From NCBI RefSeq assembly GCF_001462205.1, contig NZ_LKIR01000121.1, positions 75,862 through 139,861 of the forward strand: a stretch of 64,000 nucleotides of DNA. The letters are read 5' to 3'. Positions within the stretch are counted from its first letter, which is position 1. Each line of letters begins with the position of its first letter. Under the pieces are notes generated by a model. The model saw only the letters and a program-made list of their open reading frames with translations, made no database searches and was not told the origin of the DNA. The position numbers and the translations under genes were made by a program. This DNA is from Haloparvum sedimenti. GTDB lineage: Archaea; Halobacteriota; Halobacteria; Halobacteriales; Haloferacaceae. This document shows positions 1-64,000 of this stretch, piece by piece.

Positions 1-112
1 CCTCGCGCGCGCCACTGCCGCGATCACTGAAGGGACAGCCGTTGCCGAGCGCTCGATGTGTTCGTGACTGGCTATCAAAACCCCACCACAGAACTCCACC
101 GCAAAACCCGCT

Positions 113-694
113 TCAGAGCACCGGCTCGGACTCGCCGTACGCGGCCACGACGACGGTCGTGGTGTAGGCGCCGGGCGTCGGGCTCGCGGTCTCGACGAGG
201 CGTTCGCGGTCGTCGAGCGTCCAGTCGCGGAGCTCCGCGCCCGCGTCCAGCCCCGCGTCGATGCGCTCGCGGACGTCCTCGGCGTCGGTGCCGGTCACCT
301 CGTAGAACAGTCCCGGGCCGGGGCCGGTCGCCCAGCCGAGGCCGGCGACGATGGCGTCCGAGTCGGAGCCTGCTGCGTCGGTCGCCGAATCCGCGTCGGC
401 CGCGCCGGCGCGCTCGCTCCCGTCGCCCTCCGCGGCACCGGCCACGTCGCCCTGCCGAAAGCTCGCGCCCTCCGGGCCGACGGTCCGGCGCGCCTCGACG
501 ACGGTGAGGCGGTTGCCGGCGGGACCGAGGTCGGGCGCGCGGTCGACCGCTTCGACGGTCGCCTCGGCCGGGACGACCGAGGAGACGGAGACGAGGTTGT
601 AGTTGTGGAGGTTGGCGTCGGCGAGCGCCGCGTCGTAGGAGGCCATCTCCGTGGGCGCGACGCCGGTCCCGGCGGCCACGTGGATCGCGTTCAT
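113..694 (-). CDS. pyruvoyl-dependent arginine decarboxylase
   Basis: Decarboxylates arginine to agmatine, which archaea need for polyamines and for the agmatidine base of tRNA-Ile. The 193-residue protein opens with MNAIHVAAGTGVAPTEMASY and carries the LVSVSSVVP segment near residues 34-42. In this family a serine there is the self-cleavage point that becomes the pyruvoyl cofactor (Ser38/Ser39). Residues 86-113 are an acidic Ala/Gly/Asp/Ser insert that looks like a haloadapted surface loop. The ATG at 694 was chosen because family homology begins there; the open frame runs further upstream without recognisable sequence. It stands alone, divergent from the next gene. Family assignment is firm; the exact cleavage residue is inferred. 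Confidence 0.88.
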   Translation of the reverse strand: MNAIHVAAGTGVAPTEMASYDAALADANLHNYNLVSVSSVVPAEATVEAVDRAPDLGPAGNRLTVVEARRTVGPEGASFRQGDVAGAAEGDGSERAGAADADSATDAAGSDSDAIVAGLGWATGPGPGLFYEVTGTDAEDVRERIDAGLDAGAELRDWTLDDRERLVETASPTPGAYTTTVVVAAYGESEPVL

Positions 695-821
695 AGAGGA
701 GCGCGGCGCTCGCGGCGGTAAGGCGTTACGAACCCCGGCGACACCGCCCGGTCTCAAGGCCGGCGGCGTCCGGGGAACCCGTCTCGAAGCGCTTACCCTC
801 GCGCCCCTCCCAGTTCCGGCC

Positions 822-2471
822 ATGACCGAGACGCGCGTCGAGTGGCGCGAGTGGGGCCCGGAAGCGTTCGCCGCGGCCGCGGAGACCGACCGGCCGGTGC
901 TGCTCTCGCTCACGGCGACGTGGTGTGCGGACTGTCACGAGATGGACGCGAAGACGTACGCGGAGCCGCGGATCGCGGCCAACGTCAACGACGGCTTCGT
1001 GCCGGTCCGCGTCGACGTGGACCGCAACCCCCGCGTCCGCGAGCGGTACAACATGGGCGGGTTCCCCTCGACCGTCTTCCTCGCGCCGGACGGCACCCTC
1101 CTGACGGGCGCCGGCTACCTCGACCCCGAGGGCATGCGCCAGGTGCTCGATTCGGTCCGCGAAATGTACGCCGAGAAGGGCGCCGACGCCGGACGCGTTC
1201 CGCGGGCGCTCGCGGGCGACCTCCCGCCGACCGACCAGGTGACGGAGGCCATCGAGGAGCACCTCGTCGGGCAGTTGGACGTGAAGTTCGACGAGGAACA
1301 CGCCGGCTGGGGCGACGACGCGAAGTTCCCGCTCCCGCGGACCGTCGAGTTCGCGCTCAAGCGCGACCGCGACCGCGCGCTCCGCACGCTCGATGCGGTC
1401 CGGAACCACCTCACCGACGAGGTCGCCGGCGGCTTCTTCCGCTACGCGGGGGGCCGAGACTGGACCGACGTGCACTACGAGAAGCCGCTGGACACGAACG
1501 CGGCCGTGCTGCGGGCCTTCGCCAACGCCTACCTCTACACCGGCGAGGAGGCCTACCGCCAGCCGGCCGCGGGCGCGGTGTCGTTCCTCACCGACGACCT
1601 CTGGACCGGCGTCGGCGTCGGCGGCAGCCTCGGCCCGGGCACGGGCCGCGCCTACTACGCCCGCAGCGCCGGCGACCGCGCCGACCTCGACGCCCCGCGC
1701 GAGGACCTCACCGTCTACGCGGGCGGCAACGCCCTCGCCGCGGACGCCATGCTCGCGTTCCACGCCTACACCGACGACGAGCGCGCCGGCGAGTACGCCG
1801 AGCGGATCCTGGGCGTCCTCCGCCGCGACCTGATCGACGCCGAGACTGGCGCAGTCACCAGGTTCCGCGCCGGCGACGCCGTGGGTGAGACCGACCTGCT
1901 CGAGGACGCAGCCCGAGTCGTCGCCGCGCTCGTCCGCGCCGAGTCGGTCCTCGGGGAGGGCGCCGACCTCGCGCGGACCGTCGCCGACCGCGCGATCGAG
2001 CGCCTCCACGACGGGGGGTCGTTCGTCGACGGGCCACGGGAGGGCGAGGCGCTCCTCGACCGCCCGTTCCGCCCCGTGGACGGCAACGTGGAGATGGCGG
2101 AGACGCTGTTGGACCTCTCGCTCGTCACCGGCGAGGAGCGGTACGAGGCGGTGGCCCGCGAGACGGCCGCCGCGTTCGCGGGTGCGTCCGAGCGGTTCGG
2201 CGTCCAGGTCGCGGGCTACGGCAGCCTCGTCGGCCGACTGACGCGCGGGTCGACGCTCGTCGCGGTCGGTACCGAACCGGGCAGCGACCTCCATCGGGCC
2301 GCGCTGCGGGTCGCCGACCACGAGAAGGTCGTCGTCCCGAACGCGCACCGCGGCGCGGGACCGCTCGACGTCGAGGAGGGGGCCGCCGTCGTCCGCGTGG
2401 GCGACCGGACCGCCGACCCGGCGACAACGCCGGACGAGTTGATGGCGCGCGTCGCGGACGCGGTGGCGTAG
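822..2471 (+). CDS. thioredoxin-domain DUF255 protein (YyaL/SPATA20-like)
   Basis: 549 residues. Residues 1-165 form a DUF255 thioredoxin-like domain with a CxxC at Cys35-Ala-Asp-Cys38 in TATWCADCHEM, followed by GGFPSTVFLAPDG (the thioredoxin cis-proline region). The remaining roughly 380 residues have the helical-hairpin look of a six-hairpin glycosidase-like barrel, as in the YyaL/SPATA20 family. The molecular function is not established for the family; a redox role is inferred from the CxxC only. At 549 residues it is shorter than the roughly 700-residue bacterial members. The ATG at 822 starts the conserved MTETRVEW region; an earlier in-frame start at 651 would add unconserved sequence overlapping the divergent gene's promoter. 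Confidence 0.85.
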   Translation: MTETRVEWREWGPEAFAAAAETDRPVLLSLTATWCADCHEMDAKTYAEPRIAANVNDGFVPVRVDVDRNPRVRERYNMGGFPSTVFLAPDGTLLTGAGYLDPEGMRQVLDSVREMYAEKGADAGRVPRALAGDLPPTDQVTEAIEEHLVGQLDVKFDEEHAGWGDDAKFPLPRTVEFALKRDRDRALRTLDAVRNHLTDEVAGGFFRYAGGRDWTDVHYEKPLDTNAAVLRAFANAYLYTGEEAYRQPAAGAVSFLTDDLWTGVGVGGSLGPGTGRAYYARSAGDRADLDAPREDLTVYAGGNALAADAMLAFHAYTDDERAGEYAERILGVLRRDLIDAETGAVTRFRAGDAVGETDLLEDAARVVAALVRAESVLGEGADLARTVADRAIERLHDGGSFVDGPREGEALLDRPFRPVDGNVEMAETLLDLSLVTGEERYEAVARETAAAFAGASERFGVQVAGYGSLVGRLTRGSTLVAVGTEPGSDLHRAALRVADHEKVVVPNAHRGAGPLDVEEGAAVVRVGDRTADPATTPDELMARVADAVA

Positions 2472-2544
2472 CGCGAATCGTCGCCGGTTCCACACCGATG
2501 CGGGGACATTCCCGCCGTGGGGCACGTCGGTAAACCCCCGGTGC

Positions 2545-2552
2545 GTTTATGA
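2545..2552 (+). promoter_or_regulatory. TATA box for TrmB-family regulator
   Basis: GTTTATGA is centred about 26 bases before the ATG at 2575, so the transcript is predicted to start at or next to the start codon (leaderless), as is usual for haloarchaea. Confidence 0.5.
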
Positions 2553-2574
2553 GCCTCGGCGGAGTCGGTCCGGT

Positions 2575-3381
2575 ATGGCGAGCTTACGCGACCTCGGGCT
2601 CTCGGAGTACGAGGAGCGCACCTATCGCGCGCTGTTGCGGACCGGACCGACGACCGCGAAGGACCTCTCGCGGGCGAGCGAGGTGCCGATGGGGCGCATC
2701 TACGACGTGCTCAACAGCCTCGAACAGCACGACCTCGTCAGGAGTCAGGCGGCGAGCCGGCCCAAAAAGTACGTCGCGGTGGAGCCGGACGCAGCGCTGG
2801 ACCGGCTTCTCGACGCGAAAAAGCGGGAGTTAGCCGAGCGCGCCGAGCAGTACGAGTCCGTCGTCGACGAGCTCTCGTCGGAGCTGGAGTCCGCTGATCC
2901 GGTGGAGGGGGAGTTCTGGACCGCCGCCGTCGGGTCCGAGGAGACGACGGACCTCCTGTTGGAGCGCATCGCGGCCGCCGAGCGGCGCATGATCGTCGTC
3001 GCCGGGGGGCCGACGGTCGGGTTCGACCTCGGGTCCGTCGGCGAGCAGGTGACCGAGCAGCTGGAGGCGGCGCTCGACCGCGGCGTCGAGATCAGGGTCC
3101 TGTTGTCGCCCGCGGTCGTCGACGAGCTCCCCCGGAGCGTCGGCCGGCGCTACACCGCCGAGCTGTCCGACCACGAGGGGTTCGCGGTGCGGACCGCCGA
3201 GGGCGTCGACGGGACGTTCAACCTGTTCGACGGCGTCGAGACCTGCATCGAGGTGCCCCATCCCCTCTCGACGGAGGAGCCGTTCGCGATGATCGACCTG
3301 AAGGATCCGGAGTTCGCGGCCGACGTGAAAGCGCAGTTCGAGCCGCGGTGGGAGGAGGCGGAGCCGCTGCAGTTCGGGTGA
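2575..3381 (+). CDS. TrmB-family transcriptional regulator
   Basis: 268 residues. Residues 3-75 are a winged helix-turn-helix of the TrmB type (LGLSEYEERTYRALL, then TAKDLSRASEVPMGRIYDVL and a wing ending in PKKYVAVEP). A short helical linker (residues 78-105) precedes a C-terminal effector-like domain. TrmB proteins sense sugars or other metabolites and repress or activate transport and central-metabolism genes. No adjacent sugar transporter or pathway points to a specific ligand here. The leaderless start at 2575 follows a TATA box. The function of the C-terminal domain is inferred from family resemblance. Confidence 0.85.
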   Translation: MASLRDLGLSEYEERTYRALLRTGPTTAKDLSRASEVPMGRIYDVLNSLEQHDLVRSQAASRPKKYVAVEPDAALDRLLDAKKRELAERAEQYESVVDELSSELESADPVEGEFWTAAVGSEETTDLLLERIAAAERRMIVVAGGPTVGFDLGSVGEQVTEQLEAALDRGVEIRVLLSPAVVDELPRSVGRRYTAELSDHEGFAVRTAEGVDGTFNLFDGVETCIEVPHPLSTEEPFAMIDLKDPEFAADVKAQFEPRWEEAEPLQFG

Positions 3382-3416
3382 GGGCGGGGGCGAGGAGGAG
3401 GACGGGACGGCCTCGG

Positions 3417-4346
3417 TCAGTCGCCGTTCAGCTCGGCGCGCAGCTGCCCCATCGTGACCTCGCGTTCGGCGTGCGCGTTGTGCTGATGGATCGACTCGTC
3501 GTTCGACTGCGCAAGGTGGATCACGGCGTCGTCCTCGAGGTGATCGAACTCGTCGACCGTGCTCTCGGCGAGCGCGCGGACGCAGTCCTCCACGAACTTC
3601 GCGTCGGAGTGGGCCGCGAACGTCATGTGGTCCTCGTCGGGACGCTTGGCCATGTTGTAGATGCGGGCGCTCATGGCGTCGCGCGCGATGTCGATGATGT
3701 CGCCGAGGTCGACCTCGGGATCGCCGTTCGCGGTGACGGTCAGCGTCGCGTGTCCGCGCTGGGAGTGGCCCGGCTGCGGGACGGCGTCGAGGAATTCCTC
3801 GGTCGTCTCCTCGTCGACGCCCAGCTCGTGGAGCTTGTCGCGGGCGCGGGACTCGGACATGCCCTGCGAGCAGGGGCAGACCGTCATGCCGGTGACCTCG
3901 GCGCCGATCTCCTCGCGGGTACCCTCCTCGGTCGCCTCCGCGGAGGCGATGATCCGCGCGGTGTTCTGTGTCTGCCGGCCCGACGCGGGCGTCTCCTCGC
4001 GCGTGATCAGGTCCGCCTCCATGTGGACCTCCGCCGTGGAGGTGTAGTCGTGTTTCGCCAGCAGGCGCTCGGCCGCGTCGCCGCAGACGTCCTCGACGCG
4101 GTAGGCCTCCTCGCGGGTGATCTCCTCCAAGATCTCGTCGATCGTCTCCATGTTGCGGGACATGTCGATCCCCTTTCGGCCGCTCGGGAGGTCGACGAAC
4201 ACCTCGAACTCGGCCATGAGGACGATGGGACGTTTGTCCTCGCGCGCCAGCTTGACGAGCTTCTCGACGCCGGTCACGCCGACCTGCGAGAGGCCGACCG
4301 CGACGTCCGGCTCGCTCGCCTGTACGTCGGGAAGTTGATGACTCAT
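3417..4346 (-). CDS. mptA: GTP cyclohydrolase MptA (FolE2 type)
   Basis: Converts GTP to 7,8-dihydroneopterin 2',3'-cyclic phosphate, the first step of archaeal pterin (tetrahydrofolate/methanopterin-type and molybdopterin-related) synthesis. The 309-residue length fits MptA/FolE2. Recognisable blocks are [20 protein letters not shown] at the N-terminus, [13 protein letters not shown], the metal-ligand region [15 protein letters not shown] with its paired cysteines, [12 protein letters not shown], and the C-terminal [15 protein letters not shown]. The ATG at 4346 is the natural start. It lies convergent with the TrmB-type gene and is followed by a short spacer containing a repeat fragment. 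Confidence 0.95.
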
Positions 4347-4410
4347 TACCGGAATGGAGGGGCGAACGCGAATGAGTGCTTCGGAACCGGCGGGGTCGCG
4401 GGGCGATGGA

Positions 4411-4450
4411 CGGGACTGAACGGGGCAGCCGGCAAGGGCTTTTCTGGGTG
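4411..4450 (+). repeat. fragment of the interspersed structured repeat
   Basis: This spacer segment contains GGGACTGAACGGGGCAGCCGG directly joined to a GGGCTTTTCTGGGTG-like segment. In the two long copies (9841-10265 and 24321-24728) the same two blocks stand about 90 bases apart. It therefore looks like an internally deleted or decayed copy. It lies between mptA and lipA. Confidence 0.55.
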
Positions 4451-4512
4451 TCGTCGACCGATCGGCGAGGATGAACGCAGAGCGGGAGCAGCAGAAATCC
4501 CGAGCGGTGCGC

Positions 4513-5457
4513 TCAGTCGCCCGCTCGCGCCCGCGACCGGGCCTCGTCGACGGAGGCGTCCTCGCGGACGAGCGCGTCGACGAACAGCTCGCCGGCCTTG
4601 TACGAGGAGCGGACCATCGGCCCCGAGGCGCAGTAGAGGAAGCCGAGCTCGTTCTCCGCGACGCGCTTCCAGGTGTCGAAGACGTCCGGGTGGACGTACT
4701 CGAAGACGTCGAGGTGCGAGCGGGAGGGCTGGAGGTACTGGCCGAACGTGACGATGTCGACGCCGACCTCGCGGAGGTCTCGCATCGTCCGGTACACCTC
4801 GTGGTCGTACTCGCCGAGCCCGAGCATGACGCTCGTTTTCGTGTGGATGTCGGACTCCCGATCGACCTGATCGAGCACCGCCAGCGTCTGCTCGTAGCCC
4901 GCGCGACGGTCCCGAACCGGCCACTGGAGGCGCTCGACCGTCTCGACGTTGTGGGCGATCACGTCCGGCTCCGCGTCGACGATCCGGCGGACTGCCTCGG
5001 GGTCGCCGCCGAAGTCCGGGATCAGCACCTCGACGAGGACCTCCGGGTCCCTATCTTTGATCGCGCGGATCGTCTCCGCGAAGTGGGCCGAGCCGCCGTC
5101 CGCCAGATCGTCTCGGTCGACCGAGGTGAGGACGACGTACTCCAGTCCGATCTCCGCGACCGCGTCCGCGACGTTCGCGGGTTCGTCGGGGTCTAACGCC
5201 TCCATCCCGCCGGTCTCCACGTCACAGAAGTTACAGCCGCGCGAGCAGCGGTCGCCCATCAGCATGAACGTCGCCGTTCCCGGTCCGGTACCGGGGCCGT
5301 CGCGGCCGGACCAGCACTCCCCGAGGTTCGGGCAGTTGGCCTCCTCACAGACCGTGTTGAGGTTCCGGTCGCGGAGCGTCGACTTGATCTCGGCGAACCG
5401 CCGGCCCGAGGGCGGTCGCATCTTGAGCCAGTCGGGCTTCCGCCGCCTGCTGCTCAT
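4513..5457 (-). CDS. lipA: lipoyl synthase
   Basis: Radical SAM enzyme that inserts two sulfurs into octanoyl groups on carrier proteins to make the lipoyl cofactor of 2-oxoacid dehydrogenases and the glycine cleavage system. 314 residues. The auxiliary iron-sulfur cluster is held by Cys37, Cys42 and Cys48 ([12 protein letters not shown]). The SAM cluster is held by Cys71, Cys75 and Cys78 (CSRGCNFC). The conserved SSYKAGE region near the C-terminus supplies the usual serine. The ATG at 5457 is used. A lipoate ligase-like gene lies about 32 kb away in this window (37254-37973). Confidence 0.95.
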
Positions 5458-5624
5458 GTCTCACCCTTCGCCGCCGGGGGCAAAAACGTGCGGATCCGGC
5501 GGGTCGTGTGCCCATGGCGCGTGAGCGCACACCACCGCCGTCGCGGTCCTAACCCAGAAAAGTCAACTTTCAAACACATCGGTGCCCTTTTGTTGCCCGG
5601 TTCCAATCGCGGAAGGGTGCCGAC

Positions 5625-7097
5625 ATGTTCGATCTCTCTCAGGAAGAGATAACCGAGGGATCCATCCCCCGAGCGCTCACCGTGCTGGCGGTGCCGCTGA
5701 TCGGGATGAACCTCGTCCACGTGGTCAACACCATCGTGGACACCTTCTGGCTGGGGCGGCTGGGGGAGAACGCGGTCGCGGCGGTCGGACTGAACGTCCC
5801 GGTGTTAGCGCTGTTCGCGGCGATCTCGGTGTTGACCTTCTCGGGGACGCAGATAGTCGTCTCACAGCTCGTCGGTGGCGGTGACCTGCCGACAGCGCGG
5901 CGGGCGACGTTCAACGGCGTCCTCCTGACGCTGGCGGTCGTGACCGTCGTCGTGGTGGCCGTCGCGCCGAACGCGCGGGCGTTCATGTCGCTGCTCGGCG
6001 CGGACGCGGCGCTCGCGGGGACGGCGGGGCTCTACCTCGGAACGGTGCTTCTGTTCTACCCTCTCGGCTTCGCGAGCGACACGGTGGAGTACGCCTACGC
6101 AGCGGTCGGGGACTCGCGGGCGGGGCTCCACATCAACGTCCTCACCGCGGCGACGAACCTCCTCCTCGACCCCCTGCTGATCTTCGGCGTCTGGCGGTTC
6201 CCCGAACTCGGCGTCCGGGGCGCCGCGCTGGCGAGCGGGATCGGGATGACCGTCGGCGCCGCGCTCACGCTGGTGTACGTGGCGGGCTACCGCGACACGT
6301 TCGTCCTCACGCGGGAGTCGCTCCGCGTCGACGCCGACCTCCTGCGGGAAATCCTCAAGGTGGGGGCGCCGCTGGGCGCCCAGCGCGTCGTGAGTCAGGT
6401 CGTCCGCGTGCTCGTGATCGGGCTCGTGACGGTCGCGGGCGGCGCCGCCGGCGTGGCCGCGTACACCGTCGGCGCGCGCGTGGCCGGGCTCGCGATCGTC
6501 CCCGCGACGGGACTCCAGCAGGCCGCCCAGTCGGTGATCGGACAGAACCTCGGCGCCGAGCAGCCGGCGCGGGCCCACCGAACCACGACCGCAGGAGTGG
6601 CGATGATCGTCGGGCTGTTGACCGTCCTCGGGCTGTTCCAGTGGTTCTTCCCCGGACTGGTGGTCGCGGCGCTCGTCCCCGGACTCACCGAGGCGGGCCG
6701 CGAGCTGACCGTCCTCTACCTCAGGATACTCGCGGTCGGGTATCCCGCGATGGGCGCAACGTACGTCCTGTTCGCGGGGTTCAACGGCGCCTCCCGGACG
6801 AAGACCTCGCTCGCGGCAGACCTCGGGAAGTACTGGGGGATCCGGTTCCCCATCGCTCTGCTCGCGGTTCCTGCGGGCATCACGTTCGGCGCGTTCGGGG
6901 TCTCGGTCGCGCCGGGGCTCGGCTGGGGCGTCGAGGCGGTCTTCTGGGCCGTGACCGTGTCGAACGTCCTCGGCTTCCTCGGCGTCGGCGCCTACTACGT
7001 CTACACGACCCGCGAAGGGATGTTCCAGCGCGCGGCCGAACGTGCGAGCGAGAGCGCGGGCGACGACGGCGGAGAGAGCGCCGAGGCGGCCCCGTGA
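5625..7097 (+). CDS. MATE-family efflux transporter
   Basis: 490-residue integral membrane protein with about twelve hydrophobic segments arranged as two homologous halves. The first half opens with IPRALTVLAVPLIGMNLVHV and the second with LREILKVGAPLGAQRVVSQV, the pattern of MATE transporters. These export drugs or organic cations in exchange for Na+ or H+. Substrate is unknown. The C-terminal tail (about residues 465-490) is acidic and soluble. It converges on the NhaC-type antiporter gene, with only 31 bases between the stops. Confidence 0.9.
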   Translation: MFDLSQEEITEGSIPRALTVLAVPLIGMNLVHVVNTIVDTFWLGRLGENAVAAVGLNVPVLALFAAISVLTFSGTQIVVSQLVGGGDLPTARRATFNGVLLTLAVVTVVVVAVAPNARAFMSLLGADAALAGTAGLYLGTVLLFYPLGFASDTVEYAYAAVGDSRAGLHINVLTAATNLLLDPLLIFGVWRFPELGVRGAALASGIGMTVGAALTLVYVAGYRDTFVLTRESLRVDADLLREILKVGAPLGAQRVVSQVVRVLVIGLVTVAGGAAGVAAYTVGARVAGLAIVPATGLQQAAQSVIGQNLGAEQPARAHRTTTAGVAMIVGLLTVLGLFQWFFPGLVVAALVPGLTEAGRELTVLYLRILAVGYPAMGATYVLFAGFNGASRTKTSLAADLGKYWGIRFPIALLAVPAGITFGAFGVSVAPGLGWGVEAVFWAVTVSNVLGFLGVGAYYVYTTREGMFQRAAERASESAGDDGGESAEAAP

Positions 7098-7106
7098 CCA
7101 GTACTC

Positions 7107-7112
7107 AAAAAA
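7107..7112 (-). terminator. T-run terminator of the nhaC-type gene
   Basis: On the minus strand this is a run of six T residues 17 bases past the stop of the antiporter gene, in an otherwise GC-rich spacer. It matches the simple oligo-T terminators of archaea. Confidence 0.45.
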
Positions 7113-7128
7113 GCCGAACGCGACGCGG

Positions 7129-8568
7129 TCAGTCGTCCGCAGGCGCGGTCGTCCCGGTGTACACCACGTCGGGGATGGTGATCCCGGTCGCCGCGATGCC
7201 GAACAGCACCAGCGGCGAGAGGAAGCCGAAGAAGTAGAAGGGGGCGTACTCCAGCGTCGGCACGCCCGTCACGCCCGCCATGTAGACGGCGCCCGCGTGC
7301 CACGGGAACAGCGCGCCGGTGGGCGTCCCGGCCGCCTCGACCGCCCGCGAGAGCTGGTCGCTGTCGAGGCCGAACTCGTCGTACGCGTTCCGCAGCGTCA
7401 CGCCCGGAAGCACGATGCTCATGTACTGCTGGGCGGTGAGCGCGTTGATGGCGATGGCGGAGAACCCGGTCCCGGCCACGAGCGCGCCGGGACTGCGGAT
7501 CCCCTGCACGAGCCCGTGCGAGAGCACCGCGAGGACCCCGGTGCGCTCGAGCAGGCCGCCGAGCGACAGAGCCGCGACGACGACGGTGATCGTCCACGCG
7601 GAGCCGGTGAGCCCGCCGGAGGCGAGCAGCTCGTTCACCAGCTCGGAGCCGGACTCGGGCGCGGTGCCGTACATGAAGACCTCCCAGGCGGGGACGAAGC
7701 CGGCGCCCTGCAGGAGGATCGTCGTGAGGACGCCCGCGAACGCGCCCGCCACGAGCGTCGGGAGCGCGGGGTACCCTCGCAGCGCGAGGCCGAAGGTGAC
7801 GAGCAGCGGGAGGAAGACGAGCACCGAGACCTCGTAGGTGCCCGCGAGTGCCGTCTGGATCGCGGCGACCTGGCCCTCCGGGATGGCGCCGGCCGTCCGA
7901 AGGCCGAGGACCGCGAAGGCGGCGACCGCGATGCCGAACGCCAGCAGCGTGCCCGCCTGCATGCGGTCGATGTGGTCGTAGAGGTCGGTGTTGGTGACGC
8001 CGGCCGCGAGGTTGGTCGTGTCCGACAGCGGCGACTGCTTGTCGCCCGCGTAGGCGCCGGAGATCACCGCGCCGACCGTCATCGGCTCGGGAACGCCGAG
8101 GCCGGCCCCGATGCCGACGAACGCGACGCCGAGCGTCCCCACCGTGGTCCACGAGGAGCCGATGGCGAACGCAACCACGCCGGCCAGCAGCGCGGCCGCC
8201 GGGAGGAACGTCCGCGGCGTGAGGATCGACAGCCCGTAGTACATCAGACCGGGGATCGTCCCCGCGGCGATCCACGTCGCGATCAGCGCGTAGATGGTGA
8301 AGATGATGAGCAGCGCCTGCAGCCCCATCAGGAGGCCGTTGGCGACGCCCTCGAACAGCTCCTCCCACTCGTAGCCGGCGTACAGCCCGACGCCGCCGAC
8401 GAAGACGATGCTCCACAAAAGCGGCACGTGTGGATCCATCCCGAGCACGGCCGACCCGATCCCGAGGAACGCGACCACCGCGAGCACCGGCACCAGCGCC
8501 AGCCGGAACGACGGCCGGCGGTCCGGGTCGATCTCCTCGTAGGTGGTCGGCGTGAACTCGCGTGTCAT
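7129..8568 (-). CDS. NhaC-family Na+/H+ antiporter
   Basis: 479 residues with eleven or so hydrophobic helices. It resembles NhaC-family antiporters (conserved GDKQSPLSDTTNLAAGVTN and SLGGLLERTGVL blocks). It would extrude Na+ in exchange for H+ at the plasma membrane, an expected task in a halophile. The ATG at 8568 (MTREFTPTTYEE) was chosen over an in-frame ATG at 8577 because a TATA-like CTTATGC lies about 26-30 bases before it. A second AT-rich CATATATG overlaps the region just upstream of the start. Ion specificity is inferred from the family. Confidence 0.88.
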   Translation of the reverse strand: MTREFTPTTYEEIDPDRRPSFRLALVPVLAVVAFLGIGSAVLGMDPHVPLLWSIVFVGGVGLYAGYEWEELFEGVANGLLMGLQALLIIFTIYALIATWIAAGTIPGLMYYGLSILTPRTFLPAAALLAGVVAFAIGSSWTTVGTLGVAFVGIGAGLGVPEPMTVGAVISGAYAGDKQSPLSDTTNLAAGVTNTDLYDHIDRMQAGTLLAFGIAVAAFAVLGLRTAGAIPEGQVAAIQTALAGTYEVSVLVFLPLLVTFGLALRGYPALPTLVAGAFAGVLTTILLQGAGFVPAWEVFMYGTAPESGSELVNELLASGGLTGSAWTITVVVAALSLGGLLERTGVLAVLSHGLVQGIRSPGALVAGTGFSAIAINALTAQQYMSIVLPGVTLRNAYDEFGLDSDQLSRAVEAAGTPTGALFPWHAGAVYMAGVTGVPTLEYAPFYFFGFLSPLVLFGIAATGITIPDVVYTGTTAPADD

Positions 8569-8732
8569 CGACCACATATATGCTATTAGCGCATAAGTAT
8601 CCGTTGAATCATGCGCACAAAGCATGACTCGCGGTAACGGAACCCACGGGACTTGCGGTCACGCGGCGAGTGTGTTCGCCTCCCGAGCGCGGCGCTCGGC
8701 TCCGAGAAGCCGCGCGGGCCCCAAACGGACGG

Positions 8733-8740
8733 TCTTATAC
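8733..8740 (+). promoter_or_regulatory. TATA box for nog1-like GTPase
   Basis: TCTTATAC is centred about 29 bases before the ATG at 8766, consistent with a transcript with little or no leader. It supports the 8766 start over the upstream in-frame start at 8670. Confidence 0.5.
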
Positions 8741-8765
8741 GCGGCGGCCGTCAAAACCGGGCAAC

Positions 8766-9740
8766 ATGATATTTGAGGACCTCCCCACGACACCTCGATC
8801 GGAGGAACTCCTCGACAAGGCCTTCTCGCGGGCGGCCCGGGCCGGGCACGCCAAGAGTGGCCACGAGGCGCAGCTGTCGATGCTCACCACCGCCGCGAAC
8901 ATCCTCTCGGACAACCTCCAGAACGTGTCCACGTCGTGGCCGGACTTCGAGTACGACGTCGATCCGTTCTACTACGAGCTGGCCGACGCCATCGTCGACG
9001 TGGACCGGCTCCGCCAGGCGCTCTCCGAGGTGACCTGGGCGGGGCGACAGATCGCGGAGATCCGCAGCGAGTACCAGTCGAAGATCAACGACTCGAACCT
9101 CGAGGTCGCCCGCAAACACCGCAAGCAGGCGTTCGCGCGCATGGCGGACATCATGGACGAGATCGAGGACGACCTGCGCGCGGTCGGGGACGCCCGCGAC
9201 GACCTGAAAGGACTCCCCGAGATCAACGTCGACGAGCCGGCCATCGTCGTCGCCGGCTACCCCAACGTGGGGAAGTCCTCGTTCGTCAACGCCGTCACCC
9301 GCGCCTCCAACGAGATCGCGGAGTACCCCTTCACCACCAAGGGCGTCCAGATCGGGCACTTCGAGCGCGACCGCATCCGCTACCAGATCATCGACACGCC
9401 GGGCGTGCTGGACCGGCCGGTCGAGGACCGCAACGACATCGAGCGACAGGCGGTCTCCGCGCTGGAACACCTCGCGGACTGCGTGCTGTTCGTGCTCGAC
9501 GCCTCCGGTGACTGCGGCTACCCCATCGAGTCGCAGCTCGAGCTCCTCGCGGAGGTCGAGGAGCTGTTCGGGGACGCCGTGCCCGTCATCACGGTCTGTA
9601 ACAAGAGCGACCGCTCGACGGACGTCGAGGCGGACCACTACATGAGCGTCGCCGAGGGCGAGAACGTCGAGGCCGTCCTCGACGCCGCGGTCGAGGCGGT
9701 CGGCTTCGAGCCGGACCTCCCCTCGCGCGAGGACGCCTGA
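8766..9740 (+). CDS. Nog1-family ribosome-associated GTPase
   Basis: 324 residues. An N-terminal helical bundle (about 1-155) is followed by an Obg/Nog1-type G domain. That domain has P-loop GYPNVGKSS at 164-172, DTPG in the G3 position, and NKSD as the guanine-specificity motif. Nog1 acts in assembly of the large ribosomal subunit in archaea and eukaryotes. The archaeal form lacks the long eukaryotic C-terminal extension, and this length fits. The ATG at 8766 begins MIFEDLPTTP, the conserved N-terminus. It is followed by the long repeat-filled spacer. Confidence 0.92.
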   Translation: MIFEDLPTTPRSEELLDKAFSRAARAGHAKSGHEAQLSMLTTAANILSDNLQNVSTSWPDFEYDVDPFYYELADAIVDVDRLRQALSEVTWAGRQIAEIRSEYQSKINDSNLEVARKHRKQAFARMADIMDEIEDDLRAVGDARDDLKGLPEINVDEPAIVVAGYPNVGKSSFVNAVTRASNEIAEYPFTTKGVQIGHFERDRIRYQIIDTPGVLDRPVEDRNDIERQAVSALEHLADCVLFVLDASGDCGYPIESQLELLAEVEELFGDAVPVITVCNKSDRSTDVEADHYMSVAEGENVEAVLDAAVEAVGFEPDLPSREDA

Positions 9741-9840
9741 GCCCCTCCCCGGGTAGCGAGCGGGAGCGTTCATAGCCCCAGAAAAAGACCGAGCGTTCGG
9801 CACCGACTGCCCGTTCAGTGATCGGCGACAGCCCTGATCG

Positions 9841-10265
9841 CGGTCGGCGCGCGCGAGCAACGCGCGCGAGGGAGGCGGCGGCGCGGCCGCCTGCGGTGCG
9901 TTGCGGTCTCGCGGCCGCGCCGCCGCCGAGGCTGGGGAGGTGCGAGGCTGCTGTGCGGTTGCGGTGCGGGGCGGTGCGGGGCGGTGCGGGGCGGAGCGGG
10001 GCGGGGCGGTGCGGGGCGGAGCGGGGCGGTGCGGGGCGGAGCGGGGCGGTGCGGGGCGGAGCGGGGCGGAGCGGGGCGGTGCGGGGCGGTGCGGGGCGGA
10101 GCGGTGGGTGGGGCTGAAAGGGGCAGCCGGCTCGATCCGGCCCCGACGACGTAAGCACCGCAGTCCCGCGGCGACCCTGTGTCGCCGCGACTGTTCGAGG
10201 AGCGCAGCGAGGCGCGGCCGGTCGAGCCGGCTGGGGCTTTCTGGGTGGTGCTGTTCCACGCAGCA
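9841..10265 (+). repeat. interspersed structured repeat, copy 1
   Basis: This fills most of the 656-base gene-free stretch between nog1 and the MaoC gene. It is homologous, block by block, to the reverse complement of 24321-24728. The shared order is: an 8-bp CG hairpin (9848-9868); a 17-bp perfect hairpin (9874-9890 with 9911-9927) whose loop holds GCGTTGCGGTC; GAGGCTGGGGAGGTG; a GC decamer region; CTGAAAGGGGCAGCCGGCTCG; AAGCACCGCAG; GAGGAGCGCAGCGAGG; and GTCGAGCCGGCTGGGGCTTT. A long-range helix pairs 10124-10142 with 10216-10233. No credible protein is encoded; reading frames through it are Pro/Arg/Gly-rich artefacts. Function unknown. Bases 9741-9840 and 10266-10396 on either side show nothing recognisable. 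Confidence 0.8.
9961..10104 (+). repeat. GC decamer tandem array inside repeat copy 1
   Basis: About fourteen head-to-tail units of GCGGGGCGGT or GCGGGGCGGA. The tenth base alternates irregularly between T and A, and there is one GCGGGG variant. Copy 2 of the element has only about three such units at the same place, so the array is an expansion within copy 1. Confidence 0.9.
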
Positions 10266-10396
10266 GGATCTGCCGCAGTTTCAAAAACGCCCTACTGAGT
10301 GCCGGCGAGAGCGCTCGAACCGCAAACCCGCCACACGAGCTGACCGTCCCCGTTACCGTTCCTTTTGAGCCTGCCGAGAACGCCGCCGGATCAGTC

Positions 10397-10864
10397 TCAG
10401 TCCCCGTCCGGCCGCTTCAGCGACAGCACCGTGCGGTCGAACTCGCAGACGAGGGTGTCCTCCTCGCCGTCCTCCACGCGGAACGCCTCGACGTGCATCG
10501 TGACGACGCCGCGCTCGCCGTCGCTGGTCTCCCGCTTGTCGGTCACCGTCGACTGCGCGCGGATGGTGTCGCCGTGGAAGACGGGGTTCGGGTGCTCCAC
10601 CGCGTCGTACGAGAGGTTGGCGACGATGGTGCCGTCCGTCGTCTCCGGGATGGAGACGCCGACCGCGAGCGACATGGTGTAGAGCCCGTTGACCAACCGC
10701 TCCCCGAACTGCGTGTCGGCCGCGAACTCGGCGTCGAGGTGGAGCGGCTGCTGGTTCATCGTCATGTCGCAGAACTGCTGGTTGTCCGCCTCGCTCACCG
10801 TGCGCCGTCGCGCGTGCTCGATCGTCTCCCCGACGGTGAACTCCTCGTAGTAGCGTCCGCTCAT
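10397..10864 (-). CDS. MaoC-family dehydratase/hydratase
   Basis: 155-residue single hot-dog protein of the MaoC ((R)-specific enoyl-CoA hydratase-like) family. It begins RYYEEFTVGETIEHARRRTV and has NQQPLHLD (near residues 37-44), which carries the His of the hydratase motif, then a short GDTI region. It would add water to, or remove it from, a CoA-bound enoyl or hydroxyacyl substrate. Its divergent neighbour is a CitE-like CoA lyase, which suggests a beta-methylmalyl/mesaconyl-CoA type substrate, but that is inference. ATG at 10864; the longer open frame upstream runs into the neighbour's promoter. Confidence 0.85.
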   Translation of the reverse strand: MSGRYYEEFTVGETIEHARRRTVSEADNQQFCDMTMNQQPLHLDAEFAADTQFGERLVNGLYTMSLAVGVSIPETTDGTIVANLSYDAVEHPNPVFHGDTIRAQSTVTDKRETSDGERGVVTMHVEAFRVEDGEEDTLVCEFDRTVLSLKRPDGD

Positions 10865-11004
10865 GCCCGGCAGGTCCCCCGAGCGGACCAAATGTCTGTC
10901 GCCTCGCGGGCCCGGAGCGTGCGAGGGCCAACGGGACCGCGACCGGTCGCGGCCGCGCGCGCCGCGGTTCGACCTTTTTTGTCGTCTCGCGCGACAGACC
11001 GTGT

Positions 11005-11874
11005 ATGGCCAGACGCAGCCTGCTGTTCTCACCCGGGGACAGTCCCGACCTGATGCGGAAGGCGCCCGCCGCGGGCGCGGACGTGATCTGCTTCGACCTG
11101 GAGGACGCGGTCGCGCCGACGCGAAAGGACGAGGCCCGCGCGGCCGTCCGCGAGGTGCTCGCCGCGCCCGACTTCGATCCCGACGCCGAAGTCTGCGTCC
11201 GGCTGACCGCCGACGAAGCGGCGCGGGACCTCGACGCGCTCGCGGGCGAGGGATCGACCGAGTCGCCGGCGGAATCCCCCCGACTCGACGCGGTGATGCT
11301 GCCGAAGGTGGAGACCGCCCAGCGCGTCGACGACGCGGCCGCGCTGTGTGCGGAACGAGACCTCGACCTCGCGGTGTTCGCGCTGCTGGAGACGGCCGCG
11401 GGCGTGCTCCACGCGGAGGCGATCGCGGCCGCGGACGCCACCGCGGCGGTCGTCTTCGGCGCGGAGGACCTCGCGGCCGACGTGGGCGCGACGCGGACCG
11501 ACGAGGGAACCGAGGTGCTGTACGCCCGCCAGCACGTGCTGCTCGCGGCCAGCGCCGCGGGCGTCGACGCCATCGACACCGTGTTCACGGATTTCTCCGA
11601 CGAGGCGGGGCTCCGCGAGGAGACACGGTTCGCAGTCGAGCTGGGGTACGACGGCAAGCTGGCGATCCACCCGGCACAGGTGACGCCGATCAACGAGGCG
11701 TTCACGCCCGACCCGGAGCGCGTCGCGTGGGCCGAGCGCGTCCTCGACGCCCGCGAGGAGGCGGCCGCCGAAGGGAAGGGCGTCTTCGAGGTCGACGGCG
11801 AGATGATCGACGCGCCCCTCATCGCGCAGGCGGAGCGCGTTCTGGAGCGCGCTCGCGCCGCGGGACTACGCTGA
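11005..11874 (+). CDS. CitE/HpcH-family CoA ester lyase
   Basis: 289 residues, of the CitE-like (malyl-CoA/beta-methylmalyl-CoA lyase) branch of the HpcH/HpaI aldolase superfamily. Visible blocks are RSLLFSPGDSPDLMRKA, DVICFDLEDAVAP with metal-site acidic residues, LLETAAGVL, VFGAEDLAADVG and KLAIHPAQVTPINEAF. It would cleave or form a CoA thioester C-C bond with Mg2+. A Ser/Pro/Glu insert sits near residues 78-94. Divergent from the MaoC gene (140-base spacer with a T-rich promoter-like run at 10974-10980) and about 110 bases before glutamate dehydrogenase. In haloarchaea with the methylaspartate cycle such genes sit together; the other cycle genes are not seen here. Confidence 0.87.
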   Translation: MARRSLLFSPGDSPDLMRKAPAAGADVICFDLEDAVAPTRKDEARAAVREVLAAPDFDPDAEVCVRLTADEAARDLDALAGEGSTESPAESPRLDAVMLPKVETAQRVDDAAALCAERDLDLAVFALLETAAGVLHAEAIAAADATAAVVFGAEDLAADVGATRTDEGTEVLYARQHVLLAASAAGVDAIDTVFTDFSDEAGLREETRFAVELGYDGKLAIHPAQVTPINEAFTPDPERVAWAERVLDAREEAAAEGKGVFEVDGEMIDAPLIAQAERVLERARAAGLR

Positions 11875-11952
11875 TCCCCGCCGGCGGCGCACGGACACCG
11901 AGGAGACCACGCTGGACGCAGATATTGCGGCGAGTGCGACGCTGAGACGACA

Positions 11953-11960
11953 CAGTTAAC
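11953..11960 (+). promoter_or_regulatory. TATA-like box for gdhB
   Basis: CAGTTAAC is centred about 28 bases before the ATG at 11985, implying a leader of a few bases at most and separate transcription from the upstream lyase gene. Confidence 0.45.
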
Positions 11961-11984
11961 TCCGCGGCAAAAGCCGATTTCGGT

Positions 11985-13238
11985 ATGTCGGACCAAGCCA
12001 ATCCGTTCGAGAGTCTGCAGGAGCAGATCGCGGACGCGGCCGCGTATCTCGACGCCGACGAGGGGGTCATCGAGCGCCTGAGCAACCCCGAGCGGGTCCT
12101 CGAGACGAACCTCACCGTCGAGCGCGACGACGGGTCGCTGGAGACGGTTCGCGCCTACCGAGCGCAGTTCAACGGCGACCGCGGGCCGTACAAGGGGGGC
12201 ATCCGGTACCACCCGGGCGTCACGCGCGACGAGGTGAAGGCGCTCTCGGGCTGGATGGTGTACAAGTGCGCGGTCGTGGACATCCCCTACGGCGGCGGGA
12301 AGGGGGGGATCGAGATCGACCCCGACGACTACTCCGAGGCGGAGCTGGAGCGGTTGACGCGCGCCTACGCGACCGAACTCCGGCCGATGATCGGCGAGGA
12401 CCGGGACATCCCCGCGCCGGACGTCAACACCGGCCAGCGGGAGATGAACTGGATCAAGGACACCTACGAGACGCTCGAGAACACCACGGCGCCCGGCGTC
12501 ATCACGGGGAAGGCGCCCGGATCGGGCGGCTCCGCGGGCCGCGTCGAGGCGACCGGTCGGTCGGTGATGCTCGCGGCCCGCGAGGTGTTCGACTGGATCG
12601 GCGAGCAGATCGAGGGCGCGACCGTCGCGGTACAGGGGTACGGCAACGCCGGCTCGGTCGCGGCGAAACTGCTGGAGGACGTGGGCGCGAACGTCGTCGC
12701 GGTCTCCGACTCCTCCGGCGGGATCTACGATCCCCGCGGCCTCGACACGCGCGCCGTGAAGGCGCACAAAGGTGAGACCGGCTCCGTCGCCGACTACGGC
12801 GACACCGAGGCGATCAGCAACGAGGAGCTGCTGACGCTCGACGTGGACCTGCTGGTCCCCGCGGCGCTGGAGAACGCGGTCGACGCCGACCTGGCCGAGC
12901 GCGTGGAGGCGGACGTTGTCGTCGAGGCAGCGAACGGACCGCTGACGCCGGACGCCGACGACGTGCTCGCCGAGCGCGACGTCTGGGTCGTGCCGGACGT
13001 GCTGGCGAACGCCGGCGGCGTCACCGTCTCGTACTTCGAGTGGGTCCAGAACAGACAGCGCTTCTCGTGGACCGAGGACCGCGTCAACTCGGAGCTGAAG
13101 CGGGTCATCTCGGACGGGTTCGACGGACTGGTCGACGCCTACGAGGAGTACGACCTCCCGAACCTCCGGACGGCCGCGTACGTCGTCGCCATCGAGCGCG
13201 TGGTCGACGCCTACGAGCAGGGCGGCAACTGGCCCTGA
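11985..13238 (+). CDS. gdhB: glutamate dehydrogenase
   Basis: 417 residues, Glu/Leu/Phe/Val dehydrogenase family. It interconverts glutamate and 2-oxoglutarate plus ammonia with NAD(P). The N-terminal substrate domain has [12 protein letters not shown] and the catalytic lysine region [10 protein letters not shown], followed by PAPDVNTG. The C-terminal Rossmann domain has [12 protein letters not shown] near residue 215 and ends with [16 protein letters not shown], a family signature. Haloarchaea carry several paralogues; the gdhB symbol follows usual haloarchaeal naming and the coenzyme preference is not determined here. Position next to the CitE-like lyase links it to acyl-CoA/glutamate metabolism by context only. 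Confidence 0.93.
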
Positions 13239-13262
13239 TCGGCGAAACGGCTCTCTCGGGGG

Positions 13263-13643
13263 TTACTCCGCCTCGGCCGTCTCGGACAGTCGCGCGGCGA
13301 GATACGCCGCGATCGGCTCGTCCTCCTCCTCGACGAACCGCGCGACCTCCTCGCCGTCGCGCTCCACGACGACGGTGGGGATCAGCTCGATGCCGTACTC
13401 CTCGACGCCGGGGCCGGCCTTTCCCTCCGGGGTCTTCTCGACCGGGTGGTGTTCGATGCGCTCCTCGGGCACGCCCGCGGCCTCGAGCGCGGCCGCGAAC
13501 TGCGGGAGCTGCTGGCGACAGTCGATACACCAGTCGCCGCCCCACACCTTGAACACGTACTCCTCGGCCGCGAGCGCGTCGAGGACGCCCTCCTGTCCGG
13601 CCGCGTCCCACGACTCGCTCGGCTGAAGCGTCTGCAGGCTCAT
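13263..13643 (-). CDS. thioredoxin-like protein
   Basis: 126-residue thioredoxin-fold protein. The redox motif is WCIDC (Trp-Cys-Ile-Asp-Cys) in FKVWGGDWCIDCRQQLPQF near residue 35. The cis-proline loop is ELIPTVVVERDG, followed by an acidic tail. It probably acts as a cytosolic disulfide reductase. The ATG at 13643 (MSLQTLQPSESW) begins the conserved part. Open sequence upstream continues through a spacer that holds an 18-bp tandem repeat and is not coding. It converges on gdhB and diverges from cysteine synthase. Confidence 0.87.
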   Translation of the reverse strand: MSLQTLQPSESWDAAGQEGVLDALAAEEYVFKVWGGDWCIDCRQQLPQFAAALEAAGVPEERIEHHPVEKTPEGKAGPGVEEYGIELIPTVVVERDGEEVARFVEEEDEPIAAYLAARLSETAEAE

Positions 13644-13683
13644 GTCGGCGAGTACGCGGCCGACCCTCAAAAGGAGCGCGGCG

Positions 13684-13737
13684 CCGGCGAATCCGGCAGT
13701 CCCGGCGAATGCGGCACCCCCGACGAATCCGGGCCGG
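13684..13737 (+). repeat. 18-bp tandem repeat, three units
   Basis: Three consecutive 18-base units of the form CCGGCGAATCCGGCAGTC, with several substitutions. They lie in the spacer between the thioredoxin-like gene and cysteine synthase. Confidence 0.75.
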
Positions 13738-13844
13738 TGTGAGCCGGTCGGTCGGGGGTCGCTGCGGGCCGACCTCGGCCAGGTCTCCCACGCGTTTGCC
13801 GCGGTCCGGTGGGCGTTTACGTCGCGGCGGCGAACGGTGAACCG

Positions 13845-14759
13845 ATGAACGACGACATCCTGGACAGCCTCGGCTCGCCGCTGGTCCGGGTCGGGTCGCC
13901 TGCGGGAACGACCGTCGCGGCGAAGATCGAGTCGCGCAACCCCGGCGGCTCCGCGAAGGACCGCCCGGCGACGTACATGATCGAGGCCGCCGAGGAGGCC
14001 GGCGATCTCCGTCCGGGCGACGCCATCGTGGAGGCCACCTCCGGCAACACCGGCATCGGGATCGCGATGGCCGGCGCCGCGAAGGGCTACGACGTGATCA
14101 TCGTGATGCCGGCCTCGAAGTCGCCCGAGCGCCGCCGGATCATGCGCGCGTACGGCGCCGACATCGAGCTCGTGGAGGGAGACATCTCGGACGCGCGAAC
14201 TCGGGCCGACGAGATCGAGTCGGAGCGGGGCGCGGCCCAGCTCCACCAGTTCGAGAACCCCGCGAACCCCCGCGCCCACTACGAGACGACCGCCGCGGAG
14301 CTACTGGAGCAGGTCGGCGACCGGACGGTGGACGCGCTCGTCGCCGGCGTCGGCACCGGCGGCACGCTCACCGGCGTCGGGCGCCGACTCCGCGAGGCGT
14401 TCCCCGACGTGCGGATCGACGCCGTCGAGCCCGCCGAGAGCGCGGTGCTTGCCGGCGAGGAGCCGACCGGCGACGAGTTCCAGGGAATGGGGCCGGGGTT
14501 CGTCTCGCCGAACCTCGACACGGAGCTGATCGACGAGCTACACGCGGTGACGATCGAGGAGGCCGAGGCCGAGTGCCGCCGGCTCGCCCGCGAGGAGGGG
14601 ATCCTCGTCGGGCAGTCCTCCGGCGCCTCGAACCTCGCCGCGAAGGCGGTCGCCGAGGACCTCCGCGAGGAGGGTCGATACGCCGGCGACGAGCCGCTCG
14701 TTGTGACGGTCTTCTGGGACAGCGGCGAGCGCTACATGTCGACCGGGATGTTCGACTAA
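13845..14759 (+). CDS. cysK: cysteine synthase (O-acetylserine sulfhydrylase family)
   Basis: PLP enzyme of 304 residues that makes cysteine from O-acetylserine (or a related activated serine) and sulfide. The PLP lysine is Lys39 in NPGGSAKDRPA. Also present are the substrate-binding EATSGNTGIGIA, the phosphate-binding GVGTGGTLTGVGRRL, and GQSSGASNLAA with the pyridine-nitrogen-contacting serine. The ATG at 13845 (MNDDILDSLGSPL) fits family starts; an in-frame start at 13809 would add only unconserved residues. The choice between OASS-A (cysK) and cystathionine beta-synthase-like specificity cannot be settled by eye. Confidence 0.92.
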   Translation: MNDDILDSLGSPLVRVGSPAGTTVAAKIESRNPGGSAKDRPATYMIEAAEEAGDLRPGDAIVEATSGNTGIGIAMAGAAKGYDVIIVMPASKSPERRRIMRAYGADIELVEGDISDARTRADEIESERGAAQLHQFENPANPRAHYETTAAELLEQVGDRTVDALVAGVGTGGTLTGVGRRLREAFPDVRIDAVEPAESAVLAGEEPTGDEFQGMGPGFVSPNLDTELIDELHAVTIEEAEAECRRLAREEGILVGQSSGASNLAAKAVAEDLREEGRYAGDEPLVVTVFWDSGERYMSTGMFD

Positions 14760-14798
14760 GGGACACTTCTGAAACCGGGCGCCCCGTCGGGCGCCGCC

Positions 14799-15302
14799 TC
14801 ACTCGCCGCGGACGAGGTACTCCTGCTGGACGGCGACCACCTCGGCGGAGTCCTCGCAGTCGGCGTAGCGGCGGAGCGGTTCCTCGTTCAACTCGAGGAA
14901 CGTCTCGCCCCACGTGAACTTCGCGAGGACCCGCTCGGCGTGGTCGCGCTCGCCGAAGATGCAGAGCGCGGCCGCGAGCGCCTCGACCGTCGTGAGCCGC
15001 ATCGGGCGCCCGAAGTTGACCGGGTTCGCGGCGACGAGGTACGGGAGCGCGCGGTGCTCGCCCGGCATCGAGAACCGCTTCTCGCCCGCGGACTCCCACG
15101 AGCAGTCGAGCGCGACGAGCGTCCCTTCGCTGGTGTCGGCGTCCGCGGGCGAGAGCGCGCGCTCGGCGTGCGGGTTCAAAACGACGCCGTAAGGGGTCGC
15201 GCGGTCCGACCGGTGGAGGGTCGCCAGGTCGAAGCGCGCCAGCTTGCGCGCCGTGCACTTGTCGGGGTCGTCGTCGCCCTCGTACCGGACGTGGAGTTCC
15301 AC
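14799..15302 (-). CDS. tsr3: Tsr3-like rRNA aminocarboxypropyltransferase
   Basis: 167 residues of the former DUF367 family. Tsr3 transfers the aminocarboxypropyl group of SAM to a hypermodified base of small-subunit rRNA and is a ribosome-maturation factor. The sequence shows the conserved order [72 protein letters not shown] and [18 protein letters not shown]. Length matches archaeal members. The ATG at 15302 is used. It lies 43 bases downstream of the degenerate cis-prenyltransferase, in the same orientation. Confidence 0.9.
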
Positions 15303-15345
15303 GACACTGGATGGGCGGCTCGGGGTGAAAAGTCGACCGCTCCGA

Positions 15346-15954
15346 TCAGCGACCGAACCGGCGCTGGCGGTTCTGAAAGTCGAGGACGGCCCGCAGGTAG
15401 TCCCGCTTCCGGAAGTCGCGCCAGTTCACGTCCGTGAAGTACAGCTCCGAGTAGACCGACTGCCAGATGGCGAAGTCGGAGAGCCGCTCCGCGCCCGTCT
15501 TGATCACCAGGTCCGGCTCCGCGGGGAAGACGAGGCGGTCGGAGATCTCCGCCTCGTCGACCGCCTCGGGGTCAAGATCGCCGTCGGCCACGTCCTCGGC
15601 GATCGACCGCACCGCGGCCGCGAACTCCCGTTTGCCGCCGAGCCCTATGCTGATCCGGATCGGGGCGTCGGCGCGCTCGGTGTCGTCGGGCGCGCGGACC
15701 GCCACCTCGAGCGGGGCGTCGACTTCGCGGAGCTCGCGCTCCAGCGTCGGGACGACCGCCTCGTCGAGCACCGAGACCATCACCGTCACGCGCTCGGCAC
15801 CGTACTCGACGGCCCATCGGAGCGCGTCCGAGAGCGTCTCGTAGGCGCCCTGTTCGAGCAGGTCGCGCTCGGTGATCACCACCGCGACGTGGGCCGGCGG
15901 GGCGGCGTCGTGGAACCGATGGCGGAGGGCGAGGTACGCGTCGTAAACTCCCAC
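15346..15954 (-). CDS. cis-prenyltransferase (UppS) family protein lacking the N-terminal active-site motif
   Basis: 202 residues. The C-terminal half is clearly of the undecaprenyl/dehydrodolichyl diphosphate synthase family: [19 protein letters not shown], then [20 protein letters not shown] and a terminal NRQRRFG. At the N-terminus, where catalytic members have a DGNRR-type motif after HVA, this protein reads [20 protein letters not shown], so the catalytic aspartate appears to be missing. It may be the accessory subunit of a heteromeric enzyme, as NgBR/Nus1 is in eukaryotes. The start is GTG at 15954, supported by a weak TATA-like stretch at 15977-15986. It diverges from the DUF92 gene. 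Confidence 0.82.
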
Positions 15955-16064
15955 GCTCGGGTCGTGGCGGCCCCGAGCCAAAAGTTCGCGGGTCCGGGAC
16001 CTCGCCCCGGCGTCGGCCTCGGACGGCCGACTCCCGAGGCATCGGCGGAGTGTGCGGTTCGGGA

Positions 16065-16072
16065 CCGTTAAG
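16065..16072 (+). promoter_or_regulatory. TATA-like box for the DUF92 gene
   Basis: CCGTTAAG is centred about 28 bases before the GTG at 16097. It supports that GTG as the true, nearly leaderless start rather than the upstream in-frame codon at 16052. Confidence 0.5.
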
Positions 16073-16096
16073 TGCGCGTCGGGGGAATCCCGGGGT

Positions 16097-17416
16097 GTGA
16101 ATCGGAGGACACGGCGCGCCGCGGCGTTCGCGGCGGTGTCGCTGCTCGCGCTTGCCGCCCCGCTTTTGGGGCCGGCGGCGCCCGCCCCGTTCGCGGCCGT
16201 GGCCATCCTCGCGGCGTTCGTGGTTCGCGAGGGGCGGCTGTTCGAGCTGTTCGCGCGCCCCGGCGACCGCCGGGACCGCCGGCTCAACGGTCTGGCGGGC
16301 TTCGCGCTCGGCGCGACCGGACTCGCGGTGTTCGCGAGCATCCCGGCCGTCTCGCTCTCGCCCGCCGTGTTCGCGGCCGCCGTGCTCATCGTCGGTGTCG
16401 GCAACCTCGGGACGCAAGCGGCCCGCGAGCACACCGACGAGGAGTTCCTCCACGCGACCGGCTTCGTGCTGCTGGGATCGATCGGCGGCCTCCTCGCGCT
16501 CGTGGCCGTCTCCGCGGGGGTTGGCGCGTCGGTCCGACTGCCGGCGTTCGTCTTCCTCGCCACCTCGGGGGCGCTCGCGGCCGCGTTGCTGCGGAGCGTC
16601 CTGCTGGAACAGGACGACCCCGTCGTGATGGTCTCCGTGGGCCTGCTCTGCTGGCTGTTCGCGGCCCTGGTCGTCGACGTGACGCTCGCGAGGATCGGTA
16701 TCGCGCTGGCGGTCACGGCCGCGCTCGGGTACGTCTCCTACGCGCTCGGCACCGCCTCGGTCGCGGGGATGCTCACCGGCGTGCTGCTCGGACTCGTTAC
16801 CATCGTGCTCGGCGGATTCGGCTGGTTCGCGGCGCTCATCGCCTTCTACGCGGTGGGGGGACTCGCCTCCAAGTTCCGCTTCGAGGAGAAGGCCGAGCGC
16901 GGCGTCGCACAGGAGAACGAGGGTGCCCGCGGCACGGGCAACGTGCTGGCCAACTCCGCGGTCGCGCTCGTCGCCGTGGTGGGCTACGCTGCGACCGACC
17001 ACGCGGCGATGCCCGCCGACCCCTTCGTCTTCGCGTTCGCGGGCGCGGTCGCGACCGCGATGGCGGACACCCTCTCCTCGGAGATCGGCGGCCTCTTCGA
17101 CAACCCTCGGCTCGTCACCACGCTCGAACGCGTGCCGCCGGGGACCGACGGCGCGATCACCCTGCAGGGCGAACTCGCGGGCATCGCCGGCGCCGGGCTC
17201 GTCGGCGCGCTCGCCGCGATAGGAATGCCCGTCGGCGACCCCCTGGTCGGCGGCGGCGTCGTCGTGGGGGCCGGCTTCGCGGGGATGACCGTCGACAGCC
17301 TGCTCGGCGCGCTTGTCGAGGGCGACCGGATCGGCAACCAGACCGTCAACTTCCTCGCGACGCTGTCGGGCGCGCTCGTCGCGGTCGCCCTCGCGTTCGG
17401 GGTGGTGCTGTCGTGA
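16097..17416 (+). CDS. DUF92 membrane protein (phytyl-phosphate kinase-like)
   Basis: 439 residues with about a dozen hydrophobic segments. The C-terminal half is the DUF92/TIGR00297 domain: GGLASKFRFEEKAERGVAQE, then GAVATAMADTLSSEIGGLF and ITLQGELAGIAGAGLVGAL. Characterised relatives in cyanobacteria and plants (VTE6) phosphorylate phytyl phosphate, so a polyprenyl-phosphate or CTP-dependent lipid kinase role is possible but unproven in archaea. The unusual N-terminal half is also membrane-embedded. GTG start at 16097. The stop overlaps the GTG start of the following acetyltransferase, and the gene diverges from a cis-prenyltransferase-like gene, which fits isoprenoid-lipid metabolism. Confidence 0.82.
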   Translation: MNRRTRRAAAFAAVSLLALAAPLLGPAAPAPFAAVAILAAFVVREGRLFELFARPGDRRDRRLNGLAGFALGATGLAVFASIPAVSLSPAVFAAAVLIVGVGNLGTQAAREHTDEEFLHATGFVLLGSIGGLLALVAVSAGVGASVRLPAFVFLATSGALAAALLRSVLLEQDDPVVMVSVGLLCWLFAALVVDVTLARIGIALAVTAALGYVSYALGTASVAGMLTGVLLGLVTIVLGGFGWFAALIAFYAVGGLASKFRFEEKAERGVAQENEGARGTGNVLANSAVALVAVVGYAATDHAAMPADPFVFAFAGAVATAMADTLSSEIGGLFDNPRLVTTLERVPPGTDGAITLQGELAGIAGAGLVGALAAIGMPVGDPLVGGGVVVGAGFAGMTVDSLLGALVEGDRIGNQTVNFLATLSGALVAVALAFGVVLS

Positions 17417-17886
17417 CCACCGGCGAGGCGACCGCAGCCCCGCGCGTCCGACACGCCCGGCCGGCAGAAGCCGCGTCGGTCGAGCGACTCCAGACGCACC
17501 TTCGGGACCCGAGCCCGGACCTGCTGGCGTACGGCCTCGCGATGGGCGACGTGCTCGTCTCGGTCACGGGGAGGGAATCCGCCGGAGCCACCGGCGCCGG
17601 GGCGGGACCCGACATGCCCGTCGGATACCTGCTCCCAGTCCACGGCCCGGAGGCGCTCCACCTCGGCGAGCTCGCGGTCGCACCTGAGTTCCGGCGACAG
17701 GGTCGCGCCCGCGGTCTGCTCGAAACCGCGATAGCCGCGGCGACCGGTCCCGTCACGCTCCTGGTCGCTCCGGAGAACGAGGCGGCGCGGGCGCTCTACG
17801 AAGATCTGGACTTCGAGGTCGCGGAGCGTCGCGAGGGCGCGTACCCGGACGGCGACGCGCTGCTGTACCGGCTCGACGAAGAGTAG
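17413..17886 (+). CDS. GNAT-family N-acetyltransferase
   Basis: 157 residues. The acetyl-CoA binding motif A of the GNAT fold is visible as LHLGELAVAPEFRRQGRARGLL, where the R/Q-x-x-G-x-G/A pattern contacts the pyrophosphate. Motif B follows as NEAARALYEDLDFEVAERRE. Substrate unknown. The GTG at 17413 overlaps the TGA of the DUF92 gene (GTGA arrangement), so the two are probably co-translated. A Gly/Ala-rich insert lies near residues 57-68. It ends 4 bases from the converging dnaG stop. Confidence 0.85.
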   Translation: MTTGEATAAPRVRHARPAEAASVERLQTHLRDPSPDLLAYGLAMGDVLVSVTGRESAGATGAGAGPDMPVGYLLPVHGPEALHLGELAVAPEFRRQGRARGLLETAIAAATGPVTLLVAPENEAARALYEDLDFEVAERREGAYPDGDALLYRLDEE

Positions 17887-17890
17887 GTCG

Positions 17891-19405
17891 TCAGGCGGCC
17901 TCGGCACGGAGGTCGCCCGAGGTCCGGACGCGCGTCCCGACCGGTTTCTTGACGAAGTCGCCGGTCGCGGTGCCGAACAGCTCCGAGACCCCGCGCTGTG
18001 CCGCCACGTCGAGCAGGCGCTGGTTCACGGTCCCGTCGAGTACCACCGTGTGGGGCGGCTCCGCGGCGTCGGCGACCGCGTCGAAGGCGTCCTCGGCGTC
18101 GGCCTCCGCCAGCACGCCGCCGTCGGCGTCGAGCAGTCGCACGCGGCCGCTCCCCGAGTCGACCACCTCCTGCACGTGCTCCTCGAAGGAGCGTGCGCCA
18201 TCGTCCTCGGCCGATTCGGTTGCGGTCGGCGCAGGCGTCTCCGTGCTCTCGGACTCGCCCGACGTGGACCGCTCTTTCTCCCGCTCGGTCGCGTCGGGTT
18301 CGACTGCGTCGCTTTCGGTCGCACCGCCTTCTGTCGCACCGCCTTCTGTCGCACCGCCTTCGGTCGCACCGCTTTCTGTCGCCTCGGAGTCGCTCGCCGC
18401 CGATCCCTCGGCCCTCCGCGCGTCAGCATCCCGCTCCTCGGCGCGGCGGTCGTCATCGGTCCGTTCGTCGGCATCGTGGGTCGCGTGCTGATCGTCGGCC
18501 GACGCTCCGTCCCCGCGCTCCTCGGTGGCCCCCGCGTCCGACCCGTCGGCCGCTGAACCGCCGTCGTCCGCCTCGACGGCGGCCTCGCGCAGGTTCGGCT
18601 CGTCGGCGACGGTCGCGTACGGCACCTTCGCGCGGAGCGCCTCCAGCACCTCGCCGCGGTCGAGGTCCTCGACGGAGCGCCCGGCGGGCGCGAACGCGGC
18701 GTAGTCCACGTCGCCGACCTGTCCGAGCTCGCGGAGGATCAGCTCGCCGCCGCGGTCGCCGTCGAGGAACGCCGTGACGGTGCGGTCCGCCGTCAGGTCC
18801 GCGACCGCGTCCGGGACGTTCGTCCCCTCGACCGCGACCGCGTTCTTGATGCCGGCGTCGAGGAGGGTCGAGACGTCCGCGCGCCCCTCGACCACGATGA
18901 CCGCATCGGAGTCGCCGACGCGCGGGCCCGCGGGTAGCCCCTCGTACTCGGTGACGCCCTCGACTCGGGCGGCCTCGCGGACCTCGTCCAGCACGTCGTC
19001 GCTGGACAGCGAGGTCTCCTCGAACCCCGACGCGAGCAGTTCCTTCGCGCGGTCGACGACCTCGCGACGCTTGGCCGCGCGGACGTCCTCGATGCTGGTC
19101 ACCTCGACGGAGGCCTCGCAGGGCCCGATCCGCGTGATCGTCTCGAGAGCGGCGCCGAGGATGGCCGTCTCCACCTTCTCGAGGCTCGAGGCGACGGTGA
19201 GCTCTCCGAACGACTGTCCGTTCTCCGATTCGATCGCGACGTCGATCCGGCCGACTTTGTCCGACTGCTGGAGGTCGCGCAGGTCCAACTCGTCGCCGAG
19301 CAGGCCTTCGGTCTGCCCGAAGACCGCGCCGACCACGTCGGACCGCTCGACCACCCCGTCGGCCGCGATGGTCGCGTGAATGAGATATTTTGCTGTGTCT
19401 TCCAT
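17891..19405 (-). CDS. dnaG: archaeal DnaG primase-like protein
   Basis: 504 residues. An N-terminal archaeal DnaG domain (MEDTAKYLIHATIAADGVVE onward) is followed by a TOPRIM domain. The TOPRIM domain has the catalytic Glu in DAVIVVEGRADVSTLLDAG (near residue 175) and the metal-binding DGDRGG (near 216-221). Archaeal DnaG has primase activity and associates with the RNA exosome. Between TOPRIM and the C-terminal domain is a long acidic low-complexity linker (about residues 285-400) that includes a five-residue repeat. The ATG at 19405 is preceded by a small CCCC-GGAA-GGGG hairpin in the leader. Confidence 0.93.
   Translation of the reverse strand: MEDTAKYLIHATIAADGVVERSDVVGAVFGQTEGLLGDELDLRDLQQSDKVGRIDVAIESENGQSFGELTVASSLEKVETAILGAALETITRIGPCEASVEVTSIEDVRAAKRREVVDRAKELLASGFEETSLSSDDVLDEVREAARVEGVTEYEGLPAGPRVGDSDAVIVVEGRADVSTLLDAGIKNAVAVEGTNVPDAVADLTADRTVTAFLDGDRGGELILRELGQVGDVDYAAFAPAGRSVEDLDRGEVLEALRAKVPYATVADEPNLREAAVEADDGGSAADGSDAGATEERGDGASADDQHATHDADERTDDDRRAEERDADARRAEGSAASDSEATESGATEGGATEGGATEGGATESDAVEPDATEREKERSTSGESESTETPAPTATESAEDDGARSFEEHVQEVVDSGSGRVRLLDADGGVLAEADAEDAFDAVADAAEPPHTVVLDGTVNQRLLDVAAQRGVSELFGTATGDFVKKPVGTRVRTSGDLRAEAA
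18309..18380 (-). repeat. 15-bp in-frame repeat in the dnaG linker
   Basis: Four to five 15-base units encode tandem Gly-Gly-Ala-Thr-Glu copies (GGATE, with SGATE and ESDAVE variants) in the acidic linker of DnaG. Units are nearly identical at the DNA level, indicating recent slippage expansion. Confidence 0.8.
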
Positions 19406-19521
19406 GTGAGATCCCCTTCCGGGGCGTGTTGATGATGATGAACGGCGGCCGTGCCGCCACCTCGTGAAGTTGGTCCGAGCCGGGGAAATAGCTATCGTGT
19501 CGGCCTCCGATCGCTCCGTCT

Positions 19522-19538
19522 GAAGAAAAAATTTCTTC
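19522..19538. promoter_or_regulatory. AT-rich inverted repeat between dnaG and the DUF3311 gene
   Basis: GAAGAAA and TTTCTTC are perfect 7-bp arms separated by AAA, in a GC-rich genome. The site is 117 bases upstream of dnaG and 64 bases upstream of the divergent transporter pair. It may be an operator or a bidirectional promoter element; no cognate regulator is identified. Confidence 0.4.
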
Positions 19539-19566
19539 GAATAAGCTGTTCGGTGGACTTCAGCAG

Positions 19567-19575
19567 AATTTATTA
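19567..19575 (+). promoter_or_regulatory. TATA box for DUF3311/symporter operon
   Basis: AATTTATTA is centred about 31 bases before the ATG at 19602, implying a leader of a few bases. Confidence 0.5.
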
Positions 19576-19601
19576 CCGGTTGGCGTGTTTTCTCGCCGAC
19601 G

Positions 19602-19889
19602 ATGGCAGATCAGAATCGAGATTTCGTCTGGATCCCGACGTTCGCGGTGCTGATCGTCTTCGCGGTGCCCTGGTTCCTCTGGGGCGTCGACCGCGTGGTC
19701 GCCGGCCTCCCGGTGTGGGTGTGGTGGCACGTCGGCTGGATGTGTCTGTGTGCGGTCCTGTTCGCGCGGTTCGCGCGAGGGGCGTGGAATCGCGGAATGC
19801 GCGTGGACTTCGGGCCGACCGCGGACGGAACGGATGCGGAAGCCTTCGACCGCGACGACGCCCGCGCCGACGGCGGTGAGCGCGCGTGA
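19602..19889 (+). CDS. DUF3311 small membrane protein
   Basis: 95 residues with two transmembrane helices (about residues 10-30 and 40-62) and an acidic cytosolic tail. DUF3311 proteins are commonly encoded directly before sodium:solute symporters and are thought to be their small partner subunit. Here the stop overlaps the GTG start of the symporter by 4 bases, which supports coupling. The WFLWGVDRVVAGLPVWVWWH stretch is the typical core. The function itself is inferred from gene order. Confidence 0.82.
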   Translation: MADQNRDFVWIPTFAVLIVFAVPWFLWGVDRVVAGLPVWVWWHVGWMCLCAVLFARFARGAWNRGMRVDFGPTADGTDAEAFDRDDARADGGERA

Positions 19890-21349
19890 GCCTCGCGGTG
19901 CAACTCGGCGTCGTCGTCGGCTACCTGCTGGTGGCGCTCGCGGTCGGCCTCGCCGCCTACCGCGTCGCGGAGTCGACCGCCGCCGACTACTACCTCGCCG
20001 GGCGGTCGCTCGGGACCGTCGTGCTGCTTTTCACCACGTTCGCGACGCTTTTGTCGGCGTTCACCTTCTTCGGCGGGCCGGACCTCGCGTACGCGGCCGG
20101 CCCGGAGTGGATCCTCGTGATGGGGGCCATGGACGGCGTGCTGTTCGCGGTGCTGTGGTACGTCATCGGCTACCGCCAGTGGCTGATCGGGCGAGCGCAG
20201 GGGTACCTCACGCTCGGCGAGCTGCTGGGAGACCGGTTCGACTCGACGGGCCTGCGCGCGCTCGTCGCGGGCGTGAGCCTGCTGTGGCTGTTCCCGTACG
20301 TGATGCTCCAACAGATGGGTGCCGGAGAGGCCCTCGTCGGGCTCACGGATGGCGCGGTTCCCTACTGGGGCGGCGCGGCGCTCATCACCGTCTTCATGGT
20401 CGCGTACGTCGGCCTCGCTGGAATGCGCGGCGTCGCGTGGACGGACACGGTCCAGGGGCTGTTCATGCTCTCGGTCGTCTGGGTCGCGGTCGTCTGGGTG
20501 CTCTCTTCGGTCGGCGGCCTCGGCGCCGCGACGGGCGCGATGGTCGAGGCCCGGCCCGACTTCGCGAGCCTCGGCGGCGGCACGTACACGCCGGGGTTCA
20601 TCGTCTCCTCGGCGATCACCATCGCGTTCGGCGTGACGATGTTCCCGCAGATCAACCAGCGGTTCTTCGTCGCCGGCTCCGAGCGCGTCCTCAAGCGCTC
20701 GTTCGCGCTGTGGCCGGTCCTCGTGCTGCTCCTTTTCGTCCCCGCGTTCATGCTCGGTGCGTGGGCCGCCGGGCTCCCTATCGAGGTGCCGGAGGGCGCG
20801 AACGTGCTCCCGGTGCTGCTGAACGAGTACACCCCGGGGTGGTTCGCGGCGCTGGTGATCGCGGGCGCGATGGCCGCGATGATGTCCTCCTCGGACTCGA
20901 TGCTGCTGTCGGGGTCGTCGTACCTCACACGGGACCTCTACCGGCCGCTCGTCGACCCGGCCGCGAGCGAGCGGCGCGAGGCGTGGGTCGCTCGGGTCGG
21001 CGTCGCCCTGTTCGCGACGCTGGCGTTCCTCGCGAGCCTCACGCGGCCCGGGACGCTGATCGAGGTCGGCGACACCGCCTTCTCCGGGTTCGCGCTCCTG
21101 GCCCCGCCGGTGATCCTCGCGCTCTACTGGCGCGGCGCGACGACGTGGGGCATGGTCGCCGGCATCGTCGTCCCGCAGGTCGCGTACCTCCTGCTCGTGC
21201 TCGTCCCCGCGCTCCCCCGGAGCTACGCCGGGTGGGACTACGCGCTCGCGCTGATGGTCCTGGCCGCGGCCCTCACGGTCGCCGTCTCGGTGGCCACGAC
21301 CGCGTCGCCGACCGCGGACCCGCGTCGAGTCGGTCTGGGTGCGGACTAA
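19886..21349 (+). CDS. sodium:solute symporter (SSS family)
   Basis: 487-residue membrane protein with about thirteen hydrophobic helices. It shows the SSS-family layout: YYLAGRSLG early, AMMSSSDSMLLSGSSYLTRDLY around the core helix-8 region, and a conserved FSGFALLAPP. It would couple Na+ entry to uptake of an organic acid, amino acid or sugar; the substrate cannot be read from the sequence. GTG start at 19886, overlapping the end of the DUF3311 gene, with which it forms a two-gene unit. Confidence 0.9.
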   Translation: MSLAVQLGVVVGYLLVALAVGLAAYRVAESTAADYYLAGRSLGTVVLLFTTFATLLSAFTFFGGPDLAYAAGPEWILVMGAMDGVLFAVLWYVIGYRQWLIGRAQGYLTLGELLGDRFDSTGLRALVAGVSLLWLFPYVMLQQMGAGEALVGLTDGAVPYWGGAALITVFMVAYVGLAGMRGVAWTDTVQGLFMLSVVWVAVVWVLSSVGGLGAATGAMVEARPDFASLGGGTYTPGFIVSSAITIAFGVTMFPQINQRFFVAGSERVLKRSFALWPVLVLLLFVPAFMLGAWAAGLPIEVPEGANVLPVLLNEYTPGWFAALVIAGAMAAMMSSSDSMLLSGSSYLTRDLYRPLVDPAASERREAWVARVGVALFATLAFLASLTRPGTLIEVGDTAFSGFALLAPPVILALYWRGATTWGMVAGIVVPQVAYLLLVLVPALPRSYAGWDYALALMVLAAALTVAVSVATTASPTADPRRVGLGAD

Positions 21350-21365
21350 GCGCGGATTGGGGCGG

Positions 21366-22244
21366 CTATCCGTCGTCGGCCTCAGGGCCGACGCGGTCGC
21401 TGATCGCCCCGGTGACTCGGGCCGCGGTCCGGGCGTCGACATGGCGCTCCGCGAACGCGACCCGGGCGCTCTCGGCGGCCTCGCGGTCGACGGAGAAGTC
21501 GGGTGACGCGAGTCCGTCTCGGACCGCGGGGTCGTCGTAGGCGACCTCCCACAGCACCAGCGGTTCGGGCGGCGCGGCGCCGAACGCCCGTCGCCCCGTC
21601 AGCGGCTCGGTGTCGAGCGCTCGGTCCACGTCAGCCAGGTCGGCGTCACCCGTCCCGACCGCGCGGACCAGCGTAACCGCGCGCCGGACGAACGCGCGCG
21701 GGAAGCCGTCGGCGGCGAACTCGATCACCAGCGCGTCCCCCTCTCGGGTCGCCCCCGCGGAGAGGTCGCGGACCGTCCCCTCGTCGTCGGGCGTGAAGTT
21801 CGCGAAGTCGTGGCTCCCGGAGAGGCGGTCGAGCGCGGCGCGGACGCGGGCGGCGTCGATCCGCCCGGCCGGGGATCCGGAGCGGGGATCGCGGGGCGCA
21901 TGGAGGTAGTAGCGGTAGACGCGCCGCGCGGCGTGATGCTGGGCGTGGAACCCCTCGGGCACCTCGGCGCTCGCCCACGCGCGGACGGTGCCGGGGAGTT
22001 GGCCGTTGAACGCGCGCGGCGTGAGCCAGTCGGGGGCGTCGAACGCCACCGTCTGGCCGACCGCGGAGACGCCGGCGTCGGTCCGGCCCGCGGCCGCGTA
22101 CCCCGGCGGCCGGTGGTCGTCCGCGCCGAGGACCCCGTGATCGCGGAGCGCGTCGAACAGCGTTCCCTCGACGGTCGGGACCTGCGGCTGGCGCTGGAAG
22201 CCCGAGAAGGGGCGACCGTCGTAGGCGATGCGGAACGCGCGCAC
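21366..22244 (-). CDS. truA: tRNA pseudouridine(38-40) synthase
   Basis: Isomerises uridines 38-40 of the tRNA anticodon arm. 292 residues. The catalytic aspartate is in GRTDAGVSAVGQ (about residues 53-64). It is preceded by the AYDGRPFSGFQRQP start block and followed by ARRVYRYYL and SGSHDFANFTP, all TruA signatures. The C-terminal part is rich in Ala/Asp/Arg. ATG at 22244. It is convergent with the symporter (16-base gap). Confidence 0.92.
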   Translation of the reverse strand: MRAFRIAYDGRPFSGFQRQPQVPTVEGTLFDALRDHGVLGADDHRPPGYAAAGRTDAGVSAVGQTVAFDAPDWLTPRAFNGQLPGTVRAWASAEVPEGFHAQHHAARRVYRYYLHAPRDPRSGSPAGRIDAARVRAALDRLSGSHDFANFTPDDEGTVRDLSAGATREGDALVIEFAADGFPRAFVRRAVTLVRAVGTGDADLADVDRALDTEPLTGRRAFGAAPPEPLVLWEVAYDDPAVRDGLASPDFSVDREAAESARVAFAERHVDARTAARVTGAISDRVGPEADDG

Positions 22245-22309
22245 GGACCGAGGCAGGCGGCGGGCGGGCTAAAAGGACGCGGCTCGGGTCGCGATGGACG
22301 GGGCGTCGG

Positions 22310-22759
22310 CTACGCGTCGGCGGCGGCGTCGCGGTCGTTCATCGGCACCGTCGTCACCGGGACCGGCGCGTGTCTGACCACGCGCTCGGCGACCGACCCC
22401 AGAAGGAAGTGCTGGACGCCGGTGCGCGTGTGGCTCGGCATGACGACGATATCTATCCCCTCGTCCTCGATCACCTCGGAGATAACCTCCTCGGGACGGC
22501 CGCGGACCACGTGCGTTCGCGTCTCTATCCCTCGTTCGTCCAGGTCCGCCTCGACCTCGTGGACGCGGTCGCGGGCGGCGCTCTCGATGCGGTCGGCGAG
22601 GGACCCGACCTCCGGGCCGGTGAGCGTCTCGACCACGGTGTCGGCGACCGACAGCACGTGAACGGTCGCGCCGTCGCGCTCCCCGATGTGGGCGGCGTGC
22701 GGGATCGCTCGGCTGGCGTCGCTGTCCGGGGCGACCGGCAGCAGCACGTCGTCGTACAT
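22310..22759 (-). CDS. universal stress protein (UspA family)
   Basis: 149 residues with the Usp alpha/beta fold. It begins MYDDVLLPVAPDSDASRAI, has a central DIVVMPSHTRTGV block, and ends with GSVAERVVRHAPVPVTTVP. The last matches the ATP-binding class (G-x2-G-x9-GS pattern partly present). Such proteins are induced by stress in haloarchaea; no target is known for this one. ATG at 22759. A 16-bp tandem repeat lies between it and hisS. Confidence 0.88.
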   Translation of the reverse strand: MYDDVLLPVAPDSDASRAIPHAAHIGERDGATVHVLSVADTVVETLTGPEVGSLADRIESAARDRVHEVEADLDERGIETRTHVVRGRPEEVISEVIEDEGIDIVVMPSHTRTGVQHFLLGSVAERVVRHAPVPVTTVPMNDRDAAADA

Positions 22760-22800
22760 GACCGAAGGGTTGCGGGCGGAGGGGAAAAACCGTGGCGGCC

Positions 22801-22848
22801 GCGGTCGGAAGCGGGCGCGGTCGGAAGCGGACGCCGTCGGAAACCGCC
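22801..22848 (+). repeat. 16-bp tandem repeat, three units
   Basis: Units are GCGGTCGGAAGCGGGC, GCGGTCGGAAGCGGAC and the more diverged GCCGTCGGAAACCGCC. The array lies in the 111-base spacer between the Usp gene and hisS. Confidence 0.75.
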
Positions 22849-22870
22849 CGTCAACCGCGAGCGACCGGCG

Positions 22871-24187
22871 CTACTCGTAGTCCTCGTAGGTCGGCCGGCC
22901 CTCCTCGGGCGGGAACTCGTCGACCGGGACCGTCGTCTGGTCGCCGGAGCCCATGTCCTTTATCGTCACCTCGTCGTTGGCGAGGTCCTGCTCGCCGACG
23001 ATGACGACGGTCTCGGCGTTGATGGAGTCAGCGTAGCCCATCTGGGCGCCGAAGCTCCGGTCGGCCACGTCCGTCTCCACGACGTGCCCGAGGTCGCGCA
23101 GGTCGCGTGCGATGGCGGCGGCCTCGCTCCGCGTGTCGCCCACGGTGAGCACGAAGTAGTCGGTCGTCAGCTCCTCGTCGGGCCAGACGCCGGCGCGCTG
23201 GCACAGCAGCGCGAGCGTCTCGTGGCCCGGCGCGACGCCGACCGCGGGCGTCGGCTGGCCGCCGAAGCTCTCGATCAGGTCGTCGTAGCGCCCGCCGCCG
23301 AACACCGACCGACTCACCTCGCCGGTCGAGTCGAAACACTCGAAGACGACGCCGGTGTAGTAGTCGAGCCCGCGGGCGGTCGTCAGCGACAGCTTACAGA
23401 ACTCGGCGGCACCGAAGTCGTCCGCGGCCGCGAGCACGTTTCGCAGGTTCTCGACGGCGGCCGCCACGTCGTCGCCGCCCGCCTCGGCGACCGCGTCGAG
23501 GTCGTCGACCGTCTCCACCCCGGCGATCAGGTCGTCGAACTCCCGGGCCGTCTCGCGGTCGAGGCCGGCGTCCGACAGCAGGCCGAGGTACTCGGCGTCG
23601 TCGACCTTCGCGCGCTTGTCGACCGCGCGGATCGCGGCGGCGGTGTCGACCGCCTCGGGGTCGTCCGCGAGCGCGCGGACGAGGCCGCCGAGGATGTCGC
23701 GGTGCGAGACGCGAAACTCGAAGTCGTCGCCGGTCAGCCCGAGTTCGGTGAGCGCGTCGGCGGCGAACGCCAGCACCTCGGCGTCGGCCTCCGGCTCCGC
23801 GGAGCCGAACACGTCGACGTTGGTCTGGTAGAACTCCCGGAACCGGCCCTGCTGGACCTGCTCGTAGCGCCAGAACGGGCGCGTGGAGACCCACTTGATC
23901 GGCTTCGACAGCTCCTGGCCCTTCCCGACGACCATGCGCGCGACCGTCGGGGTGAGCTCCGGCGTCATCGCCACGTCGCGGCCGCCCTTGTCCTCGAAGT
24001 GGTAGAGCTCGTCGACGATCTCCTCGCCGGACTTGTCGACGTACATTTCGGTCCGCTCCAGCGCGGGCGTGGCGATCTCGCGGAAGCCGTACCGGGCCGC
24101 GACCGCCTCCAGCGTGGCGGCGACCTCGGCGCGGGCGGACTGCTCCTCGGGGTAGAACTCCCTGAACCCCTTGAGTCCCTCGTACAT
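22871..24187 (-). CDS. hisS: histidine--tRNA ligase
   Basis: 438 residues, class II aminoacyl-tRNA synthetase charging tRNA-His. Motif 2 is visible as the KWVSTRPFWRYEQVQQGRFR region followed by REFYQTNVDVFG. The histidine-specific loop is SLTTARGLDYYTGVVFE, and motif 3 is in GGGRYDDLIESFGGQPTPAVG. The C-terminal anticodon-binding domain begins near residue 335 (DYFVLTVGDT). ATG at 24187. Repeat copy 2 lies just upstream of its start, so its promoter must lie in or near that element. Confidence 0.95.
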   Translation of the reverse strand: MYEGLKGFREFYPEEQSARAEVAATLEAVAARYGFREIATPALERTEMYVDKSGEEIVDELYHFEDKGGRDVAMTPELTPTVARMVVGKGQELSKPIKWVSTRPFWRYEQVQQGRFREFYQTNVDVFGSAEPEADAEVLAFAADALTELGLTGDDFEFRVSHRDILGGLVRALADDPEAVDTAAAIRAVDKRAKVDDAEYLGLLSDAGLDRETAREFDDLIAGVETVDDLDAVAEAGGDDVAAAVENLRNVLAAADDFGAAEFCKLSLTTARGLDYYTGVVFECFDSTGEVSRSVFGGGRYDDLIESFGGQPTPAVGVAPGHETLALLCQRAGVWPDEELTTDYFVLTVGDTRSEAAAIARDLRDLGHVVETDVADRSFGAQMGYADSINAETVVIVGEQDLANDEVTIKDMGSGDQTTVPVDEFPPEEGRPTYEDYE

Positions 24188-24320
24188 GCCTCCCGGTTCG
24201 GCGACCGGGCGCTTGAAAGCATCCTTTCCAGGGCGAGCGGAGATCGCGGTGCTGTGAGGAGTCGCAGGAGTCTACGCAGGTGTTTCTCTCGTAGACCCTG
24301 TTGATCTGGACAGCACCACC

Positions 24321-24487
24321 CAGAAAGCCCCAGCCGACTCTCTGTACTACTGATCGGGTTCTATTGCAAACTCTGCTGCTCTGGACAGCAACGTCCAGAA
24401 AGCCCCAGCCGACTCTCTGTACTACTGATCGGGTTCTATTGCAAACTCTGCTGCTCTGGACAGCAACGTCCAGAAAGCCCCAGCCGG
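24321..24487 (-). repeat. 75-bp tandem duplication in the tail of repeat copy 2
   Basis: Two perfect or near-perfect 75-base units start at 24321 and 24396. A third begins at 24471 (CAGAAAGCCCCAGCC) and passes into the main body of the element. Each unit contains the motif read on the minus strand as GGCTGGGGCTTTCTGG. Confidence 0.9.
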
Positions 24488-24728
24488 CTCGACCCGCCGG
24501 GCCTCGCTGCGCTCCTCGCTCTCCGCACAGCCCGCTGCGGTGCTTGCGTCGTCCGGGCGGGACCGAGCCGGCTGCCCCTTTCAGTCCCACCCCGAACAGC
24601 ACCGCAACCGCTCCGCACCGCAGCCTCACACCTCCCCAGCCTCGCCGCAGCCGCGGTCGCGTGACCGCAACGCAACGCGACCGCGGCTGCGGGCTCCCTC
24701 GCGCGCGTTTCTCGCGCGCGCCGACCGC
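24321..24728 (-). repeat. interspersed structured repeat, copy 2
   Basis: Fills most of the 597-base gap between the Vms1-like gene and hisS and runs in their transcription direction. It matches copy 1 (9841-10265) in block order. It contains an 8-bp CG hairpin (24700-24707 with 24713-24720), a 17-bp perfect hairpin (24645-24661 with 24676-24692) and a long-range helix (24481-24498 with 24556-24574). The stem sequences differ from those of copy 1 while pairing is kept. The tail is duplicated as a 75-bp tandem. A degenerate third tail unit seems to extend to about 24250. Bases 24729-24784 show nothing else. Confidence 0.8.
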
Positions 24729-24784
24729 ACAGCACCGCCACAGTTTCGGGCACCAAGACGATAGGCGGTGTCCCAGTACCCCGG

Positions 24785-25687
24785 TCAGATCCCGTACACG
24801 CGCGTCGTCCAGAAGTCCCGGAAGGCGTCGTTCAGGGCCTCTTCGGGGTCGCCGGTCGCGTCGGCCACGTCCGTCGCGTCCGCGAGGTCGCGCACCTCGC
24901 TCAGCACGCTCCGCTCGCCGACGAGCACCAGCCGGTCCACGTCCGCGCGGACCTCCTCGAGCACCTCGCGGGCCTCCTCGATGTGGTCGTGGATCTGCCC
25001 CTCGCGCCGACGCGCGAACCGGCCCTGCGAGAAGCCGCCCTTCGAGTGCCCCTCCATCACGTCCGTGTGAAACCCCTCGACTGCGACGCGCTCGCCGGCC
25101 TCGTAGGTGCCGACCGCGAAGGTGTCCGCGCGGATCAGGCCGAAGCCCAGTCGCCCGGTCGGCCGGAACCACGCCTCCTCCAGGCGGAAGGAGTCGTCCC
25201 ACGCGCAGAAGGCCTCCTCGGGGGAAAGCGGTGGTCGGAGCGCGGCGCTCACGAGGCCGGCGTCGTCCGCGACCACGACCGCGGGCGCGGCCCGACGCGC
25301 GAGCGGCGCGCGGTCGCCGAGCGTCTCAGAGACGGCTTCGGGCAGCGCATTCCCGTCCGGCAGAAACGCCGTGAGCGCGCCCTCCCGTCCGGCAGAAACG
25401 CCGCGGAGACGGTCGAGCACGTCGCGCGTACGCTCGCCGCTCGCGTCGGTCACGCGCCGGAACTCGAGGTCGGCCTCCTCGGCCCCGCCACGTTCGACGC
25501 GGTCCTCCAGTTCCTCGATGCGGTCCTCCAGCCTGTTGACGCGCTCTTCCGCGCGCTGGCGGTCCGCGACCGCCTCGCTCCGGCGCTCCTCCTCGGCCTC
25601 GGCGCGCCGCTCCAGGTGGCGCTTCTCCTCCTCCAACTCCTCGATGCGCTCCTTCAGCGAGGCGCGGCCGAGCAGCCTGTCGAGCAT
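24785..25687 (-). CDS. archaeal Vms1-like peptidyl-tRNA release factor
   Basis: 300 residues. An N-terminal coiled coil (about residues 9-70, heptad-rich ERIEELEEEKRHLERRAEAE) precedes an eRF1-like VLRF1 domain. Its signature loop reads EGHSKGGFSQGRFARRREGQ near residues 208-227. The Gln after GGFS matches the catalytic glutamine of the Vms1/ANKZF1 family, which frees nascent chains from stalled ribosomes. The likely role is ribosome-associated quality control. ATG at 25687 (MLDRLLGRASLKERI) follows a TATA box. It is not the classical aRF1, which has a GGQ motif. Confidence 0.8.
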   Translation of the reverse strand: MLDRLLGRASLKERIEELEEEKRHLERRAEAEEERRSEAVADRQRAEERVNRLEDRIEELEDRVERGGAEEADLEFRRVTDASGERTRDVLDRLRGVSAGREGALTAFLPDGNALPEAVSETLGDRAPLARRAAPAVVVADDAGLVSAALRPPLSPEEAFCAWDDSFRLEEAWFRPTGRLGFGLIRADTFAVGTYEAGERVAVEGFHTDVMEGHSKGGFSQGRFARRREGQIHDHIEEAREVLEEVRADVDRLVLVGERSVLSEVRDLADATDVADATGDPEEALNDAFRDFWTTRVYGI

Positions 25688-25710
25688 ACCGCCCCTCGGG
25701 CGTCGCTCGT

Positions 25711-25720
25711 GCTTAAAAGG
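25711..25720 (-). promoter_or_regulatory. TATA box for the Vms1-like gene
   Basis: CCTTTTAAGC on the minus strand is centred about 28 bases before the ATG at 25687, predicting a leaderless transcript and confirming that start. Confidence 0.5.
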
Positions 25721-25760
25721 TGGGCGTCGGCGGGACGGCGGCGGCACGCGGCGCCGCGCG

Positions 25761-26159
25761 TCACCCGACGAGTTCCAGCGTCTCGTCGGAGAGGTCGACG
25801 CCGACCTCGTTGCGGGTCTGGTTCTCGATCTGGTCGAGGTTGCGGGTGAGCACCTCGAGGATGTCCTCGACCTCGGGGTAGACGAGCATGTTCTCCTCCT
25901 CGTCCTCCATCACGAGCTGGGTGTCCGACAGCTGGATCTGGTTGCCCTCGATGGAGGCGACGATGGCCGGCAGCGCCTCCGCGCCGCCGGTGTCGCCCTC
26001 CTTCACGTAGGTGATGTACAGCGAGTCGATGCCGATGAGGTCCTTGTACTCGCGGATCCGCTCCGCGCACTTGACCATGTCCCGGGTGACCGCGGTCTTG
26101 TGGTCGTTGCCGTGCGAACCGTCGTAGCAGTGCTTGCACACCCGCAGTTCCATCCGCAT
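25761..26159 (-). CDS. conserved haloarchaeal protein of unknown function
   Basis: 132 residues; not assigned. The N-terminal MRMELRVCKHCYDGSHGNDH carries a CxxC-like Cys-Lys-His-Cys and two further histidines that could bind metal. A mixed alpha/beta body follows (GIDSLYITYVKEG, EGNQIQLSDTQLVMEDEEEN), ending with a helix DILEVLTRNLDQI. Acidic and soluble. ATG at 26159 chosen at the start of the hydrophilic conserved-looking region; a second ATG two codons later is possible. It sits between the Vms1-like gene and rps8e, all on the minus strand, so a translation-related role is conceivable but unsupported. Confidence 0.7.
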   Translation of the reverse strand: MRMELRVCKHCYDGSHGNDHKTAVTRDMVKCAERIREYKDLIGIDSLYITYVKEGDTGGAEALPAIVASIEGNQIQLSDTQLVMEDEEENMLVYPEVEDILEVLTRNLDQIENQTRNEVGVDLSDETLELVG

Positions 26160-26333
26160 TGGCGGTCCGTCGGGGGCCCGCGGGGAAATACCTTTAGACG
26201 ACGGCGAGCCGCGGAGGGCGCCGACCGAACCCTCGGAGAGAAAGCCCTCGACTGCAGTCACGGCCACGTCTCCGTCCCGATCGGTCGCTACCGGCCGAGA
26301 AAAAGCGCGAGAAAGTCCGACAGAACGAGCGCG

Positions 26334-26708
26334 TTACTCGTCGACGGCGACGGCGTTGACCTGTCCGGTCTGACCGGGACGCGAGGTGACGCGGGCGCGG
26401 CCCTCGGTGGTCTCGATGATGGCGCCCTTCGTGATGATGTTCCGGCGGGCGTAGTTGACGTTCGCGGGGTTGTCGACGACGTCCTCGATCTCCGCGGAGA
26501 CCGTCTCGCCGTCGACGGTGACCTGTGCGAGGTTGGTCGAGAGCGCGCTGACCTTGCTGCCGGTGCCGCGGGAGTCGATGTACTGGAGGCGCGGCTCGCC
26601 GAGCGTCGTCTCGGTCGCCTCGCGGCCGAGCTGGTGGCGCTTCTTGTCGCTGGAGTGCTTCAGTCGGCCGCCGGTGCGCTTCCGCTTGGAGCGTCCCTGA
26701 TCCTTCAT
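26334..26708 (-). CDS. rps8e: 30S ribosomal protein S8e
   Basis: 124-residue small-subunit ribosomal protein. The N-terminus MKDQGRSKRKRTGGRLKHSS is basic and typical of S8e. The core has GSKVSALSTNLAQV, NPANVNYARRNIITKGAII and TEGRARVTSRPGQTGQVNAV. ATG at 26708. Just upstream (26717-26746) are 7-bp inverted arms CGAACGG and CCGTTCG that flank the promoter; whether they are an operator is unknown. Confidence 0.95.
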   Translation of the reverse strand: MKDQGRSKRKRTGGRLKHSSDKKRHQLGREATETTLGEPRLQYIDSRGTGSKVSALSTNLAQVTVDGETVSAEIEDVVDNPANVNYARRNIITKGAIIETTEGRARVTSRPGQTGQVNAVAVDE

Positions 26709-26837
26709 ACGTACAGCGAACGGCGAGCGAATACTTGAACCGTTCGACTCGGGGCTGTGGCCCCCTATCCCGCACCGCCGGCGGTTCCGGCCGACCGCTT
26801 CGATACGTTTACCGGCGTCCGCGCCGGTCGTGCGGAC

Positions 26838-27314
26838 ATGAGTCTGGAGGCCGCCGTCGCCGTCCCGTTCCGCCAGTCCGGCAAGGACCGGCTCGGCGAA
26901 GGGGAGTTCGTGGTCGCGCTCTCGCTGGACCGCGACTGGTTCTCCCCGGATCAGGCGAAGCGCCTCGTCGACGTGGCGCAGGGGCGCGGGCTGGTGGCGG
27001 TCGAGGACGGCGACCTCGTCCCGCAGTTCGACCCCGGAGAGGTGTCGGTTCCCGAGAACTTCGTCCCCGACGAGTCGATCCTCCGCGAGCAGTCGGCGTT
27101 CGAGCGCGCGCTCGACGCCGTCGTCGCGGCCGGCATCGACAAGCAGGAGGCGGTCGCGGCGATCAACGAGCGCCAGCGCACGCTGGCGATCAGCCTCGAA
27201 GCCGCCGCGGTCGTGTACGCCCGCGAGCACGGGGTCGACGTGGACGCGCTGGCGAAAACCGTCCGCGAGGAGCTGCTCGCGGCGGGCGACGAAGCGAGCG
27301 AGGAGACCGCCTGA
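26838..27314 (+). CDS. DUF2240 family protein
   Basis: 158 residues of the DUF2240 family, found in euryarchaea, function unknown. Visible blocks are AVPFRQSGKDRLGEGEFVVA, WFSPDQAKRLVDVAQGRGLV and the C-terminal KQEAVAAINERQRTLAISLE. The helix-turn-helix-like spacing of the first half suggests, weakly, nucleic-acid binding. ATG at 26838. Its stop overlaps the ATG of the next gene by one base, so the two are likely co-translated. Confidence 0.75.
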   Translation: MSLEAAVAVPFRQSGKDRLGEGEFVVALSLDRDWFSPDQAKRLVDVAQGRGLVAVEDGDLVPQFDPGEVSVPENFVPDESILREQSAFERALDAVVAAGIDKQEAVAAINERQRTLAISLEAAAVVYAREHGVDVDALAKTVREELLAAGDEASEETA

Positions 27315-27739
27315 TGGTCGACGAGCGCCTCGACGACGGCGTCCGGATCGCTCAGCTGCTCGCCTCCGAGATCGAGGGGGACGAGGGCCGGCTCCGCGAC
27401 CTGACGGTCACCGACGCCGACCCCGACGTGGCGCCGACCGCGGACGGCGCGCTGGCGTACGCGGTCCGCCGGACCGAGGACGGACCGGACGACGACGCCG
27501 GACGGGATGAGCCCCCGCTCGCGGAGGTGTACGTCCACTCGGACCGCGCGCGCGTCGAGTTCCTCGCCGCTCCCGACGCGGCCGCGGAGGCGGCCGCCGA
27601 GCGGGACCTCCGCGTCCGGCCGAAGGCGGTCCGGCCGCCGCGCACGCTCGTCTTCGTCGAGGACGGCGCGCAGGTGAAGTGGATCCTGCCGGTCTTCGAG
27701 CGCGTTCTCGCGGCGGGCGAGTCGGAGCCGGACGCGTAG
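27314..27739 (+). CDS. conserved hypothetical protein paired with DUF2240
   Basis: 141 residues, not recognised. It is acidic in the middle (EDGPDDDAGRDEPPLAE), with a C-terminal hydrophobic patch RTLVFVEDGAQVKWILPVFE that could be a beta-hairpin and helix. No membrane segment, signal peptide or cysteines. TGATG overlap with the DUF2240 gene argues for an operon. No function can be proposed. Confidence 0.65.
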   Translation: MVDERLDDGVRIAQLLASEIEGDEGRLRDLTVTDADPDVAPTADGALAYAVRRTEDGPDDDAGRDEPPLAEVYVHSDRARVEFLAAPDAAAEAAAERDLRVRPKAVRPPRTLVFVEDGAQVKWILPVFERVLAAGESEPDA

Positions 27740-27820
27740 GGCACTGGCCGGCTGCGGCCGCCCCGCTCCCGCACCGTCGCGTCGCGCCGGAGTTTTGTCC
27801 CTCGACCGCGGAGGAGGCGC

Positions 27821-28126
27821 ATGGACACGCTTCCGAGCGCGGGCGTGGGCGCCGCGGTCACCGTCCCCCTCGTGTTCGTCCCCTTCTCGCCGGCGGTCGG
27901 CGGCACGGTCGCGGCGTACCTCCACGACGGCGACCGCGCGGGCTGGCAGGTCGGCGCGCTCTCGGGCGCGCTCGCGTCGATCCCGGGGATCACCATCCCC
28001 GCCGCCGTCATCGGCATCGACTGGCCCATCTCGCTCCCGGTGCTGGCTGTCGTCGCGGTCGTCTACTTCGCGGTCTGCGGCTACTTTGGCGGAATCGTCG
28101 GCGAGGGGCTCCGCGACGTGGACTGA
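27821..28126 (+). CDS. small membrane protein (DUF5518-like)
   Basis: 101 residues with three to four hydrophobic segments. The motif GGTVAAYLHDGDRAGWQVGA between the first and second helices, then LSGALASIPGITIPA, resembles haloarchaeal DUF5518-type proteins of unknown function. ATG at 27821. Single gene followed by the 17-bp repeat array. Confidence 0.65.
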   Translation: MDTLPSAGVGAAVTVPLVFVPFSPAVGGTVAAYLHDGDRAGWQVGALSGALASIPGITIPAAVIGIDWPISLPVLAVVAVVYFAVCGYFGGIVGEGLRDVD

Positions 28127-28159
28127 TCGGGCGGGCGAGGGCCGCGGTCTCGGCCGGCG

Positions 28160-28261
28160 CAGTTACAGAAGGCGCGCAGTTACAGAAGGCCCGCCGTTAC
28201 AGAAGGCGCGCAGTTACAGAAGGCCCGCCGTTACAGAAGGCGCGCAGTTACAGAAGGCCCG
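28160..28261 (+). repeat. 17-bp tandem repeat, six units
   Basis: Six contiguous 17-base units alternate between CAGTTACAGAAGGCGCG, CAGTTACAGAAGGCCCG and CCGTTACAGAAGGCGCG. They are followed to about 28309 by decayed units that keep the ACAGAA/CGGAAA core. It lies between the DUF5518-like gene and the converging gamma-glutamyltransferase gene. No spacers, so it is not a CRISPR array. Confidence 0.9.
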
Positions 28262-28314
28262 CATCCACGGAAATCCTGCAGCGACAGAAAAATCCCTGCC
28301 AGCGACGCGGCCGG

Positions 28315-29946
28315 TCAGTACCCCTGCGCGTTGCCGTCCTTGCGGGGTTCGGTCGCGCCGGAGAGCACGCCGCCTTCGTTGCGGGTGATCTGCGCGCCGC
28401 CGAACAGGCCGGGCGAGAGCACCTGCACGTCGTGGCCCTTCCGGACGAGCTTGGCGGCCACGTCGTCGTCGAACTGCGGTTCGAGCGCGAGCTCGCCGCT
28501 CTCGCGGTAGCGCCACCGCGGCTCGTCGAGCGCGCGCTGGAGCGGCATCCCGTAGTCCACGATGTTGCTGATCACCTGCACGTGCCCCTGCGGCTGCATG
28601 TAGCCGCCCATCACGCCGAAGGCGGCCCAGTCGTCCTCGTCGAACTCGACGAGACCCGGAATCAGGGTGTGGAACGGGCGCTTGCCCGGCTCGATCCGGT
28701 TCGGGTGGTCCGCGTCCAGCGAGAAGGAGGAACCGCGGTTCTGGAGCGCGATGCCGGTATCGCCCGCGACCACGCCCGAGCCGAAGCCCGCGAACCGCGA
28801 GTTGATGTAGGAGACGACGTTGCCCTCGTCGTCCGCGACCGTGAGCAGCACCGTGTCCGCGTCCTCCGCCTCGCCGGCGTTCGGGACGCCGAAGCTCACG
28901 TCGTGGTTCGCCTCCGGACCGACCTCCGCGGCGCGCGTCTCGGCCCACGCCTCGGACGCGAGCGGCGGGTGGTCCTCGTAGTCGGGGTCGGTGATGTAGC
29001 GGTGACCGTCGTGGAACGCGACCTTCAGCGCCTCCGAGAAGTAGTGGACGCGCTCCGCGGAGTCGTAGTCGTACTCGCCGGCGCCCAACTGCTCGGCGAC
29101 GTTGAGCGCCTCCAGCGCGATGAGCCCCTGGTTGTTCGGCGGGAGCTCGTACACCTCGGCGCCGTTGTACGTCGTCGAGACCGGCTCCGGCCACTCGACC
29201 TCGAAGTCGGCCAGGTCGTCGACGGTCATGAAGCCGCCCTGTTCCTGCACCTCGTCGGCGATGGCCTCCGCGATCTCGCCCTCGTAGACGGCGTCCGCGC
29301 CCTCCTCGGCGATCGTCTCCATCGACGCGCCGAGCTTCGGCAGGCGCACGGTCTGGCCCGTCTCCGGGGCCTCGCCGTCGAACAGGAACACCTCGCGCGC
29401 GTTCTCGGTCTCGAACAGCTCCTCGCCGTGCTGCCACTGCGCGGAGACGACCTCCGAGACCGGGTACCCCTCGGTCGCATACCGGATCGCGGGCTGGAGC
29501 AGTTCGCCGAGGTCCTTCGTCCCGAGCTCCTCCGCGGTCGCCTCCCACCCGCGGGCGGTGCCGGGGACCGTCACCGCGAGCGCGCCCGTGTCCGGCATCT
29601 CCGCGTCGGCCGGGTCGTCGGCGTCCGCGTCGGGGTCCTGCGCGACCGCCTCGCGGACGTTCTCCAGCGTGGCGTCCGCCGGGGCGCCGCCGCAGGCGCG
29701 CATCGCGCCGACTTCGCCGTCGGCCGTTTTGTACAGCGCGAACACGTCGCCGCCCAGACCCGTCGAGGTGGGCTCGACGACGTTGAGCGCGGCCGCGGTC
29801 GCCACGGCCGCGTCGAAGGCGTTACCGCCGTCGCGCAGCGTCTCGATGCCCGCCTGCGAGGCGAGCGGCTGGCTCGTCGAGACGACGCCTCGCTGGCCGT
29901 AGACGGTCGACCGGCGCGAGTTGAACCGGTCAAGATCTGGATCCAT
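28315..29946 (-). CDS. ggt: gamma-glutamyltransferase family protein
   Basis: 543-residue Ntn-hydrolase precursor. The large-subunit part includes GGNAFDAAVATAAALNVVEP and STGLGGDVFALY. The self-cleavage and nucleophile threonine is expected in AEDADTVLLTVADDEGNVVS (about residues 355-374), and the small subunit has SRFAGFGSGVVAG and GYMQPQGHVQVISN. It transfers or hydrolyses gamma-glutamyl groups. Haloarchaea use gamma-glutamylcysteine as thiol, a possible substrate. No clear signal peptide, so a cytosolic location is likely. ATG at 29946 is the start of MDPDLDRFNSRRS. Confidence 0.9.
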   Translation of the reverse strand: MDPDLDRFNSRRSTVYGQRGVVSTSQPLASQAGIETLRDGGNAFDAAVATAAALNVVEPTSTGLGGDVFALYKTADGEVGAMRACGGAPADATLENVREAVAQDPDADADDPADAEMPDTGALAVTVPGTARGWEATAEELGTKDLGELLQPAIRYATEGYPVSEVVSAQWQHGEELFETENAREVFLFDGEAPETGQTVRLPKLGASMETIAEEGADAVYEGEIAEAIADEVQEQGGFMTVDDLADFEVEWPEPVSTTYNGAEVYELPPNNQGLIALEALNVAEQLGAGEYDYDSAERVHYFSEALKVAFHDGHRYITDPDYEDHPPLASEAWAETRAAEVGPEANHDVSFGVPNAGEAEDADTVLLTVADDEGNVVSYINSRFAGFGSGVVAGDTGIALQNRGSSFSLDADHPNRIEPGKRPFHTLIPGLVEFDEDDWAAFGVMGGYMQPQGHVQVISNIVDYGMPLQRALDEPRWRYRESGELALEPQFDDDVAAKLVRKGHDVQVLSPGLFGGAQITRNEGGVLSGATEPRKDGNAQGY

Positions 29947-30018
29947 GGCTCCCGGTTCGGACAGCGTCGTCAAAAGAGGCGGGTAACGGGACTGACTTGC
30001 CCCTTGCCGGCCCGTTGA

Positions 30019-30252
30019 CTACTTCGCTACGCCGGCGCCGAGCGCCGGGAGGTCCACGCCGATCTCCGAGAGCAGGGCGCCGAGTGCGGCGTATCCGAGC
30101 GCCGCGATGGCGCCGACCATGAACAGCTGCCCGACGACGAACACGGCGATCGAGATCGGGTCGCCGTTCGCCAGTACCTGCTCCACGAAGACGCCGCCGA
30201 GACGCCCCACGTCGCCGACCACGCGAACCACGAAGTCCAGAAGCGCGTTCAT
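30019..30252 (-). CDS. small two-helix membrane protein
   Basis: 77 residues, not recognised. It has an amphipathic N-terminal helix MNALLDFVVRVVGDVGRLGG, then two strongly hydrophobic segments (about 33-52 and 54-70), with little charge. ATG at 30252. Divergent from the site-2-type protease gene. Open sequence upstream overlaps that protease in antisense and is not coding. Confidence 0.6.
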   Translation of the reverse strand: MNALLDFVVRVVGDVGRLGGVFVEQVLANGDPISIAVFVVGQLFMVGAIAALGYAALGALLSEIGVDLPALGAGVAK

Positions 30253-30408
30253 GGACGAACGTTCGAGGGGCGGGTACTTGTGTGTTGATACCTGCCGAGA
30301 GCGGCGCGTCCCCCTCGGGAGCCGCGACCCGTGCGCCCGGCGCGGTCGGTTCGAGTCGAAACTCCGGGAACCGAACGGCTTACCCGGAACGCACCCGAAC
30401 CGCGGACA

Positions 30409-32238
30409 ATGAATACCCTGCAGTGGATCCTGCTCGGGATCCTCGCGTACACCGCGGCCGCGATGTGGCTGCGCAACCGGGGGTACCTCCCGGACGCGGT
30501 CCGCGTCTCCGGCCCGCTGACGACGATCCACACGAAGCGGGGGCGGGCGCTGCTCGACCGCCTCGCGGGCCCGAAGCGACTGTGGCGCGCGGTCGCCAAC
30601 GTCGGCGTCGGCGCCGCGCTGGTGATCATGGCGGGGATGTTCGTGCTCCTCGTCGCCAACGCGGTCTCGATCGTGGCGAACCCGCCGGCCCCGACCGGGA
30701 TCAACACGCCGCAGAACGTGCTGATCATCCCCGGCGTCAACGAGTTCCTCCCGCTGACGGTGGCGGCCGAGATCGTGGTCGGCCTGCTGGTCGCGCTGGT
30801 GGTCCACGAGGGCGCCCACGGCCTGCTCTGCCGCGTCGAGGGGATCGAGATCGACTCGATGGGCGTCGCGCTGCTCACACTGATCCCCATCGGCGCCTTC
30901 GTCGAACCGGACGAGGAGTCCACGAAGGAGGTCGACCGCGGCGGCCGCACCCGGATGTTCGCCGCCGGCGTCACCGCCAACTTCGTCGTCGTCGCGCTGG
31001 CGTTCGCGCTGCTTTTCGGCCCGGTCGCGGGCGCCATCTCCGTCGCGCCGGGCGCCGCGGTCGGCGGAACCTACCCCGGCTCGCCGGCCGCCGACGCCGG
31101 CATCGGCGCCGGGGACCGCATCGTCGCGCTGGAGGGAGAGCCGGTCGCGAACGCCTCGGAGCTCTCCGAGCGGCTCGAGACGACCGACGCGGAGACCGTC
31201 GCCGTCGAACTCTCCGACGGCACGACCGCGGAGGTCGAGCGCGCCCTGCTCGTGACCAGCGTCGCGGAGACCTCGCCGTTCGCCGCGCCGTCGAACGGGT
31301 CCGGCGGAGGAGCCGGCGACGGCGCGGCCGGCGTCAGCGTCAACGACACCGTGGTGGCGGTCGACGGCACCGCGGTCCGCACGGAGGGCGGCCTGCGTGA
31401 GGCTATCGCCGCCGCCGACGATCCCGTGGTGACGCTTGAGACCGCCGACGGGGAGACGGTCACCGCGCCGGCCGGCGCGCTCGTCGCGGTCGCGGAGGAG
31501 GGGCCGTTCCAGGCGGCGGGCGCGCCCGCCGGCGACCATCTCGTCGTCACGTCGGTCGACGGCGAGCGCGTCGTCGACAACGACGACCTGACCGCCGCGC
31601 TCGACGCGCACGAACCGGGCGAGGAGGTCACCGTACAGGCGTACCGGACGGCGGGCGACGGCGAGGGCGGCTACGAGTGGACGAACTACGCCGTGGAGCT
31701 CGGCACGCACGAGGAGGACGGCGGCGCGTTCCTCGGCATCTTCGCCACGCCGGGCGTCTCGGGCGTGAGCGTGGACAGCCTCGGGATGACGGGCTACCCC
31801 GCTGACTACTACCTCTCCCTGCTGAGCGGCGAGGCCGGTGGCGGCCTGCTGGGCACGCTGCTGCTCGTCACGGTCCTCCCGTTCCTCGCGGTCGTCGACC
31901 CGAGCATCCAGTACAACTTCGCGGGGTTCGTCGGGAGCAACTCCGCCTTCTACGAGGTGACCGGTCCGCTGTCGGCGCTGGGCGACGGCGGGGTGTTCCT
32001 CGCCGCGAACCTGCTGTTCTGGACCGGCTGGATCAACCTCCAGCTCGCCATCTTCAACTGCGTGCCGGCGTTCCCGCTGGACGGTGGACGGATCCTCCGC
32101 ACCGCGACCGAGGCGGTCGTCTCTCGGCTTCCGGTCGAGGCGCGTCCCGCGCTGACGCGGTCGATCACGGTCAGCGTCGGACTGACGATGCTGGTCGCGC
32201 TGCTGGTGATGCTGTTCGGCCCGCAGGTGCTGTCGTAG
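30409..32238 (+). CDS. site-2 protease-family (M50) zinc metalloprotease with PDZ domains
   Basis: 609 residues. The zinc motif HExxH is His133-Glu-Gly-Ala-His137 in a membrane helix (LVVHEGAHGLL). The second metal ligand region FPLDGGRIL lies near residue 565. Between them are two PDZ-like regions (SPAADAGIGAGDRIVALEGE, about 225-290, and GDHLVVTSVDGERVV, about 380-430). Five to six membrane helices. Such proteases cut transmembrane substrates, often to release regulators. ATG at 30409. It is followed closely by the moeA pair in the same direction, without obvious functional link. Confidence 0.88.
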   Translation: MNTLQWILLGILAYTAAAMWLRNRGYLPDAVRVSGPLTTIHTKRGRALLDRLAGPKRLWRAVANVGVGAALVIMAGMFVLLVANAVSIVANPPAPTGINTPQNVLIIPGVNEFLPLTVAAEIVVGLLVALVVHEGAHGLLCRVEGIEIDSMGVALLTLIPIGAFVEPDEESTKEVDRGGRTRMFAAGVTANFVVVALAFALLFGPVAGAISVAPGAAVGGTYPGSPAADAGIGAGDRIVALEGEPVANASELSERLETTDAETVAVELSDGTTAEVERALLVTSVAETSPFAAPSNGSGGGAGDGAAGVSVNDTVVAVDGTAVRTEGGLREAIAAADDPVVTLETADGETVTAPAGALVAVAEEGPFQAAGAPAGDHLVVTSVDGERVVDNDDLTAALDAHEPGEEVTVQAYRTAGDGEGGYEWTNYAVELGTHEEDGGAFLGIFATPGVSGVSVDSLGMTGYPADYYLSLLSGEAGGGLLGTLLLVTVLPFLAVVDPSIQYNFAGFVGSNSAFYEVTGPLSALGDGGVFLAANLLFWTGWINLQLAIFNCVPAFPLDGGRILRTATEAVVSRLPVEARPALTRSITVSVGLTMLVALLVMLFGPQVLS

Positions 32239-32315
32239 CCGGCTCGCGGGTGCTACCGGAGGCCAGTCCGACGCGGTCGGCGGGGTTTTTGCCGTCGGGC
32301 CCGGAACCGCCACGC

Positions 32316-33554
32316 ATGAGCCACGACAGACACGAGACCGGGTTCAAGGACCGGACCCGAGTCGCGGACGCCCGAGAGACGCTGCTGGGCGCGGCGACGC
32401 CCCACGGGCGCGTCGAGACGGTCCCGCTCGCGGACGCCGACCGACGCGTCGTCGCGGAGCCGGTCGACGCCCCGGCGCCGGTACCGGGGTACGACCGCGC
32501 CGCGATGGACGGCTACGCGGTGCGCGCGCAGGACACCTTCGGGGCGTCCGGGCGCTCGCCGGAGGTGCTCCGGCGGGCGGGCGATGCCGGTTCAGAAAAC
32601 GCCGCGGCCGTCGGCCCGGGCGAGGCGGCCCGCGTCCACACCGGGAGCGCGCTCCCGGAGGGCGCCGACGCCGTCGTGATGATCGAGGAGGTCGAGGAGG
32701 TCGGCGGCGACGTGGAGACGTTCGACGCGGTCGCCGAGGGGGAAAACGTCGGGCCGGCCGGCGAGGACGTGGCCGAGGGCCAGCGGCTCTACGAGCCCGG
32801 CCACCGGCTCCGTCCCTCCGACCTTGGGCTGCTGAAGTCGGTCGGTCTCACGGAGGTCCCGGTGTACGAGGCGCCCGAAGTCGCCGTGATCCCGACCGGC
32901 GAGGAGCTGGTCCAGCGCGACCCCGGCCCGGGTGAGGTGATCGAGACGAACGGGCTCACCGTCTCCCGCATGGCCGAGCGGTGGGGCGCCGCAACGCGCT
33001 ACCGCGACGTGGTCACCGACGACGAGGCCGCGCTGCGCGCGGCGGTCGAGCGCGACCTCGACGCGGACGTGGTCGTGACGACCGGCGGCTCCTCCGTCGG
33101 CGAGCGCGACCTGATCCCCGAGGTGCTCGACGCGGTCGGCGAGGTGCTCGTCCACGGCGTCGCGCTCAAGCCCGGCCACCCGGTGTGCCTGGGAGTCGCG
33201 GACGGGACGCCGGTCGTCTGTCTCCCCGGCTACCCCGTCGCCTGCATCGTCAACGCGGTCCAGTTCCTGCGGCCGGTCGTCGCGGCGGTCGCGGGGACCG
33301 AGGCGCCGCCGCACCCGACCAGACACGCGACCCTGACCAGGAAGATCGCCAGCGAGCCCGGGACGCGGACGTTCGCTCGGGTTCGCCTCGCCGAGGGTGA
33401 GGAAGGACCGGTCGCCGAGCCCACCCGCGCCAGCGGCTCCGGCGTCCTGTCGAGCGTCGCGCTCGCGGACGGCTGGGTCGTCGTCCCGGAGGGGCGCGAG
33501 GGGATCGACGCCGGCGAAACGGTCGACGTACAGATCTGGGAGGCGACCGAATGA
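32316..33554 (+). CDS. moeA: molybdopterin molybdenumtransferase MoeA
   Basis: 412 residues. Inserts molybdate (or tungstate) into adenylylated molybdopterin in the last step of cofactor assembly. Family marks are VPGYDRAAMDGYAVRA, HTGSALPEGADAVVMIE, IPTGEEL, the MoCF-binding TTGGSSVGERDLI, and KPGHPVCLG followed by LPGYPVA. ATG at 32316. Its stop overlaps the start of a second, longer moeA gene by 4 bases (ATGA), so both are co-translated. Confidence 0.93.
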   Translation: MSHDRHETGFKDRTRVADARETLLGAATPHGRVETVPLADADRRVVAEPVDAPAPVPGYDRAAMDGYAVRAQDTFGASGRSPEVLRRAGDAGSENAAAVGPGEAARVHTGSALPEGADAVVMIEEVEEVGGDVETFDAVAEGENVGPAGEDVAEGQRLYEPGHRLRPSDLGLLKSVGLTEVPVYEAPEVAVIPTGEELVQRDPGPGEVIETNGLTVSRMAERWGAATRYRDVVTDDEAALRAAVERDLDADVVVTTGGSSVGERDLIPEVLDAVGEVLVHGVALKPGHPVCLGVADGTPVVCLPGYPVACIVNAVQFLRPVVAAVAGTEAPPHPTRHATLTRKIASEPGTRTFARVRLAEGEEGPVAEPTRASGSGVLSSVALADGWVVVPEGREGIDAGETVDVQIWEATE

Positions 33555-35509
33555 GCGACCGCAAGGAGTTCCGCGACCTCGCGGAGCCGGCGGCCGCCCG
33601 CGAGGCCATCGCCTCGCTGGACCTCGCCCCGGAACCGGAGTCGGTCCCGCTCGAAGACGCTCGCGGGCGCGTCCTCGCGGAGCGGATCGACGCCGACCTC
33701 GACGTGCCGGGCTTCGACCGCGCGTCGATGGACGGCTACGCGGTGCGGGCCCGGGACACCTTCGGCGCCGACGAGGCGGACCCGGTCGAGCTCGACCTTA
33801 TCGGTGCGGTCCACGCCGGCTCGGAGCCCGACGTGACCGTCGAGTCGGAGACCTGCGCCGAGATCTCCACGGGCGCGGTGATGCCGCCGGGCGCCGACGC
33901 CGTGGTGATGGTCGAGCGCACGGACGAGGTTCGCGACGGAGCCGACGGTGACGGCGGAGACGTGGACGAGGCGGGTGACCCCGACCGCATCGCGTTTCGC
34001 ACCTCGGTCGCGCCCGGCGACCACGTGATGGTCGCGGGCGCGGACGTGGCGGCCGGCGCCCGCGCGCTCGGCCCCGGAACCCGGCTCACGCCGCGGGAGA
34101 TCGGCCTGCTGTCCGCGCTCGGGCGCGAGGCGGTGCCGGTCCGCGGGAAGCCGACGGTCGGCATCGTCTCGACCGGCGACGAGTTGGTCCGGCCCGGCGA
34201 GGAACTCGACTCCGCACGGGGACAGATCTACGACGTGAACTCGACGACGATCGCCGCGGGCGTCGAGGAGGCCGGCGGCGAGGCGAAGCTCTATCCGCAC
34301 GCCGGCGACGACTACGCGGAGATGGAGCGCCTGCTGACGCGGGCCGCCGACGAGTGCGACCTCGTGCTGTCGTCGGGGTCCACCTCCGCGAGCGCGGTCG
34401 ACGTGATCTACCGCGTCATCGAGGAGCGCGGCGACCTGCTGCTCCACGGCGTCGCGGTCAAGCCCGGCAAGCCGATGCTGATCGGGCGCCTCGACCGGTC
34501 GCCCGAGGCGGAGCGCGCGGGCGAGTCGGCGTACGTCGGCCTCCCCGGCTACCCCGTCTCCGCGCTCACCATCTTCCGGACGTTCGTCGCGCCGGCGGTC
34601 CGCGAGGCGGCGGGCCAGCCCGAGCCCGCGACCGCGACCGTGACCGCGCGGATGGCGGCCGGCGAGCGCTACGGCGAGGGGCGGCTCAGACTGATGCCAG
34701 TCGGCCTGCTGGAGCGGCCGGACGCCGCCCCGCTCGCGTACCCGGTCGACAAGGGATCCGGCGCGACGACGAGCCTCGTGGAGGCGGACGGCGTCGTCGC
34801 CGTGGACCCGGACACGGACTACCTCGGCGAGGGCGAGGCGGTCGAGGTGCAGCTGTTCTCGCCCGACGTGCGCCCGCCGACCCTGCTCGGCGTCGGCGAG
34901 GACGACCCCGCGCTCAACCGCCTGCTGGACGAGGTGGACCGCCCGCGGTACCTCCCCGTCGGCTCACGGGAGGGGCTCCGCCGGCTCCGGGACGGCCTAC
35001 CCGACATCGCGGTCACCGCGGGCCCGGTCGAGCGCGAGGTGGACGCCGTCGACCTCGGCGGGTGGACGCGCGAGTGGGGGCTCGTCGTCCCCGCCGGAAA
35101 TCCCGACGGCGTGGCCGGACTCGCAGACCTCGTCGACCGCGACCTCCGGTTCGTCAACCGGACGACCGACTCGGGACTCAGGACCAGCCTCGCGAACGAA
35201 CTGGCCGCGCTCGCCGAGGACCGGGGCGTCGAGCGCCGCGAGGTGACCGAGGCGGTCGACGGCTTCGACTTCGCGGTCCGGGCCTACGAGAGCCCCGCCA
35301 GAAAAGTGAGCGCAGGCGACGCAGACGCCGGCGTCGGGTTGCGAGCGACCGCGGAGAAACTCGGGCTCGGCTTCGTCCCGCTCGGCGAACAGGACGTGCG
35401 TGTCCACGCCAACCCCGACCGCGTCGGCGAGTCCGGCCTCGAAGCCCTCCGCGACGCGGTCGAGAACGCGGACGCGGTTCTCGACGACCTTCCCGGCTTC
35501 GGGCGCTGA
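33551..35509 (+). CDS. MoeA fused to a PBP-like ligand-binding domain
   Basis: 652 residues. Residues 1-410 repeat the MoeA architecture (VPGFDRASMDGYAVRA, STGDELVRPGEEL, SSGSTSASAVDVIY, KPGKPMLIGRL, LPGYPVSAL). Residues about 425-652 form a periplasmic-binding-protein-like domain (LLDEVDRPRYLPVGSREGLR, then VNRTTDSGLRTSLANELAAL, ending in a DRVGESGLEAL region). It lacks a signal peptide. Such fusions are known in archaea, and the extra domain may sense molybdate/tungstate or the cofactor. The tandem pair may divide Mo and W loading, which is inference. Confidence 0.9.
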   Translation: MSDRKEFRDLAEPAAAREAIASLDLAPEPESVPLEDARGRVLAERIDADLDVPGFDRASMDGYAVRARDTFGADEADPVELDLIGAVHAGSEPDVTVESETCAEISTGAVMPPGADAVVMVERTDEVRDGADGDGGDVDEAGDPDRIAFRTSVAPGDHVMVAGADVAAGARALGPGTRLTPREIGLLSALGREAVPVRGKPTVGIVSTGDELVRPGEELDSARGQIYDVNSTTIAAGVEEAGGEAKLYPHAGDDYAEMERLLTRAADECDLVLSSGSTSASAVDVIYRVIEERGDLLLHGVAVKPGKPMLIGRLDRSPEAERAGESAYVGLPGYPVSALTIFRTFVAPAVREAAGQPEPATATVTARMAAGERYGEGRLRLMPVGLLERPDAAPLAYPVDKGSGATTSLVEADGVVAVDPDTDYLGEGEAVEVQLFSPDVRPPTLLGVGEDDPALNRLLDEVDRPRYLPVGSREGLRRLRDGLPDIAVTAGPVEREVDAVDLGGWTREWGLVVPAGNPDGVAGLADLVDRDLRFVNRTTDSGLRTSLANELAALAEDRGVERREVTEAVDGFDFAVRAYESPARKVSAGDADAGVGLRATAEKLGLGFVPLGEQDVRVHANPDRVGESGLEALRDAVENADAVLDDLPGFGR

Positions 35510-35534
35510 CCGGCGGCGCCGTCCGACCCTCCTC

Positions 35535-35996
35535 TCAATCCTCGCGGAACAGCCGGAACGACCCCTGTCCGACGACCACCTCGCGCGTCTCGCCGTTCGC
35601 GGTGCTGGTGACGCGCATGTCGCTGACGCCGATGGAGCCGCCCGCGCGCACCACCTCGGCCTCCGCTCGGAGGTCGCCGGTCGCGGGTCTGAGGTAGTTC
35701 ACGTTGAGGTTCACCGTCGCGACGCCGCCGTCCAGAGGATCCGGGAACGCCGTCCGCTGGACCAGTCCGCCCGCGGTGTCGATGAGCGTCGCCGCGACGC
35801 CGCCGTGGATCGTCTCCCCGTCGCTGTTCGTGAGCTTGTCGTCGTAGGGGATCGTGAGGACGATCCGGCCGCGCTCGACCGACTCGACGCCCGTGTTCAG
35901 CCACGAGAGGTAGCCGTGCTCCGCCTCGATCCGCTCCTCCAGAAACGCCGCCGCGTCGTCCGGCAGCGGGGGCAGGTCCGCTGGATCCTGACTCAT
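35535..35996 (-). CDS. PaaI-family thioesterase (hot-dog fold)
   Basis: 153 residues. The central block DGETIHGGVAATLIDTAGGL contains the conserved HGG and the catalytic Asp of acyl-CoA thioesterases of the PaaI/4HBT group. It is followed by VNLNVNYLRPATGDLRAEAE. It hydrolyses some acyl-CoA; the substrate is unknown. The ATG at 35996 (MSQDPADLPPL) is preferred to a GTG at 36005, because a TATA-like GAGTTACAAGC near 36028 places the transcript start between them. The next 265 bases (35997-36261) hold no gene I can support. Confidence 0.85.
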   Translation of the reverse strand: MSQDPADLPPLPDDAAAFLEERIEAEHGYLSWLNTGVESVERGRIVLTIPYDDKLTNSDGETIHGGVAATLIDTAGGLVQRTAFPDPLDGGVATVNLNVNYLRPATGDLRAEAEVVRAGGSIGVSDMRVTSTANGETREVVVGQGSFRLFRED

Positions 35997-36261
35997 GCCT
36001 TCCACCTCTGCGGCGGCCGGCTTGTAACTCCGGGGATCGCGGCGAACGGTCGGAGAGTTGTCGGCCGAACCTTTTCAGCGATGACGCCGCAGACGCCCCA
36101 TGACCTGACGACGCACTCCGCGGCGAACTCAGCGGGCGTCCGACGCACCGCCGCGGAGCCATGATCCACGAGACCGTCCGACAGCTCAGGTTCGAGCGCG
36201 CCGGCTGTTCGCCATTTTCTGTCTCCCGTAGCGACTGCGTCGTCGCTGCGTCGGCCTCCGT

Positions 36262-37173
36262 CTATCGCCCCACGCCGAACCGCACCGGGTCGTCCGTCGG
36301 CGCGACCCGCACGCGGACCTCGTCGCCCACCGTCAGCGGTGCCTCCGGGAGCACCAGCTTGACGCCGAGCCGCTCCCGCGACGCGAACAGCGACAGCCCC
36401 GCCGCCGGCTCGCCGTTCGCACTGATCGCCACCGGCTTCCACCGCACGTGGCGGCCGTCCGCGACGCCCACGCGTTCGTCGAGGAGAGAGAGCTCCACGT
36501 CGCGTTCGCGGGTCGACGCCGTATCGCCCGCGACCGTGCCGAGCGCGCCGCCGCCCGCGTAGTGCCGGAGCCCGCCGTCCAGCGGGACGCCCTCGTCGCT
36601 CGCCAGCGCCGCGAACCGATCGCCCGGCGCGGGGTGTGTCGGCGCGTCCAGCACCGCGTGCGTCGGCCCGGTCTCCACGACGCGGCCGGTGCCGTCCCAC
36701 GCGGCCGTCGCCACGTCGACGCCGAGGTCGACCGGGAGCGACCCGCTCGCTCGGTAGGGGTTTTCGTCGGCCGGACGGAATCCGAGGTGAACGTGTCTGT
36801 CCACCCACTGGCCGAAGAACCCGGACCGCACCATCGGGCCGAGACGGTCGCCGACCGAGACCCGGTCACCGGGTTCGACCGTCGGATCGACGTGGAGCAC
36901 CCGCGCCAGCAGGTCGCCCTCGACGCCCGCCGCCGCGGCCCACTCCGGGTCCACGTCGATCACGATCAGGTGGTCTCGCTCCGCAGCGTACGAGCGGTCC
37001 GGACAGCCCACGGTCCGCGTCTCGCGCACCACGCCCGCGACCGGAGAGGTCCCGCCGTCGCCGGCGGGATAGAGGTCTACCGCGTGCCCGCGGTCGTGGG
37101 CCGGGTACGGCGAGTTGTACAGCGAGAAGCGCGGGTAGCGCGCCAGCACCTCGCCAGACAGCGTGACCCTCAT
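36262..37173 (-). CDS. M23/LytM-like metallopeptidase-fold protein
   Basis: 303 residues. The N-terminal half has the ligand pattern of lysostaphin-type (M23) peptidases: [15 protein letters not shown] (His and Asp near residues 30-33), a central block [15 protein letters not shown], and VDRHVHLGF with the His-x-His pair near residues 124-126. The C-terminal half is a beta-rich domain of unknown role. There is no signal peptide or membrane anchor, and archaea lack peptidoglycan, so a classical cell-wall hydrolase role is unlikely. ATG at 37173. Alone between a thioesterase and a divergent lipoate ligase-like gene. Confidence 0.72.
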
Positions 37174-37253
37174 CGCTCGGGTCTCCGGACCGGGTCGGCA
37201 AAGCGGCGTCGGTCCCCGGCCCGTTTTTGTCGATCGGTCGCCGAGGAGGAGTC

Positions 37254-37973
37254 ATGCGCGTGGTTCGAGGCCGTGCCGAGACGCCGGACGCGGACCGCAA
37301 GGCGACGGCCGCCATGCTGTCCGCGACCGCCGCGGACGGGACCGCGCGGGTCCGCGTTCGCGCGCCGCACCGACAGGTCGCGTTCGGGCGGCGCGACGCC
37401 CGGGAGGAAGGGTTCTCGGGGGCACGAGCGGCGGCGCTGGAGCGCGGCTACGAGACGGTCGAGCGGAGCGTCGGCGGCCGCGCGGTCGCGTACACCGGGG
37501 AGACACTGGCGTTCGCGGTCGCGGTCCCGCTTGCGGAGATGCGGGAAGGACTCGACGAGCGCTACGCGACTGCCACCGAGACGCTTCTGGAGACTCTCCA
37601 CGGCCTCGGCGCGGACGTGACGCGCGGCGAGCCGGCGGCGTCCTTCTGTCCCGGCGACCACTCCGTCCGGGTCGCGGACGGCGGCAAGGTCGCCGGACTG
37701 GCACAGCGCGTGCAGAAGGACGCCGCGCTCGTGTCCGGCTGTCTGGTCGTCGTCGAAAGCGACAAATCGGCCGTCGCGGACGTGTTGACACCGGTGTACG
37801 ACGCCCTCTGCGTCCCCTTCGACCCCGAGAGCGTCGGGAGCCTCGCCGCGGCGGGCGGACCGTCCGACCCCGACCGCGTCGCACGGGCGCTGGAGACGGC
37901 GTTCGCCGAAGGTCCGTGGGGAGACGGGACGCCGACGGAGACCATCGCCGTCGACGTCCTCCCGGAGAAATAA
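37254..37973 (+). CDS. lipoate--protein ligase family protein (LplA/BPL fold)
   Basis: 239 residues of the biotin/lipoate ligase superfamily. The conserved lysine of the active site is in [20 protein letters not shown] (about residues 143-160), preceded by [12 protein letters not shown], in place of the usual acyl-adenylate loop sequence. It would attach lipoate or octanoate to carrier proteins, complementing lipoyl synthase (lipA) in this same window. It could also be an octanoyltransferase-type member; sequence alone does not separate these. ATG at 37254. Confidence 0.82.
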
Positions 37974-38030
37974 AGAGCGGCTGCGCTGGGTTCGGAACTC
38001 CCGCCCTGCCCGGGGACAAAAAGGACTTGG

Positions 38031-38100
38031 CCGCGACCGGGACAGAAACAGCCCAGCCACGACCGGGACAGAAACAGCCAGCCACGACCGGGACAGAAAC
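38031..38100 (+). repeat. 25-bp tandem repeat, about three units
   Basis: Units have the form GACCGGGACAGAAACAGCC plus AGCCAC. Copies begin near 38034, 38060 and 38085 (one has an extra base and the last is truncated). The array fills part of the 200-base spacer between the lipoate ligase-like gene and rps6e. Confidence 0.8.
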
Positions 38101-38141
38101 CCCTCCGTGCGGACGGCTCCCGTGCGGCCGCGGATCCGACG

Positions 38142-38149
38142 TACTTTTA
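38142..38149 (+). promoter_or_regulatory. TATA box for rps6e
   Basis: TACTTTTA is centred about 28 bases before the ATG at 38174, predicting a near-leaderless ribosomal-protein transcript. Confidence 0.5.
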
Positions 38150-38173
38150 CTCGGCCGGGCTGTCGTTTCCCGC

Positions 38174-38572
38174 ATGGCAGAATTCCAGGTCGTCGTCGCC
38201 GACCCCGACACCGGCGCGACGTTCCAGCGCGAGGTCGACGGACAGGACGCCAATCGGTTTCTCGGACTGAGCCTCGGTGACGAGGCCGACGGGGCCGCGG
38301 TCGGCCTCGACGGCTTCACGGTCGAGATCACCGGCGGTTCGGACGAAACCGGGCGGCCGATGCGCGCGGACGTCCCCGGCACGAGCCTGAAGGAGCTCCT
38401 CCTCGAGGGCGGCGTCGGCTACGAGCCGTCCCGCGAGGGCGAGCGCAAGCGAGTCACGGTCCGCGGCGCCGAGGTCGCCGAGGACGTGGCCCAGATCAAC
38501 GTGAAGGTCGTCGAGGGCGAGGGCGACGTGGCCGCCGCGCTCGGCGAGGGCGACGACGGCGACGAGGAGTAG
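38174..38572 (+). CDS. rps6e: 30S ribosomal protein S6e
   Basis: 132 residues. [52 protein letters not shown] and [20 protein letters not shown] are the S6e signature order. The C-terminal tail is acidic, as common in halophiles. ATG at 38174. Followed after 16 bases by an unknown gene in the same direction. Confidence 0.94.
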
Positions 38573-38588
38573 CCGACCCACCTTTTCG

Positions 38589-39056
38589 ATGGCGCGCGTC
38601 ACCTCCGACGACGAGAGCGTCGCGTCCGTCCGCGTGACGGTCGCCCGCAGCGGCGGTACCCGGAAGCCCTGCGTGCGCCTCCCGAGCGACGGCGAACTCG
38701 ACCGTCGCGTCGAGTCCGGGTCCGCGGACGCGCTGGGGCTCTCGGACGGCGATCTCGTCCGGCTGATCGTCGACCGCGAGACGTACCACGCGCGGATCGT
38801 CTCGGACGCGAGCGGTCGCCTGATCCGCGGCGCCTACGACAACCGACGGCTCGCGCGGACCCCCGGCGAGGGCGAGAACCGCCTCGTCGCGTGGCTCCGT
38901 GAGCACGACCGCGAGGAGGACGATTCCCTGCTGCTCGACGTCGTGGAGTCGGGCGACGCCTACGGGCTCCGGCTGCCGGGCGAGCGCGCGGTCTACGACG
39001 TGGACGCCGGGCCGAGCGGGTCGCTGGCGGACATCGCGCGGGACCTCGACGGCTGA
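38589..39056 (+). CDS. conserved haloarchaeal protein of unknown function
   Basis: 155 residues, not assigned. N-terminal RVTVARSGGTRKPCVRLPSD, then ALGLSDGDLVRLIVDRETYH, which resembles a small beta-barrel like an AbrB- or SpoVT-type swapped-hairpin DNA-binding domain. The second half is acidic with VAWLREHDREEDDSLLLDVV. No membrane segments. Only 16 bases after rps6e, so probably co-transcribed with it. Function unknown; the DNA-binding suggestion is weak. Confidence 0.7.
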   Translation: MARVTSDDESVASVRVTVARSGGTRKPCVRLPSDGELDRRVESGSADALGLSDGDLVRLIVDRETYHARIVSDASGRLIRGAYDNRRLARTPGEGENRLVAWLREHDREEDDSLLLDVVESGDAYGLRLPGERAVYDVDAGPSGSLADIARDLDG

Positions 39057-39115
39057 GTCCGCTCGGCCGACCGCGGCTCCGAACTCCTTAATCCGCCGCG
39101 GCCCTCAGGGCGCGT

Positions 39116-40201
39116 ATGAAGCAGGTCGACGCGGATCTGTCGACGCTCGACCGGGCGATCCTCAACGCCTTTCAGGGGGGATTCCCGGTCGTCGAGCGGC
39201 CCTTCGAGCCCGCGGCGGCCGCGCTCCGGGAGCGCGGCGTCGAGGTGACGGGGCCGGAGCTCTGCGAGCGCGTGCGCGAACTGGACGACGAGGGCGTCCT
39301 CTCGCGGTTCGGCGCGCTCGTCAACGCCGAGGAGATCGGTGGCGCCGCGTCGCTGGTGGCGATGCACGCCCCCGAGGAGCGCTACGACGAGGTCGCGGAG
39401 ACCGTGAACGACTTCGTCGAGGTCGCGCACAACTACGAGCGCGAGCACCCGCACCTCAACATGTGGTTCGTCGTCTCGGTGGCGGACCACCCCGATCCCG
39501 AGAAGGACGGCGCGGACCGCGTCGCGGAGGTGCTCGCGGAGATCGAGGCCGAGACCGGACAGGAGACGTACAACCTACCCAAGGTGCAGGAGTTCCACGT
39601 CGGCGCGAAGTTCCTCCTCGACGGACCGGTTCCGGACGGCGACGTGGACCTCTCGGAGCTCGGTCCCGCGGTCGAACCCTCGGGACGGGACGCGCTGACG
39701 CCCGCGGAGCGCGACCTCGTCGTGGAGATCCAGGGCGGGCTCCCGATAACGGAGACGCCCTACGCGGACGTGGCGGCGGCGGTCGGCGCCGAGACCGAGT
39801 GGGTCGTGGAGACGATAAAGCGGTTCGACGCGGAGGGGAAGGTCCGCCGCGTCGGCGTCATCCCGAACCACTACGCGCTCGGCTACACCGAGAACGGGAT
39901 GACGGTCTGGAACGTCCCCGACGAGGTGCTCGAGGAGGTCGGTCCGGTCGTCGCCGACCTGGAGTTCGTCACTCACTGCTACGAGCGGCCGCGCCACGAC
40001 GGCGTCTGGCCGTACAACTTCTTCGCGATGACCCACGGGCGCTCGGAGGCGGAGAGCGACCGACGAGTCCAGCAGGTAAAAGAGCTGATGGACGATTACT
40101 GGGACGTGAGCGACGAGGACTGGGACACGCTGTTCTCGACGCGGATCCTGAAGAAGACGGGGATCCGGATCGACGAGCGCGCGAGTTCGAACACGGCCTG
40201 A
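39116..40201 (+). CDS. siroheme decarboxylase, fused A and B subunits (AhbAB, Lrp/AsnC fold)
   Basis: 361 residues made of two consecutive AsnC/Lrp-like units: about 1-190 (LDRAILNAFQGGFPVVERPF ... HNYEREHPHLNMWFVV) and 200-361 (ERDLVVEIQGGLPITETPYA ... THCYERPRHDGVWPYNFFAM). The VAHNYERE/THCYERPR and NMWFVV/PYNFFAM pairs are typical of AhbA/AhbB and NirDL. These proteins decarboxylate siroheme to didecarboxysiroheme in the alternative heme pathway, rather than acting as regulators. Here the two subunits are one polypeptide. It starts the heme gene cluster and is followed by precorrin-2 dehydrogenase. Confidence 0.88.
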   Translation: MKQVDADLSTLDRAILNAFQGGFPVVERPFEPAAAALRERGVEVTGPELCERVRELDDEGVLSRFGALVNAEEIGGAASLVAMHAPEERYDEVAETVNDFVEVAHNYEREHPHLNMWFVVSVADHPDPEKDGADRVAEVLAEIEAETGQETYNLPKVQEFHVGAKFLLDGPVPDGDVDLSELGPAVEPSGRDALTPAERDLVVEIQGGLPITETPYADVAAAVGAETEWVVETIKRFDAEGKVRRVGVIPNHYALGYTENGMTVWNVPDEVLEEVGPVVADLEFVTHCYERPRHDGVWPYNFFAMTHGRSEAESDRRVQQVKELMDDYWDVSDEDWDTLFSTRILKKTGIRIDERASSNTA

Positions 40202-40226
40202 TCCCCCTCGGAGTTCTCCGACATCC

Positions 40227-40904
40227 ATGATTCCCCTGTTCCACGACTTCGACGGCGAGACCGTGCTGGTGGTCGGCGGCGGGAGCGTCGCGACCCGGAA
40301 GGTCCGCCGCTTCGCGTCGGAAGCGTCGGTAATCGTCGTGAGTCCGGCCTTTTCGGACGCGCTGCGGGAAATGTCGACCGACGGGGTCGACGACGGCGAT
40401 GCCGGGACCGTCGACCTGATCCGCGAGGCCCCAGACGCCGACGCGGTCGGCGAGTGGGTCGAGCGGACCGACCCGGCGCTGGTGGTCGCGGCGACGGACG
40501 ACCCCGCGGTCAACGCGGCGGCGGAGGCGGCCGCGCGGGCGGCGGGCGCGCTGGTCAACCGGACGGACGAGGCCGGCGGGCGCGACGCGGGGAGCGTCGT
40601 GGTCCCCGCGACGGTCGCGGACGACCCGGTGACGGTGGCCGTCTCGACGGGCGGGACCAGTCCGGCGCTCGCGAAGCACCTCCGCGAGCGCATCGAGGCG
40701 GAACTCGAGGGCGCGGGGGCGATGGCGACGCTGACCGGCGAGATCCGCGCGGAGCTGAAGGCAGCGGGCGTCGACCCCGAGACGCGGCGGGACGCGGTCC
40801 GCGCCGTCGTGCGGTCGGGGCCGGTTTGGAAGGCTTTACAAGCGGGCGACGCAAACGCTCGGGAAGAAGCCAACAGGGTGGTCCAGGAGACGTGCAACGC
40901 ATGA
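40227..40904 (+). CDS. precorrin-2 dehydrogenase / sirohydrochlorin ferrochelatase-like
   Basis: 225 residues, CysG N-terminal/Met8p type. It begins MIPLFHDFDGETVLVVGGGS with the NAD-binding VVGGGSVATRK, continues with VVAATDDPAVNAAAE, and then SVVVPATVADDPVTVAVSTG and GTSPALAKHLRERIE. It oxidises precorrin-2 to sirohydrochlorin with NAD and may insert iron to give siroheme, the substrate of the preceding AhbAB protein. ATG at 40227. Its TGA overlaps the hemA start by 4 bases, showing coupled translation. Confidence 0.92.
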   Translation: MIPLFHDFDGETVLVVGGGSVATRKVRRFASEASVIVVSPAFSDALREMSTDGVDDGDAGTVDLIREAPDADAVGEWVERTDPALVVAATDDPAVNAAAEAAARAAGALVNRTDEAGGRDAGSVVVPATVADDPVTVAVSTGGTSPALAKHLRERIEAELEGAGAMATLTGEIRAELKAAGVDPETRRDAVRAVVRSGPVWKALQAGDANAREEANRVVQETCNA

Positions 40905-42220
40905 TCGACACCGGCGTAATCACGGGCGTCAGCGTTGCTCACACCCGGGCGTCGGTCGACGAGATCGACGCCGCGGGCGGCGACTCGGTCCGCGCGACGG
41001 TCTCCGACCTGCTCGCCCGTGAGGGCGTCTCGGAGGCGTACGCGGTCTCCACGTGCAACCGCTCGGAGGCGTACGTCGTCACCGACAGGGCCGCCGACGG
41101 CACCGCGGCGCTCTCGGCGTTCGCTCCGGAGGTGCGCGAGGGCGCCATCAGACACCTCGACCACGAGGAGAGCCTCCGCCACCTGATGCGGGTCGCGGCC
41201 GGACTGGAGTCGCTCGTGCTCGGCGAGGACCAGATCCTCGGCCAAGTGCGGACCGCCTACGAGGAGTCGCGATCCGCGGGTGGCATCGGCCCGATGCTGG
41301 AGGAGAGCGTCACGAAGGCCATCCACGTCGGCGAGCGCGCCCGCACGGAGACTGCGATCAACGAGGGCGTCGTCTCGCTCGGCTCCGCGGCCGTCGAACT
41401 CGCCGCCCGCGAACTGGATCTGGCCGGCGCGACCGCGGTCGTCGTCGGCGCCGGCGAGATGGGGACGCTCGCGGCGCGCGCGCTCGCGGACACTCCGACC
41501 GCGGATGTCGTCGTCGCCAATCGAACCGTCCCGCACGCCGAACACGTCGCCGGCGAGGTCGAGACGGACGCGCGCGCGGTCCCGCTCTCGGAGCTGGTCG
41601 AGGTGATCCCGACCGCGGATCTGGTGATCAGCGCGACGGGCGCCCCGGAGCCGGTCCTCGGCCGCGGCGACCTGATCGACGCGGGCGAGGTCGTCTGCAT
41701 CGACATCGCGCAGCCGCGCGACGTGGAGTCGGCGGCCGACGAGCTCGACGGCGTCACGCTGTACGACATCGACGCGCTGGAGTCGGTCACGCGCCGGACC
41801 CGCGAACAGCGCGAGGCGGAGGCTCGCGCGGTCGAGACGATGATCGACGACGAGCTGGACCGCCTGCTCGACTCGTTCAAGCGCAAGCGCGCCGACGAGG
41901 TCATCTCCGCGATGTACGCGGGTGCGGAGCGCACCAAGGCCCGCGAGGTCGACACGGCACTCACCAAACTGGAGACGCAGGGGGGGCTCACCGCCGAGCA
42001 GCGCGAAACCGTCGAGGCGCTCGCGGACGCGCTCGTCGGCCAACTGCTCGCGGCGCCCACGAAGTCGCTCCGCGACGCCGCCGGCGAGGACGACTGGACC
42101 ACCATTCAGACCGCGCTCCGCCTGTTCGACCCGGAGTTCGACGCGCCGCCCGAGACCCCCGGCGAGGAGAGCGACGCCGAGCAGCCCCCCGAGGGGCTGG
42201 TCGAGAAACTGGACGACTGA
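40901..42220 (+). CDS. hemA: glutamyl-tRNA reductase
   Basis: 439 residues. Reduces glutamyl-tRNA to glutamate-1-semialdehyde, first committed step of tetrapyrrole synthesis. The catalytic cysteine is in AVSTCNRSEAYVV (about residue 50). The NADPH-binding domain has AVVVGAGEMGTLAARAL and the linker ENERGY-type region has SLVLGEDQILGQV. The C-terminal dimerisation helix includes RRTREQREAEA. The Glu/Asp-rich tail is haloadaptation. ATG at 40901 overlaps the end of the precorrin-2 dehydrogenase gene. The three genes form one pathway unit. Confidence 0.94.
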   Translation: MIDTGVITGVSVAHTRASVDEIDAAGGDSVRATVSDLLAREGVSEAYAVSTCNRSEAYVVTDRAADGTAALSAFAPEVREGAIRHLDHEESLRHLMRVAAGLESLVLGEDQILGQVRTAYEESRSAGGIGPMLEESVTKAIHVGERARTETAINEGVVSLGSAAVELAARELDLAGATAVVVGAGEMGTLAARALADTPTADVVVANRTVPHAEHVAGEVETDARAVPLSELVEVIPTADLVISATGAPEPVLGRGDLIDAGEVVCIDIAQPRDVESAADELDGVTLYDIDALESVTRRTREQREAEARAVETMIDDELDRLLDSFKRKRADEVISAMYAGAERTKAREVDTALTKLETQGGLTAEQRETVEALADALVGQLLAAPTKSLRDAAGEDDWTTIQTALRLFDPEFDAPPETPGEESDAEQPPEGLVEKLDD

Positions 42221-42467
42221 GCGGAAGGCGCAGGGTACCGTTATCTCGACGGTTTCGGCGTCGAGACCGGCTCAGGTATTGCGGTCCGCCGGCGGCCCCT
42301 CCGCGGCGAACGGTTTTCCCGGAGAAGGCAGAACTCCCGCCGCGAGTGCAGTTCGATAGCCCCGATGTGCGGCGCGTACCCCGTGGGACAGGGCATTCGG
42401 ACGCGGGTTCGCGGGGGGGGACGCCCGGATCGGTGAGGCTTTTCTTCGATGAGCATCAGGGGCGGGC

Positions 42468-42968
42468 ATGGTCAGGCGCCGCGTCTACACGAGCCTGTAC
42501 GCGAGCCTGCTTTTCACCGTGCTCGGGCTGGTCGCATGGGCGACCGGACAGGCGTTCGTCTTTCCGAGTCTGGGCCCGTCCGCGTACCTCCTCGCGTTCG
42601 ATCGTCGGGCCGACCGTGCGCGGAGCTATCGGGTCGTCTGGAGCCACTTCATCGGCGCAGCCGCGGGGCTGCTGGCGTACTCGCTCATCGCGGAGGGCGT
42701 CGCGCTCACCGCGTCCACGCCGCCGTTCTCGCCCGCGGGGCTCCGACTGGCCGCCTCCGGCGTCGTCTCCATCGCGCTGACCTCCTGGGCGATGATCGCG
42801 ACCGACGCCAACCACGCGCCCGCCTGCGCGACGACGCTCATCGTCTCGCTCGGATTGCTCTCGACGCCGCGGGCCGCCGCGGTCATCGTCGCCGCGGTCG
42901 TCCTGCTCGTCGCGATCCACCACGCGGTCGTCGCAGCTGCCGGAACCATCCGTACACGCTTGGAGTGA
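42468..42968 (+). CDS. HPP-family membrane protein
   Basis: 166 residues with four to five hydrophobic helices. FVFPSLGPSAYLLAFD holds the core Pro-Ser-Leu-Gly-Pro-Ser-Ala stretch, and AMIATDANHAPACATTLIVS matches the conserved C-terminal block of HPP proteins. Some relatives are nitrite transporters; here the substrate is unknown. ATG at 42468. A T-rich stretch at 42440-42446 may be its promoter. The 247-base spacer before it (42221-42467) contains no gene I can support. Confidence 0.8.
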   Translation: MVRRRVYTSLYASLLFTVLGLVAWATGQAFVFPSLGPSAYLLAFDRRADRARSYRVVWSHFIGAAAGLLAYSLIAEGVALTASTPPFSPAGLRLAASGVVSIALTSWAMIATDANHAPACATTLIVSLGLLSTPRAAAVIVAAVVLLVAIHHAVVAAAGTIRTRLE

Positions 42969-43029
42969 CGCCGACACACCGGGCCGACCGACGCGACGCG
43001 GTTCCCGAGCGTCCCGCCGACACCGGGCG

Positions 43030-43037
43030 ATTTATTG
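43030..43037 (+). promoter_or_regulatory. TATA box for the small zinc-ribbon gene
   Basis: ATTTATTG is centred about 27 bases before the GTG at 43061. This placement supports a leaderless short gene there. Confidence 0.5.
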
Positions 43038-43060
43038 TCGTGTGAACGCGTATCACGACC

Positions 43061-43213
43061 GTGCCGAAGGTTCTGTGTCCCGACTGTGAGCGTCGGATCG
43101 CCATGCACGAGCTCGAGACGAACACCGTCGCCCAGTCGAGCGGGTTCACGACGACGTACCGCTGCCCCTTCTGCCGCCACGAGGTCGAGGACGTGACCGA
43201 GCACCTCGTGTAG
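43061..43213 (+). CDS. 50-residue zinc-ribbon protein
   Basis: Short GTG-initiated gene. The product has two CxxC knuckles, Cys6-Pro-Asp-Cys9 (KVLCPDCERR) and Cys35-Pro-Phe-Cys38 (YRCPFCRHEVE), a rubredoxin/zinc-ribbon spacing that would bind one Zn2+. Haloarchaea make many such small zinc-finger proteins, several of them needed for biofilm or stress responses. A well-placed TATA box and a stop at 43211-43213 support it. Function unknown; not an obvious subunit of a known complex. Confidence 0.75.
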   Translation: MPKVLCPDCERRIAMHELETNTVAQSSGFTTTYRCPFCRHEVEDVTEHLV

Positions 43214-43259
43214 CGGACAACCGCGGCGATCGCGACGGCGGCGCAGCCGCTCTCCTTTA

Positions 43260-43267
43260 CTTATAAA
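43260..43267 (+). promoter_or_regulatory. TATA box for the TRAM-domain gene
   Basis: CTTATAAA, the best consensus TATA box in the window, is centred about 28 bases before the ATG at 43292. Confidence 0.6.
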
Positions 43268-43291
43268 TGGGGACGCGCCGAGGGACCGAGT

Positions 43292-43642
43292 ATGCAGACG
43301 ATCTATCTCGCCGCGGCCGGAGGTGTGGCCCTCGTCGCTCTGCTGGCGCTGCTGGTGTGGCGGCGCCGGTCGAGCGCAGCCAGCGAGTCGGCGCGTGCAC
43401 ACGAGGCAGCACAAAAGCGGGAGCCACCCGTGGAACTCGGCGAGACGGTCGAGTTCGGCGTCACGGAGATCACCGACCACCACTCGGGCAGCGAGGTCGC
43501 GGTCGGCAAGGTGGAGGGGTTCGTGATCTTCGCGGAGGAGATCCCCGGCGACGTGGGAGAGGGGGACGTGATCCGCGCGACGGTGCTCTCGTTCAACGAG
43601 GGACGAACCTCCGCGGACGCCACGTTCGAGGGGATGGCCTGA
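43292..43642 (+). CDS. membrane-anchored TRAM-domain protein
   Basis: 116 residues. Residues 4-24 form one transmembrane helix (LAAAGGVALVALLALLVW) followed by Arg-Arg-Arg, giving a cytosolic C-terminus. Residues 48-115 are a TRAM-type beta-barrel (PVELGETVEFGVTEITDHHS, then VEGFVIFAEEIPGDVGEGDV, then SADATFEGMA). TRAM domains bind RNA, and single TRAM proteins act as RNA chaperones in archaea. An RNA-binding function at the membrane is inferred. ATG at 43292. Confidence 0.78.
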   Translation: MQTIYLAAAGGVALVALLALLVWRRRSSAASESARAHEAAQKREPPVELGETVEFGVTEITDHHSGSEVAVGKVEGFVIFAEEIPGDVGEGDVIRATVLSFNEGRTSADATFEGMA

Positions 43643-43690
43643 CTCGCGGTCGGCACGCTCGACCGACGCGGACCCGAGTCGCGAACGTAC

Positions 43691-44149
43691 CTACTCCTGA
43701 AGGTCGAGCTCGAACTGCTCGTTCTCCGTCACCGCGTTGAGCACGACGGAGGTGTTCGACTCGCGGATGTCCGCGTCGGTGAGCAGCGTCTTGATCTGGT
43801 CGTTCATGCCGTCGGTGTCGGTGAACTTGCCGATGGCGATCACGTCGTAGTCGCCGGTCACCTCGTAGACGCTGACCATCTGCTTCTCCTGCCGGAGGCG
43901 CTCGGTGATGTCCGGGAGCGCGCTCCCCTCAACTTTTAGCTGGAGGATGGCGGTCACGTCGTAGCCGAGCTTGTCGTAGTCGACGATGGGGGTGTACCCC
44001 CGGACCACGCCCTCGTCCTCCAGGTCGCGGAGGTGGTTGGACACCGTGGTCACCGACACGTCGAGGTCTTCCCCGAGGCTGCGGAGGCTGGCGCGACCGT
44101 TTCCGAGGAGTTCGTTCACGAGTTCCGCGTCGAGGTTTTCGTACGTCAT
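43691..44149 (-). CDS. lrp: Lrp/AsnC-family transcriptional regulator
   Basis: 152 residues. The N-terminal HTH is [20 protein letters not shown] with recognition helix [14 protein letters not shown]. The C-terminal RAM/ligand domain has [14 protein letters not shown] and [16 protein letters not shown]. Lrp proteins sense amino acids, often glutamine, and control nitrogen genes. It diverges from glnA, with the starts 126 bases apart; in haloarchaea this pairing is conserved and Lrp regulates glnA. ATG at 44149. Confidence 0.92.
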
Positions 44150-44239
44150 TACATCTCCCGAGGTGCGGAGGGGTTTAGAACTTTACGAACATCCAGTTTC
44201 GATTTCTGCTCGGCGGTTCATGCACCAATCGATAAGACC

Positions 44240-44247
44240 TTTATATT
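44240..44247 (+). promoter_or_regulatory. TATA box for glnA
   Basis: TTTATATT is centred about 32 bases before the ATG at 44276, predicting a leader of about six bases. The surrounding lrp-glnA spacer is unusually AT-rich and probably carries the Lrp binding site, although I see no single strong palindrome. Confidence 0.6.
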
Positions 44248-44275
44248 GGGTATACTGGATCTATCCGTCCAAAAC

Positions 44276-45646
44276 ATGACGGACGACCACGCCAAACCCG
44301 ACGGTGGGCTTACCGACGAGGAACAGGCCGTTCTCGACCGCATCGACGAGGAGAACATCGACTTCCTGCGGCTCCAGTTTACCGACATTCTCGGCGTCGT
44401 GAAGAACGTTTCCGTGCCGGCCCATCAGGCCGAGAAGGCGTTCACCGAGGGCATCTACTTCGACGGCTCCTCCATCGAGGGGTTCGTCCGGATCCAGGAG
44501 TCGGACATGCGGCTCATCCCCGACCCCGAGACGTTCGCGGTGCTCCCGTGGCGCAGCGACAGCGACGGCGACGCAGGTGCCGCACGGCTCGTCTGTGACA
44601 TCGTCACCACGGAGGGGGAACCGTTCGAGGGCGGGCCGCGGCAGGTGCTCAAGTCCGTGCTCGACCGCGCCGAGGAGATGGGCTACACCGTCTCCATCGG
44701 TCCCGAGCCGGAGTTCTTCCTGTTCGAGACCGACGAGGACGGCAACGCGACGACGATCCCCCACGACAACGGCGGCTACTTCGACCTCGCGCCGAAGGAC
44801 CTCGCCTCGGACGTGCGCAAGGAGATCATCTTCACGCTCGAGAAGATGGACTTCGAGATCGAGGCCAGCCACCACGAGGTCGCCGAGGGCCAACACGAGA
44901 TCAACTTCAAGTACGACGACGCGCTCACCGCCGCGGACAACATCGCCACGTTCCGGGCGGTCGTCCGGGCGGTCGCGAGCCAGCACGACCTGCACGCGAC
45001 GTTCATGCCCAAGCCGATCGCGGAGATCAACGGCTCGGGCATGCACACGCACATCTCGCTGTTCGACGAGGACGGCAACGCCTTCGCGGACGAGGGCGAC
45101 GAGTTCAACCTGAGCGAGACGGCCTACCAGTTCATGGGCGGTATCCTGAACCACGCTCCCGCCTTCACGGCGATCACGAACCCGACCGTCAACTCCTACA
45201 AGCGGCTCGTGCCCGGCTACGAGGCGCCCATCTACGTGGCGTGGTCCGACACGAACCGCTCCGCGCTCGTTCGCGTCCCCGACGCCGCGGGCGTCTCCGC
45301 CCGCTTCGAGGTCCGCAGCCCCGACCCGTCGTGTAACCCCTACCTCGGGCTGGCCGCGCTCATCGGTGCCGGCCTCGACGGGATCGAGAACGACGCCGAC
45401 CCCGGCGACCCGGTCCGCGAGGACATCTACGAGTTCGACGAACAGAAGCGCGAGGAGTACGGCATCGAGACGCTCCCGCCGAACCTCGGCGCCGCCGTCG
45501 AGGAACTCGAGAGCGACGACGTGGTCCAGGACGCGCTCGGCCCGCACGTCTCCGAGAAGTTCGCGGAGGCCAAGACCCAGGAGTTCTCGGAGTACCTCAC
45601 GCAGGTCTCCGAGTGGGAAGAGGACCGCTACCTCGAAACCTTCTGA
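44276..45646 (+). CDS. glnA: glutamine synthetase
   Basis: 456 residues, GSI type. It makes glutamine from glutamate, ammonia and ATP. Visible are the N-terminal beta-grasp region [20 protein letters not shown], the latch FDGSSIEGF, metal-site [16 protein letters not shown], and the ATP/Glu-binding [12 protein letters not shown]. Also present are [13 protein letters not shown] and the C-terminal [20 protein letters not shown]. No adenylylation-type signature was checked. ATG at 44276. Divergent from lrp, which likely controls it. A T-run follows the gene. Confidence 0.96.
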
Positions 45647-45675
45647 GCCGGCCGCTCCGCGCGGCACTCGGTCGA

Positions 45676-45681
45676 TTTTTT
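45676..45681 (+). terminator. T-run terminator of glnA
   Basis: Six consecutive T residues lie 30 bases past the glnA stop in a GC-rich spacer, matching the simple oligo-T terminators of archaea. Confidence 0.5.
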
Positions 45682-45789
45682 GTCCCCGACAGGCCGACAG
45701 CGCCGTCCAGCGTTGCCCGGCGAGACGCTCCCCGTCCTGCTCGGCGACGAGGCAGGCATTTATGAGCGCCGCGGGAGTGCGTCGTGGCG

Positions 45790-46209
45790 ATGAACGCCCG
45801 GACGCGGCTGGAGCACAACCTGATCGCCGAATCGGAGGCGTACGGCTACACGCTCGCGGTGTGGGGCGCCGGTGCGCTCCTGATCGACGCGTTCGGCGTC
45901 CCGGACGTGTGGGGCGTGCTGGCGTACGTGGGCGGCGCGCTCGCGGGGTTCGCCCTGCTCGCGGAGGTCGCGTGGGGCGGCATGGCCGACGAGATGACCG
46001 CCGAGCGATCACCGACCTCGCGAGTGGCGTCCGCGATCCACCTGCTGTCGACCGGCGGGGCGTTATTGGCCGCACGCGGCCTCATCGTCGCCGTCGCGAG
46101 CGCCGGTGCCGGCGGACGCCTCGCCTTCCTCCTCGTCGGCGTCGCCGTGACCGTGACGTACAACCTGCTGTTGCTCGTCGAGGAGTTCCTCGGCGGGCGG
46201 CTTGATTGA
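45790..46209 (+). CDS. hypothetical four-helix membrane protein
   Basis: 139 residues with four hydrophobic segments, not assigned. It starts MNARTRLEHNLIAESEAYGY. The ATG at 45790 is chosen; a GTG two codons earlier (45784) is equally in frame. A TATA-like CATTTATGAG at 45757-45766 places the transcript start at about 45788, favouring the ATG. The loop between helices 2 and 3 is acidic. Convergent with the PAP2 gene (20-base gap). Confidence 0.68.
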   Translation: MNARTRLEHNLIAESEAYGYTLAVWGAGALLIDAFGVPDVWGVLAYVGGALAGFALLAEVAWGGMADEMTAERSPTSRVASAIHLLSTGGALLAARGLIVAVASAGAGGRLAFLLVGVAVTVTYNLLLLVEEFLGGRLD

Positions 46210-46229
46210 GGGGAGGCCTCGGAGGCCGC

Positions 46230-47201
46230 CTACGCGTCGAGTGCCGACCCGCGGCGGTTCACGACCCGCTCCCCGACCGCGGGCGCCGCGAGGATCCCCG
46301 CGGTCGCGGCCGTTGCCATGGCCACCGCGACCGGAAGCGGCGGCTCGACCGCGAGCACGCCGAGCCACAGCGCGCCGGTCACCACCAGCGCCGGCACCGC
46401 GACGGGGAGCGTCAGGGGCGGCTCGTCGCCGTCACAGATCCGCCAGCCGAGCGCGCCGCCGAGGCCGGTTCCGATCCCGACCGCGCCGTCGAGCAGGCTC
46501 CCGGGATGACCCGTCGCCGCGGCGACCGCGGTCGCGCCGACGCCCGCGAGCGCCGCGACCAGGAAGACCGGGGTGGGGTCGAGCGCGGCCGGATCCGGAT
46601 CGGCGAGGCCGGTCGCGTCGTTCTCGACCGCGGCGCCCGCGCGCCGCATCAGCCAGAGGCCACCGAACAGGACGCTCGTCCCGAGCGCCACGCCCGCGAC
46701 CACGTCGGCGAGGTAGTGGACCTCGATGACGACGCGCGAGAGCGCGACGGCGACCGCGAGCCCGACGCCCGCCAGCAGCCGCGTCCGTCGGTCGGGCCGG
46801 TCCAGCAGGGTCGCCAGCCCGAGGTAGGTGATCGTCGCGCCCGTCGCGTGGCCGCTCGGGAAGCCGAATCCGTCGCTCGCGGTCGTTCCCTCGAACCACG
46901 ACGCCGCGAGTCCCGGGAGCCAGCCCGGCGCGGGCGTGGGCGTCGCCGCAGCCGGCGGGCGCGGGAACGCGAACCCCACTTTCAGGAAGGTGAGGATCGC
47001 GAGCGCACACGTCGCGAGCGCGACCAGCGCGCCCCCCGAGCGCCGCGGAGCGACGGCGTACTCCTCCGGGAGGAACCAGTAGACCAGCGCGAGCAGGCCG
47101 AAGACGAACCACGTGTCCGCGAGCGTCGTGACCGCGGCGCCCGCGACGACCGCGACCTCGGGAAGCGCCTCCACGACGACGAACTCGCCGACGCTTCGCA
47201 T
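46230..47201 (-). CDS. PAP2-family phosphatase
   Basis: 323-residue membrane protein. All three acid-phosphatase motifs are present: KVGFAFPRP (Lys-x6-Arg-Pro, near residue 74), PSGHAT (Pro-Ser-Gly-His, near 114) and SRVVIEVHYLADVVAG (Ser-Arg-x5-His-x3-Asp, near 160). It would remove phosphate from a lipid phosphate or polyprenyl diphosphate at the membrane. The C-terminal third adds further hydrophobic helices. ATG at 47201. The BrkB-type gene ends 3 bases upstream, so they are probably one transcript. Confidence 0.88.
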   Translation of the reverse strand: MRSVGEFVVVEALPEVAVVAGAAVTTLADTWFVFGLLALVYWFLPEEYAVAPRRSGGALVALATCALAILTFLKVGFAFPRPPAAATPTPAPGWLPGLAASWFEGTTASDGFGFPSGHATGATITYLGLATLLDRPDRRTRLLAGVGLAVAVALSRVVIEVHYLADVVAGVALGTSVLFGGLWLMRRAGAAVENDATGLADPDPAALDPTPVFLVAALAGVGATAVAAATGHPGSLLDGAVGIGTGLGGALGWRICDGDEPPLTLPVAVPALVVTGALWLGVLAVEPPLPVAVAMATAATAGILAAPAVGERVVNRRGSALDA

Positions 47202-47204
47202 CGA

Positions 47205-48518
47205 TCAGTCCTCCCCGCGGTTCCGCACGTAGTCGAGCGCCTTGCCGGGCGTCTCCAGCGCGTTCAGGCCGACGCCGACCATCACGAACAGGGTGTAGAG
47301 CCCGAGCGTCGAGAGCCCGAGGACGAGCATGGCCGCGATGGCGTAGATCCCGTCCATCCAGTAGAAGGCGCCCAGCGTCAGGACCGTGCCGTACAGCAGC
47401 ACGAGGTAGGGTCCCCAGCCGCGGGCGTGGCCGCGTCGCATCCGCTTGCGGACGTAGGCTTTCAGCTCCGTCTCGAGCCGCGGCCGGTCGACGGTGCGGC
47501 GCTCGACGTCGTCCTCGAACTCGTCGAACTCCGCCCGAAGCCGTTCGACCTCGGCCTCGAGCGCCGAGACGTCGGGCGCGCCGCGGGGGCGCTCCCCGTC
47601 ATCGCCCTCGCCGACGCCGCCCTCGCTGCGTTCGCTCATAATCGGGGGTCGGCCGGGACCGTCAAGGGCGTGTCGGTCGCCGGATCCCGCGGGCGCGAGC
47701 GGCGACGCGACCGGCTCGCTTTCGAACCCAGGCTCCCGACCGACCGCCAGCACCACGTTGACGACCGCGCCGACGATGACGACGGTGGCGGCGAGGTAGA
47801 GCCACGTCACGAGCAGCAGCACGCCGCCGATGACGCCGTACACCTGAAACTGTCCCGCGCTCGCGGCGTAGAGCTGAAACCCCGCCTGCAGCGCGGTCCA
47901 CCCGACCGCCGCGAACGCCGCGCCCGGCAGCGCTTCCCGCAGGGTCACGGCGGGGTAGGGCAGGATGAAGTACATCGGCAGGAACACGAGCGTCAACAGG
48001 CCGGGAAGGACCGCGATGCTCAGCAGGCGCAACGCGGGGATCACGTCCAGCGCGGCGATGGCGGTGCCGGTCGCGACCATCGCCGCCATCCCGACGCCGA
48101 CGCTGAGCGCGACGGTCGCGGCGTCCCGCAGCTGGTCGAGGAAAGAAACCGATTCCTCGACGCCGTACACCTGCAAAAACGCCGTATCGAGCCCGCGGAA
48201 CACCTTCAGCGTCGACCACAGCAGGACGACCGCGCCGAGCACGGTGGCCCCGCCGCGCCCCGCTGCGGACGCGAGCGCGCTCTCGATCACGTCCTGGCCC
48301 GAGGGCGTCAGGAAGCCGCTCGTCATCTCGAGCACCGCGCTCGCGAACGACTCCCCGAACAGCGCGCTCGCCAGCGCGACCAAAAGCAGCAATGCGGGGA
48401 TCAGCGAGATGAACGCGTAGTAGGCGACGCCCGCCGCCAGAAACGTCACGCGCTGCTGTTCGGTCACCTCGACGATCCGACGGCCCGTACTCACGATGGC
48501 GGCGAGTTCGGCGCGCAC
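47205..48518 (-). CDS. YihY/BrkB-family membrane protein continuous with a coiled-coil membrane protein
   Basis: 437 residues in one uninterrupted frame. Residues 1-270 are a YihY/BrkB domain with about six helices (FLAAGVAYYAFISLIPALLL at the start, DVIPALRLL and YPAVTLREALPGAAFAAVGW later). Residues about 294-437 look like a separate haloarchaeal protein: MSERSEGG, an acidic linker, a coiled coil (VSALEAEVERLRAEFDEFED), and two to three helices (GWGPYLVLLYGTVLTLGAFY). The ATG at 47639 could start that second part independently, with the codons between them a read-through spacer. Function of either part unknown. Confidence 0.75.
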   Translation of the reverse strand: MRAELAAIVSTGRRIVEVTEQQRVTFLAAGVAYYAFISLIPALLLLVALASALFGESFASAVLEMTSGFLTPSGQDVIESALASAAGRGGATVLGAVVLLWSTLKVFRGLDTAFLQVYGVEESVSFLDQLRDAATVALSVGVGMAAMVATGTAIAALDVIPALRLLSIAVLPGLLTLVFLPMYFILPYPAVTLREALPGAAFAAVGWTALQAGFQLYAASAGQFQVYGVIGGVLLLVTWLYLAATVVIVGAVVNVVLAVGREPGFESEPVASPLAPAGSGDRHALDGPGRPPIMSERSEGGVGEGDDGERPRGAPDVSALEAEVERLRAEFDEFEDDVERRTVDRPRLETELKAYVRKRMRRGHARGWGPYLVLLYGTVLTLGAFYWMDGIYAIAAMLVLGLSTLGLYTLFVMVGVGLNALETPGKALDYVRNRGED

Positions 48519-48593
48519 GTCGACCGGTTCACGGCACGCGGTGAAAAATCGGCCGGGTGTCGTCGGAGCGTGCGGTTCCTCGGGCCGCCGACG

Positions 48594-49712
48594 CTACTCG
48601 TCCAGCGCCGCGGCGCGGATCTCGGGGACCGACGCCGGCGTCTTGAACGCGGTGCCGTGGTAGTGCGCCCGCGTCGCCTCGTGGCCCGCACCGTGGAGGC
48701 GGTCGAGAAAGTCGTCCATGCCGATGGCCGGCTCGCTCCACTGCTTGTAGAGGCGGTGCTGGTCGTAGTGGGTCGGCGTGTCGAGTTCGGTCGCGACGCC
48801 GTCGAGCAGCTTGCGCGCCCGCTTCGCCTCGCCCATGTCGTCCGTGACCGCTTCCCGGGTCGCCCGCGCGAACTCGGGATCGGCAACCGCGCCGAGCCAC
48901 AGCGGCCCGGCGGTCAGCACGCGATCGGAGTCGCAACTCGGACACGTCTCAGGGGGATCAGGAATGAGCCCGAACTCGTGGTCCCGGACCAGACAGTCCT
49001 CGCAGTGATGGACGAACCCCAATTTCTCGATCTGGCCGTCCGCCGCCTGCGCGCCCGACTCCAACTCGAGGTAGGTGCGCGCGTAGTGTCTGGAGACGTG
49101 CGAGAGGATCGGTCGCGCCGCCTTATCGTAGCGCGCCGCGGTCCGGACCAGCGCGGAGAGGAGGGTCCGCAACCCCATCTCGGGGTGGTAGTCGGTGTTG
49201 CGCGGCACGGCGCCATACTTCCGGATCCCGCTGTTGAGGTGGGCGCCGCAGAGCGGCGCGGTGTCGGTGGCGGTGACGCAGACCAGGTTCCGCCCGTTCG
49301 CGAACGCGGCGTCGGCGAAGGGGATCGGCGTCCCGTAGGGGTCGATGTCGATCACGTCGAAGACGCGCTCGTGCATCAGGGCGTTCACGTTCCGGTGGAC
49401 GACCTCGCCGTCGAGGTCGTTGCGCGCGAGGTTCTCGCGGGCCAGCTCGACCGCGTCGGGGTCCACGTCCGCGCAGGTGACGTCGTACCCCTCGGCGGCG
49501 GCGCGGACGCCCCGGATCCCGGAGGCGGCCATCGCGTCGAGGTACGACGCGGCCCGCGGTTCGCGGTCGGCGTACGCCCGGAGGACCGCCACGGTCACGT
49601 CCCGGTTCAGCTCCTGGGTCGGGTTGAAGAAGACGCCCTCGCCGGTCCCCTCACTGGCGCCGTCGCGTGACTCGGGCACCTCGACGGTCACGCCGCCCTC
49701 CTCGACGTTCAT
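48594..49712 (-). CDS. trm1: tRNA (guanine(26)-N2)-dimethyltransferase
   Basis: SAM-dependent enzyme making N2,N2-dimethylguanosine at position 26 (and 10 in some archaea). 372 residues. Trm1 marks are [20 protein letters not shown], the SAM site [15 protein letters not shown], and the catalytic [15 protein letters not shown]. Also present are [19 protein letters not shown] and a Cys4-type zinc site formed by HHCEDC and [12 protein letters not shown] at 49712. It stands between the BrkB-type gene and a small membrane protein. Confidence 0.95.
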
Positions 49713-49790
49713 GAGGCGACGTTGGCGGATGCGGGTGAAAAGCGCCGCGCTCCGCGGGCGGCGGTTATCCTCCCCGGTCGCCGGTGCCGG

Positions 49791-50264
49791 TTATCCTCCC
49801 CGGTCGCAGGACTCCGCCGTGTCCCCGCCGACGCCCCGGAACCGGAGCGCCGTCAGGACCAGAAACGGCGCGAGGAAGACGGTAGCGACCGCGGCGCCGT
49901 ACGGGACGCCGACCGCGCCGAGGGGCGTCGCGACCGCGTCCGCGACGAGGAACCACGCCATCATGCCGAGGATGGCGACGGCGCTGCGGACGCTCTCGCC
50001 CGCGTCCCAGTCCGTCAGGAGAACGAACGGGGCGACGAGCGCGACGCCGAAGGCGATCAGGAAGACCGCGACGAGCGTCCTCTCGCCACCGGTTCCACCG
50101 CCCGCGCCGACCCCGACCCACTCGGCGACGCGGACGGCGTCGCCCGCGAGGTACTGCGCGCCGAGGACCCACAGCAGGATCCCGAAGATGCCGAGGAGGA
50201 TCCGAAGCCCGCGGGGGAGCGCGGCGGCGCGCGTGCGGACGGTCGCCCGGAGGCCGTCGAACAT
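49791..50264 (-). CDS. hypothetical membrane protein
   Basis: 157 residues with about four transmembrane helices (near 25-45, 62-82, 98-118, 122-143), unassigned. N-terminal MFDGLRATVRTRAAALPRGL is basic and cytosolic by the positive-inside rule; C-terminal tail ends with Asp and Gly residues. ATG at 50264. No informative neighbours. Confidence 0.65.
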   Translation of the reverse strand: MFDGLRATVRTRAAALPRGLRILLGIFGILLWVLGAQYLAGDAVRVAEWVGVGAGGGTGGERTLVAVFLIAFGVALVAPFVLLTDWDAGESVRSAVAILGMMAWFLVADAVATPLGAVGVPYGAAVATVFLAPFLVLTALRFRGVGGDTAESCDRGG

Positions 50265-50374
50265 GCCTCCGGCTACGGAAACCCGGGCCAAAGGGCTGAC
50301 GCTCGGGAGGCCCCCTCGGGAATGCCGACCACCGCACCGACGGGATTTAGGAGCGCCCGGCAGAAGCGGAGAGC

Positions 50375-50722
50375 GTGGACCCAGTCGACGACTGGCGCGA
50401 GGCGCTCGAGGCGGCCGGAGAGCTGACCGGCCCGATAGCCGCCGCCATCGTCGACACGCACGGCGACCGCGGGAAGCGCGCCATCGAGGCGGTCGCCGAG
50501 GAGCGGGTGAAGCAGTACCGCGACTTCACCGTCGTCGTCGGTCACGAGGACGAGTACGTCGTGGAGGAGGGCGAGTGCGACTGCGCGGACGCCACCTACA
50601 ACCTCGACGCCGAGGACCCCGACCAGCGGTGCTGGCACGCGCTCGCGGTCGACGTCGCCGAGCGCGTCGGCGCGGTCGACCACCACGACATGTGGTACTC
50701 CGAGGTCCGCGAGTTCCTCTGA
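50375..50722 (+). CDS. SWIM zinc-finger-like protein
   Basis: 115 residues. The C-terminal half contains EECDCADATYN-type spacing: Cys-Asp-Cys near residues 69-71 and Cys-Trp-His-Ala near 86-89. This matches the SWIM pattern CxC...CxH, a small zinc fold seen in DNA-binding and helicase-associated proteins. The N-terminal half is a helix pair (DPVDDWREALEAAGELTGPI, then RAIEAVAEERVKQYRDF). Start is GTG at 50375. It precedes, after an 82-base spacer, another cysteine-rich protein. Confidence 0.72.
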   Translation: MDPVDDWREALEAAGELTGPIAAAIVDTHGDRGKRAIEAVAEERVKQYRDFTVVVGHEDEYVVEEGECDCADATYNLDAEDPDQRCWHALAVDVAERVGAVDHHDMWYSEVREFL

Positions 50723-50770
50723 GTCTGCGGGGCCGGCCCCCGACCTTGCCGCGGCCGACCCACCGCGGCG

Positions 50771-50780
50771 CTTTTATCTA
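50771..50780 (+). promoter_or_regulatory. TATA box for the DUF5814-like gene
   Basis: CTTTTATCTA is centred about 29 bases before the GTG at 50805, supporting that GTG as start. Confidence 0.5.
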
Positions 50781-50804
50781 CTACCGGCCTACGTCCGGGC
50801 AACT

Positions 50805-51260
50805 GTGGCCATCACGGACAAGATCTACGTGAAGAACCACCGCCAGCTCGCCTCCCAGCTGGAGACCTCCATCCCGAAGGGGGCGTTCTCGGGCGCGACG
50901 CTGGACCTGCTGTTCACGGGCGAGGGGCTCTCCAAGCTCGACAGCACCACGCGCGACCGCGTGCTGGACTTCGCGGAGGACTTCCTCGACTGCGACTGCG
51001 ACCAGAACCCCTACTGCGGCTGTCCGGAGCGGAAGTTCATCGCCTACCTGTTGGAGCTGCGCGCGCAGGGGCTCGGCCCCGACGCCATCGTCGACGTGAT
51101 GACCGACGACTACATGGTGTACGCCTACACCGGCGACGTGCGATCCTTCCTCGACACCGCGATCCGCCGCATCGAGTCGGTCGAGGCGCTCGCGGACGTG
51201 GAGGGCGACGCGGAGATGGCCGAGAAGGCACGGCAGGCGAAGCGGGCGCTCTCGGGGTAG
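50805..51260 (+). CDS. DUF5814-like cysteine-rich haloarchaeal protein
   Basis: 151 residues. The central cluster FLDCDCDQNPYCGCPERKFI (about residues 60-79) supplies four cysteines that probably bind a metal. The N-terminal MAITDKIYVKNHRQLASQLE and the following SGATLDLLFTGEGL resemble the DUF5814 region found alone or at the N-terminus of haloarchaeal helicases. The name is from memory and not verified. GTG start at 50805, with a TATA box. A role near nucleic-acid metabolism is possible. Confidence 0.7.
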   Translation: MAITDKIYVKNHRQLASQLETSIPKGAFSGATLDLLFTGEGLSKLDSTTRDRVLDFAEDFLDCDCDQNPYCGCPERKFIAYLLELRAQGLGPDAIVDVMTDDYMVYAYTGDVRSFLDTAIRRIESVEALADVEGDAEMAEKARQAKRALSG

Positions 51261-51302
51261 GTCCGGCGGCTCGCGGTCCGCGAAGGAGGTCGATTGGCCG
51301 CG

Positions 51303-51704
51303 TCAGCCCAGTCGGAACGAGGGCTCGTCCGGCTCGCCGTCGAGCTCCTCCAGCTGGATCACGTCCTCGTCGTCCTCGTCGAGCTGTTCCTGCAGGTAGG
51401 TGACGTAGCGCTTGTGCTCCTCGAGCTGCTCGCGGAGGTGGTCCGCCTCCAGTTCCAGCCGCTCGTGCTCGCGGATGAAGCTCTTGGGGACCTCGACCTT
51501 CGGCGGGAACGACTCCGTCTCGTCGTCGCCCTCCAACTCGCCCTCGGGGACGACCCGGACGCGCCCGTCGTGGGCAACCAGCGTGTCCACGTAGTCGCGG
51601 AAGACGGCCGACAGCGAGATATCCCGCTCCTCGGCGATGTCGCGGAGGGTCTCGAACGCGTCCTCGTTGACGCGGAACGAGATGGTCTTGTTCTTGTTGC
51701 CCAT
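51303..51704 (-). CDS. ribbon-helix-helix protein with coiled-coil tail
   Basis: 133 residues. Residues 5-45 fit a ribbon-helix-helix (MetJ/Arc/CopG) fold: the beta strand KTISFRVNEDAFETL, then helices around RDIAEERDISLSAVFRDYVD. Residues 70-115 are a coiled coil (FIREHERLELEADHLREQLE, then HKRYVTYLQEQLDEDDE). The strongly acidic tail suits a salt-in organism. It probably binds DNA as a dimer or tetramer; target unknown. ATG at 51704. The 170-base spacer on its upstream side (51705-51874) holds nothing I can identify. Confidence 0.72.
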   Translation of the reverse strand: MGNKNKTISFRVNEDAFETLRDIAEERDISLSAVFRDYVDTLVAHDGRVRVVPEGELEGDDETESFPPKVEVPKSFIREHERLELEADHLREQLEEHKRYVTYLQEQLDEDDEDVIQLEELDGEPDEPSFRLG

Positions 51705-51874
51705 TGGGCGACTATCTCAGCCCGTTCCACTTAATGGTTTGTCAGACGCTACCGCGGTCGCTCGGCGACCCGGCGTGGCGGGCGCACGGCTCCGGCGCGG
51801 AGGCGTGTGCGAAAAATCGGTGCGGCGGGGGAACGGCGGGCGTCGGAGCGCGACGCGTCGGCCGATCCGGGGCG

Positions 51875-52501
51875 TTACGCCTCGGGGGCGTCGGCCGAGT
51901 CGGTCGCGTCGCCGGCGTCCGACTCCGTCCCCTCACTCGCCAACTCCTCCAGCGCGGACAGGGCCGCGGCCTTGTACGTCTCGGGGTCGAGGTCGTACTC
52001 CTCCTCGGCCATCCGCGCGTACTCGTTCCCCTCGTCGTCGAACCGGGCGACGCGTTCGAGCGTGCGCTCGGCCGCCTCGGCGACCCAGCGGTCGCGGACG
52101 GTCGCGTCGACCACGGTGATCGACTCCGGGCGGACGGAGACGTTGATCGAGCCGTCGTCCGTCTCGTACGTCCGGGGCTTGCCCACGACTGCGACGTAGG
52201 CGGGCGGTTCGAGATCGCGGAGCGTGGAGGCCGCCTCGGGCTGGTACTGGCCGGCGTAGACGAAGAACGTCCCGGTGGGGTCGACGATCCGGCCCTGCCA
52301 GTACTCGCTGTCGTCCCCGACGTCCTCCTTCTCGGTCAGCGTGCCGACGAAGAAGACGCGGTTCGCGCTCTCGCCGGTCGGGAGCAGCGAGTAGACCGGC
52401 GCGCGCTCGTCGTCGGACTCCTTGAACGTGTAGCCGGCGTCGTTGAACTCGCGGGCGAAGACGCGCCGCGCGACCTCGCGGGTGGGTGCGCTACCGCTCA
52501 T
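51875..52501 (-). CDS. RPA-associated protein (RPAP3-like)
   Basis: 208 residues with an OB-fold core (VYSLLPTGESANRVFFVGTL, DSEYWQGRIVDPTGTFFVYA, DLEPPAYVAVVGKPRTY), of the COG3390/RPAP family that pairs with haloarchaeal RPA. The C-terminal region is acidic and disordered. The start ATG at 52501 is one base after the upstream rpa stop, so the two are co-transcribed and probably form a complex on single-stranded DNA. The specific RPAP3 label rests on the size of the partner protein. Confidence 0.85.
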   Translation of the reverse strand: MSGSAPTREVARRVFAREFNDAGYTFKESDDERAPVYSLLPTGESANRVFFVGTLTEKEDVGDDSEYWQGRIVDPTGTFFVYAGQYQPEAASTLRDLEPPAYVAVVGKPRTYETDDGSINVSVRPESITVVDATVRDRWVAEAAERTLERVARFDDEGNEYARMAEEEYDLDPETYKAAALSALEELASEGTESDAGDATDSADAPEA

Positions 52502-52502
52502 C

Positions 52503-53429
52503 TCAGATCGACCTCGCTTTGACCAGCGCAGCCTCGGCATCGATCTGACCGGGCTCCTCGGCGTCGTTGACCAGCACGTAGCGGCCCAGCGTCGGGCCGC
52601 TGACGCGGTAGTAGCGCCCCAGCAGGTCGCCGGCCATGTCCTCGGCGACGACGGTGGTGTCGAGCGCGTCCATCGCCATGTCCTTGGCCTCCTCCAGCGT
52701 CATGCCGGTGAGCTCCTCGGTGGCCTCGCGGTCGAAGATGACCTCGTGGACCTCCTCGCCGTCGTCGAGCACGCCCTTGATGCGGAGGTCGAACTCACCC
52801 TCCACCTGGCCGTGCTCGCTGCAGCGGCCGTTCTGGAGGACGCGCGTGCAGTCCTCCTCCGGGCAGCGCTTGATCAGGCCGGAGCCGGACTGGATGTCGA
52901 CGAGCGCGCCCTCGACAGTCTCGGCGTTGTCGCCGACCTCGATCTCCTCGTCGATCTCGGTGATGCCGGTCGTCCGGTTGAGCTTCACGGAGTAGCGACC
53001 CTCGTACTCGTCGGTCACGACGTTCGTCAGCTCGTAGGCCTGTCCCTCCTCCAGCTCGGGGAGCTCGGAGGTGTCGAAGGAGACGAACTTGATGGTGCCC
53101 GACTCGTCGCCGAGCAGGCCCACCTGCGCGATGGCGTCGCTGCGGGGCTCCCACAGCTCCACCAGCTCCACGCGCAGGTCGACCCACTGCTCGTCCTCGT
53201 CGATGTCGTTCACCCGGACCTCCTCGCTGCCGCCGCGGCCGAGCTCCTCGCGCTCCATGCCGGCGTCGTCGAGGTAGCTGTTGATGACGCTGCGGCGCGC
53301 CTCGTCGACGGGCACTCGGTACTCCGTGACGAGGTTCTCCAGCCGCTCCTCGACCTCGTCCGGCGAGACGTCCAACTGGTCCGAAAACTGTTCCGCGATC
53401 TCTTCCGCGTGTTGTCGCAGTTCGCTCAT
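52503..53429 (-). CDS. replication protein A (RPA3-like, OB fold plus zinc finger)
   Basis: 308 residues, close to the roughly 310-residue RPA3 of Haloferax and shorter than RPA1/RPA2. N-terminal helical part about 1-60 (VEERLENLVTEYRVPVDEAR), OB fold about 65-170 (WVDLRVELVELWEPRSDAIA, then SGTIKFVSFDTS). A zinc finger follows with CPEEDC and CSEHG (about residues 199-218), then a last beta-rich domain. It binds single-stranded DNA in replication and repair. ATG at 53429 with a TATA-like AACCTTTTAC at 53491-53500. Operon with the RPAP gene. Confidence 0.88.
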   Translation of the reverse strand: MSELRQHAEEIAEQFSDQLDVSPDEVEERLENLVTEYRVPVDEARRSVINSYLDDAGMEREELGRGGSEEVRVNDIDEDEQWVDLRVELVELWEPRSDAIAQVGLLGDESGTIKFVSFDTSELPELEEGQAYELTNVVTDEYEGRYSVKLNRTTGITEIDEEIEVGDNAETVEGALVDIQSGSGLIKRCPEEDCTRVLQNGRCSEHGQVEGEFDLRIKGVLDDGEEVHEVIFDREATEELTGMTLEEAKDMAMDALDTTVVAEDMAGDLLGRYYRVSGPTLGRYVLVNDAEEPGQIDAEAALVKARSI

Positions 53430-53687
53430 GGGGTTCACTGCCTCCGGTCGTGTTTCAAGGGGAGGCACACGGTGGTTGGTGCGGAATCACGTAAAAGGTT
53501 TCGCGACCGGAGCGGAAGTGGAAACGCACGGAAGCAGCCCTCACACCCGACACCGTCAGACGCCCGTCGGCTCTCCGCGGGCTCCGTTTCGGGTGGAACT
53601 CGGTGGCGTGGGTGGCGTTCGCACGGTCGGGTAGCGAGGGTCGGTCGCGCCAACGGACCTTTGTCCGCGGCCGTCGAACGACCGCAC

Positions 53688-53996
53688 ATGGACGACCGGC
53701 TCGGGCGCGTCATCCGGCAGCAGCTCCGCAAGGCCGGGCGCCAGTTCGAGGAGGCGAAGCGCGCGTACGCGGAGGGCCAGGAGGGCGGCGAGGGGCCGCC
53801 GGATCGGTCGGGGGCGGACCGGTACGACCTCCCCGCGGACGCGGCCGGCGACGCGCGGATCGTCTGCCGACGCCACGCCGAGAAGCGCACGGTCGCGGTC
53901 GGCGCGGACGGCCGCCCCGAATGCTTCGAGGCGGGCCACCCCGACTGCGAGGGCTGCGCTGAGGACGTGCGGGACGGCTACGTGGAGACGTGGTAG
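53688..53996 (+). CDS. small protein with putative C-terminal zinc site
   Basis: 102 residues, unassigned. Residues 1-30 are a basic helix (RVIRQQLRKAGRQFEEAKRA). The C-terminal part has Cys-x2-His (IVCRRHAEK) and ECFEAGHPDCEGCAEDV, with Cys and His spaced to bind zinc. ATG at 53688. The 258-base spacer on its left, shared with the divergent rpa gene, contains no other gene I can support. Confidence 0.66.
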   Translation: MDDRLGRVIRQQLRKAGRQFEEAKRAYAEGQEGGEGPPDRSGADRYDLPADAAGDARIVCRRHAEKRTVAVGADGRPECFEAGHPDCEGCAEDVRDGYVETW

Positions 53997-54011
53997 GGCA
54001 GGTCGAGTTCG

Positions 54012-54017
54012 AAAAAA
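54012..54017 (-). terminator. T-run terminator of the DUF302 gene
   Basis: On the minus strand six T residues lie 3 to 8 bases past the stop of the DUF302 gene; GC-rich sequence surrounds them. Confidence 0.4.
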
Positions 54018-54019
54018 GC

Positions 54020-54487
54020 CTACTCGCCGGCCGGGGTCGCGGACTCCGCGTGCCGCTCGATGTTCGCCCAGACCTCGCTCATGCGCTCGCCGGTGAGGTC
54101 GATCAGCGCCTCGACCTCGGGCTCGCAGTCGCCGGGCGCACAGCCCAGGTCGCGGATCGCCTTCGTCGCGGAGACGTGGTGGACGTGGACCAGGTCGTCC
54201 GCCTCGCGTTCGTAGATGACCGTCGTGCAGGGGAGCAGCCCCGCGAGCGTCGGGTCGATGGCGAGCGCGTCGCGGGCGATCTGCGGGTGACAGACCACCA
54301 GCAGCGCGGTCCGCGGGACCTCGTCGCCGAGCATACCCGCGATCATCTCGTCGAGTCGGGTCACCTGCACCGTCTCGAAGTCCGCCAGCTCGTGTTCGAG
54401 TTGGACGAACGGGACAACGTCCTCGAAGGGGGCGTCGAGGGTCGTGTGGAGCGCCTCCTCCACGGTGGGGGCGGGAGCGTGGCTCAT
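54020..54487 (-). CDS. DUF302 family protein
   Basis: 155 residues. The DUF302 core is visible as FEDVVPFVQLEHELADFETV and LLVVCHPQIARDALAIDPTL, then LLPCTTVIYEREADDLVHVH. Family function is unknown; the fold may bind a small ligand or metal. The tail (EALIDLTGERMSEVWANIER) is helical. ATG at 54487. Next upstream gene on this strand is tRNA-Arg. Confidence 0.8.
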   Translation of the reverse strand: MSHAPAPTVEEALHTTLDAPFEDVVPFVQLEHELADFETVQVTRLDEMIAGMLGDEVPRTALLVVCHPQIARDALAIDPTLAGLLPCTTVIYEREADDLVHVHHVSATKAIRDLGCAPGDCEPEVEALIDLTGERMSEVWANIERHAESATPAGE

Positions 54488-54594
54488 AGCGAGGAAGCGG
54501 GTAGCAGGGACATAAGGACTGCGCCGGACGGCGGTCGGCGCTCGAGAAGCGTGGTGCGGAACCGCGCGGGACTTCGGAACACAAGGAGTGCGAA

Positions 54595-54669
54595 CGAGCA
54601 CGGAGGGATTCGAACCCTCGACCATCGGATTAGAAGTCCGACGCTCTATCCTGGCTGAGCTACGTGCCC
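54595..54669 (-). tRNA. tRNA-Arg (TCT anticodon)
   Basis: The 75-base sequence folds as a complete cloverleaf on the minus strand: acceptor GGGCACG with CGTGCTC (one G-U pair), D-stem GCTC/GAGC, anticodon stem TCGGA/TCCGA around loop CTTCTAA (anticodon TCT), and T-stem GAGGG/CCCTC around TTCGAAT. No intron and no encoded CCA. A TATA-like CTTTTTACC lies upstream near 54691-54700. Confidence 0.93.
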
Positions 54670-54845
54670 TCGTCCGGTGTCTGTCCCCGCCCGGTAAAAA
54701 GCGGTTAGGTTCCGCGGTCGACGCGGTCGGGTCGCCGCCGCGGGCGGCACGCTCGCGACGCGCCGCCGACGCGTCCGCGGCCGCCACCGCCCGCGGCGCG
54801 GCCCGCAACAGCAGACATAAGTCCGCGACGCGGGTAGCGGGACCG

Positions 54846-55424
54846 ATGAGAGTCATCGGCACCGTCGGCCTGCCCGGCAGCGGGAAGGGGGAGGCCGCGG
54901 CGGTCGCGGAGGAGCAGGGGGTCCCGGTGGTCGTCATGGGCGACGTGATCCGGGCTGAGTGCCGTCGCCGGGGGCTCGACCCCGCCGAGCACCACGGCGC
55001 GATGGCGGGGACGCTCCGCGAGGAGGAGGGCGCGGACGCGGTCGCAGCCCGCACGGTCCCGCGGATCCGCGAGGCGGTCGCCGAGGCGGACGCCGACGCG
55101 GTGCTGGTCGACGGCCTCCGATCGATGGTGGAGGCGGAGCGCTTCCGCGAGGCGTTCGGCGACGACTTCACGCTCGTCGCGATCCGCGCCCCGTTCGACC
55201 TCCGCGCCGAGCGCCTCCACGAGCGCGGGCGCGACGAGTCCGATTCGGACCTCGAAGCCCTCCGCGAGCGGGACGAACGCGAACTCGAACTCGGCCTCGG
55301 CGAGACCCTCGACGCCGCGGACGTGGAGATCGACAACACCGGCTCGCTCGCCTCGTTCCGCGAGCGCGTTCGCGAGGTGCTCGGGGTCGTGGACGACGAG
55401 CAGAAACCGGAGGGAAAGCAGTGA
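54846..55424 (+). CDS. UPF0200 nucleotide kinase-like P-loop protein
   Basis: 192 residues. The P-loop is GLPGSGKGE (residues 7-15), followed by VVMGDVIRAECRRRGLDP and DADAVLVDGLRSMVEAERFR, the layout of UPF0200/dephospho-CoA-kinase-like nucleoside monophosphate kinases. The actual substrate is unknown. ATG at 54846. Its stop overlaps the GTG of the next gene by 4 bases, so the pair is co-translated, a pairing also common in other archaea. Confidence 0.85.
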   Translation: MRVIGTVGLPGSGKGEAAAVAEEQGVPVVVMGDVIRAECRRRGLDPAEHHGAMAGTLREEEGADAVAARTVPRIREAVAEADADAVLVDGLRSMVEAERFREAFGDDFTLVAIRAPFDLRAERLHERGRDESDSDLEALRERDERELELGLGETLDAADVEIDNTGSLASFRERVREVLGVVDDEQKPEGKQ

Positions 55425-55873
55425 TCTACAGCATCGACGTGCGGATCGAGGCGCCGGTCAACGACACGGAGGTGACCGACCGCGTGGCCGACGCCGTCCA
55501 CAACGTCTTCCCGGAGGCCAACCTGACCCACGAGTCCGGCCTGCTCGTCGCGGAGGCACACACCCTCGACCCCTTCTCGGACGTGCTTCATGAACAGGAG
55601 ATCCTCGACACTGCGCGGCGGGTCTTCCGCGACAACGCCACCGAGACCGGGTTCTCCTTCCGGCTCAAGAAGCAGGCCGCCTACGAGGGCGTCGTCAACT
55701 TCGCGGTGGGCAACCCCGACGAGCTCGGCGACATCGCGGTCGAGGTGACGGTCCGCGAGCCCGAGGTCGAGGCGTTCATCGACTACCTCGCGCCCGAAAC
55801 GGAGGACGGCGCTCCCGTCGACCCCGACCGCGAGTACGGCGATCGCTACGACCCCGACGCCGACGACTACTGA
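55421..55873 (+). CDS. UPF0201/COG1325 RNA-binding-domain protein
   Basis: 150 residues. It opens IYSIDVRIEAPVNDTEVTDR and has ADAVHNVFPEANLTHESGLL and RRVFRDNATETGFSFRLKKQ, typical of the COG1325 family that has been linked to the archaeal exosome. Acidic C-terminal tail ends in Asp-Asp-Tyr. GTG start at 55421 overlapping the UPF0200 stop. RNA binding is a family prediction, not shown by motif here. Confidence 0.82.
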   Translation: MIYSIDVRIEAPVNDTEVTDRVADAVHNVFPEANLTHESGLLVAEAHTLDPFSDVLHEQEILDTARRVFRDNATETGFSFRLKKQAAYEGVVNFAVGNPDELGDIAVEVTVREPEVEAFIDYLAPETEDGAPVDPDREYGDRYDPDADDY

Positions 55874-55921
55874 CGCCCCGACGAGGCGGCCGTCCCGAAC
55901 TTTTCTCGCGAGGAAGAAGCG

Positions 55922-57280
55922 CTACTTCGCGTTTTCGACCTGCTCGCGCGCCTCGGCGGCGAGGCCGTGGGCGCGGTCCGCGTCCCGGGCCTCGGCGTAG
56001 ATCCGGACCTTCGGTTCGGTGCCGGAGGGGCGCACCAACACCCACGCGTCGCCGTAGTCGAGCCGGTAGCCGTCCTTCGTGTCGAGGTCGGCGTCGGCGT
56101 TCATCGCGTACTCCGCGGCCGCGTCGAGCATCCGGTCCAACTCCGACTCCGCGTCGTAGCCGACGTTCTCGCGGACGTTGTGGTAGTCAGCGAACGGCGC
56201 GACCACCTCGCTCGCGGTCCGGCCGTCCGCGAGCAGTTCGAGGAACTTCGCGCCGATGTAGGCGCCGTCCCGCGTGAGCCGGTACTCGGGGAAGAAGACG
56301 CCGCCGTTCCCCTCGCCCGCGATCGGGACGCGCGTGCCCGCGGCCTGCAGTTCGCGGGTCCGGGTGATGATGCTCGTCGCACCGATGGGCGTCAACTCGA
56401 GGTCCGCACCGACCGCCTCGCAGACGTCGACGAGCCGCTGGGAGACGTTCACGGCGGCGACGGTGGCGTCACCCGGCTCCAGGGCGGCCTTCGCCAGTGC
56501 CGCGATGGAGGCGTCGCCCTCGACGTACTCGCCCCGCTCGTCGACGAACACCGCGCGATCCGCGTCGCCGTCGTGGGCGATCCCCACGTCCGCGTCGGCG
56601 GCCCGGACCAGCCGGCGGAGGTCGTCGAGGTGCTCCGGAACCGGCTCAGGGAGCCGCCCGGGGAAGTGCCCGTCCGGCTGGGCGTTCGTGGTGACGACCG
56701 CACAGCCGAGCCGCCGGAAGATTTCGGGGTTCGTGAGCGCGCCCGCGCCGTGACCGGGGTCGACCGCGACGGTGAGGTCCGCCTCGGCGATGGCCTCGCG
56801 GTCGACGCTCGCGACGACCTCCTCGACGTAGGCGTCGGTGACGCCCTCGACGCGCGTCTCCTCGCCGACCGCGTCCCACGTCGCCTCGTCGTACTCCTCA
56901 CCGAGGATGTGGTTCTCGACGCGTTCGAGCGCGCTGACGGAGAGCTCCACACCGTCGTCGCCCACGAGCTTGATCCCGTTGAACTCCGGCGGGTTGTGCG
57001 AGGCGGTGACGAGCACGCAGGGGATCCCCTCCGTCTCGCAGTACCGGCTCACGGCGGGCGTCGGCGCGACGCCGATCCGGTCCACGTCACAGCCGACCGC
57101 CGCGAGCCCCGAGGCGACGGCGTTGGCGAACAGTTCCCCCGTGGTTCTGGTGTCGCGGGCGACCGCGACGCGGTCGGCCTCCCACACCGTCCCGGCGGCC
57201 TTGGCGACACGCAACGCGAACGTCGGAGACAGGTCCGAGATGGCGACCCCCCGTGTGCCACTGGAGCCGAACAGCTTCAT
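55922..57280 (-). CDS. glmM: phosphoglucosamine/phosphohexose mutase
   Basis: 452 residues of the alpha-D-phosphohexomutase family. The catalytic serine is in VTASHNPPEFNG (about residue 92), the Mg2+ loop is GIAHDGDADR (about residues 228-237), the sugar loop is IAGEGNGGVFFPEY, and the phosphate-binding loop is RPSGTEPKVRIY near residue 425. It interconverts hexose (or hexosamine) 6- and 1-phosphates for glycan and UDP-GlcNAc synthesis; phosphoglucosamine versus phosphomannose specificity is not certain. ATG at 57280; the open frame upstream is not coding. Confidence 0.92.
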   Translation of the reverse strand: MKLFGSSGTRGVAISDLSPTFALRVAKAAGTVWEADRVAVARDTRTTGELFANAVASGLAAVGCDVDRIGVAPTPAVSRYCETEGIPCVLVTASHNPPEFNGIKLVGDDGVELSVSALERVENHILGEEYDEATWDAVGEETRVEGVTDAYVEEVVASVDREAIAEADLTVAVDPGHGAGALTNPEIFRRLGCAVVTTNAQPDGHFPGRLPEPVPEHLDDLRRLVRAADADVGIAHDGDADRAVFVDERGEYVEGDASIAALAKAALEPGDATVAAVNVSQRLVDVCEAVGADLELTPIGATSIITRTRELQAAGTRVPIAGEGNGGVFFPEYRLTRDGAYIGAKFLELLADGRTASEVVAPFADYHNVRENVGYDAESELDRMLDAAAEYAMNADADLDTKDGYRLDYGDAWVLVRPSGTEPKVRIYAEARDADRAHGLAAEAREQVENAK

Positions 57281-57396
57281 GCCCGAGAAGTGACCGGCCG
57301 AGGGGAAAGCGGTTCCGAAGACGGCCACGAGACCCCTCAACGGGTCGACTCGACAGGTGGTAGGGTGTTTCGGCACCGTGTGATAGTCCTTCACAC

Positions 57397-57404
57397 TCAT
57401 ATAC
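57397..57404 (+). promoter_or_regulatory. TATA box for the 99-residue gene
   Basis: TCATATAC is centred about 25 bases before the ATG at 57425, consistent with a leaderless transcript. Confidence 0.5.
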
Positions 57405-57424
57405 CTGCGGCACGTAGCTGAAGC

Positions 57425-57724
57425 ATGGACGCGAAGCGTCTGGAGACCGCCCTGGCCGAGGAGTTCGGCGGTACGGAGGCGGAGCGGCGCGTGGTGGCGC
57501 GACAGGCGCGCGACCTCGCGGACTCCGGCAAGCCGAAGCGCGACCGCGGCCACGCGCTGACCGTTCCGGACGTGCTGCGACACCTCTCGGACGCGCCCGA
57601 CGACGCCACCCTCCCCGAGCGCTGGAACTGGTGGATGGGCGCGCTCGACACCGCCTACAGCGGCTACACCCCCTTCACCGTCCGCGTCGTGGAGGACGAC
57701 GGAACGGCCGGCGTGAATCGGTAG
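57425..57724 (+). CDS. conserved hypothetical protein
   Basis: 99 residues, unassigned. N-terminal helix MDAKRLETALAEEFGGTEAE, a positively charged segment DSGKPKRDRGHALTVPDVLR, and an aromatic segment ERWNWWMGALDTAYSGY that would pack as a core. No cysteine or membrane helix. TATA box well placed. Function unknown. Confidence 0.7.
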   Translation: MDAKRLETALAEEFGGTEAERRVVARQARDLADSGKPKRDRGHALTVPDVLRHLSDAPDDATLPERWNWWMGALDTAYSGYTPFTVRVVEDDGTAGVNR

Positions 57725-57795
57725 GTGATCGACCGTCGGTCGCGACGACGGCCCGACGCCCTCCCTTACTTTCAGTTTCACTCCGCCCTTGGCTC

Positions 57796-57803
57796 GGTTA
57801 TAG
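57796..57803 (+). promoter_or_regulatory. TATA box for the 59-residue gene
   Basis: GGTTATAG is centred about 29 bases before the ATG at 57829, the main support that this short frame is expressed. Confidence 0.45.
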
Positions 57804-57828
57804 GTAGCAACGCGGTGGATCTCGGGGT

Positions 57829-58008
57829 ATGGACTCCCGAACGACCCCCTCAACGCGGTTCGCCGGCCGCGCACGACTCGACGTGACCGACTGCGAAGCC
57901 GACCGTCTCCCGGAGCGCGCCCGCGCGAACGACGTCCGCGGTGCCGAACTCCATCTGGAGCGCCGCGGGGGCAAAACGTACCTCGTTGCGGACGAGACCC
58001 AGCGGTAG
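57829..58008 (+). CDS. 59-residue hypothetical protein
   Basis: Short gene starting ATG at 57829 and ending TAG at 58006-58008. The product begins MDSRTTPSTRFAGRARLDVT and ends GGKTYLVADETQR. The middle (CEADRLPERARANDVRGAEL) is amphipathic. One cysteine, no membrane helix. Support is the TATA box and the acidic/Arg codon pattern; no family recognised. It lies between the 99-residue gene and the DUF998 gene. Confidence 0.5.
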   Translation: MDSRTTPSTRFAGRARLDVTDCEADRLPERARANDVRGAELHLERRGGKTYLVADETQR

Positions 58009-58089
58009 GGCCGCTCTCTCCCCCGGAACCTGTCTCCCCGCGGAAGTCGGCGGCATCCTTTTGTCCCGACCGCGAGAGGGTCACGTATC

Positions 58090-58671
58090 GTGCCCCTCCG
58101 CCGCTTCGGTGGCCGACGCCGCGCCGCTGGCGCCGCCTCTCCCGCCGTCGCGCTCGGCGGGATCCTGCTGGCGACCCTTCTCGACCCGACGTTCTCGTGG
58201 ACCGGCGACGCGCTCTCGGACCTGGGCGTCCGCGCGCCGAGCGCGCTCGCGTTCAACGGCGCGCTCATCGTCGGCGGCCTGCTCGGACTCCCGTACGCGC
58301 ACCTGCTTTCGGAGCGCGGCGGCCGTGCGGTCGGCGTCGCGTTCGGCGTCGGGACGCTCTGTCTGGCCGGCGTGGGGCTCTTCCCGAGCGGGACCGCCCC
58401 GCACGCGCCCGTCGCCGTCGGCTTCTTCCTCCTCGCGACGGTCGCGGTCGCGGTCGACGGCGCCGCTCGCCGCGAGGAGCCGACCGGCCGCCTCTCCCTC
58501 GCGCTCGCGGCCGGTCACGTCCTCGCCTGGGTGACGTGGGGCGCGGGGCTCTGGCCGGCCACCGGCCTCGCGCTCCCCGAGTTCGTCGGCGCGATGATCG
58601 TGGCGGCGTGGGTGTGGCTGCTCGGGCCGGTCCCCGCGCTGGTGGACGGGAAGGTCAACGGCGGGGGATGA
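58090..58671 (+). CDS. DUF998-family membrane protein
   Basis: 193 residues with about six transmembrane helices. The block DPTFSWTGDALSDLGVRAPS after the first helix is typical of DUF998, whose function is unknown. Later GVGLFPSGTAPHAP is the second conserved loop. GTG start at 58090. It precedes the beta-CASP nuclease gene in the same direction with a 56-base gap. Confidence 0.78.
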   Translation: MPLRRFGGRRRAAGAASPAVALGGILLATLLDPTFSWTGDALSDLGVRAPSALAFNGALIVGGLLGLPYAHLLSERGGRAVGVAFGVGTLCLAGVGLFPSGTAPHAPVAVGFFLLATVAVAVDGAARREEPTGRLSLALAAGHVLAWVTWGAGLWPATGLALPEFVGAMIVAAWVWLLGPVPALVDGKVNGGG

Positions 58672-58727
58672 CCGCACGAGGAGCGGACTCGACAGACACT
58701 AACGCCCCCGTCCGGTAGGATCCGGCG

Positions 58728-59978
58728 ATGGAGTTGGAGTTCCTCGGCGGCGCCCGCGAGGTCGGCCGGAGCGCGGTGCTCGTCGACGACCGCCTGCTGC
58801 TCGACTTTGGCACGCTGGCCGCCGAGCCGCCGCAGTACCCGGTGCGGACCCCGGAGCCGGAGGCAGTCGTCGTCTCGCACGGCCACCTCGACCACGTCGG
58901 CTCCGTGCCGGCGCTGCTGTCGGGACGGCGCCGTCCCGCGATCCACTGGACGCCGCCGACGGGGGAGCTCGCCCGCACGCTCGCCCGCGACACGCTCAAG
59001 CTGCGCGGCAACAGCCCGACCTGCCCGTTCACCGCCGAGCACGTCCGACGGCTCGGCGAGGTCGAGCACCGCCACGGCTACCGCGAGCCGTTCCCGGTCT
59101 GCGGCGGAATCGCGGACGGCGGCTACGAGGTGACGCTGTACGACGCCGGCCACATCCCCGGCTCCGCGCACGTGCTCGTCGACGACGGCGAGACGCGACT
59201 GCTGTACGCCGGCGACTTCCACACCGATGACCAGCGCCTGCTCGCGGGGACGACCGCCCGACCCAACGCGGACGCGGTCGTCTGCGAGTCGACCTACGCG
59301 GACGTGGACCACGAGCCGCGGGCGACCGTCGAGGACCGGTTCGTCGACCGCGTCGAGACGACGCTGTGGGAGGGCGGCACCGTCGTCGCGCCCGCGTTCG
59401 CCATCGGGCGCACGCAGGAGCTGCTGTTGGTCTGTGCGGCCCACGACCTCCCCTGTTACGTCGACGGGATGGGAACCGACGTGGCGCGGATGCTCAAGAA
59501 CCACCCGGATTTCGTCCGCGACCCCGACGCCCTCCGGCGGGCGATCGCCCACGCTCGGTTCGTGGACGGCCGCGACGGCCAGCGCGAGCGCATCGCCGAG
59601 CAACCCGCCGTCATCGTCACCACGAGCGGGATGCTCTCGGGCGGGCCCGCGATGACGTACGTCCCCGCGGTCCGCGCGAACCCGGTCAACGCGGTGACGA
59701 TGACCGGCTATCAGGTCGAGGGGACGCCCGGTCGGTCCCTGCTGGAGAGCGGCAGCGCGGAGATCGACGGCCGCGTGATGCAGGTGAGCGCGGGCGTCGA
59801 GGCGTACGACTTCTCCGCGCACGCCGACCGCGGCGGCCTCCGCAAGTTCCTGGATCCCTACCGCGGCGCGGAGGTACTGGTCGTCCACGGCGACGACGCG
59901 CCCGGCTTCGCCGAACGGCTCTCCACGGACGGCCACGACGCGAGCGCGCCGGAGTTGGGCGCGACCGTGACGGTCTGA
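58728..59978 (+). CDS. MBL-fold beta-CASP ribonuclease (CPSF-like)
   Basis: 416 residues. The metallo-beta-lactamase motif HGHLDH (motif 2, near residue 51) and LLYAGDFHTD (motif 4) bind two zinc ions. The beta-CASP insert includes PAFAIGRTQELLL, VIVTTSGMLSGGPA and TMTGYQVEGTPGRSL, and EAYDFSAHADRGGL supplies the last histidines. Related archaeal proteins are 5'-3' or endonucleases in RNA processing and 3'-end formation. This form has no N-terminal KH domains, so it resembles aCPSF2 rather than aCPSF1. Confidence 0.9.
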   Translation: MELEFLGGAREVGRSAVLVDDRLLLDFGTLAAEPPQYPVRTPEPEAVVVSHGHLDHVGSVPALLSGRRRPAIHWTPPTGELARTLARDTLKLRGNSPTCPFTAEHVRRLGEVEHRHGYREPFPVCGGIADGGYEVTLYDAGHIPGSAHVLVDDGETRLLYAGDFHTDDQRLLAGTTARPNADAVVCESTYADVDHEPRATVEDRFVDRVETTLWEGGTVVAPAFAIGRTQELLLVCAAHDLPCYVDGMGTDVARMLKNHPDFVRDPDALRRAIAHARFVDGRDGQRERIAEQPAVIVTTSGMLSGGPAMTYVPAVRANPVNAVTMTGYQVEGTPGRSLLESGSAEIDGRVMQVSAGVEAYDFSAHADRGGLRKFLDPYRGAEVLVVHGDDAPGFAERLSTDGHDASAPELGATVTV

Positions 59979-60008
59979 CGGGTGAGGTACCCGGCCGCCG
60001 CGGAGATA

Positions 60009-60016
60009 GACATAAC
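60009..60016 (+). promoter_or_regulatory. TATA-like box for the helix-hairpin-helix gene
   Basis: GACATAAC is centred about 29 bases before the ATG at 60042 and favours that start over the in-frame codon at 59982. Confidence 0.4.
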
Positions 60017-60041
60017 AGACCGGGGCGAGACGTGCGGGAGG

Positions 60042-61097
60042 ATGGACGAGCCGACGAGACTGGTTCGGGACGCGACGAACCGGTACAAGCTGAAGGTCTC
60101 GCTCCCCGGAGGGCGCTATCAGCTCTCCCTCGACGACCGCGGCGTGATACTGCTGACCGACGAGCTCGGGTACTCGGAGCGTGAGACGGTTCCCGACCCG
60201 ATCGTCCCGGCCCTCGTGGCGATGGGCGACGCGTGGTTTCCCCGGGAGCGGGACGTCGACGCGATACTCAGCGACCTCCCGGCGAACGGTCACCTCTCTC
60301 CCGCCGAGAGCGAGGCGGTCCGGTCGTACCTGACCACGAGTTACGTCCAGGAGCGGAACGTCTCCCGAGTGCTCGACGTAGCCGACCGGCCCCCGGTCGG
60401 CTCGATCACGGAAGACGATCTGACGGTACAGTCGCTCCCGTCGCTTCCGGACGGCATCGCGAGCGACGACGACGGGGCAGAGACCGGGCGTGCCGGGCCG
60501 GCGGGCGCCGCCTCGGATGCAACCTCCGAGACGGAGACGCCACCGGAGCGGCCCGAGGAAGAGGAGTCGGCCGGATCCCCGGAGCGGGACGGCGCCGCGA
60601 ATCGCTTCGAGGAGATCCCGGGGATCGGACCGGACCGATCCGCCCGGCTCGCCGCGGCCGACGTCTCGTCGCTGTCGGAGCTCGCGGAGCTGCGCCCGAC
60701 AGATCTCGCCGCTACGAGCGACCTGTCCGAGGGCGTGGCCGCGGTCGCCATCGAGGGAGCTCGCGAGCTGATCGGACAGGTTCCACCGACGGAGGAACGG
60801 CTCGCCGCGCAGACGGGCGTGTCGGCCGCCGAGTTCGACAGCGCGCTCGCCCCGCTCGCCGCCGCCGGGGTTCCACCCTCGGAGGCCGCACCCACGCTCC
60901 GGGCGATCTTCGGCCCGACCGTCGGCGACATCGAGACCGTCAGCGGCGTGCAGGCGTACTTCCTCTGGGAAGCGGGATACCGGACGCCGAAGGACATCGC
61001 GGACGCCTCACTCGAGGAACTGGAAGCGATTTATCAGGTCGGCAGCGCGACCGCACCCCGGATACGGGATGCCGCGACCGAACTCATCGGGGAGTGA
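60042..61097 (+). CDS. helix-hairpin-helix domain protein
   Basis: 351 residues. The N-terminal domain (about 1-115; RYKLKVSLPGGRYQLSLDDR, DAWFPRERDVDAILSDL) is unassigned. A Ser/Pro/Glu-rich linker (about 140-195) leads to a helix-hairpin-helix region (FEEIPGIGPDRSARLAAADV, about 199-220). A second HhH-like repeat lies near the C-terminus (GYRTPKDIADASLEELEAIY, then GSATAPRIRDAA). HhH motifs bind DNA non-specifically. No catalytic domain is seen. ATG at 60042. It could be an adaptor in DNA repair; this is inference. Confidence 0.75.
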   Translation: MDEPTRLVRDATNRYKLKVSLPGGRYQLSLDDRGVILLTDELGYSERETVPDPIVPALVAMGDAWFPRERDVDAILSDLPANGHLSPAESEAVRSYLTTSYVQERNVSRVLDVADRPPVGSITEDDLTVQSLPSLPDGIASDDDGAETGRAGPAGAASDATSETETPPERPEEEESAGSPERDGAANRFEEIPGIGPDRSARLAAADVSSLSELAELRPTDLAATSDLSEGVAAVAIEGARELIGQVPPTEERLAAQTGVSAAEFDSALAPLAAAGVPPSEAAPTLRAIFGPTVGDIETVSGVQAYFLWEAGYRTPKDIADASLEELEAIYQVGSATAPRIRDAATELIGE

Positions 61098-61130
61098 CAG
61101 CCGATCGGGCGAAAGCGCCTGAACGTTCGT

Positions 61131-61943
61131 TCACATCACTCCGGACACGATCAGGACGTATAGCAGCGTGAACAGCGTCGCGTTGTAGAGTCCGTGAGCG
61201 AGACTCGGCACGAGGATGTTGCCGGTGTACTCGTAGCTCGCGCCGAAGACGTAGCTCGGGACCAGAAGCACCCCCAGCGACAGCAGGTTTCCGGCGGGGT
61301 CGCCGCCGCTGAGCGCGAACCAGTGGAGCCCGGCGAAGACGGTACCCGCGAGCACCACGGAGGCGACGGGCCCGAACACCTCGCGGAGCCGTCCCTGGAC
61401 GACGCCGCGGAACAGCAGCTCCTCGCCCGGCCCGACCAGCAGGATCGAGGCGGGTATCATCAGGAGGAGCAGCTCGGGGTTTTCGAGCCCGATCTCCACG
61501 GCGCTGTTCTGTCCCGTCTCCGCGTCGATGGACTGCGCGAGCAGCCCCGCGATCGTCCCGGCGATCATGGGGCCGCCGACGAACGCGGCGAGGTACGCGC
61601 CGACCGCGGCCGCGCCGTCGCGCAGGTTCGGCCACGCGAAGCCGACCGAGAAGGGGATCCCAGGCCCTCCGTCTCCGAGCAGGTCGTTGACGAGGGCGCT
61701 GACGCGTTCGCGATTGCGGACGTACGCGAGCGCGACCAGCACGCAGCCGACGCCCTGGACGAACGCCAGCGAGAGCACGATGTTGAGCGTCGGCGAGATG
61801 TCGACCCCGGCGAGGATCAGGGCGAGCGCGGCGACGTTGAGGAGGAGGAACCCGAAGAAGAGCCCCCCGGCCCCGAGCACCAGGCTGCTCACGACCGCGA
61901 GCAGCGCGGGGAGGGGGCCGGTGGCGGCAGTGGAGCGACTCAT
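61131..61943 (-). CDS. CPBP-family intramembrane metalloprotease (Abi/CAAX-like)
   Basis: 270 residues with seven to eight helices. The CPBP motifs are GPGEELLFRGVVQGRLRE (Glu-Glu-x3-Arg, near residue 166), FAGLHWFAL with His, and VPSLAHGLYN with the second His. Members cleave prenylated or other membrane proteins, or act in bacteriocin immunity; the substrate here is unknown. ATG at 61943. A 14-bp direct repeat lies 54 bases upstream. Convergent with the HhH gene (33-base gap). Confidence 0.85.
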   Translation of the reverse strand: MSRSTAATGPLPALLAVVSSLVLGAGGLFFGFLLLNVAALALILAGVDISPTLNIVLSLAFVQGVGCVLVALAYVRNRERVSALVNDLLGDGGPGIPFSVGFAWPNLRDGAAAVGAYLAAFVGGPMIAGTIAGLLAQSIDAETGQNSAVEIGLENPELLLLMIPASILLVGPGEELLFRGVVQGRLREVFGPVASVVLAGTVFAGLHWFALSGGDPAGNLLSLGVLLVPSYVFGASYEYTGNILVPSLAHGLYNATLFTLLYVLIVSGVM

Positions 61944-61996
61944 GTCTCCCCCTTCGGGCCGGCGAATGGTTAACGATTCGCCTGCGACCGGTCCCA

Positions 61997-62024
61997 CCGC
62001 GTCCTTATCTCCGCGTCCTTATCT
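61997..62024 (+). repeat. 14-bp direct repeat, two units
   Basis: CCGCGTCCTTATCT occurs twice head to tail. The second unit overlaps the 3' end of the Nudix gene. Read on the minus strand each contains AGATAAGG, a possible TATA-like element upstream of the CPBP gene. Confidence 0.6.
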
Positions 62025-62612
62025 CCGCGTCAGCTCGTACTGCGTCACCGCCAACGCCGTGCGCCCGTCCCGGCAGTCGCCGTCGACGACCGCCGCAAGC
62101 AGGTCGTCGTAGTCGGCCGTCCGCACCCGGATCGACTCGTTGTGGTCCAAGTCCTGCTCCGCGGTCGGCTCACACCCGGTCGCGACGAAGTGGTGGTGGA
62201 CGGAGTTCGCGATGCCGTTCGAGGGCTCGACCGTGATCAGGTGCTCGAACGCCTCGGCCTCGTAGCCGGTCTCCTCCGCGAGTTCGCGGGCGGCCGCCGC
62301 CCTCAGATCCGCGAGCGAGGGAGCGTCGCCGCTCCCGCCGCCCGCGTCCTCCGGCTCCATGCCCCCGGCCGGCAGCCCGCGGTTGACGCGGCCGACCGCC
62401 TGCCGCCACTCCTCGATGACGACCGCGTCGCCGTCGGGCGTGAACGGGAGGATCACGACCGCGGGCGGTTCGTCGACGTAGTGGTACTCTGCGTCGGTCC
62501 CGTCCGGGAACCGCACCTCGTCCCGGCGCACGTCGAAGCCGGGACACGCGTAGTCGATCCCGGTCGCGGTCGTCTCCCACGCCACCTCCTCCGTCGCGGA
62601 CTCGTCGGTCAT
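62019..62612 (-). CDS. Nudix hydrolase (ADP-ribose pyrophosphatase-like)
   Basis: 197 residues. The Nudix box is recognisable as RGLPAGGMEPEDAGGG followed by DLRAAAARELAEETGYEAEA: the REL-EETGY half is canonical. The stretch between the first Gly and the Arg-Glu is longer than the standard G-x5-E-x7-RE and the first Glu is displaced. EEWRQAVGRVNRGLPAGGME fits ADP-sugar pyrophosphatases. A Mg2+-dependent housekeeping hydrolase is expected. ATG at 62612. Confidence 0.82.
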   Translation of the reverse strand: MTDESATEEVAWETTATGIDYACPGFDVRRDEVRFPDGTDAEYHYVDEPPAVVILPFTPDGDAVVIEEWRQAVGRVNRGLPAGGMEPEDAGGGSGDAPSLADLRAAAARELAEETGYEAEAFEHLITVEPSNGIANSVHHHFVATGCEPTAEQDLDHNESIRVRTADYDDLLAAVVDGDCRDGRTALAVTQYELTRR

Positions 62613-62695
62613 ACGCGCCGCTCCGACCGCGCCGGACATAAAACGCGGCGGGACCGTTCGAAGGACGCTTGTACGCCGCGGTCGGTAGATCGGCC

Positions 62696-62839
62696 ATGAA
62701 CGTCCTCCTACACGAGGGACACGAGCACACGGAAGCCGCGACCGCCGCGGTCGGCACGGAGACGATGGCCCTCGCCGCGGTCGGCGTCCTCCTGATCGCG
62801 GCCGCGATCGGGTACGCAGTGTTCCGGTTCGGGGAGTAA
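62696..62839 (+). CDS. 47-residue single-span membrane protein
   Basis: ATG at 62696, stop TAA at 62837-62839. The N-terminus MNVLLHEGHEHTEAATAAVG has three histidines that could bind metal. The C-terminal half is one transmembrane helix (MALAAVGVLLIAAAIGYAVF) with an FRFGE tail. No family recognised, and no strong TATA box, though a GC-balanced spacer precedes it. Moderate support from codon pattern and membrane topology. Confidence 0.55.
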   Translation: MNVLLHEGHEHTEAATAAVGTETMALAAVGVLLIAAAIGYAVFRFGE

Positions 62840-62911
62840 GGCGGGCGCTGACGGTTCTGTCGGTTGTGGATGGGACGGACCTGCTGGTGGGGAGTGTAGA
62901 AATGCGGGAAG

Positions 62912-62984
62912 TGGGCCGGCACGAATTTGAATCGTGGTTACGGCCACCCGAAGGCCGAAGGATACCAAGCTACCCCACCGGCCC
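62912..62984 (-). tRNA. tRNA-Pro (CGG anticodon)
   Basis: A 73-base cloverleaf on the minus strand: acceptor GGGCCGG/CCGGCCC, anticodon stem CGGCC/GGCCG around TTCGGGT (anticodon CGG), and T-stem CACGA/TCGTG around TTCAAAT. No intron, no encoded CCA. A TATA-like GGGTTAAAGG lies upstream near 63011-63020. Confidence 0.93.
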
Positions 62985-63080
62985 GCACTCTGAGTGACGG
63001 CGCACGTTCCTTTAACCCTTCCGAAACCGAGAACTCCGCGACAGGATCTCCCACGCTCGCCGCGGCGCCCGCCCGCGGTT

Positions 63081-63539
63081 TCACTCGCGGTTTGACTCGT
63101 CGATCCCGACTTCGAAGTAGCGGTCGCGGTGGGCGCGACAGCCGGGGTTGAACGCGGCGCCGCAGTCGGGACAGAAGTCCTCGCAGGCGAAGTACTCCGG
63201 CGGCGTCATGGTCTCGCCGCAGACGCCGCACAGCACCGCCGGCTCCGAGAAGCGGTCGCGAGGCCACGGCTCGGCGGGATGGTCAGCGACCGCGTCGTGG
63301 CAGCGGTCGCAGGGGTAGAAGGCCTCACAGCAGCCGAACCGGAGCGCCACCACGTCCACGGGGTCCTCCCAGTGGGCACATCGCGTCTCGGGATCGACCG
63401 CGACGCCGCGGAGGGGCACAGAAAAGCGCGGGTCCGCGGCCGGAGGCTCCGTGGTTCGGCGGTCCGCGGTCCGGTCGCCGTCGCTCGTGTGGTCGGCAGC
63501 GGTCGCGTCGCCCGTGTCCTCGTCGCTCCGGTTCTCCAT
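63081..63539 (-). CDS. CHY-type zinc-finger protein
   Basis: 152 residues. After an acidic disordered N-terminus (about 1-38), the sequence has TRCAHWEDPVDVVALRFGCC, then FYPCDRCHDAVADH, AVLCGVCGETMTPPEYFAC and DFCPDCGAAFNPGCRAHRDR. This is the CHY zinc-finger pattern, with enough Cys and His for three zinc ions. CHY domains occur in eukaryotic ubiquitin ligases and the Hot13 mitochondrial protein; archaeal function is unknown. ATG at 63539, two bases before the trmY stop. Confidence 0.88.
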   Translation of the reverse strand: MENRSDEDTGDATAADHTSDGDRTADRRTTEPPAADPRFSVPLRGVAVDPETRCAHWEDPVDVVALRFGCCEAFYPCDRCHDAVADHPAEPWPRDRFSEPAVLCGVCGETMTPPEYFACEDFCPDCGAAFNPGCRAHRDRYFEVGIDESNRE

Positions 63540-63541
63540 CC

Positions 63542-64000
63542 TCAGTAGCTGGTGTAGCCGTCGGTGTCCAGCCAGTTGTGCGCGACGGTGATCGCGTGGT
63601 CGGCGTGGAGCAGCTCGGGGCCGACGCGGACCCGACGCTCGGCGGCCTCCGCGAGCAGGTCCGCCTCAGCGTTCGAGAAGTCGTGGTGGTCCGAGAGGAC
63701 GAAGATCGGGTCCGCGGGCGGTTCGGCGTCGACGAGGGGGTCGCCGTCCTCGTGGAGCTGGACGACGGTCCCCTCGCTCGCGGCCGTCTCCAGCGTCTCC
63801 GCGACGCCCATTCGATACAGCTCGACGCCGGGCGAAACGTCGGCTGGCATGTGGCCGATGGCGCCGTCGCGCTCCTCCAGCGCGCCGCGGACGCGCGCGG
63901 CGATGTTTCGCTCGTCGGGGTGGAGGTGTCTGAGCTCGCCCCCCTCGAAGCGGACGGTGAACTCGTCCGCGAGGACGAGGTGGACGCGCACGTCCTCGCG
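63542..64000 (-). CDS. trmY: tRNA (pseudouridine(54)-N1)-methyltransferase, truncated by the window edge
   Basis: Partial. About 153 residues are visible and the frame runs off the right edge at 64000, so roughly the first 45 residues are missing. The SPOUT-type sequence shows REDVRVHLVLADEFTVRFEG, RHLHPDERNIAA, the SAM-knot region DPIFVLSDHHDFSNAEADLL, and the C-terminal ADHAITVAHNWLD. It methylates N1 of pseudouridine 54 in tRNA. An internal GTG at 63991 is not the true start. It lies immediately downstream of nothing visible and is followed by the CHY gene. Confidence 0.9.
   Translation of the reverse strand, partial: REDVRVHLVLADEFTVRFEGGELRHLHPDERNIAARVRGALEERDGAIGHMPADVSPGVELYRMGVAETLETAASEGTVVQLHEDGDPLVDAEPPADPIFVLSDHHDFSNAEADLLAEAAERRVRVGPELLHADHAITVAHNWLDTDGYTSY

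Follow-up and report, generated by a model that had tools for sequence, protein, structure and literature searches.

Haloquadratum carries transposase-free mobile repeats, known as PATE, SMR and MITE (PMC3119063). The REP/BIME elements of bacteria, with RAYT, are palindromic repeats whose numerous copies lie between genes and form inverted pairs. SINE-like and group II intron-derived RNA elements are dispersed structured bodies with tandem 3′ tail units. We found that both hairpin repeats in the window, that is, the whole 64,000-nucleotide stretch of DNA analyzed here, are members of one dispersed, folded, non-coding element family. Like the Haloquadratum repeats, this element is haloarchaeal, dispersed, transposase-free and palindromic (PMC3119063). 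However, the ends and the relation to known transposons are what define those classes, whereas the present element is defined by three covarying stems (with the reservation for P1 given below) and fixed boxes; moreover, it is common to several families and occurs where no Y1 transposase was found. It resembles REP/BIME elements in its many intergenic palindromic copies and their inverted pairing, but it is approximately 10 times longer and multi-stemmed, has an internal-loop motif and tandem tails, and no Y1 transposase of the RAYT type was found in four of its carriers. An RNA-like structured body, many dispersed copies and tandem 3′ tail units are shared with SINE-like and group II intron-derived elements, from which it differs in that 12 element-rich genomes yielded no reverse transcriptase. 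Finally, conserved boxes joined by covarying stems recall the large structured non-coding RNA families of Rfam; unlike these, the element matches no Rfam 15 model, is present at approximately 100 copies per genome and shows fast turnover of its sites.

The source genome (G000) is a haloarchaeal draft assembly of 143 contigs. Reading 41 loci in this genome established the order of the element, from 5′ to 3′, as P1, P2, A box, pentamers, B box, P3, C box and tail. The P1 hairpin terminates in CGCGCGAGGGA and occurs as longer variants in some other copies and genera. The A box (GAGGCTGGGGAGGnnnGAGG in the family) lies directly 3′ of the P2 hairpin and is separated from the B box (GGGACTGAAAGGGG) by GCGGT-type pentamers, whose array length differs from copy to copy. 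The B box precedes the P3 stem, and the C box (GGGGCTTTC) lies 3′ of it. The tail consists of one to four units of approximately 75 nt, every one of which duplicates the 3′ strand of P3 together with the C box. Folding z values of −6.2 and −4.5 were obtained. The two copies in the window are detailed in Table 1; copy 1 is flanked by a NOG1-like GTPase gene and a MaoC-like gene in convergent arrangement, and copy 2 by hisS and a release-factor-like gene.

Table 1. Coordinates of the parts of both element copies within the window
Copy	Feature	Position	Strand	Remark
1	P1 hairpin, CGCGCGCG-AGCAA-CGCGCGCG	9848-9868	+	then GAGGGA at 9868-9873
1	P2 hairpin, 17-bp stem, 20-nt loop	9874-9927	+	
1	A box, conserved, GAGGCTGGGGAGGTGCGAGG	9928-9947	+	
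1	GCGGT-type pentamer array, expanded here	9949-10110	+	length variable between copies
1	B box, conserved, GGGGCTGAAAGGGG	10110-10123	+	5′ strand of outer P3 helix and GGG of 3x3 loop
1	P3 stem and interior (GACGTAAGCACCGCAG ... GAGGAGCGCAGCGAGG)	10124-10233	+	base arms 10124-10137 / 10220-10233
1	C box, conserved, GGGCTTTCTGG	10234-10244	+	3′ strand of outer P3 helix
1	Tail, one decayed unit	10245-10290	+	3′ boundary not sharp
2	P1 hairpin	24700-24720	-	
2	P2 hairpin, perfect 18-bp stem	24645-24692	-	
2	A box, GAGGCTGGGGAGGTGTGAGG	24624-24643	-	
2	B box, P3 stem and C box	24470-24588	-	
2	Tandem tail units, period 75	24298-24490	-	each with P3 3′ strand and C box

An initial annotation, made from the sequence alone, had claimed a perfect 17-bp P2 hairpin in each copy, a shared loop core, two matched changes in the inner arms and a long-range helix with a further matched swap. 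The pairing in copy 1 (9874-9890/9911-9927) held, and that in copy 2 held and was extended to 18 bp (24645-24662/24675-24692), with the correction that copy 2 is in minus-strand orientation. The two matched inner-arm changes did not hold, as the P2 arms of copy 2 are almost wholly unlike those of copy 1 and carry one bulged C near the base. The loop core GCGTTGCGGTC is present in both copies but is not a family-wide feature: it is exact in only 3 of approximately 40 copies in the source genome, and the P2 loops of other genera are unrelated to it (for example, GGAGCGAAGCGGA, TATA and GTTCAT). The long-range helix, here termed P3, was located exactly as claimed (10124-10142/10216-10233 and 24481-24498/24556-24574), reading CTCGA-T-CCGGCC/GGCCGG-TCGAG in copy 1 and CTCGG-T-CCCGCC/GGCGGG-TCGAG in copy 2; the matched G-C to C-G swap was confirmed, and an A-T to G-T change was seen in addition.

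Aligning many copies, which was the check that the initial annotation proposed for its reading of selection on structure, gave covariation in both P2 and P3 and supported that reading. Among 38 distinct copies from the source genome, 96.9% of P2 cells were paired versus a mean of 88.1% in 500 shuffles, and only 31-62% were paired when the partner arm was slid; 10 of the 17 pairs were altered on both sides, and none of the 500 shuffles reached the observed values. Across many genera, a P2 arm was Watson-Crick paired with its own partner at 94.3% versus 57.7% when arms were swapped between copies (108 distinct arm pairs), and the corresponding values for P3 were 95.8% and 68.8% (148 distinct arm pairs). 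RNAalifold, applied to 60 P3 modules, independently recovered the outer helix GAAAG/CTTTC. In these 60 copies, the outer pair at columns 7-128 was CG in 44 and GC in 16 and never broken, columns 8-127 were AU in 43 and GC in 16, and the interior pair at columns 48-85 was CG in 49 and GC in 11, again with none broken; the inner helix pair at columns 18-117 was CG in 36, UA in 15, UG in 7 and CA in 1. By comparison with these changing pairs, the 3x3 internal loop GGG/GGG was invariant (60/60). Counts across related element copies are not independent events. The fold of P2 and P3 is preserved as the sequence varies, which satisfies the covariation criterion for a structured RNA. Covariation is not claimed for P1, where GC-rich pentamers made the automatic stem search unreliable. 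The possibility that the hairpins are inverted duplications, named in advance as a refutation of selection on structure, does not account for the isolated pair swaps of P3, for its invariant loop amid covarying helices or for its surplus of G-T relative to A-C; in P2, with its wholesale arm replacement and non-significant G-T excess, it cannot be ruled out completely.

The mismatches were used to distinguish RNA from DNA. A one-sided mutation of a G-C pair gives G-T or A-C; of these, RNA of the strand that is read can accommodate only G-T. P3 contained 63 G-T versus 15 A-C mismatches (p=4e-8, without correction for shared ancestry), and one of its pairs was T-G 23 times versus C-A twice. As G-U intermediates are tolerated and A-C are not, at least the P3 half likely acts as RNA, read in the direction from P1 towards P3. 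Strand-biased mutation could also yield the G-T excess; since elements lie in both orientations, this too would need transcription in the P1-to-P3 direction. In P2, 30 G-T versus 19 A-C mismatches showed no significant asymmetry (p=0.15). The level at which P2 acts therefore remains undecided, as its near-perfect stems with few G-T fit maintenance at the DNA level equally well.

Of 152 Halorubrum copies, 69 have a TATA-like motif, TTTATAAA, between positions −26 and −8 relative to P1, versus 0-9 in control windows. Its distance from the 5′ end of the element is nearly constant, and similar motifs recur in the tail units of these copies. Either a promoter or an insertion-site preference could explain the motif, and the data do not resolve which. 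Because it sits so near P1, a start 25 nt downstream would lie within P1. It was not found in genera outside Halorubrum, and an own promoter as a universal feature of the element was rejected on this ground. Transcription of the element is probable, but this is inferred only from the G-T excess and the TATA-like motif, with no expression data.

The P3 module is missing from elements in several genomes (G161, G386, G190, G176, G119 and others), where the element ends in a box like GTCGGCAGTAGCTAGC. Several of these P3-less elements form tail-to-tail pairs 22-37 nt apart, and tandem tail units were seen in one locus (L360). Copies of the Halorussus type (L360, L363, L364, L367, L373, L409, L410) likewise have no P3 module; they end in GTAGCTAGC, and many are tail-to-tail inverted pairs with a separation of 22-37 nt. 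A P3-type module was detected in 141 cases, and in 138 of them it followed the P1/P2 module on its downstream side with matching orientation. In L126:1539-1654, as compared with L064:247-362, the P3 interior is flipped between intact arms, which represents strand exchange within the element at the DNA level.

A DNA search with copy 1 returned 99 element matches in the source genome, and the A box likewise gave 99. Counted in 394 genomes of the class, the A-box pattern occurred in 74, and 15 of the 86 haloarchaeal genera were positive, whereas the reversed control pattern gave one hit in one of the 394 genomes. Every sampled genome of one large genus (g14) carried 7-176 copies; this genus is almost certainly Halorubrum, since a scan of named genomes returned mostly Halorubrum species. 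The same scan also returned Halorussus, Halosimplex, Halobellus and Halobium, together with two bacterial records that match the A box presumably by chance. A viral origin was rejected, as 2.9 million viral contigs yielded only 8 matches to the box, all by chance and outside the element, and a plasmid-borne element was rejected, with only partial matches in four plasmid records. Searched against Rfam 15, the window gave only a tRNA and six loci gave only far sub-threshold hits, and no description of the element was found in the open-licence literature searched. The element family is new and widespread among haloarchaea, and the databases and open-licence papers that were searched appear to contain no description of it.

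Placement of the element is intergenic, with only 3 of 196 copies called inside genes. The flanking genes were convergent at 70 sites, co-directional at 86 and divergent at 29, with enrichment of the convergent arrangement; 124 of 191 upstream genes point towards the element, and orientation between co-directional genes was 50:36. Presence/absence turnover at the same site was shown upstream of pyrG, where some Halorubrum species have the element and most do not, and where P2 is wholly different among the species that have it. At an orthologous site, flank identity was 95-96% versus 83% for the element. A precise empty site was not obtained in G013, G191 or G405, as the sites there were rearranged as well, and no target-site duplication was seen by eye in solo copies, for which no clean empty site was available for comparison. 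In G405, an inversion breakpoint between Halorubrum species lies at an element (L313:8029-8396 versus L319 and L321) of which mostly tail units remain.

Along one complete chromosome with 176 copies, element spacing was near random; a role as a replication-strand marker was rejected, with orientation not significantly clustered (p=0.056) and runs not reduced. In one chromosome (G167:C1), 13 of 18 close pairs (<2.5 kb) were tail to tail (p=3e-5) and enclosed single ordinary genes (SRP54, Thi4, PMSR, ThuA and others). A composite transposon with cargo was rejected because the enclosed genes are ordinary. The inverted ends exist only in such pairs; single copies do not meet the definition of MITE-type terminal inverted repeats, as P1 at their 5′ end bears no relation to the 3′ tail. 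A CRISPR array was also rejected, as the 75-nt tail units are tandem duplicates, including the part between repeats, without unique spacers.

Candidate mobilizers were sought in 12 element-rich genomes. The reverse transcriptase domain RVT_1 was found in none of the 12, with control genomes positive, and retrotransposition of the SINE or group II intron type was rejected. Y1_Tnp, the sole transposase family examined, was found in 8 of the 12, including the source genome, and not found in G013, G044, G176 and G006, which hold 105, 110, 94 and 11 element copies, respectively. On the evidence so far, the present copy numbers are therefore explained neither by reverse transcription nor by an IS200/IS605 transposase.

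Neither the function of the element nor its mobilizer is established; it is best read as a mobile repeat that is structured, non-autonomous and probably transcribed. Our main interpretation, which we favor by a modest margin (probability roughly 0.58), is that of a non-autonomous, non-coding mobile element selected to keep a three-stem fold. What selection keeps would be the fold of P1, P2 and P3, linked by invariant single-stranded boxes. Stems drift or are swapped as cassettes while boxes stay fixed because stem sequence is free provided that the arms pair. Tentatively, new copies may arise at the DNA level via a host- or transposon-supplied enzyme that recognizes the folded single strand or the boxes, or else through recombination, and a transcript, from its own promoter or by read-through, may bind a protein via the GGG/GGG loop and the P3 interior.

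A possible alternative is that the fold matters only as single-stranded DNA, in a PATE-like or rolling-circle transposon mobilized in trans by an IS200/IS605 Y1 or IS91-like transposase. The hairpin-rich ends, the absence of an internal protein-coding gene, the lack of a target duplication obvious by eye, the near-perfect P2 without strand asymmetry, the tail-to-tail inverted pairs, the flipped P3 interior in L126 and the abundance of PATEs in a haloarchaeon (PMC3119063) all speak for it. Against it stand the four carriers (11-110 copies) without a detected Y1, within the limit of the single family searched, and the strong G-T over A-C asymmetry in P3, which is unexpected for a DNA-only structure. 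Hairpin-templated DNA repair or inverted duplication could instead keep the stems perfect without selection for structure. This is consistent with P2 arms that are exchanged wholesale between copies yet remain perfect, with P2 mismatches that lack strand bias and with the L126 inversion as strand exchange between arms. We consider it unlikely, as the order of three stems and the fixed boxes persist across families, P3 has invariant unpaired loops amid covarying helices with isolated, never broken pair swaps, and templating would erase the GGG/GGG mismatch loop that every aligned copy retains. Least plausible is a cis-acting 3′-UTR or terminator element at gene ends: the preference for convergent sites and for upstream genes pointing at the element suits it, but the nearly balanced co-directional orientation, the 29 copies between divergent genes, the site family upstream of pyrG and the lack of site conservation between related species make it very improbable.

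Returning to the preferred reading of a mobile element, the fold is clearly selected, probably as RNA, and the element has spread with no reverse transcriptase and, it appears, with no help from the usual single-strand transposase. A bolder possibility is that an RNA-fold-selected mobile element at approximately 100 copies per genome, across several haloarchaeal families and without reverse transcriptase, represents a new RNA-guided or RNA-dependent DNA mobilization system, or a multicopy structural non-coding RNA with a chromosome-wide role. Halorubrum and its relatives are widely used, yet this element of approximately 100 copies seems to be unannotated in the sources searched. A rearrangement breakpoint is marked by its copies, which probably also interfere with assembly and gene prediction in carrier genomes. 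Mechanical open reading frames at 8751-10259, 9589-10284 and 9901-10368 of the window cross the GC-rich element and risk being mis-annotated as genes. The window also contains a tandem array of 17-base units at 28157-28289, with higher-order periods of 34 and 51 bases, which is unrelated to the element, and short tandem arrays at 18310-18382 and 38030-38100 with units of 15 and 25-26 bases.

Follow-up and report, generated by a model that had tools for sequence, protein, structure and literature searches.

The gene at positions 15346-15954 of the window, by which we mean the whole 64,000-nucleotide stretch of Haloparvum sedimenti DNA that was analysed, in all probability encodes a non-catalytic (accessory) subunit of an obligate heteromeric cis-prenyltransferase (cPT) making a dolichol-type carrier. 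We assign this reading a probability of about 90% from comparative sequence analysis, and it is based on the reciprocal loss of motifs between the accessory and a catalytic partner, the co-occurrence of the two genes, their linkage, the fold, purifying selection and the precedent of Methanosarcina mazei. The gene and its motifs are the following.

15346..15954, minus strand: gene of the putative non-catalytic (accessory) cPT subunit, 202 aa, GTG start, stop codon included
15856..15876, minus strand: ITERDLL replacing the catalytic MDGNRRF, codons 27-33, with T28 at the Asp column and D31 at the first Arg column of the alignments
15472..15504, minus strand: partly kept IPP-binding segment, codons 151-161, with Arg changed to Lys at 152 and R157 and S159 kept (alignment columns)
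15352..15360, minus strand: RFG, the C-terminal RxG motif, codons 199-201, expected to reach the partner's active site

The GTG start at 15954 and the gene end at 15346 are taken from the open reading frame and the homologue alignment, and they agree with the coordinates and strand given in an earlier note made from the sequence alone. Homologues from 29 other genomes begin their alignment at accessory residue 1-3; on this account, and because it runs antisense to the divergent DUF92 gene, a longer ORF at 15346-16716 (456 aa) was rejected as the true gene. PF01255 covers only residues 87-201 of the accessory (E 5.1e-26, 92 bits against a curated cut-off of 27), and the NCBIfam uppS model matches it from residue 92 onward with a score under the model cut-off. 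A match confined to the C-terminal part agrees with a review (PMC7839719) which, in the text available from it, describes non-catalytic subunits as resembling other cPTs in the C-terminus only. A repeat search around the gene returned nothing beyond short two-copy matches.

The earlier note had proposed an accessory subunit like NgBR whose partner supplies catalysis, and a second UppS gene, on which such a reading depends, was indeed found in the genome: the one other PF01255 gene of Haloparvum sedimenti lies on contig C50 (G000:C50:26153-26818, E 4.2e-67) and has DGNRRYA present.

L001, 1411-2352 (G000:C50): catalytic partner gene, 313 aa, with DGNRR, STEN-R and the IPP site present and without the RxG tail

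At the position of the homomeric RxG tail the C-terminal part of this partner reads TYESREESWQRARTDRAV, followed by some 60 further residues. In homomeric enzymes, archaeal and bacterial alike, a single chain has the two motifs; 3 non-accessory rows are without one of them, two of these (L151 and L180) being truncated or broken frames and the third (L158) reading RNFG. When sequences of the phylum were sorted by HMM score alone, with the loci chosen from the matches listed, DGN was found in 0 and RxG in 56 of the 57 accessory-type sequences, the sole exception (L202) reading RKFG. Among the 75 catalytic-type sequences RxG was found in 0 and DGNRR in 72, the other 3 being cut upstream of the motif by the locus ends. 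Of five further sequences with weak scores, four are MM_0014-like and one comes from the genome G038. The motif counts are quoted from this HMM-score sorting; in the tree-based grouping, motifs had a part in delimiting the catalytic and homomeric sets. Loci for the motif and tree sequences were hand-picked among the PF01255 and homologue matches listed, and the alignments, trees and motif counts cover ORF segments of at least 160 aa. One accessory flagged as DGN-positive in the first tree set (L073) is a pattern artefact, arising from NGNLK in an insert. Very divergent accessories are seen in one family (L096 in G043 and L098 in G058, with 38-40% identity over part of the protein), and these still end in RRYG or RRFG. 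Judged by these motifs, the accessory lacks the half of an active site that its catalytic partner keeps, and the reverse, as in human NgBR and DHDDS.

The two genes are also close neighbours in most relatives, lying <5 kb apart in 46 of 60 related genomes and being convergent in all 46, where the distance is that between matched stretches and not gene ends. The linkage count is made on 120 rows, one accessory and one catalytic per genome for the 60 genomes, with split matches in G013, G030 and G045 joined by hand, and leaves out the second catalytic copy of G020, the third copy of G038 and a weak 199-aa frame in G057. The usual order in relatives is the catalytic gene, then the accessory on the opposite strand, then DUF92. 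Haloparvum sedimenti itself has them on separate contigs, with a distance of no less than about 117 kb between them, and what follows its accessory is TSR3, in the place taken in most relatives by the convergent catalytic gene. A partner without RxG, the convergent neighbours in 46 of 60 genomes and a phylum-wide pair together argue for the accessory role that the earlier note had proposed. The other genes read around the accessory are as follows.

16052..17416, plus strand: DUF92 (PF01940) membrane protein, E 6.7e-55 to PF01940, divergent neighbour and not part of the enzyme
14799-15302, minus strand: TSR3/DUF367 rRNA aminocarboxypropyltransferase, downstream of the accessory at a distance of 43 bases, in the same orientation
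17891-19405, minus strand: DnaG-type primase whose Toprim domain is followed by a long insert, acidic and repetitive (GATEGGATEGG repeats)

DUF92 adjoins and diverges from the accessory in 28 of the 30 loci read. A link between DUF92 and uppS was noted by Makarova and colleagues, who, in the part of their text available (PMC5898192), propose a kinase step in isoprenoid metabolism. Since the divergent neighbourhood is conserved and the protein is a predicted kinase of isoprenoid metabolism, a functional link of DUF92 to the carrier lipid is likely.

The accessory was modelled with AlphaFold2 at a mean pLDDT of 89.7 and has the cPT fold from residue 3. Foldseek and VIA-align both place it in the cPT fold, with UppS and NgBR chains tied: it aligns to 7jlm_A with Z 15.9 and rmsd 2.9 over 186 aligned residues, and to the NgBR chain 6z1n_B with Z 15.1 and rmsd 4.1 over 180, so that VIA-align does not separate a UppS from an NgBR kinship of the accessory (Z within 1). 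A profile of 17 accessories matches UppS at 3e-36, NgBR at 2.5e-10 and Nus1 at 0.001, and the accessory matches 7jli_A at E 5.3e-22. In the model of the single chain the RFG tail is ill-defined, as would be expected if the tail orders on a partner. In a catalytic homologue from Halopiger goleimassiliensis (L112, pLDDT 88.3) long C-terminal helices are predicted to replace the RxG tail; this extension (helices 237-269 and 275-283) falls mostly outside the structural matches, and we do not claim its equivalence to the helix-turn-helix of DHDDS. The poorly defined tail and the DUF92 neighbour in 28 of 30 loci could also suit a protein that serves, as subunit or regulator, to stabilise the catalytic chain or fix its location, or that acts with another partner such as DUF92, its tail lying outside the active site. 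We give this only a slight chance, as a purely structural role leaves unexplained why RxG is kept in 56 of 57 accessories of the phylum and lost in 75 of 75 catalytic chains.

In a 57-sequence alignment ITERDLL lies without gaps over the MDGNRRF of homomeric cPTs, so that T28 stands in the column of the catalytic Asp, D31 in that of the first Arg and L32 in that of the second. Two observations of the earlier note are borne out, that the DGNRR-type region is replaced by ITERDLL and that the C-terminal signature RLSDF...NRQRRFG is intact, the RFG tail being present; and no Asp is seen in the alignment at the catalytic position. Column counts were made on 82 accessory sequences, on 40 of the 83 catalytic sequences and on 6 of the 52 homomeric ones. 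In the accessories the catalytic-Asp column reads T in 44, S in 14, D in 11, A in 8, G in 2, K in 2 and P in 1, the cases with Asp including the ANME-type LDETDLL of L105-L108. Because 11 of 82 accessories retain the Asp, the constant feature of the accessory clade, as read from these columns, is the loss of G-N-R-R rather than of Asp alone. The first-Arg column is Asp in 80 of 82 accessories and the second-Arg column Leu in 71 of 82; D-G-N-R-R is seen in every one of the 40 catalytic partners and the 6 homomeric archaeal enzymes that were sampled. By its column, then, the near-invariant accessory Asp (D31), three residues past the catalytic column, is not at the position of the catalytic Asp. 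As described for human DHDDS in the available text of PMC7573591, Mg binding falls to the Asp, and binding of the FPP pyrophosphate to the two Arg of the motif, the first being R37; an Asp in place of that first Arg would argue against FPP binding by the accessory. The STEN-R segment, which in DHDDS carries another FPP-binding Arg according to the same text, is intact in 40 of 40 sampled catalytic chains and absent among the common residues of the accessories in the alignment columns. The IPP site was compared by the human residues R205/R211/S213 given there (PMC7573591).

The conservation of D31 in 80 of 82 accessories, an intact fold and a partly kept IPP segment are what one would want of a self-sufficient divergent cPT in which D31 of ERDLL has replaced the canonical catalytic Asp. 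This is very improbable, since D31 sits in the column of the first FPP-binding Arg and not in that of Asp, both Arg and STEN-R are lost, and the ever-present catalytic chain without RxG would stay incomplete.

The accessory has a homologue in 60 of 60 related genomes. PF01255 is found in 117 of 119 genomes of the phylum, always in at least two copies (two in 112, three or four in 5), and in none of the remaining 2; these two, G066 and G074, belong to one genus and are each over 90% complete. Elsewhere the copy number is lower: the phylum to which one Thermoplasmata genome belongs has one copy in 35 of 41 genomes, two in 5 and none in 1, and that of a Bathyarchaeota genome one copy in 57 of 61, two in 3 and three in 1. 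Ten genomes with a both-motif enzyme were reached via named loci, of which nine are single-copy and one, an actinobacterium, has four. In this phylum, then, two copies are usual, whereas the other archaea sampled usually have one. G020 and G077 each have two catalytic-type copies plus the accessory, and G038 (L101 / L192) has an extra weakly matching PF01255 copy with a PDGHRRYAD motif within a 622-residue open frame. Of 27 dN/dS comparisons of the accessory, 26 give about 0.15-0.37 and 1 is saturated, which indicates purifying selection on the gene. A decaying UppS paralogue or pseudogene, to which the absent catalytic motif and the loss of adjacency to the catalytic gene in Haloparvum sedimenti might point, has next to no chance of being right and was rejected, because the homologues in every relative, the presence of at least two copies in 117 of the 119 genomes, the dN/dS and the confident fold contradict decay.

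The clade of accessories that includes the window protein has SH-aLRT support of 82 in the first tree and 99 in the second. The second tree, from which L096 (a long row), a duplicate row of the window protein and the four MM_0014-like rows were omitted, has the accessories (25 rows, SH-aLRT 99) and the catalytic chains (24 rows, 98) each as one group, and holding the two together, as a single duplication and not separate origins would have it, is compatible with it (p-AU 0.606). The first tree placed the accessories deeper, perhaps from long branches. We consider it doubtful that a single early division of a homomeric archaeal cPT, and not two separate origins, gave rise to both the eukaryotic DHDDS/NgBR heteromer and that of this phylum. 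In favour of a shared origin count the match of the partner to DHDDS, its best among solved structures (E 1.6e-45, residues 20-290, running into the C-terminal extension), and the compatibility of a clade of archaeal catalytic chains plus DHDDS (p-AU 0.557). Against it count the higher score of DHDDS with the homomeric Thermoplasmata cPT (212 bits, against 159 bits with the haloarchaeal catalytic chain), its place beside Thermoplasmata in the free tree and its long branch there. No NgBR row stands in the trees.

Under the preferred reading, that of a non-catalytic subunit in a heteromer, the accessory, which has the cPT fold, should not bind FPP or Mg, as it has lost GNRR and STEN-R and carries Asp in place of the first FPP-binding Arg. 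Its partner would be the G000:C50 protein, whose C-terminal extension stands where the RxG tail would be. In the heterodimer the RFG tail of the accessory would cross the interface and complete the S1 and S2 substrate sites of the partner, as NgBR is described to do in DHDDS (PMC7573591, from the text available), and the likely product would be the polyprenyl diphosphate precursor of a phosphodolichol glycan carrier. The physical complex, its activity, the product and the product length are what we infer. Some observations speak against the heteromer reading, namely the different contigs of the two genes in Haloparvum sedimenti, a sequence closer to UppS than to NgBR, the change of the first IPP-site Arg to Lys, the Asp kept in 11 of 82 accessories and the RKFG of L202. 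If the reading holds, a large archaeal phylum would make its glycan carrier by an obligate two-subunit enzyme, with the labour split as in the human disease enzyme NgBR/DHDDS, and haloarchaea, which are genetically tractable, would offer in their small, anchor-free pair a simple model for the function of a cross-subunit RxG tail. To annotate the one or the other gene as an ordinary UppS that works by itself would be misleading, and studies touching one of the two genes alone would misread the outcome.

The kind of enzyme is already known in eukaryotes and in one methanogen, and the window gene is a well-supported haloarchaeal member of it. What is added here, as far as motifs and gene content tell, is the catalytically dead, RxG-bearing subunit as a phylum-wide partner, haloarchaea included; our literature search found no paper on a haloarchaeal heteromeric cPT, though we do not claim its absence from print. 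The closest known system is that of M. mazei, where MM_0618 and MM_1083 reportedly form a heteromeric cPT making C45-50 chains and MM_0014 acts independently of the pair (PMC8131916, citing Emi et al. 2019, in the portion of the text available). G159, a probable Methanosarcina genome, has an MM_0014 homologue (E 3e-138) together with one catalytic-type and one accessory-type copy, and by elimination these last two, as a pair, correspond to MM_0618/MM_1083. The M. mazei pair belongs to the same phylum, and the G159 accessory and the window protein share a clade; yet the window protein is about 40% identical to the methanogen accessories, and the haloarchaeal pair is known from sequence. Homodimeric UppS has the same fold and a similar C-terminal half, to which the 7jli_A match refers, but holds DGN[RG]R and RxG in one chain, whereas the window protein keeps RxG only. 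With human NgBR (NUS1) and yeast Nus1 the window protein shares the lost catalytic site, the C-terminal RxG that is kept and a partner with the converse pattern, and with human NgBR also the fold and a profile match (E 2.5e-10). It differs from NgBR in being nearer to bacterial UppS in sequence (3e-36 against 2.5e-10) and in being without the N-terminal transmembrane domain, its model 1-202 aligning to NgBR 80-293. NgBR, which has RxG and no catalytic activity, sends its tail (R290-x-G292) across the interface and helps to build both substrate sites of DHDDS, as the available text of PMC7573591 describes, and this is the role that we would expect of the RFG tail in the haloarchaeal accessory.
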